From positions 1 through 33,378 of the forward strand of contig DYNS01000003.1 of the NCBI GenBank assembly GCA_020720965.1: a stretch of 33,378 bases of DNA, given 5' to 3'. This stretch comes from Anaerolinea sp. Lineage in GTDB: Bacteria > Chloroflexota > Anaerolineae > Anaerolineales > Villigracilaceae. Of this stretch, positions 1-33,378 are shown piece by piece; position 1 is the first letter of the stretch, and each line of letters opens with the position of its first letter. The translations under genes were made by a program, and so were the position numbers. The notes under the pieces are model-generated. The model was not told the DNA's origin, did not search any database, and saw nothing but the letters and a program-made list of their open reading frames with translations.

Positions 1-251
1 AGGGGGAAGAGGGTGCCATCCGCCAGGCGCATTTCGCGCAGGACGCGGTCGTAATCGGCTTTGCCCATAAACGTCTTTAAAGGCGAAAAACCGCCGGTTG
101 CCAGCAGTTCCAGGTCACACAAGGCGCGCATGGAAATTTTGATGGAGGGTAGTTTTGCGGCACGTTCCATCAGCGCGGCGCGTTCTTCCGGCGCGGCAAG
201 CAGGTTCACCAGCGTACCGCCATACGGAGCGATTAAATTGGCTTTAGACAT
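1..251 (-). CDS. sat: Sulfate adenylyltransferase (ATP sulfurylase), N-terminal part, truncated by window edge
   Basis: Manual reverse-strand translation from ATG at 249-251: [18 protein letters not shown]...[39 protein letters not shown], matching the conserved Sat N-terminus. Confidence 0.88.
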
Positions 252-326
252 GAAAAAAGGTTCTCCTAACGTATATTCAGTTGTTGAATTTTGGCAATTA
301 TAGCAGGGTTTGGCAAATGCGGCAGG

Positions 327-2537
327 CTAGGCTGGCTTCAGCGCTTCCAGCGGCAGGCAGGGCTTGGCGCCTCCTTGTCTCCCGGTGTTCCAGGTAAAAA
401 CCAAATCCCGGCGGGCGCGGGTAATGCCCACAAACAACAGGCGCAGCCTCTCGCGCACATACTCCTCCCTTGCGGTGAGGGTTGCCTTGCCTTCTTCGTA
501 CCAATCAAACTCCGTGCCGCGCACTGCCGCCCTCAATTGAGCCAGCGCCTCCGCCTCCAGGTTAAGCGAGTCGCGCACAAACCATTTCTCCCCAATGTAA
601 TTATCTTCTGCCTGTAAAGACGGAAAATCGTAATTATTCATCGAAGTCAGGTACACCCGGTCCCACTCCAAGCCTTTTGCCTTGTGCATGGTCGCCACAA
701 CCACCCTGCCGCGATGCCGCTCCGGGTCGAACCCGGAATCATCGCTGGAAAAGCCCAAAAAGCGGCGCTCATTTCGGGCAATTACGCTTAATTCAGCGGC
801 CAACTCTGGCAGCCGCCAATAGGAATGCGCCTCCGCCGCCTGTCTCAGCGCCAACGCCAATTTGTGCGCCAACGCCAGTTCTGCCGGCTCGGTAAATAAA
901 TCCTGCGCCAGGGTCAGGGTCATTTGGTCGATGGGAAGGAGGACGCTTGCCTGCCAGCGGCGGATGACCTCCGCGAAGGCATTCAACTCTGCCCGGAGAT
1001 TCTCCTCCTCTTCCCCGCTCAAGCCTGGGGGCAGAACAAAAGGCATCTCCTCCTCTGGAAAAAGATACGCCTCCACCCGGCGGATTCGCCGCAACACCGA
1101 AGCCACCGAATCCGAAAAACCTTGCAAACTCTCTTCCTCCCGCCAAGCGCGCCGCCAAACCTGGTAGGCTTTTGCCAGTTTGGCAGCCGAGCCAGGGTCG
1201 GAGAGATAGGTAAAGACATTGGCAATTGCCCCGGCAGTCATGCGGGTGGAATTGCTGCTGCTCATCAACTCCACATAATCCACCTTGTGCCTCTTAAGCG
1301 CCTCCACCATCTCTGCCCCGCGACCATTGCGCGGCACAAGGATAGCCACCGTCCAATCGGCATGGGTTGGCAGCCAATTCTCCAAAGAGCGGGCAATTGC
1401 TTCGGCTTCCTCTTCTGGTTTGTACTTTCTGCTCGCAAACTGCACCGCCGCAGGGTCGGCAGGCGGGTTCGGCTGCGGGTCATCCGCCTCTGCCGGGTGA
1501 ATATACGGCAATCCCAACGCGCTCCGACAAGCCTCCGCCGGGTGTTCGTTCCTTGTCCACTCTATCAGCCGGTTTGCCAGGTCTATAATCGCGGGCTGCG
1601 ACCTGCCAGAGACGGGCAATTCCCTCTTCCAGTCGGCTTCGTGGGCAATAAAATCGCGCAGCAGGCGCGGGTTGGCGGTGGTGAACGTCTCAAAAATTGC
1701 CTGGTTGGGGTCGCCCACCCGTACCCAATTGCCCTCCCCGGCTAAAAGGCGCAAAATCGCCTCCTGAATCTGAGAAGAATCCTGGGCTTCATCCTCCAGC
1801 ACATAGGGAAACCGATACCGCAGGCGGGCGAGATACTCCGGGTCGCTTTCCAGCACCCGATACGCCAGCCGAATCAGGTCGTCAAAATCCACTGCGCCCC
1901 GGTACGCCAACGCCCGTTGATAATCGGCATACACCGCCCAGCCCATCTCCGCCAGCGGCAAAGGCGGCGAGGCATCCAACCTGGCACGCAAAGCGTCTGG
2001 CGTAAGGCGTTCATCCTTGGCAGAGCGGATGAAGGCAGTGCAAAGCGATTCGAGCGCCTCTTGCAAACCCCGTCTCCCCTTCTGACGGTTAAAATCCTGC
2101 CCGTCCGGCTTCAGGTACGCCCCAATTTCATCCTCGTGGTTTGCCAGCCACGCCTTCACCGCATCTTTGCGAATCAACTCGGCTTCGCGTTCATCCACAA
2201 TGCTAAAGCGCTCCTCCAACCCTGCCAGGGCGGGTTTCTCCCGCACAATATCGTGCGCCAGCCCGTGCAAAGTCCGCACCCGGTAGCCGAGATGCGGCAA
2301 AAGCCCATGCTTCTCCACCATCCTGCCGATACGGGCTGCAAAATTATCCACCGCAGAATGAACCAGGGTGACGATAAGCACCTCCTGGTCAGAGGCTAAT
2401 GCCCCGCTCCGGATGATTTGAGCGGCGAGGGCGCTAAGGGTGAAGGTTTTGCCAGAACCGGGCACAGCCGCAATCCCCATTTTTCCACTGCGATAACGTA
2501 AAACTTCAATTTGAGAAGGTCTAAGGGTAAAATCCAT
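327..2537 (-). CDS. UvrD/Rep-family ATP-dependent DNA helicase
   Basis: Walker A AAVPGSGKT, DDLIRLAYRVL, VLEDEAQDSS, VATMHKAKGLEWDRVYL, LLFVGITRARRDL; start taken at MDFTLRPSQ rather than the upstream alternative at 2594. Confidence 0.93.
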   Translation of the reverse strand: MDFTLRPSQIEVLRYRSGKMGIAAVPGSGKTFTLSALAAQIIRSGALASDQEVLIVTLVHSAVDNFAARIGRMVEKHGLLPHLGYRVRTLHGLAHDIVREKPALAGLEERFSIVDEREAELIRKDAVKAWLANHEDEIGAYLKPDGQDFNRQKGRRGLQEALESLCTAFIRSAKDERLTPDALRARLDASPPLPLAEMGWAVYADYQRALAYRGAVDFDDLIRLAYRVLESDPEYLARLRYRFPYVLEDEAQDSSQIQEAILRLLAGEGNWVRVGDPNQAIFETFTTANPRLLRDFIAHEADWKRELPVSGRSQPAIIDLANRLIEWTRNEHPAEACRSALGLPYIHPAEADDPQPNPPADPAAVQFASRKYKPEEEAEAIARSLENWLPTHADWTVAILVPRNGRGAEMVEALKRHKVDYVELMSSSNSTRMTAGAIANVFTYLSDPGSAAKLAKAYQVWRRAWREEESLQGFSDSVASVLRRIRRVEAYLFPEEEMPFVLPPGLSGEEEENLRAELNAFAEVIRRWQASVLLPIDQMTLTLAQDLFTEPAELALAHKLALALRQAAEAHSYWRLPELAAELSVIARNERRFLGFSSDDSGFDPERHRGRVVVATMHKAKGLEWDRVYLTSMNNYDFPSLQAEDNYIGEKWFVRDSLNLEAEALAQLRAAVRGTEFDWYEEGKATLTAREEYVRERLRLLFVGITRARRDLVFTWNTGRQGGAKPCLPLEALKPA

Positions 2538-2587
2538 GCAATTCACACTTTTGAGAAAGAGATAACTTTCATTATAGCAAATTGGTA

Positions 2588-2616
2588 TTGTCAAGTTCTC
2601 TTTTCGCCTTTATAAT
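2588..2616 (+). promoter_or_regulatory. Sigma70-type promoter of the S1-domain gene (TTGTCA - 17 nt - TATAAT)
   Basis: TTGTCA 2588-2593, TATAAT 2611-2616. Confidence 0.7.
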
Positions 2617-2649
2617 CGTCTAATATCTTTGTACTGGAGCAATCAAGTT

Positions 2650-3861
2650 ATGATGGAACAGAATAACGCCCTTGAAGGGCAGGGGGGCCGCGAGGACCAA
2701 ACCCAACAGGAAAATAACGAAACAATGGAAAGCCTCATGCAGTCGGAACAAGCCGGGCTGGAGTTTCCCAGCCAGGGCGAGATTCGCCAGGGTGTCATCG
2801 CCAGTGTTTCGCCGTCTCAGATTTTGGTCAGCGTTGGCGCCAAGTCTGAAGGTGTCATCATGGGTCGGGAGTTGGACCAAATCCCCGCCTCAGAACGTGA
2901 TGCCTTTGAAGTCGGTCAACCGATTTCTGTTTTCGTTCTCAACCCGGAAGACCAAAACGGCAACATCGTTCTGTCTTACAACCGCGCCCGCGAAGCAATG
3001 GGCTGGGAAGTTGTGGAACAGATGAAGACCACCAACGAAACCTTTGAAGGCAAGATTGAAGGTTATAACAAAGGCGGTCTTATCGTTTTGGTTCATGGTC
3101 TGCGCGGTTTCATTCCTTCCTCGCAAATTAGCCTGATGCGCCGCAACCTGGTGCAGGGAGATACGCCCGACCGCTGGGCGAAGATGATGGGAGAAGCCAT
3201 TAGCGTGCGGATTATTGAAGTGGACCGTGAACGCCGCCGCTTAATCCTCTCTGAACGCGCCGCCAATCCCGAAACCCGTCAGTCTCTCAAAGAGCGCGTG
3301 ATTGACGAATTGCAGGAAGGGCAGGTTTACACCGGGCGCGTTACCTCCGTGGCAGACTTTGGCGTGTTCGTCAATGTCAACGGGGCGGATGGCTTGGTTC
3401 ACCTCTCCGAACTTTCCTGGGACCGGGTTCAGCACCCCAGCGAACTGTTTGAAGTAGGTCAGGAAGTGAAAGTAAAAGTTATCAGCGTGGATAAGGACAA
3501 GAAACGCATTGGTCTTTCCGTCCGCGCTTTGCAGGGCGACCCCTGGCAGCAGAAGGTGGAAAGCTTCAAGGTTGGTCAATTGGTGGAAGGAACTATCACC
3601 CGCCTGACCAAATTTGGCGCTTTTGCCCGGCTGGAAGGAGACGTGGAAGGTCTTATTCACATCTCCGAACTGAGCGAGAACCGCATCAATCACCCCAAAG
3701 AAGCAGTGAAAGAGGGCGACATGCTCACCTTGCGGGTCATCCGCATCGACTCGGACCAGCGCCGCATCGGTCTTAGCCTGCGGAAGGTGGACTCGGGAGC
3801 CTTTGCCGACCAGGACATGAAAGCGCTTGCGGCAGAACTCACCCAGGAAGACCAGGAATAA
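2650..3861 (+). CDS. rpsA: S1 RNA-binding domain protein, 30S ribosomal protein S1-like (four S1 repeats)
   Basis: Four S1-type repeats, e.g. YTGRVTSVADFGVFVNVNGADGLVHLSELSW; RBS-like GGAG at 2636. Confidence 0.88.
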   Translation: MMEQNNALEGQGGREDQTQQENNETMESLMQSEQAGLEFPSQGEIRQGVIASVSPSQILVSVGAKSEGVIMGRELDQIPASERDAFEVGQPISVFVLNPEDQNGNIVLSYNRAREAMGWEVVEQMKTTNETFEGKIEGYNKGGLIVLVHGLRGFIPSSQISLMRRNLVQGDTPDRWAKMMGEAISVRIIEVDRERRRLILSERAANPETRQSLKERVIDELQEGQVYTGRVTSVADFGVFVNVNGADGLVHLSELSWDRVQHPSELFEVGQEVKVKVISVDKDKKRIGLSVRALQGDPWQQKVESFKVGQLVEGTITRLTKFGAFARLEGDVEGLIHISELSENRINHPKEAVKEGDMLTLRVIRIDSDQRRIGLSLRKVDSGAFADQDMKALAAELTQEDQE

Positions 3862-3873
3862 ATTGCCAGAAGG

Positions 3874-3900
3874 AGAGCGCACCGCAAGGTGCGCTCTTTT
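3874..3900 (+). terminator. Rho-independent terminator after the S1-domain gene
   Basis: AGAGCGCACC-GCAA-GGTGCGCTCT followed by TTT. Confidence 0.75.
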
Positions 3901-3928
3901 CTTTTGCCCTCTTTTTTGTCTCTATTCT

Positions 3929-5005
3929 ATGACTCTTAACCTCCCCCTCCTTGTAGACGCTCATCAAGACCTTGCTTGGAATATGCTCAGTTTTGGGCGA
4001 GATTACACCCGCCCGGTGCAGGAAACCCGCCTGCGCGAGAAAGATACTTTTGTTGTGCCGAACAACGGCGACACGGTTCTAAGCTGGCAGGAATATCAAC
4101 GCGGGCGGGTTGCCTTGGTGTTTGCCACCCTATTCGCTGCGCCCTGGCGCACCCGCGCCGGGGATTGGGACAGCCAGGTGTACAAGACTCCCCAAGAGGC
4201 GCACCGCCTGTACCACGCCCAGTTGGATGCCTACGAGCGGTTGTTTGATGAACACCCGGAGAAATTTACCCCGGTTCGCTCTGCTGCTGAACTGAATCGC
4301 CTGCTTTCGGAAGGCTCCTCCGCTACCGGTTTGCTGACTTTGATGGAAGGCGCGGATGCCGTGCTGAATCCACGTGAGTTGGAGGAATGGTGGCAGCGCG
4401 GGGTGAGGGTGATTGGTCCAGCCTGGGTTGGCACTCGTTATAGCGGCGGCACGCGCGAGCCGGGTTCTCTTACAGCGGAGGGACGGGTTCTTTTGCAGAG
4501 TATGGCAGAGCGCGGATTTTTGCTGGATTTGAGTCACATGGCTTGGGAAGCCGCCCTGGAAGCCCTCGACCGCTATGAGGGGGCTTTGCTTGCCAGCCAT
4601 TCCAACCCGTTAAAGATGGTAAAAAACGGTACCAGTAACCGTTTTTTGACGGATGAAATTATAGACGGGATTGTGGCGAGGGATGGGGTTATTGGGATTG
4701 TTCCGTTTAACCGGTTTTTGAATCAGAACTGGCAAAATGAGAACCCCCGCACCGATTGCCCGCTGGAGATGGTGGCGGCGCACCTGGATTATATTTGTCA
4801 GCGTGCCGGGGATGCCCGCCATGTGGGCTTTGGCACGGATTTTGACGGCGGTTTTGGCTTGCAGCACATCCCCGCCGGGTTGGATACGATTGCAGATTTG
4901 CATCTGCTAATTCCCATTTTGCAAGGCTACGGCTATTCCGCCGCCGATATTGACTTGATTTTTGGCGGCAACTGGCTTTCCTTGCTGAGAAAGGCGCTGC
5001 CCTGA
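3929..5005 (+). CDS. Membrane dipeptidase (peptidase family M19)
   Basis: LLVDAHQDLAWNML, LLDLSHM, LASHSN, HVGFGTDFDGGFG motifs; start placed at 3929 (MTLNLPLLVDAHQD). Confidence 0.85.
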   Translation: MTLNLPLLVDAHQDLAWNMLSFGRDYTRPVQETRLREKDTFVVPNNGDTVLSWQEYQRGRVALVFATLFAAPWRTRAGDWDSQVYKTPQEAHRLYHAQLDAYERLFDEHPEKFTPVRSAAELNRLLSEGSSATGLLTLMEGADAVLNPRELEEWWQRGVRVIGPAWVGTRYSGGTREPGSLTAEGRVLLQSMAERGFLLDLSHMAWEAALEALDRYEGALLASHSNPLKMVKNGTSNRFLTDEIIDGIVARDGVIGIVPFNRFLNQNWQNENPRTDCPLEMVAAHLDYICQRAGDARHVGFGTDFDGGFGLQHIPAGLDTIADLHLLIPILQGYGYSAADIDLIFGGNWLSLLRKALP

Positions 5006-5478
5006 TGGATGAAGAAACGAATCTACCCGAGGAAGCGAACCCTGTAGTGAGGGCGCTTGCCAAAGACCGGGTCATTTTTGGTTTGGCGGTGGCAATTTTG
5101 GGGGTGTTGGTCTTTTTGGTGGGCGCGAAGCCGGGTTGGTTTGGCTTGCGGCACAACGAGTCGGTTGGTTTTGTTCAGATTACAGTTTTTTTGGTGGGGC
5201 TGGCGTTCTTGTGCCTGGGTGGATACATTAGCCTGGCGGCTTTGTGGAATGGCGAAGAGAAGAGCATCGCCGCCGATATTGGCTTGCGCCTGATTGGGAC
5301 GGGCTATGTCATTGCCGTTTTTACCGGCATGGCAGATATTTTTGGCATGAGCGTGATTGATACGCCCAATGTGCCTTTTTTTGGTCCCTGGCAGGCGGCG
5401 GGGGTGCAGGTGGGCATGGCGGTGATTGCGTTGGGGATGTTTTTACTCGTTCCCCAAAAATGGTTTTCGCGCAGGTAG
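5005..5478 (+). CDS. Hypothetical membrane protein, probably four transmembrane helices
   Basis: Hydrophobic segments; start overlaps the end of the M19 gene. Confidence 0.7.
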   Translation: MDEETNLPEEANPVVRALAKDRVIFGLAVAILGVLVFLVGAKPGWFGLRHNESVGFVQITVFLVGLAFLCLGGYISLAALWNGEEKSIAADIGLRLIGTGYVIAVFTGMADIFGMSVIDTPNVPFFGPWQAAGVQVGMAVIALGMFLLVPQKWFSRR

Positions 5479-5522
5479 GCTGGTCTCTTGCGCCTTTTGA
5501 GGGGGCATCTTAGAATCGGGGA

Positions 5523-6938
5523 ATGAACCCTTCCCCTACCTTCCGTATCGAACATGACCTGCTCGGCGAGCGGCAAGTGCCACAAGAAGCGTGGTATGGC
5601 ATTCACACCTTGCGCGCTCTGGAAAATTTCCCCATCACCGGTTCTCCCATTGGGCGGTATCGCAGCCTGGTGCGGGCGTTGGCGCTGGTAAAGCAAGCCT
5701 GTGCCAACGCCAATTTGGAACTGGGTCAGTTGGGCAAAGACCACGCCGACGCCATTTTGCACGCCTGCCGTTTTGTGGCAGACGGCGAGTATGACTCTCA
5801 GTTTGTGGTGGATGTCATTCAGGGCGGCGCTGGTACATCGACCAATATGAACGCCAATGAGGTGATTGCCAACCTGGGGCTTGTGTTTATGGGGCACGAG
5901 CGCGGCGAGTATCGCTACCTGCACCCGTTGGAGCATGTCAACATGAGCCAAAGCACCAACGATGTCTACCCCACTGCCCTAAAACTTGCTCTGCACCTGG
6001 AACTGCAAAAATTAGACGCGGCGATGGGTGTGCTGCGCGACTCTTTTGACAAAAAAGCCCAGGAGTTTGCTCACCTGCTGAAGATGGGGCGCACCCAACT
6101 ACAAGACGCTGTGCCAATGACCCTGGGGCAGGAATTTAGCACCTACGCCGTAATGCTGGACGAAGACCGCCAACGCCTGAGAGAAGCCGCCCTGCTCATT
6201 CAGGAAATTAACCTGGGCGCAACTGCCATCGGAACCGGGATTAACGCCCCGCCTCAATACGCCGCCCTTGCCTGCCAACGCCTAGTGGATTTAACCGGCA
6301 TCCCCTTTGTCACCGCCGGAAACCTGGTGGAAGCCACCCAGGACGCAGGCGCTTTTGTGCAGCTTTCCGGGGTGCTAAAACGGGTTGCTGTCAAACTTTC
6401 CAAAACCTGCAACGACCTGCGCCTGCTCTCCTCCGGTCCCCGCGCCGGGCTGGGGGAGATTAACCTGCCCGCCGTGCAAGCCGGTTCCTCCATTATGCCG
6501 GGCAAGGTCAATCCTGTCATCCCGGAAGTGGTGAACCAGATTGCCTTTGAAGTCATTGGCAACGATGTCACCGTCTCTTTTGCGGCGGAGGCGGGGCAGT
6601 TGCAGTTAAACGCCTTCGAGCCGGTCATTGGGTACAACCTGCTCAATAGCATTATCTATCTGCGGCAGGGCTGCCTTACCCTGGCAGATAAATGCGTGTG
6701 TGGCATTACCGCCAACACCCAAAGGCTTAACGATATTGTGGAAAATTCGATTGGGATTGCCACCGCCCTCAATCCTTACATCGGCTACGAGAACGCCACC
6801 CGCGTAGCCAAAGAAGCCTATCAAACCGGCAAAAGCGTGCGGGAGATTGTTCTACACCTGGGTTTGCTCTCCGCTCAGGAATTGGAGGAGATTTTGCAGC
6901 CCCAGGCGCTGATTCAGCCCCGCGCCCCCCACCGTTAA
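5523..6938 (+). CDS. aspA: Aspartate ammonia-lyase
   Basis: RIEHDLLGERQVPQEAWYGIHTLRALENFPITG and GSSIMPGKVNPVIPEVVNQ signature. Confidence 0.93.
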   Translation: MNPSPTFRIEHDLLGERQVPQEAWYGIHTLRALENFPITGSPIGRYRSLVRALALVKQACANANLELGQLGKDHADAILHACRFVADGEYDSQFVVDVIQGGAGTSTNMNANEVIANLGLVFMGHERGEYRYLHPLEHVNMSQSTNDVYPTALKLALHLELQKLDAAMGVLRDSFDKKAQEFAHLLKMGRTQLQDAVPMTLGQEFSTYAVMLDEDRQRLREAALLIQEINLGATAIGTGINAPPQYAALACQRLVDLTGIPFVTAGNLVEATQDAGAFVQLSGVLKRVAVKLSKTCNDLRLLSSGPRAGLGEINLPAVQAGSSIMPGKVNPVIPEVVNQIAFEVIGNDVTVSFAAEAGQLQLNAFEPVIGYNLLNSIIYLRQGCLTLADKCVCGITANTQRLNDIVENSIGIATALNPYIGYENATRVAKEAYQTGKSVREIVLHLGLLSAQELEEILQPQALIQPRAPHR

Positions 6939-6942
6939 ACGG

Positions 6943-6974
6943 AAACAGGCTCCCACACGGGAGCCTGTTTTTTT
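6943..6974. terminator. Bidirectional rho-independent terminator between convergent aspA and osmC-like genes
   Basis: AAACAGGCTCCC-ACAC-GGGAGCCTGTTT with T-run. Confidence 0.85.
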
Positions 6975-6983
6975 CATAAGGGG

Positions 6984-7460
6984 CTATTTCTCGGCTTTGG
7001 GTTTCCATTCGCCGCTTATCAGCAGCTCCCGCCCCGATTCTGCTTTGTCCTCGTAAATTTCGTATAACAGTTGCATGGGGAAGACGTTTGCGAGCATTGC
7101 CTGCGCCGGGCAATAGCGCTGTGCCGAGAGTTCTATGGCGCGTAAGACTGCCGCTTCTTGTATGTTTGTGCCGCTAAAGATGTATTTGATGACGGCGCTG
7201 GTGAAGACGTGCGGGTGTTCGTTCTTCTGGTCGGCGTGAACCTGCACCTCAAACGAGGTGATGGCTTGTTGTTTCTTCCGCAAAATGGAGATGACGTCCA
7301 TGGCGGTACAGCCTGCCAGCGAGACTGCCATGAGTTCCAGGGGGCGAAAGCCATCGTTGGCACCGCCCACGCTGGGGTCTGCGCCGAGGGGGACGTTGAA
7401 GCCGGTGTCGGCGCTGCCGGTGAAGGTTAATCCATTGCTCCAGGTAACTTTTGCGTCCAT
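6984..7460 (-). CDS. OsmC-family protein
   Basis: FRPLELMAVSLAGCTAMDVISILRKKQQ and SAQRYCPAQAML (paired conserved Cys of OsmC/Ohr family). Confidence 0.88.
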   Translation of the reverse strand: MDAKVTWSNGLTFTGSADTGFNVPLGADPSVGGANDGFRPLELMAVSLAGCTAMDVISILRKKQQAITSFEVQVHADQKNEHPHVFTSAVIKYIFSGTNIQEAAVLRAIELSAQRYCPAQAMLANVFPMQLLYEIYEDKAESGRELLISGEWKPKAEK

Positions 7461-7480
7461 TTTTTTCTCCTTAGGGGGAT

Positions 7481-7518
7481 AAAAAATGACGGCTGCCCGG
7501 CATGAGAGCAGCCGTCAT
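7481..7518 (-). terminator. Rho-independent terminator downstream of the disulfide oxidoreductase gene
   Basis: Inverted repeat ATGACGGCTGC...GCAGCCGTCAT with T6 on the minus strand. Confidence 0.8.
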
Positions 7519-7529
7519 CGCTTGTTGGT

Positions 7530-8195
7530 TTATTGGAGGGTGCGTTGCAGTTCTGCCAGCAGTTGTTGTTCTGGCACTGCGCCAACGACCCGCCCTTTGG
7601 CGTTGATGACTGTATCCGGTACGCCGCTGATGCTGTATTGGCTGGAAAGGTCGTTAAATTCCATTGCTTCCACGCCTTCGGCGAGAACCATTTGGGGGTT
7701 TTCCATTGCCATCTGGTAGGCGAGGACTACGGCGCGGGGGCAGTAGGGGCAGGTGGGGGTGACGAAGACTTCCAGGTGCAGGGGTTGGTTGATGGATTTT
7801 AGAAATTCGCGGGTGGGGGTTGCCAAACCAGAGTCGCGCCCAGAGACGAGGATGATGCCCTGAATGAGAGTGGTGAACTCATGCCCGGAGGGGATGCCCA
7901 TGTAACGGATGCCGTAGTCGGTCAGTTGGTCGCCTTCTTTAGCGGCGATGACGAGGACGGGGGCTTTTCCTTCCACTTTGTAGTGTTGGGCAAGGTCTGC
8001 TTCGGCGTTTACATCATGCACCGAGAGGCTGAGCAGGCTGGAGAGGGGGGTTACTTCTTCCAGCAGTTGTTGAATTTCGGCGCAGTAGTCGCAGTGTTCC
8101 TGGGTGCTGAAGAAGAGCAGGTGAACGGGGTTTTTGAGTTCGGCAAAGACCTGTTCAATTTGTTGCACAATTTCTTGGGGCAGGAGTTTTTCCAT
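7530..8195 (-). CDS. Protein disulfide oxidoreductase-like, two thioredoxin/glutaredoxin folds
   Basis: Two redox motifs CDYC and CPYC in a 221-aa protein; cis-Pro-like SGVPDTVI. Confidence 0.85.
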   Translation of the reverse strand: MEKLLPQEIVQQIEQVFAELKNPVHLLFFSTQEHCDYCAEIQQLLEEVTPLSSLLSLSVHDVNAEADLAQHYKVEGKAPVLVIAAKEGDQLTDYGIRYMGIPSGHEFTTLIQGIILVSGRDSGLATPTREFLKSINQPLHLEVFVTPTCPYCPRAVVLAYQMAMENPQMVLAEGVEAMEFNDLSSQYSISGVPDTVINAKGRVVGAVPEQQLLAELQRTLQ

Positions 8196-8246
8196 TTTTC
8201 GTTTTTTCCTTTGGTGTGTTTGCCCGCACGGGGCTTGGGGCGCTCA

Positions 8247-8441
8247 TCAGGTGCAGCCTCCCCCGCCGCCAACGGTGTAACCGCAGAGGGGGCATTCTAA
8301 ATCCAGCATTCCGTTGTAGTCCAGAATCCCTTGCTTGCATTGCGGGCAAGGTGAGCCGCGTTTTGCGGGGGCAGGGGGCGGGGCTGGCTCCAGGTTAAGG
8401 TTGAGCGGAGCAAGGCGCGGGGCGTTTGGTTTTTCCATCAT
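8247..8441 (-). CDS. Small zinc-ribbon protein
   Basis: 64 aa with CPQC and CPLC knuckles and Gly-rich C-terminus; lies in a same-strand cluster. Confidence 0.6.
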   Translation of the reverse strand: MMEKPNAPRLAPLNLNLEPAPPPAPAKRGSPCPQCKQGILDYNGMLDLECPLCGYTVGGGGGCT

Positions 8442-8477
8442 TCGATGCGAAAGGGGACGAAAAGTGGCAAAGGGTTA

Positions 8478-8747
8478 TTATCCCTTTTTGGTGACGAGGT
8501 AATCCAGTTTAAGGGCTTGCATGAGCCGCCCATGTACGCCTTGGGGTACGGAGGTGCTTTGGGCGCTTTGGTGATACAGGTAGATGGTTTTGTTAAGGGT
8601 ATCTACCACCACGCGGCAGTTTTCACATTCTGCAATGTGGCGCTCAATTTCGCGGCAAATTTGCTCGCTGGCTTCGCCTTCCACATAATCCCCCAAGGAG
8701 GCGAGCAATTGCTGGCAGGTGATGTCGTGTTCGTGTTCGTGAGGCAT
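8478..8747 (-). CDS. Zinc-finger (ZAS-type) anti-sigma factor
   Basis: HIAECENC (HxxxCxxC) motif; directly downstream of ECF sigma gene. Confidence 0.82.
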   Translation of the reverse strand: MPHEHEHDITCQQLLASLGDYVEGEASEQICREIERHIAECENCRVVVDTLNKTIYLYHQSAQSTSVPQGVHGRLMQALKLDYLVTKKG

Positions 8748-8749
8748 CT

Positions 8750-9349
8750 CTAAGGCTCCGGTTGGATACGCTCTTTGTAGTAAGTGGATAGAATTTCTCT
8801 CAGGGCAAGCCGGGCGCGTAAAAGACGGGTTTTGATGGCGGTTTCGGTGAGGTTCAGGGCTTCGCCGGTTTCTTTAATGGATAAGCCTTCCATATCGCGC
8901 AGGATGAAGACAATTCGCAGTTTTTCGGGCAATTTCTGAATGGCAAAGTCTAACTGGGTTTTAGACTCGGTAGAAAGCAGTTCCTGCTCTGGCAGGCAGC
9001 ACCAATCCGAAAACAGTTCCGGGCGGGGCAGGTCGGCTTCCTCTTCTTGCGGTTCCGCGTCTATGGATGTTTCGGGGCGTTTGCGCCGCAGCAGCATGAG
9101 GGCTTCGTTGGCGGCAATGCGGTACAGCCAGGTGGAAAGACTGGAACGCCCTTCAAAATCTTTGAGATGCTGCATGGCTTTCAGGAAGGTGTTTTGCAAC
9201 ACATCTTCCGCATCCTGCTCATTGGCGAGCATTTTGAGCGCAAGGCGATAAATGGGGGTGTAATACTGCTCCACCAGGCGGGCAAATTCCGAGCGGCTGC
9301 CTGCGCGTAGGGCTTCTAGCGAGATAGGTTGGGTTAAAGTTTCATCCAT
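8750..9349 (-). CDS. ECF RNA polymerase sigma factor
   Basis: Sigma2 region YRLALKMLANEQDAEDVLQNTFLKAM...STWLYRIAANEAL; sigma4 LPEKLRIVFILRDMEGLSIKETGEALNLTETAIKTRLLRARLALRE. Confidence 0.93.
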   Translation of the reverse strand: MDETLTQPISLEALRAGSRSEFARLVEQYYTPIYRLALKMLANEQDAEDVLQNTFLKAMQHLKDFEGRSSLSTWLYRIAANEALMLLRRKRPETSIDAEPQEEEADLPRPELFSDWCCLPEQELLSTESKTQLDFAIQKLPEKLRIVFILRDMEGLSIKETGEALNLTETAIKTRLLRARLALREILSTYYKERIQPEP

Positions 9350-9455
9350 TAGATGCTCAATTTTTACAAAAGGTTACAAACACCACCGAAGTATAACTGA
9401 AATGATTGGCAAGTTAGAAAGTACAATATCCTATCAACCCCAAGGAGAAAACCGT

Positions 9456-9785
9456 ATGGCAACAGACGAAGACTTTATTCGCTTTGTGGCGGAACAAATC
9501 TCACCCGCCGGGCGTGTGCGTTACCGCAAAATGTTCGGTGAATACGCTCTCTACCTGGACGAGAAAGTGATTGCGCTTGTGTGTGACAATCAGCTTTTTC
9601 TAAAACCTACTGGTGCGGGCAAAACCCTGCTTGGCGATTCCATTACCTATGCCCCGCCTTACCCTGGCGCGAAACCTTACTTTTTGTTGGAATTTTTGGA
9701 AGACGGCGATTTTTTGGCAGAAGTGGCACAGGCAACCGCCCGCGAGCTGCCTCCTCCCAAGCCCAAAAAGCGAAAAAGCGCCTAA
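9456..9785 (+). CDS. TfoX/Sxy N-terminal domain protein
   Basis: VAEQISPAGRVRYRKMFGEYALYLDEKVIALVCDNQLFLKPT; start at ATG after AAGGAG. Confidence 0.82.
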   Translation: MATDEDFIRFVAEQISPAGRVRYRKMFGEYALYLDEKVIALVCDNQLFLKPTGAGKTLLGDSITYAPPYPGAKPYFLLEFLEDGDFLAEVAQATARELPPPKPKKRKSA

Positions 9786-10921
9786 TAAACTGCCAGGCTG
9801 GGGTCTACCTCCCGCGCCCAGGCATGGATGCCCCCTTGCAGGTTTTTTACCCGGCGGAAGCCTGCCGCCGTTAAGAGACCCACCGCTCGGCTGGAGCGAG
9901 TCCCTGCCCGGCATAGCACGACCATTTCGCGGGCAGAATCCAACTCGGAAAGGCGGGCGGCGAGAGTCCCTAGCGGGATATTCAGCGCCCCCGGCAGGGC
10001 GGAGATTTGCAGTTCGTGTGGCTCGCGCACGTCCAACAGCAGGGGCGCCGAGTCGGTTTGTAAACGGCGGGCAAGTTCTGGGGCGGTAATGTCCCAGTCT
10101 TCCGCGCTGACGGGGTGGTTCTGTCCCGGAACGCCGCAGAAGGCTTCGTAATCTATCAGTTGGGTAATTTGTGGGTTCTCGCCGCAAATGCGGCATTGGG
10201 GGTTTTTTCGCAGGGTTACAAAGTCGAAGGACATATCCAACGCATTGTAGAGCAGCAGCCGCCCTTGCAGGGTGTCTCCGATGCCCAGCAAAATTTTGAG
10301 AGCTTCGGTGGCTTGAATGGAGCCAATAACCCCCGGCAGAACGCCCAGCACGCCGCCTTCGGCGCAGGTCGGCACAAGCCCCGGCGGGGGCGGCTCTGGG
10401 AAGAGGCAGCGGTAGCAGGGACCGGTGCGAGCGTCAAAGACGCTGGCTTGCCCGTCAAAGCGGAAGATGGAGCCGTAAACCAGGGGTTTGCCGAGCAGGA
10501 CGGCAACATCGTTGCTGAGGTAGCGGGTGGGGAAGTTGTCGCTTCCGTCTATCAGCACGTCGTAGTTGGCGGCAATTTGCAGGGCGTTGGCGGAGGTGAA
10601 GGGTTGGTCGTAGGTTTCCACTTTGGCGTCTGGGTTGATGTCCAACATGCGGGCGCGGGCGCTTTCCACTTTGCGTTTGCCCAGGCTGGACATTCCATGC
10701 GCGATTTGGCGCTGCAGGTTGGTTTCTTCCACCACGTCATAATCTAATAGCCCAATGCGCCCCACGCCAGCGGCGGCGAGGTAGAGGGCTATGGGCGAAC
10801 CAAGCCCGCCTGCGCCGATGATGAGGGCAGAGGCGTTGTGTAGTTTTTGCTGCCCTGTCAGCCCCACTTCGGGGATGAGCAGGTGACGGGAGTAACGGAG
10901 GATTTGGTCGTGGGTGAGCAT
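9782..10921 (-). CDS. moeB: MoeB/ThiF-family sulfur-carrier adenylyltransferase with C-terminal rhodanese domain (MoeZ-like)
   Basis: GAGGLGSPIALYLAAAGVGRIGLLDYDVVEETNLQRQ, CxxC pairs, rhodanese loop CRAGTRS. Confidence 0.92.
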   Translation of the reverse strand: MLTHDQILRYSRHLLIPEVGLTGQQKLHNASALIIGAGGLGSPIALYLAAAGVGRIGLLDYDVVEETNLQRQIAHGMSSLGKRKVESARARMLDINPDAKVETYDQPFTSANALQIAANYDVLIDGSDNFPTRYLSNDVAVLLGKPLVYGSIFRFDGQASVFDARTGPCYRCLFPEPPPPGLVPTCAEGGVLGVLPGVIGSIQATEALKILLGIGDTLQGRLLLYNALDMSFDFVTLRKNPQCRICGENPQITQLIDYEAFCGVPGQNHPVSAEDWDITAPELARRLQTDSAPLLLDVREPHELQISALPGALNIPLGTLAARLSELDSAREMVVLCRAGTRSSRAVGLLTAAGFRRVKNLQGGIHAWAREVDPSLAVY

Positions 10922-10935
10922 GATAGGGATAGGGG

Positions 10936-11208
10936 TTAGCCGCCGGTGACGGAGGGGACGATTTTGAGGGTGTCTTCGGGGCGCAGTGGGGTTTGCAGCC
11001 CTTGCAGGGTGCGGATGTTTTCCTGGTTGAGGAAGATGTTAATGTGGCGGCGCAGCCTTCCGGCGGGGTCGAAGAGGTGGGGGGTCATTTGGGGGTATTG
11101 GCTGGTGAGGTGTTGCAGGGCTTCTTGCACGGTTTCGCCTTCCAGCGGGAGTTCGGTTTGGTCTTGCAGGTAATACTTTAGCAGGGCGGGGACGCGGAGG
11201 CGAGGCAT
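10936..11208 (-). CDS. MoaD/ThiS-family ubiquitin-like sulfur carrier protein (possibly CysO-like)
   Basis: 90 aa ending in exposed Gly-Gly (IVPSVTGG); adjacent to MoeZ-like and cys genes. Confidence 0.87.
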   Translation of the reverse strand: MPRLRVPALLKYYLQDQTELPLEGETVQEALQHLTSQYPQMTPHLFDPAGRLRRHINIFLNQENIRTLQGLQTPLRPEDTLKIVPSVTGG

Positions 11209-11228
11209 GGATGAATTATACCGCCTTG

Positions 11229-11975
11229 CTAAATCATAAATTCGATGCCGTCCCAGGCATCTTGCACCGGGGCGTGGATGTGATGCGGGTGGGAATGTCC
11301 TTGCACGCGGGTTTCCAGGTCATCCACCCGCGTCATCAAATCCTGAATGGCGGCGGCGAAGACATCCGGTAGGGCGGCGTGGTTCAGGTCGGGGGCATCG
11401 GAGGCGTGATGCGGCTGGGAGCGGCGCACGATTTGGCCCGGCACGCCCACCAGGACGGAGTTTTCTGGCGCGGGCTTTACGATGACGGCATTGGCGCCGA
11501 TGCGGCTATCTGCGCCGATAGTGATGTTGCCCAACACTTTTGCGCCTGCGCCAATCGTCACCCGGTCTCCGATGGTGGGGTGGCGTTTGCCTTTGTTCAG
11601 CGAGGTTCCGCCCAGGGTGACGCCGTGATACAGGGTAACGTCATCGCCTACGATGGCGGTTTCGCCGATGACGACCCCCATGCCATGGTCGATGAAGACT
11701 CTTCGCCCGATTTGGGCGCCGGGGTGAATTTCTATGCCGGTGATGCCCCGCGCCAGTTGAGAAACCCAACGGGCGGGCAGTGTTGCGCCGCGAAGCCAAA
11801 GCCAGCGGCTGATTTTATGCGCCCAAACGGCGTGCAGGCCGGGGTAGAGCAGGGCAATTTCCAGCCCGGAGCGGGCTGCCGGGTCGCGTTGCAGGGCGGA
11901 GGCAATGTCTTCCCGCACGGAGGCGAAGAAGCCCAGGCGCGACAATGTTTGAGGGGTGGGGAGAGTGGTTTCCAT
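11229..11975 (-). CDS. cysE: Serine O-acetyltransferase
   Basis: Hexapeptide repeats: [46 protein letters not shown]. Confidence 0.93.
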
Positions 11976-11990
11976 AGGTGGGTGAAGGGG

Positions 11991-12923
11991 TTAATCCGCC
12001 AGGTGGGCGTACAGGGCGGAGGAGAGGTAACGTTCGCCAAACGAGGGAATGATGACGACAAACATCTTGCCCGCGTTTTGGGGGCGGCTGGCAGCCTGGA
12101 GCGCCGCCCAGGTTGCCGCGCCGGAGGAGATTCCGGTGAGGATGCCTTCCTCCCTTGCCAGGCGGCGGGCGGTTTCCAGGGCGTTTTCATCCGTCACGCG
12201 GATAATTTCGTCATAAATTTGGGTGTTTAGCGCCTTTGGCACAAACCCCGCCCCAATTCCCTGAATTTTATGTGCGCCTTTTTGCCCGCCGGAAAGGACG
12301 GGGGAGGCATCTGGCTCTACCGCAATGACCTGTACCGATGCTTTCAGCGCCTTCAAGGCCTCCCCGGTCCCGGTGATGGTCCCGCCCGTGCCGACTCCAG
12401 CGACCAGGGCATTCACCTGCCCTTCGGTGTCTCGCCAAATTTCCAGGGCGGTGCTGCGGCGGTGAATGGCTGGGTTTGCCGGGTTTTCAAATTGCTGGGG
12501 CATAAAATAGGTTTGCGGGTCGCTGGCAACCAGTTCTTCGGCACGGCGGATGGCTCCGCCCATGCCTTCGGCGCCGGGGGTTAGCACAAGTTCGGCACCC
12601 TAGGCGCGGAGCAACATGCGGCGTTCTTTGCTCATTGTCTCCGGCATGAACAAGATGCACCGGTAGCCTTTGGCGGCGGCGACCATTGCCAGGGCGATGC
12701 CGGTGTTACCGCTGGTGGGTTCCACAATCACCCGATTGGGGGTTAGGGAGCCGCTTTGTTCGGCGGCTTCAATCATCGCCAAGCCAATGCGGTCTTTTAC
12801 GCTTTTGGCAGGGTTGAAGAATTCCAGTTTGAGCAGGATGGTGGCGGCGGTGGGGTTCATTCGGTTCAGGCGCACGAGGGGGGTGTTGCCCACGAGGGCG
12901 GTAATGTTGGAGGCGATATTCAT
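11991..12923 (-). pseudogene. cysK: Cysteine synthase (O-acetylserine sulfhydrylase-like), reading frame interrupted by in-frame TAG at 12600-12602
   Basis: N-part [22 protein letters not shown]...[11 protein letters not shown]...ERRMLLRA, then TAG, then [17 protein letters not shown]...[16 protein letters not shown] in the same frame. Confidence 0.85.
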
Positions 12924-12945
12924 ATTGAAAGTCCTTTTTTGGTAT

Positions 12946-13057
12946 AAAAAAACGTCACCCAAACCCACAGCAGGCAAAATAAAAGAACGGCGCAAAATCG
13001 CCATGTGGGGTCACATGCGGGATTCGTGCGCCGTTCTTCGGGGGTCGGGTGACGTTT
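12946..13057 (-). terminator. Nested-stem attenuator terminator in the cysK 5' leader
   Basis: Outer 11-bp perfect stem 12950-12960/13047-13057 followed by T7; inner 12-bp perfect stem 12983-12994/13027-13038 followed by TTTTATTTT; apical 6-bp stem 13002-13007/13012-13017. Confidence 0.7.
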
Positions 13058-13070
13058 GAGGGGCGAAGAT

Positions 13071-13093
13071 GCGGCGGTTACGAACCCCGCCGC
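13071..13093 (-). promoter_or_regulatory. GC-rich stem-loop overlapping the leader peptide stop codon
   Basis: GCGGCGG ... CCGCCGC with TAA in the loop on the minus strand. Confidence 0.6.
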
Positions 13094-13119
13094 AGACAGG
13101 AGCAAAGTAAGGTGAACAT
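13078..13119 (-). CDS. Putative cysteine leader peptide MFTLLCSCLRRGS
   Basis: Codons ATG TTC ACC TTA CTT TGC TCC TGT CTG CGG CGG GGT TCG TAA; 7 nt after the -10 box; upstream of stem-loops and cysK. Confidence 0.6.
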   Translation of the reverse strand: MFTLLCSCLRRGS

Positions 13120-13126
13120 AGGCGTT

Positions 13127-13154
13127 ATTTTACCGGTAGATGGGGAAATGTCAA
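13127..13154 (-). promoter_or_regulatory. Sigma70-type promoter of the cys operon (TTGACA - 16 nt - TAAAAT)
   Basis: Reverse complement of 13149-13154 is TTGACA; reverse complement of 13127-13132 is TAAAAT. Confidence 0.75.
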
Positions 13155-13200
13155 GGAAATTAGATAATTTTAGTAGAAATTTATATTTTCTCAGGCGCAT

Positions 13201-13229
13201 AAAAAAGCCGGGGATTTCTCCCCGGCTTT
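13201..13229 (-). terminator. Rho-independent terminator of the EF-G-like gene
   Basis: AAAGCCGGGGA...TCCCCGGCTTT with T6 on the minus strand. Confidence 0.85.
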
Positions 13230-13233
13230 GGTT

Positions 13234-15318
13234 TTACTCTTCTTTCTTCAATTCCATTTCTTTCTTGTGCGCTTCCATAATTGGCTGCGCCAGGTGTTGA
13301 GGTACAACGTCGTAGTGGTCGTGTTCCATTGTGAAGTAGCCGCGCCCGCCGGTGAGAGAGCGGAGTTGGGTGGTGTAGCGGGTCATTTCTGCCATTGGCA
13401 CATGGGCTACAACGGTGGTGTTGCCGCGTTCCGCTTCGGTGCCTTGCACGCGCCCGCGCCGGGTGTTCATATCGCCCATCACATCGCCCAGGTGACTATC
13501 CGGTACGGTGACGCGGACGGACATAATCGGCTCGAAGAGGACGGGTCCGGCATCGTGTACGGCGAGTTTGAAGGCTTCGCGCCCGGCGGTTTCAAAGGCG
13601 ACCGGTTTAGAGTCTACGGGGTGTTCTTTGCCGTCATACACAATGACTTTGACGTTGCTCATGGGGTAGCCTGCAAATACGCCTTTTTCCAGCGCGGCGT
13701 GGATGCCTTTTTCGATGGGGGGCAGGTAAGAGCGGGAGAGGTTCATGCCTACGAGCTCATCGGTAAATTCAAAGTCGGCTTCGTGGTAGGGTTCAATTCG
13801 CAGATGAACTTCGCCGAATTGCCCAGAGCCGCCGCTTTGCTTTTTGTGGCGATATTGGGCGCTGGCTTTGCGGGTGATGCCCTCCCGGTACGGGATTTTG
13901 GGTTCTTCGATGAGGATGCCAACCTGGAACTTGGTCTGGGCGCGGTGAATGACGACGTCGATGTGCTGGTCGCCCATGCCTTGCAGAATGGTCTGCCCGG
14001 TGGCATGTTCGTTGTGCCAGGAGAGGGTCATATCCTCTTCGCAAAGGCGGGTGAGAGTGGGTGAGATTTTGGCGGCGTCTGCCTGGGTTTTGGGGTGAAC
14101 GGCAACCCGGTAGAGGGCGGCGGGGTATTGGGGAGCGGGGACGATAATCGGGTGGTTTTTCTCGCAGAGGGTGTCGCCGGTGACGGTGACGCTGAGTTTG
14201 GTAACGGTGGCAATATCGCCTGCGTGGGCAACTTTTACGGGGAGTGATTCTTTGCCGCGCTGAATGTGTAAGCCTGCCATGCGCTCGTCTGCGCCTTTGG
14301 TTTGGTTCCATAGATGAACGTCATTATGAATACTGCCAGACATGACCTTGAAGTAGGTCATCTTGCCCACAAAGGGGTCGGCGGTGGTTTTCCAAACGTA
14401 GAGGGCAATGGGACCTTGTTCGCTGTAAGCCAGTTTTTCCTCTTCGCCATTTTTGCCTTGGGCGGCGGTTTGCGGTCGTTCTGCCGGGCTGGGCATCAGG
14501 TCTATGATGGCATTGAGCAGGGGCGCTACGGCTTTTTCGTGTCCTGGGGCAGAGACGAAGACCGGGGCGAAGGTTCCAGCCACGACAACCTCTTTTAGTC
14601 CGCGCAGCAGTTCTTCTTCACTGAGGCTGCCTTGTTCAAAGAACTTTTCCATCAGGGTGTCATCGCCTTCGGCGGCGGCTTCTACCAGCTGCATGTGGGC
14701 TTCTTGGGCGGCTGATTGGTATTCGGCGGGGATGGGAGATGCGGTTTTGCCATCTCCGAGGTAGGCTTTCATGCCAATCAGGTCGATGACCCCGTGAAAG
14801 TCCAGTTTTTCGCCTAGGGGCAGTTGGGCTTTTACAACGCGGGTGCTTGTTCTCTTGGCAAAGTCTTCTATGGCTTCGTAGGCTTTGGCAAAATCAGCAT
14901 TTTCCCTGTCCATTTTGTTGATGACGACAAGGCGGGGCAGTTGAAAGGTGTCGCAGTAGTTCCAGGCTAGTTCTGTGCCAACTTCCACACCGGCAACTGA
15001 GTCGATGAGGACGACTGCGCCATCGGCTACGCTGAGGGCGGAAATCATTTCGCCGATGAAGTCGGTAAAGCCGGGGGCGTCTAATACGTTGACTTTGTGG
15101 TCGCGGTATTCCACTGGCATTACGCTGGTGTAAAGCGAAATTTTGCGGCGAATTTCTTCTTCGTCATAGTCCGAAACAGAACTGCCATCGTCCACTTTAC
15201 CAAGACGGTTGGAGCCGCCGGTAAAATGCAAAAATGCCTCCGACATCATCGTTTTTCCGGCGCCGCCGTGGGCGACCAGTGCGATGTTGCGGAGGTACTC
15301 GGTCGTGTACTCTTTCAT
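13234..15318 (-). CDS. Elongation factor G-like GTPase (EF-G2-type)
   Basis: AHGGAGKTMMSEAFL, NVLDAPGFTDF, VINKMDREN, and EF-G C-terminal domains; noncanonical P-loop AHGGAGKT. Confidence 0.9.
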   Translation of the reverse strand: MKEYTTEYLRNIALVAHGGAGKTMMSEAFLHFTGGSNRLGKVDDGSSVSDYDEEEIRRKISLYTSVMPVEYRDHKVNVLDAPGFTDFIGEMISALSVADGAVVLIDSVAGVEVGTELAWNYCDTFQLPRLVVINKMDRENADFAKAYEAIEDFAKRTSTRVVKAQLPLGEKLDFHGVIDLIGMKAYLGDGKTASPIPAEYQSAAQEAHMQLVEAAAEGDDTLMEKFFEQGSLSEEELLRGLKEVVVAGTFAPVFVSAPGHEKAVAPLLNAIIDLMPSPAERPQTAAQGKNGEEEKLAYSEQGPIALYVWKTTADPFVGKMTYFKVMSGSIHNDVHLWNQTKGADERMAGLHIQRGKESLPVKVAHAGDIATVTKLSVTVTGDTLCEKNHPIIVPAPQYPAALYRVAVHPKTQADAAKISPTLTRLCEEDMTLSWHNEHATGQTILQGMGDQHIDVVIHRAQTKFQVGILIEEPKIPYREGITRKASAQYRHKKQSGGSGQFGEVHLRIEPYHEADFEFTDELVGMNLSRSYLPPIEKGIHAALEKGVFAGYPMSNVKVIVYDGKEHPVDSKPVAFETAGREAFKLAVHDAGPVLFEPIMSVRVTVPDSHLGDVMGDMNTRRGRVQGTEAERGNTTVVAHVPMAEMTRYTTQLRSLTGGRGYFTMEHDHYDVVPQHLAQPIMEAHKKEMELKKEE

Positions 15319-15368
15319 GGAGCCCTTCTCCTTATAAAATGTATTAGAAAAAGATAGCGCAGGGCTGG

Positions 15369-15397
15369 ATTGTAAAAGAACTCTGTATAATTGTCAA
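15369..15397 (-). promoter_or_regulatory. Sigma70-type promoter of the EF-G-like gene (TTGACA - 17 nt - TACAAT)
   Basis: Reverse complement of 15392-15397 is TTGACA; reverse complement of 15369-15374 is TACAAT. Confidence 0.7.
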
Positions 15398-15422
15398 AGT
15401 CCAATTGTCATAAGAATTGTCA
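15389..15422. repeat. Three direct copies of AATTGTCA in a divergent intergenic region
   Basis: Copies at 15389-15396, 15403-15410, 15415-15422. Confidence 0.75.
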
Positions 15423-15448
15423 TACATCTTTTCACTGGAGTGTAACCC

Positions 15449-15946
15449 ATGAATATTCTCGCAACGATGCAACATTATTCGGTTTTACTGTTAGGCTTGG
15501 TTTTGGTGCTTGTTTTGGCATTTGCCCTCTTCCGGCGGGGAACCCGCCTGCAAGATTCGCTGGCTTTTTTGAGCCTTTTGCTCGGTCTTGTGGTTGTTTA
15601 CTTTTATGTGCGTCCTGTTCAAACCCCGTTGATGGGAGAAGCCGCCAATGTGCAAGCCCAAATTGGCAAAGGCACGCCTGTCCTGTTGGAATTTCAGTCG
15701 CCTTATTGCATGGGCTGCGTGCAGATGAAGCCAATGGTGGATGCAATTGAGGCGGAGTATACCGGGAGGATGCTGGTACTCCGCGTGAATATTCAGGAGG
15801 AAGCCGGAAAGGAACTGGGACCTTACTACAATTTTGAATATACTCCCACCTTCATCTTCTTTAACGGGGAGGGGCAGGAAGTTTGGAGGAGCGTGGGCAG
15901 CCTGGATGAAGCCCGCCTGCGCGAGAGTTTGCCCCCCAACCCTTAA
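15449..15946 (+). CDS. Membrane-anchored thioredoxin-like protein
   Basis: N-terminal hydrophobic helices, then EFQSPYCMGCVQMKPMVD and YTPTFIFFNGEG (cis-Pro region). Confidence 0.85.
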   Translation: MNILATMQHYSVLLLGLVLVLVLAFALFRRGTRLQDSLAFLSLLLGLVVVYFYVRPVQTPLMGEAANVQAQIGKGTPVLLEFQSPYCMGCVQMKPMVDAIEAEYTGRMLVLRVNIQEEAGKELGPYYNFEYTPTFIFFNGEGQEVWRSVGSLDEARLRESLPPNP

Positions 15947-15949
15947 AGA

Positions 15950-15980
15950 AAAAGGGCGGCTGTGGATGCCGCCCTTTTTT
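15950..15980. terminator. Bidirectional rho-independent terminator between convergent genes
   Basis: AAAAGGGCGGC...GCCGCCCTTTTTT. Confidence 0.85.
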
Positions 15981-15990
15981 GTTGTATTTC

Positions 15991-17700
15991 TTACCCGTTT
16001 GCTTTTTCCTTGTGCTGACGTACCAGCTCGCGCCGTAAAATTTTGCCTACGGTGGTTTTGGGCAGTTCGCTTCTAAACTCAATGTGAGTCGGCACTTTGT
16101 AGGCGGCAAGGTGTTCTTTGGCAAAGGACTTTATCTCCTCTTCGGTGAGGGTTTCGTTGGGCTTTACCACAATCCAGGCTTTGACTGTTTCGCCCCGGTA
16201 CGGGTCGGGGATGCCTGCTACGCCGACTTCCAGCACTTTGGGGTGAGCGATGACGACTTCTTCCACTTCGCGGGGCCAAACCTGGTATCCGCCGGGTTTG
16301 ATGAGTTCTTTTTTGCGGTCTACGATGTAGAAATAACCGTCATCGTCCATGCGGGCAATGTCGCCGGTAAAAAGCCAGGGCGCGCCGCCATCGTTCCGGT
16401 CGCGGAGGGTGTTGGCAGTTTCGGTGGGCATGTTGTGGTAGCCGCGCATCACCTGTGGTCCGCGGATGATGAGTTCGCCGACTTCGCCGGTTCCCATTTC
16501 GGTTTCGCCGTCATCCAGGCTGATGATTTTGCATTCCACATCCGGTAGGGGCATTCCAATCGAGCCAATTTTGTTTGCGCCGAGCATGGGGTTGCAGTGG
16601 GTGGCGGTAGGCGCTTCGGAAAGCCCAAAGCCTTCAAAGACCACGCCGCCGGTAAGGGCTTCAAACTTCTCTTTGGTTTCGCGCATCAGTGGGGCAGAGC
16701 CGGAGATGCAGGCTTTGATGGAGCGCAGGTTGTATTTGCCTGCCGCCACATCCGGGTGATTGTTGATGGCGTTGTATAGGGTGGGAACACCGGGGAAGAC
16801 AGTTGGCTTGTATTTATCAATGCTTTCCAGCACATCTTTCAGGTCACGCGGGTTGGGAACCATCACCATACTCGCGCCAGATGCCATGGCGAACAACATC
16901 CCCGCCACCATGCCGTACACATGGAAGAGCGGAATTGCCATTAGCACGGTTTCTTTGCCATCTTCTGCGGTGACAAACCAGCGCCGAATTTGCAGGGCAT
17001 TGGCAACCACATTACGATGCCGGGCAACCGCGCCCTTGGAAACGCCAGTTGTGCCGCCAGAATATTGGAATAAACCATTATCATCTGCCGTTACCTCTAC
17101 TTTGGGGCGACTGGAGGCGGGATACTGTTTTAGCAGGTCTTTCATCCACACATCGCCGGGCTGCAAACCACCTTCAATCCGAAAGCCGCCTTTTTTCTCC
17201 TTTGCCAGGGTGAACAAAAGCGCCAGAACCGGGGGCAGGGTTTCCTTCAGGTTGGTGACGATGATGGTCTTGAGTTTGGTTTTGGGCTGGGCAGTTTTGA
17301 TGGTCTTGTAATAGTTCGTCATCACGAACATCACTTCCACCCCGGCATCATTCACCTGATGTTCAATTTCGCTTGGGGTGTAAAGCGGGTTGGTTGCAAC
17401 CACCACGCCCCCCGCCTTAAGAATGCCAAAATACGCCATGACAAATTGGGGCGTGTTGGGCATAAACAAACCCACCCGGTCGCCTTTCTTTACCCCCATT
17501 GCCGCCAGCGCCCCGGCGATTCGGTCGGTGTAGTCGTTCATTTCGCGGTAACTAATTGCCGCCCCCTTAAATAGCGTGCAGGGTCGTTCCGGGTATTTCT
17601 GGGCGCCTTCTTCCAAAAAATGGAACAGCGGCACTTGCGGGTACTCAATGGCGGTTGGAACTCCTTTGTCGTAGTTCTTCAACCAGGGTCTTAAATCCAT
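15991..17700 (-). CDS. Long-chain fatty acid--CoA ligase-like AMP-binding protein
   Basis: YSGGTTGVSKGAVARHRN, GFGLSEAPTATHCNP, WLFTGDIARMDDDGYFYIVDRKKELIKPGGYQVWPREVE, PKTTVGKILRRELV. Confidence 0.92.
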   Translation of the reverse strand: MDLRPWLKNYDKGVPTAIEYPQVPLFHFLEEGAQKYPERPCTLFKGAAISYREMNDYTDRIAGALAAMGVKKGDRVGLFMPNTPQFVMAYFGILKAGGVVVATNPLYTPSEIEHQVNDAGVEVMFVMTNYYKTIKTAQPKTKLKTIIVTNLKETLPPVLALLFTLAKEKKGGFRIEGGLQPGDVWMKDLLKQYPASSRPKVEVTADDNGLFQYSGGTTGVSKGAVARHRNVVANALQIRRWFVTAEDGKETVLMAIPLFHVYGMVAGMLFAMASGASMVMVPNPRDLKDVLESIDKYKPTVFPGVPTLYNAINNHPDVAAGKYNLRSIKACISGSAPLMRETKEKFEALTGGVVFEGFGLSEAPTATHCNPMLGANKIGSIGMPLPDVECKIISLDDGETEMGTGEVGELIIRGPQVMRGYHNMPTETANTLRDRNDGGAPWLFTGDIARMDDDGYFYIVDRKKELIKPGGYQVWPREVEEVVIAHPKVLEVGVAGIPDPYRGETVKAWIVVKPNETLTEEEIKSFAKEHLAAYKVPTHIEFRSELPKTTVGKILRRELVRQHKEKANG

Positions 17701-17754
17701 CGCAACTCCTCCTCCGAAACAGTGTTTTTAATTGTTCTTACACAGACAATAAAC

Positions 17755-17783
17755 AGTATAGAGGCGAGGGGGCGAAAAGTCAA
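17755..17783 (-). promoter_or_regulatory. Sigma70-type promoter of the acyl-CoA ligase gene (TTGACT - 17 nt - TATACT)
   Basis: Reverse complement of 17778-17783 is TTGACT; reverse complement of 17755-17760 is TATACT. Confidence 0.65.
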
Positions 17784-17797
17784 ACTTGAGAAAAATT

Positions 17798-18724
17798 TCA
17801 CCAACGATTCAGCGCCGAGGCGAGGTAGGCTTTTACCTGCGCCGAAGCATTTTCCCCTGCCTCAAACCACCGAATTTGGGAATCGCCCTCCTTAAACCAG
17901 TTCGCCTGCCGCCGGACGAAGATTCTCGTTAAGCGCCGCATTTGGGCTTTGGCTTCCTCCTCGCTCATCTCCCCGCGCAGGACAGCCGCCGCTTCGCGGT
18001 AGCCGATGGCGGACAGGCTGGGCAGGCTGGGGTCGTAGCCGGTGTTTAGCAGGGTTTGCACTTCCTGAAGAAATCCGTTTTGGAACATGGCTTCGATGCG
18101 GGCATCGATTCGGGCATAGAGTTCTGGCCTGGGACGTTGCAAACCGACCTGAATCAGGCGGTAGGGCGAGGGCTGCTGCCCCCTTTGGGCGGAGAAGGCT
18201 CTTCCGGCGCTGAATATCACTTCCAGGGCGCGGACGGTGCGGCGCAGGTTGCGTGCGTCTATGGCGGCGGCGGCGAGGGGGTCGAGTATTCTTAATTTAT
18301 CGTGTAGCCACTGGGGGGAGTTTTGGGCGGCGAGGTTTTCCAGCACCTGACGCAGTCGGGGGTCTGCCTGCACGGGGGGCGGTGTCCAGCCCTGGGTGAC
18401 GGCGCGGACGTATTGACCGGTTCCGCCGACCAGCAGGGGGAGATGATTTCGCTGGTGAATGGCTTGGATGACGAGGCGGGCTTCCGCCTGGAATTGTGCC
18501 AGGGACCAGGTTTCGTTGGGGTCGGCGACATCGATGAGGTGGTGCGGAATCCCTTTTCGTTCTTCCAGGCTGGGTTTGGCGGTGCCAATGTCCATGCCCC
18601 GGTAGAGCAGGCGCGAATCGGCGGAGATGATTTCGGCGTTGAGGTCTTGCGCCAGGGCAATGGCGAGGTCGGTTTTGCCTACGGCGGTGGCTCCGAGCAG
18701 GACGAGGAGGGGCGGTTGGGTCAT
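17798..18724 (-). CDS. miaA: tRNA dimethylallyltransferase
   Basis: LLGATAVGKTDLAIALAQDLNAEIISADSRLLYRGMDIGTAKP; PLLVGGTGQYVRAV. Confidence 0.93.
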   Translation of the reverse strand: MTQPPLLVLLGATAVGKTDLAIALAQDLNAEIISADSRLLYRGMDIGTAKPSLEERKGIPHHLIDVADPNETWSLAQFQAEARLVIQAIHQRNHLPLLVGGTGQYVRAVTQGWTPPPVQADPRLRQVLENLAAQNSPQWLHDKLRILDPLAAAAIDARNLRRTVRALEVIFSAGRAFSAQRGQQPSPYRLIQVGLQRPRPELYARIDARIEAMFQNGFLQEVQTLLNTGYDPSLPSLSAIGYREAAAVLRGEMSEEEAKAQMRRLTRIFVRRQANWFKEGDSQIRWFEAGENASAQVKAYLASALNRW

Positions 18725-18727
18725 GGG

Positions 18728-19084
18728 TTATGTCAGGTGGGATGTGACGTTTTGAAAGTGTTCGATGTTGGTTTGGGGTTGGGTTTCGATGGCGATAGCG
18801 TCACATTGCCAGAAGTCCAGGTTGTGTTGGCTGGCGTAGTGTTGGGCAGCGGCGTGCATGTGTTTTAGTTTGCGGGGGGTGAGGGCTTCTTCTGGCAAGC
18901 CAAAGCGGCGGTTGGAGCGGGTTTTTACTTCTACAAAGATGGTTTGGTCTTGCAGGCGGGCAACCAGGTCAATTTCGCCGTAGGGGGTGCGGGCGTTGGT
19001 TTCGATGATTTGGTAGCCGTGTTCTTGCAGGTATTGGGCGGCGGTGCTTTCTCCCCATTTGCCGAGGGTTTGGTTGTGGTTCAT
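18728..19084 (-). CDS. YraN/UPF0102-family endonuclease-like protein
   Basis: LGKWGESTAAQYLQEHGYQIIETNARTPYGEIDLVARLQDQTIFVEVKTRSNRRFG; start at MNHNQ. Confidence 0.88.
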   Translation of the reverse strand: MNHNQTLGKWGESTAAQYLQEHGYQIIETNARTPYGEIDLVARLQDQTIFVEVKTRSNRRFGLPEEALTPRKLKHMHAAAQHYASQHNLDFWQCDAIAIETQPQTNIEHFQNVTSHLT

Positions 19085-19097
19085 GGGGTTTCCCTTT

Positions 19098-19125
19098 CCA
19101 CAGCCCGCCCAAAGGCGGGCTGTGG
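19098..19125. repeat. 12-bp perfect inverted repeat between the secreted-protein gene and yraN-like gene
   Basis: CCACAGCCCGCC-CAAA-GGCGGGCTGTGG; no T-tract. Confidence 0.6.
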
Positions 19126-19139
19126 GGGTGTTTGGGGGG

Positions 19140-20846
19140 TTATTCGGCGTAATCTTCCACGACGTATTCGTCATCAATTTCGCCGTCTCCGTTCAGGTCT
19201 ACGCCGAAGTACATGCCTTCGGGGTTTTCATCTGTCCATTCGGCGTAGTTGATGTAGACGAGAGCGCCTTCTTGCAGGGTGATGGCTTCGGCGCTAAATT
19301 CTTCTTCCAATTCTTCGGTGATGCGGGTCATGTAGAAGTTGAATTCGCCCTCGGCGTTGAGTTTTTCGGTGTTGATGAGCAGGTCTCCGGCTTTGTCGTC
19401 CAGCCAGGCGGTGATGATTCCGCCGCCGGTGATGTCTGCGCCGTAGATTTCAAAGTAGTAGTCGGCGGCGGCAGGGTTTTCGATGCCGAAGATGATGCTG
19501 GGTGATTCGTCTGCCAGGGTTTCGTAGGCAATCCCGCCTTCTTGCGGGTAAAAGTAGGCGATGTCCACCTGCCCTGGGGTGAGGTAAATTTGCTCGATGC
19601 CGATGCTGTATCCGGGTCCGATGAGGACGAGGTCGGTAAGGGTTTCTTCGGCAAGTTCGGAGCCGTCCACTTCGATGGTAACGTCCAACCCGGCGGGCAG
19701 GCTGTAGATGGGTTCCGGGGCGTTCATGCTGGCTTCCATGCGGAATTGGGTGTAAGAGGCGCCGGCAATTTCGTTTACGATTTTGCCGTCCACATAGCCC
19801 AGGCGTTTGCCGTTTTCATCGGTTATCAGGATGTGCCCTTCGCCATCCAAAAAGATTTGGTTGTATTGAGGGGCGGGCGCGGCGAGTTTTGCGCCCAAGG
19901 CGGAGGAGGCTTCTCCGCTACAAAAGGGGCATTCCTGTTCAACCAGCCGGGCGGAGGTGGGGGTTAAATCCAGGGTGGCGGTTTCGGCGTTGCCCGACCA
20001 TACGTCCGATTCTACCTGCGGGTTGATGGAGGTTTCATACGTCCAAGAGTCGTCCCTCGAATCCACCAGCAGTTCGCGGGTTTCGCCGGGGTAGTTGTTG
20101 TCGTAAACGAGAATGGCGTACATGCCATCGCCTTTGTCTTGCACGCCAACGGGGGTAATGGCATGACCGCTGCCCTCGGCGTTGTAGATGCCGATGGTGT
20201 AGGTTTCGGTGTTGGGGTCCATCTCTTGCACTATTTGCAAAATTTCCATGGGCGTACCGCGTACAACGCTGGCATAGGTGGGGGCTACGGTTTGGGTTGC
20301 CCACCAATAGGCAAGCTCGCGTTGCAGGGCTTCGTCTTCGATGCTCAGTTGGTTGGCAAACTCGCCGCCGAAGTCTTGCGGGGGAATTTGCCCGGTGTAC
20401 ATCATCATACTCAGGGCAGCCATGCCCTCGCAGTGACCGCCGGCCATGGCGCCGTTAATTTGCTCCATCCATTGCTCGGCGGGCGGGGTGAGGATGCACT
20501 CCTCGCCGTTCAGGTCGGCGCAAACCTGGTCGCCGAACATGCGGCGCAGCTCTGCCGGGGTCAGGTTGGTCACGGGCAGGTCATCGCCATAGTTGGGGAA
20601 GCTGAATCCGTTTTGTTGGGGGTCGAAGCCGAGGGGGGATTCTCCCGTTTCGGGGGCGGGTTCCGGCTGTGATTCTGATTCTTCTGAGGCGGTTTCCGCT
20701 TCGGGGGCGGGTTCTTCTCCCAGGGGTTGAGTTTCGGCGGCGGGGGTTTCTCCCTCCGAGAGGAACAGGGCTGCCCCGCCCACGAGCGCGGCAAGCAGGC
20801 AGCAGCCCAGGACGGCAAACAGGATGAGGGGGGTTATCTTCTTCAT
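19140..20846 (-). CDS. Predicted secreted/membrane-anchored papain-like-fold protein with Pro/Glu-rich linker and C-terminal EF-hand-like motif
   Basis: N-terminal hydrophobic helix, acidic linker, GGHCEGMAALSMMMYTG / GSGHAITPVGVQ / YAILVYDNNYPGE spacing, C-terminal DLNGDGEIDDEY. Confidence 0.7.
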   Translation of the reverse strand: MKKITPLILFAVLGCCLLAALVGGAALFLSEGETPAAETQPLGEEPAPEAETASEESESQPEPAPETGESPLGFDPQQNGFSFPNYGDDLPVTNLTPAELRRMFGDQVCADLNGEECILTPPAEQWMEQINGAMAGGHCEGMAALSMMMYTGQIPPQDFGGEFANQLSIEDEALQRELAYWWATQTVAPTYASVVRGTPMEILQIVQEMDPNTETYTIGIYNAEGSGHAITPVGVQDKGDGMYAILVYDNNYPGETRELLVDSRDDSWTYETSINPQVESDVWSGNAETATLDLTPTSARLVEQECPFCSGEASSALGAKLAAPAPQYNQIFLDGEGHILITDENGKRLGYVDGKIVNEIAGASYTQFRMEASMNAPEPIYSLPAGLDVTIEVDGSELAEETLTDLVLIGPGYSIGIEQIYLTPGQVDIAYFYPQEGGIAYETLADESPSIIFGIENPAAADYYFEIYGADITGGGIITAWLDDKAGDLLINTEKLNAEGEFNFYMTRITEELEEEFSAEAITLQEGALVYINYAEWTDENPEGMYFGVDLNGDGEIDDEYVVEDYAE

Positions 20847-20871
20847 TCTAAGGCTCACTTTTCTCAATAAA

Positions 20872-21693
20872 TTAGGCGTTTGCCAGCCCGGTAATGGCGC
20901 GGAAGGCGGAATAGGCTTGCGCCATATCTTCGGCTTGTACCGAGACGAGGGTGTCTTCTCTCTGGCTGTTGGGCAGGCGGGAGGCGCGGTCTGCCATGTC
21001 GGAGGTCATCAGTTGCACGGTGACGAGAATGGGCGTTTCCAGGGTGTAGGGGGCGGGGGCGATTCCTTGTTGCAGGTGCAGGACAGCCTGTTTGGCGGCA
21101 TCCTGAATGAGGCGCTGGGTAACGGCGGGGGGCAGGCATTCCGCCGAGGTGCGCCCGGTTGCCTGTTTGACGATGGCGGTTTGCATTTCTCCCAAAAAGT
21201 CCACTGTTTGGGCGCAGGCGGTTTGGTCGCCGGTGACCATGATGACCGGCACGCCAAAATGCCCGGCGAGAGCGCCGTTTAACCCATATTCGCCGGTGAG
21301 TTGGTCGTTGAGCCACAGGTTGGCAACGCACTTGCTGGACCAGGTGTGGTCTAGTACGGCGTTTTGCGAACCCTGGCGGGCGTGATACCCAACGAAGATG
21401 ACTCCGTCCACATCTTCGGCGATGCCTTGCATCATGGAGAAGGGGGCGGAGGTGCTGGCGTTGAGGCGGGCGCGGGGGTCCAGCTCTTCAATGAGGATGT
21501 TGACCCCGTTCCAGTGACCATCCGCCACGAGGACATCTGTCGCCCCGGCTTCGACTGCTCCGGCAATGGCGGCGTTTACGTCTGCGGTCATCAGGTGGCG
21601 AAAACGGGCGTATTCGTAATGTCCGGGCGTTACCTGGTCCCAGTTTACAACGCCGGTAATGCCTTCCATATCCGCTGCGATTAAGATTTTCAT
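20872..21693 (-). CDS. M55-family D-aminopeptidase (DppA-like)
   Basis: MKILIAADMEGITGVVNWDQV, DGHWNG, FVGYHARQGS..LDHTWSS, NGALAGHFGVPVIMVTGDQ. Confidence 0.87.
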   Translation of the reverse strand: MKILIAADMEGITGVVNWDQVTPGHYEYARFRHLMTADVNAAIAGAVEAGATDVLVADGHWNGVNILIEELDPRARLNASTSAPFSMMQGIAEDVDGVIFVGYHARQGSQNAVLDHTWSSKCVANLWLNDQLTGEYGLNGALAGHFGVPVIMVTGDQTACAQTVDFLGEMQTAIVKQATGRTSAECLPPAVTQRLIQDAAKQAVLHLQQGIAPAPYTLETPILVTVQLMTSDMADRASRLPNSQREDTLVSVQAEDMAQAYSAFRAITGLANA

Positions 21694-22595
21694 GGGTTCT
21701 CCGTGTTTGTGTTGGGTGAAGAAAAAAGCCACTGCTCCAATTTACGCCCCAGCAAGGGGTAGTGATAATCCCTCCCGCGCAGGACTTGCAAACCTGCCCA
21801 TTGCCCCAAAAGGTGATACAGCGGGCTTAAGAGCAAAACCAAACCGCTCAGGCACATCCAACCGATGCCAAAAATCAGCAGGTAGCCCAGCAAGGCATCA
21901 TCCCCGGCGCTGACAATGGGGAGGAAGGCAAAGACCGAGAGGATGTATAGAATGCCCAAACCGAGCGAGATAATTCCCCCCACTGCCTGGTACACCACCG
22001 TCTGCGCCGACTGAAAACGCAAAAACAGAGAGCGTTTGCCTTCCAGCACCCAGGCGGCGGCGGGGGCGAGAAGCCCCCAAAGGGGGAAGATGACCAGAAA
22101 ATGCCCCAGCCCCGCCACAACCGAATCCATTGCGGCTTCTGGTAGGGGCGCTTGCGGGTCGGAATCGTAGCCGAGGAAGGCTGCCAGCCGCGTTCCCAGC
22201 AGCGGGTAACGGAAATCCAGCCCCAGGGCGCACATCACCGCACCCAAAAGGGGCGGAAGGAGGTATGCCGCAAAGAGAAACAGGACGGAGAGGAACATCA
22301 ACACCATCCAAATAGCCAGAAGGGCATCTATGGAGGCGGAATCCCGTTCTGCGAAGACGCTTAGTGGCACCAGTAGTAAAGTTAGAAAGATGAGGACTAC
22401 CATGTAAACCAGTATCCACACCGTGTAGCCCAGAGAGTGATACCCGTAGGCTTGCAGGCTCTGAAACGCGGCGTAACGCGATTTTTCGCGCTGACTTGCC
22501 CACAGCGCCACCGGCAAAACCGCCCCATACCCCATGAGTAAAACCGAAAGGTGAGCCAGAACCGCCAAAATCCGTTCCTCGGTGTTCGGTTTCAT
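21690..22595 (-). CDS. DUF4870-like multi-pass membrane protein
   Basis: NTEERILAVLAHLSVLLMGYGAVLPVALWASQREKSRYAAFQSLQA; many hydrophobic helices; 4-bp overlap with the M55 gene. Confidence 0.75.
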   Translation of the reverse strand: MKPNTEERILAVLAHLSVLLMGYGAVLPVALWASQREKSRYAAFQSLQAYGYHSLGYTVWILVYMVVLIFLTLLLVPLSVFAERDSASIDALLAIWMVLMFLSVLFLFAAYLLPPLLGAVMCALGLDFRYPLLGTRLAAFLGYDSDPQAPLPEAAMDSVVAGLGHFLVIFPLWGLLAPAAAWVLEGKRSLFLRFQSAQTVVYQAVGGIISLGLGILYILSVFAFLPIVSAGDDALLGYLLIFGIGWMCLSGLVLLLSPLYHLLGQWAGLQVLRGRDYHYPLLGRKLEQWLFSSPNTNTENP

Positions 22596-24148
22596 AGGGC
22601 GGGTTTTACCTTGCGCCAGGCTTCGGCGGCGGTTGCCTGTTCGTAAGCGTAACCGAGGCGGAAGAGGGTGTCTTCGCGGTAATCCGGCGCGAAGAAGTGA
22701 ATGCCAAGCGGCAGACCGGCTTCATCCAACCCGGCGGGGAGCGAAATGCCCGGAACCCCGGCATGGTTGCCGGTGACGAGGAGTTGGTCGGCGTACTGCA
22801 TCAGCACCGAGTCGCCGAAGACGCCGCCCATCCGAAAGGCGGGCGAGGGGGTGGAGGGAGTCAGCAGGGCATCGACTTGTGTAAATGCCTGGTCAAAATC
22901 CTGGCGGATGAGGGAGCGAATTTTGAGGGCGCGGTTGTAATACTGCTCACTATATTGGGCAGCCGAAACGTACATGCCCATCAGAATCCGCAGTTTGGGC
23001 TGAGCGCCAAACCCCTCGGCGCGGGATTTGCGGTATAGGGAGCGCAAATCTCCGCTGCGTTCCGGGCTGCGATAGCCGTACTTTACCCCATCGTAGCGGT
23101 GTAGGTTGGAGGCGGCTTCGACCCGCGAGATAACAAAGTAAGCGGGGATGCCAAATTTGGTGTGCGGCATGGCAATCCCCTCCACAATCTCTGCGCCCTG
23201 GGCGGCGAGACGTTCGGCGGCATCGTACACTTTTTGGAGGATGGCGGCGGGCAGGGGTTGTTCGGTCAGGCTTCCGTTAGAGTCCATGTAGGTAATGCGG
23301 AAATAGTCTGGCGAGAGACCAATTTTTAGCCCACGCACGCCTTTTTCCATCTCTGCCAGGTAATCTGGCACGGGCAGGTTGGCGGCAGTGGAGTCGTGCG
23401 GGTCTGCGCCCGCCATCACTTGCAAGGCAAGGGCAGAATCGGCAACCGTGCGGCTGAGGGGTCCAGGGCAATCCAGCGAGGAGCCGAAGGCAATTAACCC
23501 ATAACGGGAGACTCGCCCGTAGGTCGGTTTGAGTCCCACCACCCCGCAGTATGCCGCAGGCAGGCGAATGGAGCCAGCCGTATCGGTTCCGAGGGAAATT
23601 GCCCCCTCAAACGCGGCAACCGCCGCCGCCGACCCGCCGGAAGAGCCACCCGGAACGTGGTCTGTGTTCCAGGGGTTGCGCGGCGCAGGCTGAAAAGCGG
23701 AAGACTCGTTGGATGAGCCAAAGGTGAATTCGTCCAGGTTTACTTTGCCCAGCACAATCGCGCCAGCCGCCTCCAGACGGTCTACGGCGGTGGCGGTGTA
23801 GGGGGCAATGAAATTTGCCAAAATTTTGGAGGCGGCGGTGGAGGGGGTATCTTCTACGGTGAAGATGTCTTTGACGGTTATCGGAACCCCGGCGAGGGGT
23901 CCTGCATCCTGCCCGGCGGCGATTTGCGCGTCTATGGCGGCGGCTTGTTTGCGGGCGCGGTCTGCCGTCAGGGTGATGAAGGCGTGGATTTTATCCGGTT
24001 CGGCTTGCGGGTCGCCTCCTACCCTGCCGGGGGAGCCATCCACTTTGGCAATGTGGGCGAGGTGGGATTCCAGCACCTCGAGGGCGGTTACCTCCCGCGC
24101 ACGTACCTTGCGGGCAATTTCCTGGGCAGAGAGTTCAAAGAATTCCAT
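22592..24148 (-). CDS. gatA: Asp-tRNA(Asn)/Glu-tRNA(Gln) amidotransferase subunit A
   Basis: Amidase signature PGGSSGGSAAAVAAFEGAISLGTDTAGSIRLPAAYCGVVGLKPTYGRVSRYGLIAFGSSLDCPGPLSRTV. Confidence 0.95.
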   Translation of the reverse strand: MEFFELSAQEIARKVRAREVTALEVLESHLAHIAKVDGSPGRVGGDPQAEPDKIHAFITLTADRARKQAAAIDAQIAAGQDAGPLAGVPITVKDIFTVEDTPSTAASKILANFIAPYTATAVDRLEAAGAIVLGKVNLDEFTFGSSNESSAFQPAPRNPWNTDHVPGGSSGGSAAAVAAFEGAISLGTDTAGSIRLPAAYCGVVGLKPTYGRVSRYGLIAFGSSLDCPGPLSRTVADSALALQVMAGADPHDSTAANLPVPDYLAEMEKGVRGLKIGLSPDYFRITYMDSNGSLTEQPLPAAILQKVYDAAERLAAQGAEIVEGIAMPHTKFGIPAYFVISRVEAASNLHRYDGVKYGYRSPERSGDLRSLYRKSRAEGFGAQPKLRILMGMYVSAAQYSEQYYNRALKIRSLIRQDFDQAFTQVDALLTPSTPSPAFRMGGVFGDSVLMQYADQLLVTGNHAGVPGISLPAGLDEAGLPLGIHFFAPDYREDTLFRLGYAYEQATAAEAWRKVKPAL

Positions 24149-24468
24149 TATTTCAAATCCTGGTGTGGAATTTCCGGCACGACAATATAACCATCTGCCA
24201 CTTCTGGCGCGGTGCGTAACAGGCGGGCGGGGTTAGGGTGGCGGAGAATCTCGTCCTCCCGCAGGGCAGGGGAGGCGGCGGGGGGGTACGAAACGCCATG
24301 CGAGGCGGCGGGGGTTTGGGGGTCCAGGGGAATGGCTTGCAGTTCGTGAATGGCTTTGAGTTGGTTGTTCAATTGCTTTCGCAGGTATTCCGCTTCTTCG
24401 GCGGTGAGTTCCAGCGCGGCAAGTTCCACAAGGTGAGTAAACAGTTCGGGGGTAATTTCTTCGCTCAT
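24148..24468 (-). CDS. gatC: Asp-tRNA(Asn)/Glu-tRNA(Gln) amidotransferase subunit C
   Basis: LVELAALELTAEEAEYLRKQLNNQLKAIHELQ; LREDEI; directly upstream of gatA. Confidence 0.88.
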   Translation of the reverse strand: MSEEITPELFTHLVELAALELTAEEAEYLRKQLNNQLKAIHELQAIPLDPQTPAASHGVSYPPAASPALREDEILRHPNPARLLRTAPEVADGYIVVPEIPHQDLK

Positions 24469-24521
24469 GGCTCCATCCTTTCGGGTCGGGATTATACCCC
24501 GGATGGATTTGAATCATTTTC

Positions 24522-24550
24522 TTGACGATACCGCCTGCGGGTGGTATCCT
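24522..24550 (+). promoter_or_regulatory. Sigma70-type promoter of the Thr-leader operon (TTGACG - 17 nt - TATCCT)
   Basis: TTGACG 24522-24527, TATCCT 24545-24550. Confidence 0.7.
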
Positions 24551-24560
24551 TGCGCCCGTG

Positions 24561-24650
24561 ATGAACCCAACCCTGATTGTTGACACCAATACCACTACTA
24601 CCACCCGCTCCCGTCTGGCTGCGGGGCTTTGGTGTTCAGGGAAAGCGTAA
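24561..24650 (+). CDS. Putative threonine-rich leader peptide MNPTLIVDTNTTTTTRSRLAAGLWCSGKA (alternative GTG start at 24558)
   Basis: Seven Thr codons within the first 15 codons including five consecutive; followed by stem-loops and a terminator before the aminotransferase gene. Confidence 0.72.
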   Translation: MNPTLIVDTNTTTTTRSRLAAGLWCSGKA

Positions 24651-24695
24651 GCGGCAAAAGCCGCAGACGCGCAAAACTGGCAAGCCAACGCCCCG
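24622..24695 (+). promoter_or_regulatory. Predicted antiterminator pairing, mutually exclusive with the terminator
   Basis: CGGGGCTTTGG (24622-24632) can pair with CCAACGCCCCG (24685-24695), 10 of 11 positions Watson-Crick. Confidence 0.6.
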
Positions 24696-24716
24696 AAGCC
24701 TTCGGGGCGTTTTTTT
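24687..24716 (+). terminator. Attenuator rho-independent terminator
   Basis: AACGCCCCGAA-GCC-TTCGGGGCGTT with T-run to 24716. Confidence 0.88.
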
Positions 24717-24741
24717 ATACCGACTCACAAGGAGAAATCAA

Positions 24742-26046
24742 ATGAATATTTCACACGAAACCCCTGTATACGCCGTGCCGGATGCCAACCTGACCCCCGT
24801 TAGTGGGCATTTGCATGACCTGATGGACATTCCGCCCTCACGCATGTTCCTCATCAACAAGTCGCTCAAGGTCTATCAGCAGAACAACCCCGGCGCACCG
24901 GTGTATGATGCCTCGCAGGGCGATGGCGGCGCATCCCTACCGGGGGTTCCCAAAGCCCTTTTGGAACGCGCCAATCAGTTGCAGATAGAACATGGCACTT
25001 CCTACGATATGCCCTTCGGCACCGAAGCCTACCGCAAATCGGTGGTGGAGCAGTATTGGAAGTTGGATGCCGGGCTGGGTGTGGGTCCCGCCAACGTGCT
25101 GGGTACCAGCGGCGGGCGGGATGCCCTCATCAAAGCCTACCAGGCGATGATGGCGCTTGGCTATGGGCGGCAAGGCGATGTGGTCATGGTTTCCCGCGTT
25201 CCCTGGATTTCGTATAACTGGGGTCCTTACGGCGTAGGCGCAAACGTCCTGTGGACTCCCGGCGACCCGGCGCAGGGTTGGGCATATTCCGAGGATGCCA
25301 TTCGCGCCAGTGTGGCGTTTGCCGCCCAAAGCGGGCGCAAGGTGGCGGGCTTGGTCATCACCAATCCCGATAACCCCACCGGCTTAACCATCCCGGTAGA
25401 AAAGCAGGTTTCGCTGGCAAAGGCGGCATTGGAAGCCGGGGTTGCCTATGTGCTGTTCGACTGGATGTATCACTATGTGACCGATGAAAGCCCGATGGAC
25501 CTCAATACCTTCCTGCCGCACTTCAGCGCGGAAGAACGCAAACGCCTGATGTTTTTGGATGGCATTACCAAAAGCCTGGGCGGTTCCAACATCCGCAACT
25601 GTCATCTCATTGCGGATGAGAGCGTGATTAAGTTCACGGTTGCGCGGTCTTCTCATGGGGTCATTCCCACCTTTTACTCGTTGGCAGTGGCGATGGCGGC
25701 TTACGAAATTGGCTACCTGGAAGCGGCAAAGACCATCATCGAGCCGACCAACGCCAGCCGGGTGGTGTTGAAGGAACTGCTGGCAAAGAGCGGTTTGCAG
25801 CACATCATCGGCAAGGGCTATTACGCCTTCATCAACGTTGGGGAATACATCCGCGCCAAGGGCTGGCAAGATACCGAGCCGCTTGGTCAATACCTGGCAG
25901 AAAACTTTGGGGTTGCGGTTGTGCCGGGAGCCTTCTTCTCCCCCTTTGATGGTGATTGGATTCGCTTCTCCTACGCCACCCCCGTTCAGCGCACCCAGGG
26001 CGCATGGGAGCGGCTTATGGCAGGGTTAGAGTCTCTTAAGGGCTAA
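24742..26046 (+). CDS. PLP-dependent aminotransferase class I/II
   Basis: GTSGGRDALIKAYQAMM, ITNPDNPTGLTIP, FLDGITKSLGGSNIRNCHL (PLP Lys); RBS AAGGAG; start 24742 instead of the ORF track start 24577. Confidence 0.88.
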   Translation: MNISHETPVYAVPDANLTPVSGHLHDLMDIPPSRMFLINKSLKVYQQNNPGAPVYDASQGDGGASLPGVPKALLERANQLQIEHGTSYDMPFGTEAYRKSVVEQYWKLDAGLGVGPANVLGTSGGRDALIKAYQAMMALGYGRQGDVVMVSRVPWISYNWGPYGVGANVLWTPGDPAQGWAYSEDAIRASVAFAAQSGRKVAGLVITNPDNPTGLTIPVEKQVSLAKAALEAGVAYVLFDWMYHYVTDESPMDLNTFLPHFSAEERKRLMFLDGITKSLGGSNIRNCHLIADESVIKFTVARSSHGVIPTFYSLAVAMAAYEIGYLEAAKTIIEPTNASRVVLKELLAKSGLQHIIGKGYYAFINVGEYIRAKGWQDTEPLGQYLAENFGVAVVPGAFFSPFDGDWIRFSYATPVQRTQGAWERLMAGLESLKG

Positions 26047-26051
26047 GAATT

Positions 26052-28868
26052 ATGACCTATAACCCTCAACAATTTGCAGAAAAATACAAACTCGCCCTGC
26101 AAACCGCCGAAAAACAAAACCCCAACGGCGGACTAAACGGCTACGAGTTGGAATGGAACCTGCTGGACGAGCAGTTCCGCCCCCTGCTGACGGTTGGCTC
26201 TGGACCCGCCCAACAATCCTTTGTAGATTACCTCCGCGCCGAATGCCTGCCCTCCTGGCTGGCGAACTTCTCGCAGTTGGAAGTCTTTCACTGGATGGTG
26301 GAATTTGCCAGCCGCCCCTACTTCTCCCCGCGTGGCGCGGCATACGAAGCCCGCCTGCTGGAGGGCATTCTGATGAATGCCCTCTCCCGCGCCGGAAAAC
26401 ATTTTGACGAGCGTCTCTTCTATTGGCACGGCAACCTACTCTTCCTCACCAACATCAGCCACACCAGCATCCCCGGCAACTGGGCAATTGCCAAACGCCG
26501 CTACCTGGAACGCTGCGTAGATTTATACGGCGACACCCTCGCCACCGCCGGAATCCACATCAACCTCTCTCTGCCAGAAACCTTGCTCTCCTGGGACTTC
26601 ATGCACCTGCCTGCCTCCGAGCGCGGCGACAAACACTTTGACGATTACAAATCCGAGTTCTACATCACCGCCACCCGGCTCTTACGCGCCTTCTCCAGCC
26701 TCTTCATCGCCACCAGCGCCAGCACCCCCATGCGTGCCGAAGTCCGCAACGGCAGACCCGTCCTTGTCATCACCGAAGATGACTCCGTCCGCAACCTCAC
26801 CTTCCCCAACCCGGTAGAAATGGACCTGCCCGACCTCTACCGCAGTTACAACGACTACCTCCAAATCTCTTACGACCTGGTGCGGCGCGGCGTGCGCTTT
26901 GGCAACAATAACTGGACCCCCGTCCGCGCCCGCTCCTTTGCCGAACCAGTGGAAAGGCTCATCTCCACCACCAGCGGTCAGTTGGACGAGCTCTACGCGC
27001 GTGGCTTGTACTCCATCGGCGAGGAAACCCCGGCAGAAGAGATGGCGCGTCAGATTGAAAAACAAAACCTGATGGCGCGAATCAACCTGCCTATGGGGCG
27101 GGTTGAAATCCGCACCGATGACGGCGGCAACCCCCTGGAAGTGGACATCGCCAATCTCACCCTCAAGCAGCTCCTGCTCCTACGCTTCTACGCCGACCCC
27201 ATCTTCGCCCGCTCCTTCCGCTATGACCGGGAAGACATCCCCCGCGCCCGCGCCAACGAGCGTCTCGCCGCCCAACACGGCTTACGCGCCGACATCGAAA
27301 ACCCCCTCACCGGCAAACCCATTTCCATGCGCGCCTTCCTGCAATGGACTCTGGACGAACTGCGCCCCCTGGCAGAAGCCCTGGGCGTGTGGGAAGACCT
27401 GACCCCCCTGCTGGAGATGGCAAAAGGAGCCCCCAACACCGCCGAGAAAATCCGCGCCCGGCTGCGCCGCCAACTCAACGGCGGCGATGAAGTCCCCGCC
27501 TCCGTGCTGCGCGAAATGGCGCTGGAACGCGAATATCAGGTACGCGCCGATGTGGAAAAAATCGCCGCCCGCGCCGCCCAACTCAACGGCGACTCGGAAA
27601 AGCTGGGCGAACTGCTCCAGCACGCCCGCGAAGATGCCCGCAACGACTCTGCCTTGCCGGTACGCTTCCGCGCCTCCTCCGGCATCACCCTGGAAAGCGA
27701 ATACCCCAACAAAACCGCTGAAATCCTCGACCTCGCCCAACACCTCATCCGCATCCCCAGCGTCACCGCCTGCCCGGAAGAACGCCTAGAAGAAGTTCAC
27801 CGCGCCGGAACCTTTGTATACGACTACCTGCGCGGTCATGGGCTGGAAGTGCGCTATTTTGACGGAAAGTACCCGGCCGTGTACGCCAAATTCCCCTCCG
27901 GCAAAAGCCAGGGCAGCATCCTCCTCACCGGTCACTTTGACGTGGTGGAACCCGAACCAGACGACAGCCAATTTACCCCGCGCATCGAAGGCGATTATCT
28001 TTACGGGCGCGGCGCAGCAGATATGAAAACCGTAGTCGCCACCTACCTGGTCTGGATGAAGGACACCCTCAAAGCCGGAGCGCCCTACCCCAACATCACC
28101 CTTATGCTGGTGGGCAACGAAGAAAACGGCGAAGCCGAAGCAATGGGCACGCCCTTTGTGCTAAACCTTCTCAGCGAGGAGCAAGGCGCACCCTGCACTC
28201 CGGCGCTCTTCATCGCCGGGGAACGCACCGGCGAAAAGGGCAACGAACTCTTTGGCGAAATTTGTGTGGAAAACCGGGGCGTGATGCGCTTTGACGTTAT
28301 CGCACGCGGAACAAAGGGGCACAGCGGGGTGGCCGGCGCCGGGGATTTGAGCGAGAAGCTCATCACCGCCCGCGCCGCCCTGAACCAGATTTTTGCCAAG
28401 CACCTCACCCTCAAAGCGGCGGATGGCTGGCAGTCCCAGGCAAAATTCCCTTTCATCAGCGTTGGCACGCCGGGCGTGTACAATGTTACCGCCGCACAGG
28501 GCGTTTTGGGCGTGGAAATCCGCCCCATCCCCCAGGATGACACCTCCGCGCTGCGGGCGGAAGTGGAAGCCTACTGCGCCGAAAACGGTCTGGAAGCCCA
28601 ATTCTCGGTCATGGAAAACGGAGTCGCCTGCTCGCCGGAGAACCCCGCCTTGCTGGCTCTCATCCAAGCCGTGCGCCAAACCTCCGGCGAGGAACCGCGC
28701 ATTGGCAAAAAACTGCCCGGAACCAGCGCCCGCTTCGCGCCGGGAGGGCAGGCAGTCGTTTGGGGCCAGAGTGGGATTGGACCGCATGCCAAAAACGAAT
28801 CGCACTACATCCCCAGTATCGAGCCGTATTACAAAGCGCTTAACGCGCTGGCAAAGTTGTGGCAATAA
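26052..28868 (+). CDS. Fusion: N-terminal GCS2-type carboxylate-amine (glutamate-cysteine) ligase-like domain plus C-terminal M20-family metallopeptidase/deacylase
   Basis: N-half NGYELEWNLLDE, VFHWMVEFAS, AGIHINLSLPE, GRVEIRTDDGG; C-half LIRIPSVTACPEERL, LLTGHFDVVEPEP, YLYGRGAADMKT, LVGNEENGEAEAMG, HYIPSIEPYY; one uninterrupted 938-aa ORF. Confidence 0.82.
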   Translation: MTYNPQQFAEKYKLALQTAEKQNPNGGLNGYELEWNLLDEQFRPLLTVGSGPAQQSFVDYLRAECLPSWLANFSQLEVFHWMVEFASRPYFSPRGAAYEARLLEGILMNALSRAGKHFDERLFYWHGNLLFLTNISHTSIPGNWAIAKRRYLERCVDLYGDTLATAGIHINLSLPETLLSWDFMHLPASERGDKHFDDYKSEFYITATRLLRAFSSLFIATSASTPMRAEVRNGRPVLVITEDDSVRNLTFPNPVEMDLPDLYRSYNDYLQISYDLVRRGVRFGNNNWTPVRARSFAEPVERLISTTSGQLDELYARGLYSIGEETPAEEMARQIEKQNLMARINLPMGRVEIRTDDGGNPLEVDIANLTLKQLLLLRFYADPIFARSFRYDREDIPRARANERLAAQHGLRADIENPLTGKPISMRAFLQWTLDELRPLAEALGVWEDLTPLLEMAKGAPNTAEKIRARLRRQLNGGDEVPASVLREMALEREYQVRADVEKIAARAAQLNGDSEKLGELLQHAREDARNDSALPVRFRASSGITLESEYPNKTAEILDLAQHLIRIPSVTACPEERLEEVHRAGTFVYDYLRGHGLEVRYFDGKYPAVYAKFPSGKSQGSILLTGHFDVVEPEPDDSQFTPRIEGDYLYGRGAADMKTVVATYLVWMKDTLKAGAPYPNITLMLVGNEENGEAEAMGTPFVLNLLSEEQGAPCTPALFIAGERTGEKGNELFGEICVENRGVMRFDVIARGTKGHSGVAGAGDLSEKLITARAALNQIFAKHLTLKAADGWQSQAKFPFISVGTPGVYNVTAAQGVLGVEIRPIPQDDTSALRAEVEAYCAENGLEAQFSVMENGVACSPENPALLALIQAVRQTSGEEPRIGKKLPGTSARFAPGGQAVVWGQSGIGPHAKNESHYIPSIEPYYKALNALAKLWQ

Positions 28869-28914
28869 GCCTGTTTCCCACAAGTGATGGATTTTGCGGC
28901 AAACCTCAACCTTC

Positions 28915-28937
28915 GCCCTCCCCCACCGGGGGAGGGC
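28915..28937. repeat. 10-bp perfect inverted repeat between convergent genes
   Basis: GCCCTCCCCC-ACC-GGGGGAGGGC; weak T-tract. Confidence 0.55.
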
Positions 28938-28946
28938 GACATTCTT

Positions 28947-29657
28947 TTATACCTTCAACGCCTGGCGCAGCCGGCTGGCAACCGCCCGCATAATTTTGAT
29001 GCGGGCAAAATACTTGTCGTTGGCTTCCACCAGTACCCAGGGCGCGGAGGGAGTGCTGGTTTTGAGCAGCATTTCTTCGGCGGCGGTGATGTAATCTTCC
29101 CATTTGCCCCGGTTGCGCCAGTCTTCATCCGTAATCTTCCAAGATTTGTAATGAATCCGTTCCCGCTCTTGAAAGCGGGCAAGCTGCTCTTCGTTGCTAA
29201 TGTGCAGCCAAAACTTTAGCACGACCATGCCAAAATCGGTCAGTTGGCGCTCAAACTGATTAATCTCGCCGTAGGCTCGCTTCCAGGCACCTTCGCTGCA
29301 AAAGCCTTCCAGGCGCTCCACCAGCACCCGCCCATACCAGGAGCGGTCAAAAATGGCAATCTGCCCCTGCTCTGGCAGCCGCCGCCAAAAGCGGTACAGG
29401 TAGTGATGGGTTTTATCCTCCCCGCTGGGGGCGGAGATGGGCCAAACCACGTAGCCGCGTGGGTCGATTCGCTCGGTAAGCCGTTTGATGCTGCCGCCTT
29501 TCCCGGCGGCATCCATCCCCTCAAATACCATGACAACCGGCAGTTTTTGTTGGTAAACCTGAAAAGCCAGTTGGTGCAGTTCGGTTTGCAGGGCGGCTTT
29601 TTGTTTTTCGTATTCGCTGCGCTCCAGGCGCAGGTTCAGATTCAGGCGCTCAAGCAT
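28947..29657 (-). CDS. ppk2: Polyphosphate kinase 2 (PPK2) family protein
   Basis: VVMVFEGMDAAGKGGSIKRLTERIDPRGYVVWPISAP, IFDRSWYGRVLVERLEGF, KFWLHISNEEQLARF. Confidence 0.92.
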   Translation of the reverse strand: MLERLNLNLRLERSEYEKQKAALQTELHQLAFQVYQQKLPVVMVFEGMDAAGKGGSIKRLTERIDPRGYVVWPISAPSGEDKTHHYLYRFWRRLPEQGQIAIFDRSWYGRVLVERLEGFCSEGAWKRAYGEINQFERQLTDFGMVVLKFWLHISNEEQLARFQERERIHYKSWKITDEDWRNRGKWEDYITAAEEMLLKTSTPSAPWVLVEANDKYFARIKIMRAVASRLRQALKV

Positions 29658-30429
29658 TAACGGCTCCTTTCAGCTCGTCTTCCGGGCGGCGGGGTTGGGC
29701 ATTGGGTCCCAGGCTGGGGGGCAGGGAGAGGCGGTCTTCCAGGGCGGTGATGATGGTTTCCAGCACCTTCACGCGCATAAAATGCCGGTCTGTGGCTTCC
29801 ACAATTGTCCAAAGCGCGTGGGGTGAGTCGGTGCGGGCGAGCATATCTTCCACCATGCCGTAAAATTTGAGGTATTTTTGGCTTTGCAGCAGGTCTTCTG
29901 TGCCAATTTGCCAGGCGGTGAGCGGGTCTGAGAGTAGTTTTTGAATGCGGTCTTGCTGTTCTTCCTGGCTGATGTGCAGCCAGAATTTGACGATGACGGT
30001 GCCATCGGCGGCGAGCATTTCTTCAAAGTCCACAATTTCCTGGTACACGCTTTGCAGGTCTTTCTTTTTGGTTTGTTTTTGCAGGCGCTCTATCAGCGCC
30101 CGGCGATACCAGGAGGTATCAAAGACGACCATTTGCCCCCTTGCCGGAATTTTGAGCCAATATCGCCACAACCAGGGGTAGCGGGTTTCAAAGGTGCGCG
30201 GCGCGGTGATGGGAACAACCCGAAAGCCGCGCGGGTCCATCCGCTCTGCCAGGATGTTCACCAGCCTCCCCTTACCGGTCGCCGCCCACCCCTCCAGCAG
30301 GATGATGACGGGGATGTTGGCTTCAAAGACGGCGTGTTCCAACTCGTATAGGCGTTGTTGCAGCACGCGCAGGCGCTTTTTGTATTCTTCTTTGGGCAGA
30401 AATTGTTGCAGGTCTGTGTATTCCAGCAT
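29650..30429 (-). CDS. PPK2-family protein, second paralog with variant P-loop WAATGKG
   Basis: VIILLEGWAATGKGRLVNILAERMDPRGFRVVPITAP, VFDTSWYRRALIERL, KFWLHISQEEQQDRI; start placed at MLEYTD. Confidence 0.88.
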   Translation of the reverse strand: MLEYTDLQQFLPKEEYKKRLRVLQQRLYELEHAVFEANIPVIILLEGWAATGKGRLVNILAERMDPRGFRVVPITAPRTFETRYPWLWRYWLKIPARGQMVVFDTSWYRRALIERLQKQTKKKDLQSVYQEIVDFEEMLAADGTVIVKFWLHISQEEQQDRIQKLLSDPLTAWQIGTEDLLQSQKYLKFYGMVEDMLARTDSPHALWTIVEATDRHFMRVKVLETIITALEDRLSLPPSLGPNAQPRRPEDELKGAVNA

Positions 30430-30448
30430 GGGCTTCTCCGGTGAGGCG

Positions 30449-31228
30449 TTAGTTGGGTTGGGGGCGCAAGAGAGCGCCGTATTTTTGTAAAAGAAGCCCC
30501 GTGCGCCAAAAAGCGACTGCCGCCATGCCGTGCGCCAACACGGCGAAGAGGGGCGGGGTTTGGTGGGTGTAGTAGGTCCAACATTCGCGGGTTGTGCCCC
30601 ATAGTTCCAAAAAGTAGCCCAAGCCCGCCCCCGCCGCAAAGGTGAGCAGGGCGAGGCGTTGGTTGGTGGGGGTGAAGATGAGTAGGGCGCAGAGAAGCAG
30701 CGCAGCGAGGGTGTAGGGTTGCCAAAAGGTGGGGGCGGTGAATTGCAACAGCAGAAAATAGAAAATGCCAAAGGTGAGCCAGTATAAAAACTTGAGAGGC
30801 AGACCGGTTTGGCGCGGCAGAGCCAGGTTCAGGGCGTGGGTAAGGCGGTCAATGCTCAGGCTGGCAATGGGCCACGCGGGTAAAATCCACAAGGGGGGGC
30901 GTTCTTCCGTATAATAAAACCACAGGTTGGTTTGGGTTCCCCAACTTTCTATCACCAGCCCGCCGCAAAAGCCCACAAAGAGAATCAGCGCATCGGTGCG
31001 GAAGTTGGCGCGGAACATGATGGCAAGCGACATGAAGGCGAAAATGCCCAGCAGCAGCCAATCCACCAGGACATACCAGGGATAGCACCCATCGGCGGCG
31101 TAAGCCCGTAAAATGGCGAGGTATTCCAGCACCAGCGGCTGCCAAATGTACACAATTAACAGGCAGACCAGTAAAAAGGCGCTAAAAAAGTAAGCAGAGT
31201 GGCGCGTAAAACCCAAAAAGCGTAACAT
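30449..31228 (-). CDS. Hypothetical multi-pass membrane protein with internal repeat
   Basis: Hydrophobic helices; repeated motif (IESWGTQTNLWFYYTEERPPLW / LELWGTTRECWTYYTHQTPPLF). Confidence 0.75.
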   Translation of the reverse strand: MLRFLGFTRHSAYFFSAFLLVCLLIVYIWQPLVLEYLAILRAYAADGCYPWYVLVDWLLLGIFAFMSLAIMFRANFRTDALILFVGFCGGLVIESWGTQTNLWFYYTEERPPLWILPAWPIASLSIDRLTHALNLALPRQTGLPLKFLYWLTFGIFYFLLLQFTAPTFWQPYTLAALLLCALLIFTPTNQRLALLTFAAGAGLGYFLELWGTTRECWTYYTHQTPPLFAVLAHGMAAVAFWRTGLLLQKYGALLRPQPN

Positions 31229-31272
31229 GAAGGCTATTATAGCCCCCGCTTTAAGGATGTAAACATTCGGTT

Positions 31273-31278
31273 TATAAT
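31273..31278 (+). promoter_or_regulatory. Possible -10 element (TATAAT) for the TrpB-like gene
   Basis: TATAAT about 35 nt before the start codon; no good -35 box seen. Confidence 0.45.
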
Positions 31279-31312
31279 CAAATTGTCAGACAACTTTCTT
31301 CAGGAGACGAAA

Positions 31313-32779
31313 ATGGCATCCATCGACTTGACCATTCACCCCGAAAGGCGCAAACGCGCCATTCAACGCGCCCGCGAGCGCAACATCATCATCCCCACTT
31401 ATGCACAAATGAAAGACCCCGCCAAAATTCCGGCGCGGGTGAAGGAAGAACTCAGCCGCATTGGGCTTTGGGATTTACACCCCCGCAACCTATTCCGCAT
31501 CACCTGGAAGAATCAACCCCAGGCAAGCGGAGGCGGCTTTGGCGGCGTGAACTACCTGGAACTGCCCTCCAGCCTTACCGGAGTGCCTGCCCGCATCCTG
31601 GTTCTGGTTGGAAAATGGTTCCCCACCGGGGCGCACAAGGTTGGGGCAGCCTTCTCCTGCCTGGCGCCTCGCCTCGTCACCGGTCAGTTCGACCCCACCA
31701 CCCAAAAAGCGGTCTGGCCCTCCACCGGCAACTACTGCCGGGGCGGAGCCTACGATTCCGCCCTGCTCGCCTGCGATTCGATTGCCATCCTGCCGGAGGG
31801 AATGTCTAAAGAGCGCTTCGACTGGCTGGCAAAAGTCGCCGGAGAAACCATCAAAACCCCCGGCTCCGAATCGAACGTGAAGGAAATTTTTGACAAATGC
31901 TGGGAACTGCGAAACTCTGGGCAAGACCTGATGATTTTTGACCAGTTTCAGGAATTTGGCAACTATCTCTGGCACTACGAAGTCACCGGTCACGCCATGG
32001 AAGAAGTTCTCCTCGCCGCCCTGCGCCCTGGAGACCGTTACCGGGGTATGACCAGCGCCACCGGCTCTGCCGGGACAATTGCCAGCGGCGACTACATGAA
32101 GCAGCTCTTTCCGGAAAGCAAAATCGCCGCCAGCGAAGCCCTGCAATGCCCCACCCTGCTGGAAAACGGCTTTGGCGCTCACCGCATTGAAGGCATTGGT
32201 GACAAACACATTCCCTGGATTCACAACACCAAAAACACCGACCTCATCGCCGCCATAGACGATAACGCCGTTGTCAACCTCGCCCGCCTGTTTAACGAAC
32301 CGGTTGGCAAAAAATACCTCGCATCCAAGGGCGTGCCAGAAGAAACCCTCTCCCAGCTGGGCTTACTCGGCTTCTCAGGCATTTCCAACGTCCTCACCGC
32401 CATAAAAATGGCAAAATACTACGAAATGGGCGAGAAAGATGTCATCATCACCGTCCTGACCGACTCCATGGAACTGTACCAAAGCCGCCTGCACGAAATG
32501 CACGAGGAATTTGGCGCATACAGCGAAACCGATGCCGCCGCCGACTACGCTCACTGGCTCATGGGGCAATCCACCGACAACCTGCTGGAACTGCGCTACA
32601 CCGACCGCCGCCGCATTCACAACCTTAAGTATTACACCTGGGTAGAGCAACAAGGCAAAACCTACGAAGAAATCCAATCCATGTGGTACGAAGAAGATTT
32701 TTGGACGGGCTTTCAGCAGCAGGCAGACCAAATTGACGAACTCATTGCCGACTTTAACCAGGAAGTTGGCTTGCTCTAA
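31313..32779 (+). CDS. Large PLP-dependent enzyme of the tryptophan synthase beta/cysteine synthase fold
   Basis: FPTGAHKVGAAFS (PLP Lys), PSTGNYCRGGAYDSALLA, SATGSAGTIASGDYM; start at ATG after CAGGAG. Confidence 0.85.
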   Translation: MASIDLTIHPERRKRAIQRARERNIIIPTYAQMKDPAKIPARVKEELSRIGLWDLHPRNLFRITWKNQPQASGGGFGGVNYLELPSSLTGVPARILVLVGKWFPTGAHKVGAAFSCLAPRLVTGQFDPTTQKAVWPSTGNYCRGGAYDSALLACDSIAILPEGMSKERFDWLAKVAGETIKTPGSESNVKEIFDKCWELRNSGQDLMIFDQFQEFGNYLWHYEVTGHAMEEVLLAALRPGDRYRGMTSATGSAGTIASGDYMKQLFPESKIAASEALQCPTLLENGFGAHRIEGIGDKHIPWIHNTKNTDLIAAIDDNAVVNLARLFNEPVGKKYLASKGVPEETLSQLGLLGFSGISNVLTAIKMAKYYEMGEKDVIITVLTDSMELYQSRLHEMHEEFGAYSETDAAADYAHWLMGQSTDNLLELRYTDRRRIHNLKYYTWVEQQGKTYEEIQSMWYEEDFWTGFQQQADQIDELIADFNQEVGLL

Positions 32780-32786
32780 CCCCGCC

Positions 32787-33341
32787 ATGCTCAACCCCGC
32801 CTCCCTCGTCCTCGTCTGCCTCCTGCCCCGCCCGCGAGATTTAGAAATCGCCCGGCTTTTGGGCTGGTACCGCATCCCTTTCAAAACCGCGCCCAAGGTC
32901 ATCGCGGTAGATGCGCTGGCGTTTTATCAGCCGGGCAGCTTTGGCGAGGCAGGCGGGCAAATTGCTTACACCGCCGAAGTGCGCGGACATGAACTGACCA
33001 CCCGCGCCGAACTCCTGCGCGAAGAAGCCGACCACCCCCGCGCCCACGAGGAATACTTCAAAATTCAACTGGGCAGCCTGCAAAAACTCCCCCGCCCCAT
33101 CCGCGCAGAAAAATGGAAGCGCATCACCTTCTTTTACACCACCGGCGAATACTTGCAAAAAGCCCAAACCCTGCAAGACCTGATTGTGTCAGGCGGAGAA
33201 CGTGAAACCCTCTGGAAGAGCCTGCGCGACCGCGCCGAAAACGAAAACCTCTACCAGCCCTCCCCCCTCCCCCCCGCCGACCTGCCCCCTCAAGCCCTGC
33301 TCGCCCTGTTGGGCTTAACCGACCTGGACAAGCTGCCATGA
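32787..33341 (+). CDS. Hypothetical protein
   Basis: ORF immediately downstream of the PLP enzyme and overlapping the next start; no recognised domain. Confidence 0.65.
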   Translation: MLNPASLVLVCLLPRPRDLEIARLLGWYRIPFKTAPKVIAVDALAFYQPGSFGEAGGQIAYTAEVRGHELTTRAELLREEADHPRAHEEYFKIQLGSLQKLPRPIRAEKWKRITFFYTTGEYLQKAQTLQDLIVSGGERETLWKSLRDRAENENLYQPSPLPPADLPPQALLALLGLTDLDKLP

Positions 33342-33378
33342 CCCCGGAAATGCTCCTCTCTGCCGCCGTTCTGCTCCT
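33338..33378 (+). CDS. Start of a further ORF, truncated by the window edge (MTPEMLLSAAVLL...)
   Basis: ATGA overlap with the preceding stop codon, open to the window end. Confidence 0.45.
   Translation, partial: MTPEMLLSAAVLL

Follow-up and report, generated by a model that had tools for sequence, protein, structure and literature searches.

The cysK-cysE-moaD-moeZ genes of Anaerolinea sp. are very probably controlled by ribosome-mediated transcription attenuation that senses the charging of tRNA-Cys. They lie on the minus strand of the window, the whole stretch of 33,378 nucleotides that was analysed, behind a leader whose comparison with those of relatives shows a conserved reading frame with its cysteine codons, three competing helices that covary, nested terminators and a conserved gene context. 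An attenuation reading of this kind had been put forward in an original prediction made from the window alone, and it is now supported by the conserved Cys-x-Cys and by the covarying, competing helices. These observations suggest that Anaerolineae bacteria sense cysteine shortage by means of a stalled ribosome.

The leader, its distribution and its genes

The cysK leader takes up about 195 nt of the minus strand between an EF-G-like gene (13234-15318), which has a terminator-like hairpin at 13204-13229, and the cysK ATG at 12923, before which stands AAGGAC. A TTGACA hexamer (-35, 13154-13149) is separated by a 16 nt spacer from TAAAAT (-10, 13132-13127), and the leader ATG (13119) follows 7 nt further on; this promoter is as first claimed, and on re-inspection of the sequence the coordinates then given for promoter, ORF, stems and cysK all hold. 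By motif count alone, neither promoter-like sites (4, with 4.0 expected in shuffles) nor terminator-like sites (14, with 12.1 expected) exceed chance in the region. The leader rises above chance because it is conserved: hundreds of genomes carry it ahead of sulfur genes, and its stems covary. A promoter-like pair (score of at least 8 of 12) stands upstream of 73 of 86 leader copies. In the window and its nearest relatives (19 of these 73) the ATG lies 6-10 nt behind the -10 box, so that the message may be leaderless, and the window's own leader transcript is predicted to be leaderless or nearly so. The distance is 11-32 nt in the remaining copies, and the rows printed mostly have no Shine-Dalgarno-like motif.

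BLASTN searches of 61 genomes (the window's and 60 relatives) find the leader in 22, the window's included, and the 22 distinct leaders align on TGC-NNN-TGT-N5-GCGGGGTTCGTA or near variants; in 21 of them the first ATG met going upstream shares the frame of these codons, and the remaining one has its in-frame ATG further upstream. A first covariance model, built from 20 leaders, detects the leader in 132 of the 150 genomes searched from the window's family and in 26 of its 26 genera. A second, built from 89 leaders, detects it in 173 of 301 genomes of the order, in 27 of 249 genomes of the class (E up to 0.01) and in 28 of 350 genomes sampled from the phylum, all 28 inside the class, with no match in other classes of that sample. 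Matching genomes mostly carry one to three copies, and the window's genome carries one. A pattern scan of named genomes yielded 59 records, 51 of them labelled Chloroflexota (mostly Anaerolineae or Anaerolineales); the first model matches these 51 and none of the eight others (L085, L088, L092, L099, L104, L105, L114 and L119), which are taken as chance. A weak phylum match outside the class (f31, E 9.8e-4) was dropped, the second model giving no match outside the class in a 350-genome sample that may omit the genome concerned. One locus, L084, holds two copies (2433-2573 and 4711-4844) about 2.1 kb apart on the same contig, one before cysK and the other before a cysM-like gene.

In the window the leader is followed on the minus strand by cysK, encoding cysteine synthase A (11991-12923), cysE, encoding serine O-acetyltransferase (11229-11975; TIGR01172 above cut-off), a gene for a MoaD/ThiS-like sulfur carrier (10936-11208) and one for a MoeZ-like adenylyltransferase with a rhodanese domain (9782-10921). 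Elsewhere, gene classes were assigned by BLASTP to five reference proteins from the loci (cysK and cysE above NCBIfam cut-offs, a cysM relative and a mercaptopyruvate-sulfurtransferase relative below them, and a Pfam DUF4395 protein), and by this measure 83 of the 88 distinct leaders in the second alignment stand directly before a cysM-like gene (40), a rhodanese gene (19), cysK (17), a DUF4395 gene (5) or cysE (2), the other five lying at a locus or contig edge or a run of N. The third alignment repeats this, 51 of its 53 copies (an antisense row left out) preceding the same gene classes and the last two a Cys/Met-metabolism PLP enzyme and a sulfur transporter. Wherever the downstream gene is readable it is a cysteine or sulfur gene, in 83 of 83 copies of the one set and 53 of 53 of the other.

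A DUF4395 gene is directly behind the leader in seven copies (L097, L111, L130, L056, L071, L184 and L153), with cysK within about 1.1 kb downstream in the five that belong to the second alignment, and this arrangement suggests a role for DUF4395 proteins in sulfur or cysteine metabolism. The MoaD/SAMP1-like carrier and MoeZ-like enzyme of the window (9782-11208) recall CysO/MoeZ, the thiocarboxylate route to cysteine in mycobacteria. The window's own cysK has a single in-frame TAG (12602-12600), with the frame intact on both sides and 78% identity to a relative. The genome has no other close cysteine synthase, the rest reaching at most 35% identity, and the in-frame stop counts against the attenuation reading; it may be an error of assembly, a difference between strains or a sign that the gene has recently become a pseudogene while its leader stayed intact.

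The leader reading frame and its cysteine codons

The leader ORF (13119-13078, minus strand) has 13 codons, MFTLLCSCLRRGS*, and contains the candidate control codons TGC-TCC-TGT for Cys-Ser-Cys (TGC at 13104-13102, TGT at 13098-13096). The frame and these codons are kept in 141 distinct copies, a subset of all matches made up of 88 copies from the second alignment (found with the first model) and 53 from the third (found with the second model; the antisense row L184:1585-1695:+ is left out of these counts and present in the 54-row stem analysis below). TGY-NNN-TGT, encoding Cys-x-Cys, occurs in 141 of 141, and orthologues without cysteine codons, which the original prediction had named as evidence against itself, are not found among them. 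The first cysteine codon is TGC in 132 copies and TGT in 9, the second is TGT in all 141, and the stop is the ninth codon counting from the first cysteine codon in 126, typically five codons from the second.

Upstream of this pair little but the frame survives. The sequence preceding Cys-x-Cys comes in 122 different forms, unrelated and of variable length, with the in-frame start standing 3 to 16 codons from TGY-NNN-TGT; still, of the 133 copies with an ATG within 60 nt upstream, 130 have the nearest one in frame, the corresponding figure for any TGYNNNTGY in the loci, taken as a control, being 162 of 561. Translation is the best explanation for a frame that is kept in spite of a changing N-terminus and a changing distance. 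Some features count against the attenuation reading: eight of the 141 copies have no ATG within 60 nt, no in-frame ATG was found in the upstream stretch searched for L040 (and L133 lies at a locus edge), and the control region is short, with two cysteine codons and one codon between them. A run of adjacent cysteine codons near the stop is absent, the two being one codon apart in all 141 copies. Additional cysteine codons occur beside the pair in L168, L178 and L182 (CTCMC, CLCC and CSCMC). Two leader peptides (20 and 24 aa) have no NCBIfam match up to E 0.1, most of the peptides being below scannable length.

Could the peptide itself be the sensor? A Cys-x-Cys peptide that stalls its own ribosome on a thiol, metal or redox signal, and not on uncharged tRNA-Cys, would fit the nearly uniform peptide end C-x-C-x-x-R-G (Arg-Gly at residues 6-7 in 133 of 141, with the variants RV, RE, RD, RS, QG and WG), as well as the keeping of Ser 8 with AGC in three of 88 copies. 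However, the antiterminator's GCGGGG strand, described below, accounts for Arg-Gly, residues 6-7 do vary, and the N-termini, unrelated and of unequal length, are unlike those of an arrest peptide. With Ser at residue 8 in no more than 90 of 141 copies, an Arg-Gly-Ser peptide signal was rejected as a general feature. Self-stalling by the peptide is thus very improbable, and sensing of tRNA-Cys charging remains the preferred reading.

The second control codon raises a further possibility, since all 141 copies have UGU there, although TGC is favoured in the downstream genes (205 of 284 cysteine codons). The leader might read the efficiency of UGU decoding besides the charging of tRNA-Cys, one stalled ribosome then integrating cysteine supply and sulfur status on behalf of a sulfur regulon that Anaerolineae share by inheritance. 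E. coli tRNA-Cys carries a sulfur-containing modification, ms2i6A37, and the idea holds only if UGU decoding needs such a modification of tRNA-Cys; we consider it unlikely. Alternatively, C may be avoided at this position since it could pair with the following GGC.

Competing helices and a proposed mechanism

The GC-rich stem-loop that had been noticed over the stop codon (S1, 13071-13093, minus strand) pairs GCGGCGG (13093-13087) with CCGCCGC (13077-13071) and is borne out by the alignments. In the first alignment, made without structure from 20 leaders, 92% of its cells are paired, and RNAalifold finds no helix besides it there; three leaders had been left out of this alignment, one as a duplicate (L023, of L018), one for an insertion (L022) and one by choice before aligning (L019). 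The third alignment (54 rows) gives S1 94% paired cells and double changes in 6 of 7 pairs, and the inner terminator double changes in all 10 pairs, the two helices together showing them in 18 of 20, although the second and third alignments were fitted to S1 and the terminator and their counts therefore lean towards these helices. The inner terminator hairpin (12976-13039, minus strand; arms 13039-12982, T-rich tract 12987-12976) consists of the stem AAGAACGGCGCA/TGCGCCGTTCTT followed by TTCTTTTATTTT, and 91.5% of its cells are paired in the first alignment. In L022, and also in L135, a short repeated unit is inserted in the terminator region.

Around this hairpin lies a second, nested terminator (12945-13057, minus strand), in which AAACGTCACCCGA (13057-13045) faces TTGGGTGACGTTT (12962-12950) and a T tract runs to 12945; its stem AAACGTCACCC/GGGTGACGTTT, followed by the T run, reaches 13 bp when extended with G-U pairs. 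Among 86 of the 88 leaders (L078 and L089 left out of this and of the ribosome-block analysis), the outer stem has at least 7 bp in 83, native pairs outscore swapped pairs in 83, and the stem is followed by at least five Ts within the next ten bases in 74. The nested stems with T-rich tracts described from the window alone thus recur, the inner one with covariation. As judged from sequence and fold, intrinsic terminators are present between the leader ORF and the first gene, and since the second hairpin encloses the first, polymerase would meet two chances of termination.

These hairpins also bear on whether the leader acts on transcription at all. The leader ORF could instead govern ribosome access to cysK by translational coupling, as a translation attenuator, and a later paper describes the Mycobacterium smegmatis precedent in these terms in the part cited here (PMC13236596). 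Such control is highly improbable in the present case, where two intrinsic-terminator-like hairpins with T tracts stand between ORF and cysK and the outer stem keeps its T-rich tail in the 74 leaders just mentioned.

Transcription attenuation also calls for an alternative to the terminator, and the leader holds a candidate. The original prediction had pointed to a complement between the leader and the terminator arm; this exists, though its length is not 5 nt (CGGCG) but about 22 bp in the predicted fold, in blocks of 11, 5 and 6 bp. The 5' strand (13064-13090, minus strand) consists of GCGGGGTTCGT, CGCCG and TCTTCG, and takes in the last three codons, the stop and the next 14 nt; the 3' strand (13017-13040) consists of CGAAGA, CGGCG and ACGAATCCCGC, the 11 bp block joining GCGGGGTTCGT (13090-13080) to ACGAATCCCGC (13027-13017). 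At the core of this antiterminator GCGGGG pairs with YYCCGC, and from there the helix continues across the stop codon to reach the terminator's 5' arm. No alignment was fitted to the antiterminator, yet its 3' strand overlaps the fitted terminator arm, and in the second alignment (88 distinct leaders) its 15 pairs have 90% paired cells, against 37-47% when slid, and double changes in 8 of 15, none of 500 shuffles reaching as high on any of five measures. The evidence from the first 20 leaders is weaker: double changes appear in only one of the 15 pairs, which 386 of 500 shuffles reach, and further pair types are fewer than in shuffles. Outside the core, the extension is stronger with its native partner than with the average swapped partner in 124 of 134 leaders (-20.7 versus -15.4 kcal/mol; the values are not independent among related leaders). 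This comparison left out eight rows in which no 3' core was called, the antisense L184 row and seven others, and all seven do form the antiterminator helix.

Changes in the core are compensated, as in GCGGAG/CTCCGC (L061), GCGAGGGC/GCCCTCGC (L153) and GCGAGGG/CCCTCGC (L158), and compensatory changes, whose lack the original prediction had likewise named as evidence against it, are found in S1, the terminator and the antiterminator. The opening base of the first cysteine codon lies 14 nt before the start of GCGGGG, and a script scan places GCGGG or CCGGG exactly 5 nt behind the second in 133 of 141 copies. Among the eight exceptions, six keep the distance with an altered core, L187 is shorter by one nucleotide, and L192 has GCGGGG at the usual distance, the scan having picked an earlier CCGGG. 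At L089:2252-2431 extra sequence stands in the loop between the antiterminator strands, both of which are intact. A likeness of GCGGGGTTCG...CGAATCCCGC to a tRNA T arm was rejected because other families hold the pairing with different letters.

Is the RNA rather than the ribosome the sensor? A metabolite-binding riboswitch or a T-box-like sensor of tRNA, with the ORF incidental, would agree with the strong conservation of the RNA, in which GCGGGGTTCGTA is almost invariant within the family, and a terminator/antiterminator switch before a single pathway is riboswitch-like. Yet neither the window nor 17 loci with relatives match any Rfam family, T-box and SAM included, at gathering score, and the three matches found in 12900-13200 at E up to 10 include neither T-box nor SAM, none of them being relevant. 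In other families the GCGGGG core and its neighbours vary by compensation, which argues for conservation of a helix and not of a binding pocket, and the near-invariant part outside the helices is the in-frame TGY-NNN-TGT with its in-frame start. We therefore hold a riboswitch or T-box to be most unlikely, and the attenuation reading places the ribosome at the centre of the switch.

Folding of 86 leaders with a simulated ribosome is consistent with that role. Blocks of 13, 19 and 37 nt, sizes assumed from textbook footprints, stand for a ribosome with the first cysteine codon in the A site, the second cysteine codon in the A site, or the stop codon, and truncated transcripts are those ending before the 3' arm of the terminator. 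With 13 nt blocked, the antiterminator is predicted to form in 86 of 86 truncated transcripts; with 19 nt blocked, its part behind the stop codon does so in 86 of 86 and its core in 29%; with 37 nt blocked, the core forms in 0 of 86 and the terminator in 86 of 86 full transcripts. In these folds, then, stalling at the control codons would free an antiterminator that excludes the terminator. Nevertheless, when 13 nt are blocked in full transcripts, the terminator has a probability above 0.5 in 58% of the 86 leaders (0.97 in the window), so that the switch must be kinetic. Kinetic control is a feature of known attenuators. Without a ribosome, truncated transcripts have the antiterminator core at a probability above 0.5 in 93% and S1 in 7%, and S1 is therefore not a simple thermodynamic default.

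Together, these results lead to a mechanism in which the transcription start, translation, stalling, termination and cysteine as the signal are what we infer. RNA polymerase would start at or next to the leader ATG, with a ribosome following. When charged tRNA-Cys is scarce, the ribosome would stall with UGC (or UGU) in the A site and its leading edge just before GCGGGG. This would leave free the Arg-Gly-Ser-stop codons and the 14 nt behind them, a segment able to pair with the inner terminator's 5' arm and the adjoining CGAAUCCCGC, and with the antiterminator formed, polymerase would reach cysK. A ribosome that arrives at the stop codon would block the antiterminator directly, because the last codons and the stop are part of that helix's 5' strand. 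After ribosome release, or with no ribosome present, S1 would compete with the antiterminator.

Precedents and significance

Among the closest known relatives in kind are the trp-type ribosome-mediated transcription attenuators of Proteobacteria such as the E. coli trp leader, where, in the passages cited from PMC1183508, a short ORF with codons for the product precedes hairpins 1:2, 2:3 and 3:4 and the position of the ribosome decides among them. The Anaerolineae leader would share this plan. Unlike the trp type, it belongs to another phylum, its leader codons are for cysteine and not Trp or His, the window has two nested terminators, and the 5' strand of the window's antiterminator starts inside the ORF and takes in its end. 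Also unlike the trp type, there are only two control codons, the second always UGU. No sequence relation to trp-type attenuators was found. The leader resembles the T-box and S-box (SAM) leaders of Firmicutes in the cis-acting terminator control that it would exert over amino-acid or sulfur genes, and differs from them in having no Rfam match and, at its centre, a translated-looking ORF and not a tRNA- or SAM-binding domain.

The nearest precedent is found in the cysteine leaders of mycobacteria. Short ORFs with cysteine codons before cys genes are described from Mycobacterium, Propionibacterium acnes and Bifidobacterium longum; such ORFs were predicted in Actinobacteria in 2005, "without obvious terminators" (PMC1262725), were seen by ribosome profiling in mycobacteria (PMC4633059), and were afterwards reported to be attenuators that respond to cysteine (Canestrari 2020, cited in PMC9094748 and in PMC13236596). 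The mycobacterial leaders are described as leaderless, as is predicted for the window. The comparison with actinobacteria drawn in the original prediction therefore stands for cysteine leader ORFs in general, but not in detail: as set out in the relevant part of PMC1262725, the actinobacterial leaders have runs of cysteine codons near the stop and no conserved terminator hairpin, whereas those of Anaerolineae have Cys-x-Cys and what appears to be a complete terminator/antiterminator system. By sequence comparison, the Anaerolineae family differs from these leaders in its phylum, its peptide and its full terminator/antiterminator system. No cysteine attenuator in Chloroflexota was described in the literature searched, which excluded most subscription papers.

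If the attenuation reading is true, one inherited leader RNA controls cysteine and sulfur assimilation throughout a class of Chloroflexota that is represented here almost only by metagenome-assembled genomes. It would also mean that cysteine-specific transcription attenuation with a complete terminator/antiterminator switch exists, filling a gap left by the actinobacteria, whose cysteine leaders lack visible terminators according to the part of PMC1262725 cited above. The fixed spacing from the first cysteine codon to the antiterminator makes the model of the ribosome's edge directly testable. New members of the regulon are picked up with the covariance model, which also hints at what some little-known genes do: DUF4395 proteins and a mercaptopyruvate-sulfurtransferase-like rhodanese would, on the same reading, come under the control of cysteine.

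Follow-up and report, generated by a model that had tools for sequence, protein, structure and literature searches.

The region at 24522-24717 of the window, by which we mean the whole 33,378-nucleotide stretch of DNA analysed, is very probably a ribosome-mediated transcription attenuator that senses charged tRNA-Thr and, less certainly, charged tRNA-Asn, as judged from its sequence and from that of its relatives. The window originates from a 3.3-Mb draft genome whose closest relatives are Anaerolineales (Chloroflexota), and the attenuator region sits between divergent gatC/gatA genes and an aminotransferase gene (Table 1). The original prediction had described a promoter TTGACG-17-TATCCT, a 29-codon leader ORF with five consecutive Thr codons, an 11-bp terminator with a T tract followed by a ribosome binding site and the ATG of the aminotransferase gene, and a segment within the leader ORF able to pair with a stretch overlapping the 5' arm of the terminator, and all of these are present where it had placed them.

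The -35 box TTGACG (24522-24527) and the -10 box TATCCT (24545-24550), the latter preceded by TG, are separated by a 17-nt spacer and form the only promoter-like site in 24300-24900, compared with 0.2 expected from shuffled sequences. The leader ORF starts with ATG at 24561 and stops with TAA at 24648-24650, and an in-frame GTG at 24558, 7 nt past the -10 box, is a possible alternative start. Thr is encoded by codons 9 and 11-15, and Asn by codon 10. The terminator, which lies between the leader ORF and the first structural gene, is a hairpin of 11 bp (7 of them G-C) with a loop of 3 nt and a T tract at 24710-24716. The antiterminator pairing, which excludes the terminator, can join CGGGGCTTTGG (24622-24632) to CCAACGCCCCG (24685-24695) at 10 of 11 positions, the mismatch being U-C (24628/24689). 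The region is predicted to fold at -64.2 kcal/mol, vs. -49.1 kcal/mol for shuffles (z = -3.6), and none of 200 shuffles was as stable.

Table 1. Features of the putative attenuator and of the operon downstream of it (positions in the window).
Feature	Position	Strand	Remarks
Sigma-70-type promoter TTGACG-17-TATCCT, extended -10 TG	24522..24550	+	TTGAC-N-TGGTATNCT kept before nearly all orthologous leaders
Leader-peptide ORF MNPTLIVDTNTTTTTRSRLAAGLWCSGKA, 29 codons	24561..24650	+	No Shine-Dalgarno; ATG 10 nt past -10
Segment 1	24583..24608	+	24583-24589 / 24604-24608 can pair with segment 2 (24629-24635 / 24621-24625)
Control codons Thr-Asn-Thr-Thr-Thr-Thr-Thr (codons 9-15)	24585..24605	+	Thr+Asn enriched 18-41 nt before segment 2 (52 leaders)
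Segment 2	24621..24635	+	Antiterminator 5' arm is 24622-24632
Extra hairpin between segments 2 and 3	24645..24670	+	From the fold of the window; window-specific, not shared across alignment A1
Segment 3, antiterminator 3' arm	24685..24695	+	Overlaps 5' arm of terminator
Intrinsic terminator hairpin (segments 3:4)	24687..24711	+	In relatives, two-sided changes at 6 of the 11 pairs
Shine-Dalgarno AAGGAG of the aminotransferase gene	24729..24734	+	Precedes ATG 24742
Class I/II aminotransferase, probably aspartate aminotransferase	24742..26046	+	Pfam Aminotran_1_2; best solved relatives are aspartate aminotransferases
Two-domain protein: glutamate-cysteine-ligase-like N-terminus, M20 (DapE-like) metallopeptidase C-terminus	26052..28868	+	Second operon gene

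This architecture is not confined to the window. A search with the aminotransferase as query gave 80 related loci, and leaders were sought in the window and 79 relatives; a promoter-anchored leader ORF, that is, a short ORF just downstream of a TTGAC...TGGTATNCT-type promoter, was found in 68 of these sequences, of which 66 also carry the terminator and were aligned (alignment A1), the genomes being related and the counts therefore non-independent. In the alignment, 94% of the terminator cells hold a standard pair and about half of the pairs show both-side changes (Table 1); no shuffle equalled the terminator in the share of paired cells or in covariation score. The antiterminator is paired in 88% of cells, its covariation score being 0.131 vs. 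0.102 for shuffled and at most 0.041 for slid alignments. In several lineages, a switch from GGGGCG/CGCCCC to GGGGCA/UGCCCC runs through terminator and antiterminator alike, and in the majority of leaders, taken singly, none or hardly any of 50 shuffles matched the duplex of segments 2 and 3. By contrast, the 1:2 protector hairpin, which would overlap the control codons, is weakly supported: it is predicted in the window, and 79% of cells retain the 5-bp helix, whose covariation falls within the shuffled range. Since the whole arrangement is conserved in the 66 aligned sequences, it goes beyond chance. The original prediction had named a covariance analysis of orthologous leaders among its checks, and orthologues without a Thr-rich ORF or without the stems as one outcome that would count against it; in the analysis made here, both terminator and antiterminator covary and the Thr codons are retained.

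Some aminotransferase orthologues (L004, L011, L063, L064) lack the element. Three records titled Acidobacteria (L074, L075, L081) contain orthologous operons with a terminator-like hairpin upstream of the aminotransferase gene and no recognisable leader ORF.

Translation of the leader ORF is probably leaderless or near-leaderless. The distance from the -10 box to the start codon is 8 nt in 43 of the 68 leaders and 7–10 nt in most others, and no Shine-Dalgarno sequence occurs between the two; as this spacing hardly departs from about 8 nt, transcription would begin at the start codon or within a few bases of it.

The codon content of the leaders points to the amino acids that are sensed. Thr and Asn account for 15.7 and 10.2% of residues in leaders of operons without aspartate kinase, vs. 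4.4 and 4.2% in the two structural genes of the operon, and the enrichment is confined to the ORF frame and vanishes out of frame. Together they make up 59–79% of codons located 18–41 nt before segment 2 (52 leaders), 41% at 12–17 nt and about 8% at 48–65 nt, and a ribosome stalled on control codons 18–41 nt before segment 2 would mask segment 1 and free segment 2. The leader Thr codons are 80% ACC/ACU, with ACU over-used (37 vs. 18% in genes), and AAU is likewise over-used among Asn codons (71 vs. 48%). In E. coli, decoding of ACC/ACU by m6t6A-modified tRNA-Thr modulates thrL attenuation (PMC4132733). Arg codons are also frequent in the leaders (10%), but they coincide with the CCCGC required for pairing. 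Coding selection within the leader ORF appears weak, the synonymous fraction between close leaders being 0.35 in frame vs. 0.24 and 0.21 out of frame; only mildly coding-like substitutions are to be expected, because RNA pairing constrains the leader sequence too.

The sensed set is therefore probably Thr plus Asn rather than Thr alone, and we consider it quite probable that Asn is sensed as well. The threonine attenuation of the original prediction is thus supported in its Thr part and incomplete, the conserved Asn codons forming a second class. It might be supposed that these codons depend on the presence of an asparaginyl-tRNA synthetase, but no simple link exists: in the 11 genomes of the genus of the window (G000-G010) no asparaginyl-tRNA synthetase scored above the family cut-off, and the Asn codons are kept. 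As a consequence of this absence, Asn-tRNA in the genus is probably made through GatCAB. Counts of Asn_synthase domains were uninformative on the matter of the Asn codons. The divergent gatC and gatA genes (22592-24468) adjoin the attenuator in the window.

Taken together, we propose the following mechanism. Transcription would start on the leader AUG or immediately beside it, and the mRNA, leaderless or nearly so, would be engaged by a ribosome. When charged tRNA-Thr (or tRNA-Asn) is plentiful, the ribosome would pass the Thr/Asn codons, leaving segment 2 occupied or paired with segment 1, and the 3:4 terminator would form and end transcription near 24716; the structures are possible and conserved, and the kinetics are inferred. 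When charged tRNA is scarce, the ribosome would stall at codons 9–15 and cover segment 1, so that segment 2 is free to pair with segment 3; with the 2:3 pairing formed, no terminator would arise and the aminotransferase / ligase-M20 operon would be transcribed. If the aminotransferase supplies aspartate, from which both Asn and Thr are made, the combination of these two codon classes would make sense. The logic of ribosome-mediated attenuation put forward in the original prediction gains support from Thr-rich ORFs conserved in one frame, from the covarying stems and from the placement of the codons.

The aminotransferase carries the catalytic residues of PLP fold-type I enzymes and a basic site for a side-chain carboxylate: the PLP Lys277, the NPDNPTG motif, Arg408 and Arg126 are invariant or nearly so in 37 aminotransferase homologues, a conservation that does not prove the substrate. 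Arg126 aligns with the substrate-binding Lys position of the Thermus aspartate aminotransferase, a Lys that presumably binds the side-chain carboxylate of the substrate. In relatives, the same aminotransferase is found together with aspartate kinase and asd in a single operon, and in a genome lacking the aminotransferase of the window, an AspC/TyrB-type gene occurs under a like leader. Based on the solved relatives, the shared operons and this AspC/TyrB-type gene, the supply of aspartate is the likeliest function of the aminotransferase. For the second protein of the operon, weak Pfam matches to Glu_cys_ligase were obtained for 16 of 34 homologues, and the matches listed by a fold search fell on the M20 half of the protein only. 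In one relative (L196 1895-3058, G029:C452) a stand-alone M20 peptidase without the ligase-like half is located between aminotransferase and aspartate kinase, and in another (L060) the ligase-M20 frame seems split into four pieces, possibly through assembly errors. A role in lysine biosynthesis (DapC/DapE), as the weak family matches could suggest, was rejected on the basis of the leaders, in which Lys makes up about 2% of residues. Further downstream in the window, two neighbouring PPK2-family polyphosphate kinase genes lie on the minus strand (28947-30771).

The remark in the original prediction that these are not classical Thr or Ile biosynthesis genes needs qualifying, as the operon appears to be an upstream part of the same aspartate-family pathway: aspartate kinase and asd share the operon in relatives, and like elements precede aspartate kinase, thrC and the AspC/TyrB-type gene. 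These elements were found with a covariance model built on the aminotransferase leaders only and run over 41 genomes and then over 250 Anaerolineales genomes. A model trained on Thr/Asn leaders biases the catch toward such leaders; the identity of the downstream gene was not used by the model and is therefore an independent part of the evidence. Aspartate kinase, often followed by asd, lies downstream of the element in 24 genomes, and its leaders carry Thr and Met (e.g., MKQTPCGMTMTTTTTSRTNRGVLVLG). Over the 24 aspartate kinase leaders, Met accounts for 7.1% and Asn for 3.6% of residues, vs. 0.4 and 10.2% in the aminotransferase leaders; for the first 14 of them, p = 2e-14 for Met and 1e-5 for Asn, with no correction for relatedness. 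In the genome of the window, segment 2, segment 3 and the terminator are also found upstream of aspartate kinase and asd (L084, G000:C333), on a contig that starts inside segment 2, so that the leader is not readable there.

The remaining classes are represented by one or two examples each. The leader of a thrC-aspartate kinase operon (L244) has Thr only (MSAQITFTATTTTTTQALLGRRRVGG), and that of an AspC/TyrB-family gene (L106) has Thr and Asn (MQSIIRFSTDTNTNNTRLL). An aspS-gatA-gatB operon (L262, G253:C1) has a terminator and an Asn+Asp leader, MYTSIQFANNNNDNDDRCIVGRSFAG, with the run ANNNNDNDD, and a like Asn/Asp leader with a terminator occurs where only the start of aspS is visible (L226, G212:C111); such leaders are candidates for attenuators that respond to charged tRNA-Asp and tRNA-Asn, the products of those genes. 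One operon of argG-argH and further arginine genes (L254, G106:C259) has an Arg cluster in its leader (TARVRRPRPS) and a terminator. No comparable leader was found for the homoserine dehydrogenase genes of relatives, and nine weak matches of the model (L109, L110, L112, L114, L116, L120, L122-L124) look like other terminators and were set aside.

Operons combining two of the genes are also informative. At five loci the aminotransferase operon runs on into aspartate kinase, and the leaders have Met and Thr and mostly Asn. Met codons in the leader of G029, MSKRMNSDVNTTTTMMTNPLFPG, predicted an aspartate kinase in the operon, which was then examined for this reason; the prediction held, the operon being aminotransferase-M20-aspartate kinase-asd. 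G076 (L233) also fits, with Met codons and with aminotransferase and aspartate kinase together, and Met codons are present in the leaders of all operons seen with both genes. These patterns suggest that control codons follow the gene controlled across the Anaerolineales elements. We therefore think it likely that an aspartate-family network of leaderless leader-peptide attenuators exists in Anaerolineales, where the combination of control codons in a leader would encode the branch ends to which the gene answers. Under this reading, aspartate supply would be marked by Thr+Asn, aspartate kinase by Thr+Met, an operon holding both by Thr+Asn+Met, thrC by Thr, aspS-gatAB by Asn+Asp and argGH by Arg.

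Alternatively, the attenuator might respond to threonine only, the Asn codons being A-rich unstructured filler or tolerated neighbours, as AAY is one base from ACY. Thr is indeed the sole control residue shared by the aminotransferase, aspartate kinase and thrC leaders, and the leader of the window has one Asn only, inside its Thr run. However, Asn makes up 20% of control-region residues in the aminotransferase leaders but 3.6% of residues in the aspartate kinase leaders, the AspC/TyrB-type gene has the same Thr+Asn code, and Asn/Asp runs precede aspS-gatAB; a threonine-only attenuator is, in our judgement, unlikely.

It is also conceivable, but very improbable, that the RNA switch is real and is worked by another agent, such as a protein that binds the RNA, a metabolite or the direct action of uncharged tRNA, with the short ORF being incidental. 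The comparative nature of the evidence, the weak coding selection on the ORF and the weakly supported 1:2 hairpin would be compatible with such an operator, whereas the absence of Rfam matches, also to T-box and riboswitch families, the fixed place of the ORF after the promoter, the identity of codons that tracks the downstream gene and their position where a stalled ribosome would act all speak for the ribosome. That an ordinary promoter and an unregulated terminator flank a chance Thr-rich ORF is hardly credible: a terminator-like site is not rare in 600 bases (1.0 expected from shuffling), but chance would not account for an arrangement that is conserved and covaries throughout the order, down to a second, overlapping pairing, nor for the reappearance of the element before functionally related genes. 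We therefore favor ribosome-mediated attenuation governed by Thr and probably Asn codons.

No Rfam family, including T-box, amino-acid riboswitches and the gammaproteobacterial thr leader, matched the window or 14 related loci at gathering score, and the element thus works like thrL but falls outside the Rfam thr leader family. The control codons of E. coli thrL are Thr and Ile, unlike the Thr+Asn (aminotransferase) or Thr+Met (aspartate kinase) found here. E. coli thrL-thrABC (PMC4132733) is otherwise alike in its Thr-rich leader peptide, terminator, mutually exclusive antiterminator, control of the aspartate family and ACY codons, and differs from the element in the window in the latter's Chloroflexota host, probably leaderless ORF and aminotransferase as the first gene. 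The actinobacterial trp, ilvB and leu attenuators (PMC1262725, PMC10272879) likewise combine a short ORF of pathway codons with terminator and antiterminator outside the Proteobacteria, for other amino acids and genes; conserved structures were not found upstream of genes of other pathways in Actinobacteria (PMC1262725), and Thr-rich uORFs were noted before ilvB (PMC10272879). A precedent for the leaderless form is given by the Cys-rich leaderless uORFs of mycobacteria, which have runs of one codon at the transcript start and were put forward as attenuators of genes for the amino acid concerned (PMC4633059); these concern cysteine, whereas the Anaerolineales leaders concern Thr, Asn and others and have a visible conserved terminator and antiterminator. 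At the time of a survey in 2010, leader-peptide attenuation was known from Proteobacteria and Actinobacteria only, and that survey added Firmicutes (PMC2965389). The literature we searched, with most subscription literature outside our reach, contains no report of a leader-peptide attenuator in Chloroflexota. Provisionally, then, the mechanism is already known, while the members, the Thr+Asn code, the taxon and the network are new as far as we searched.

Through its codon content, such a leader can indicate to what an uncharacterised operon responds, and in the window it places an aminotransferase / ligase-M20 operon that was unannotated within the metabolism of the aspartate family. The elements also offer natural variants for studying how one ribosome-operated switch may integrate two or three amino acids, and they bear on how attenuation would work on leaderless mRNA.
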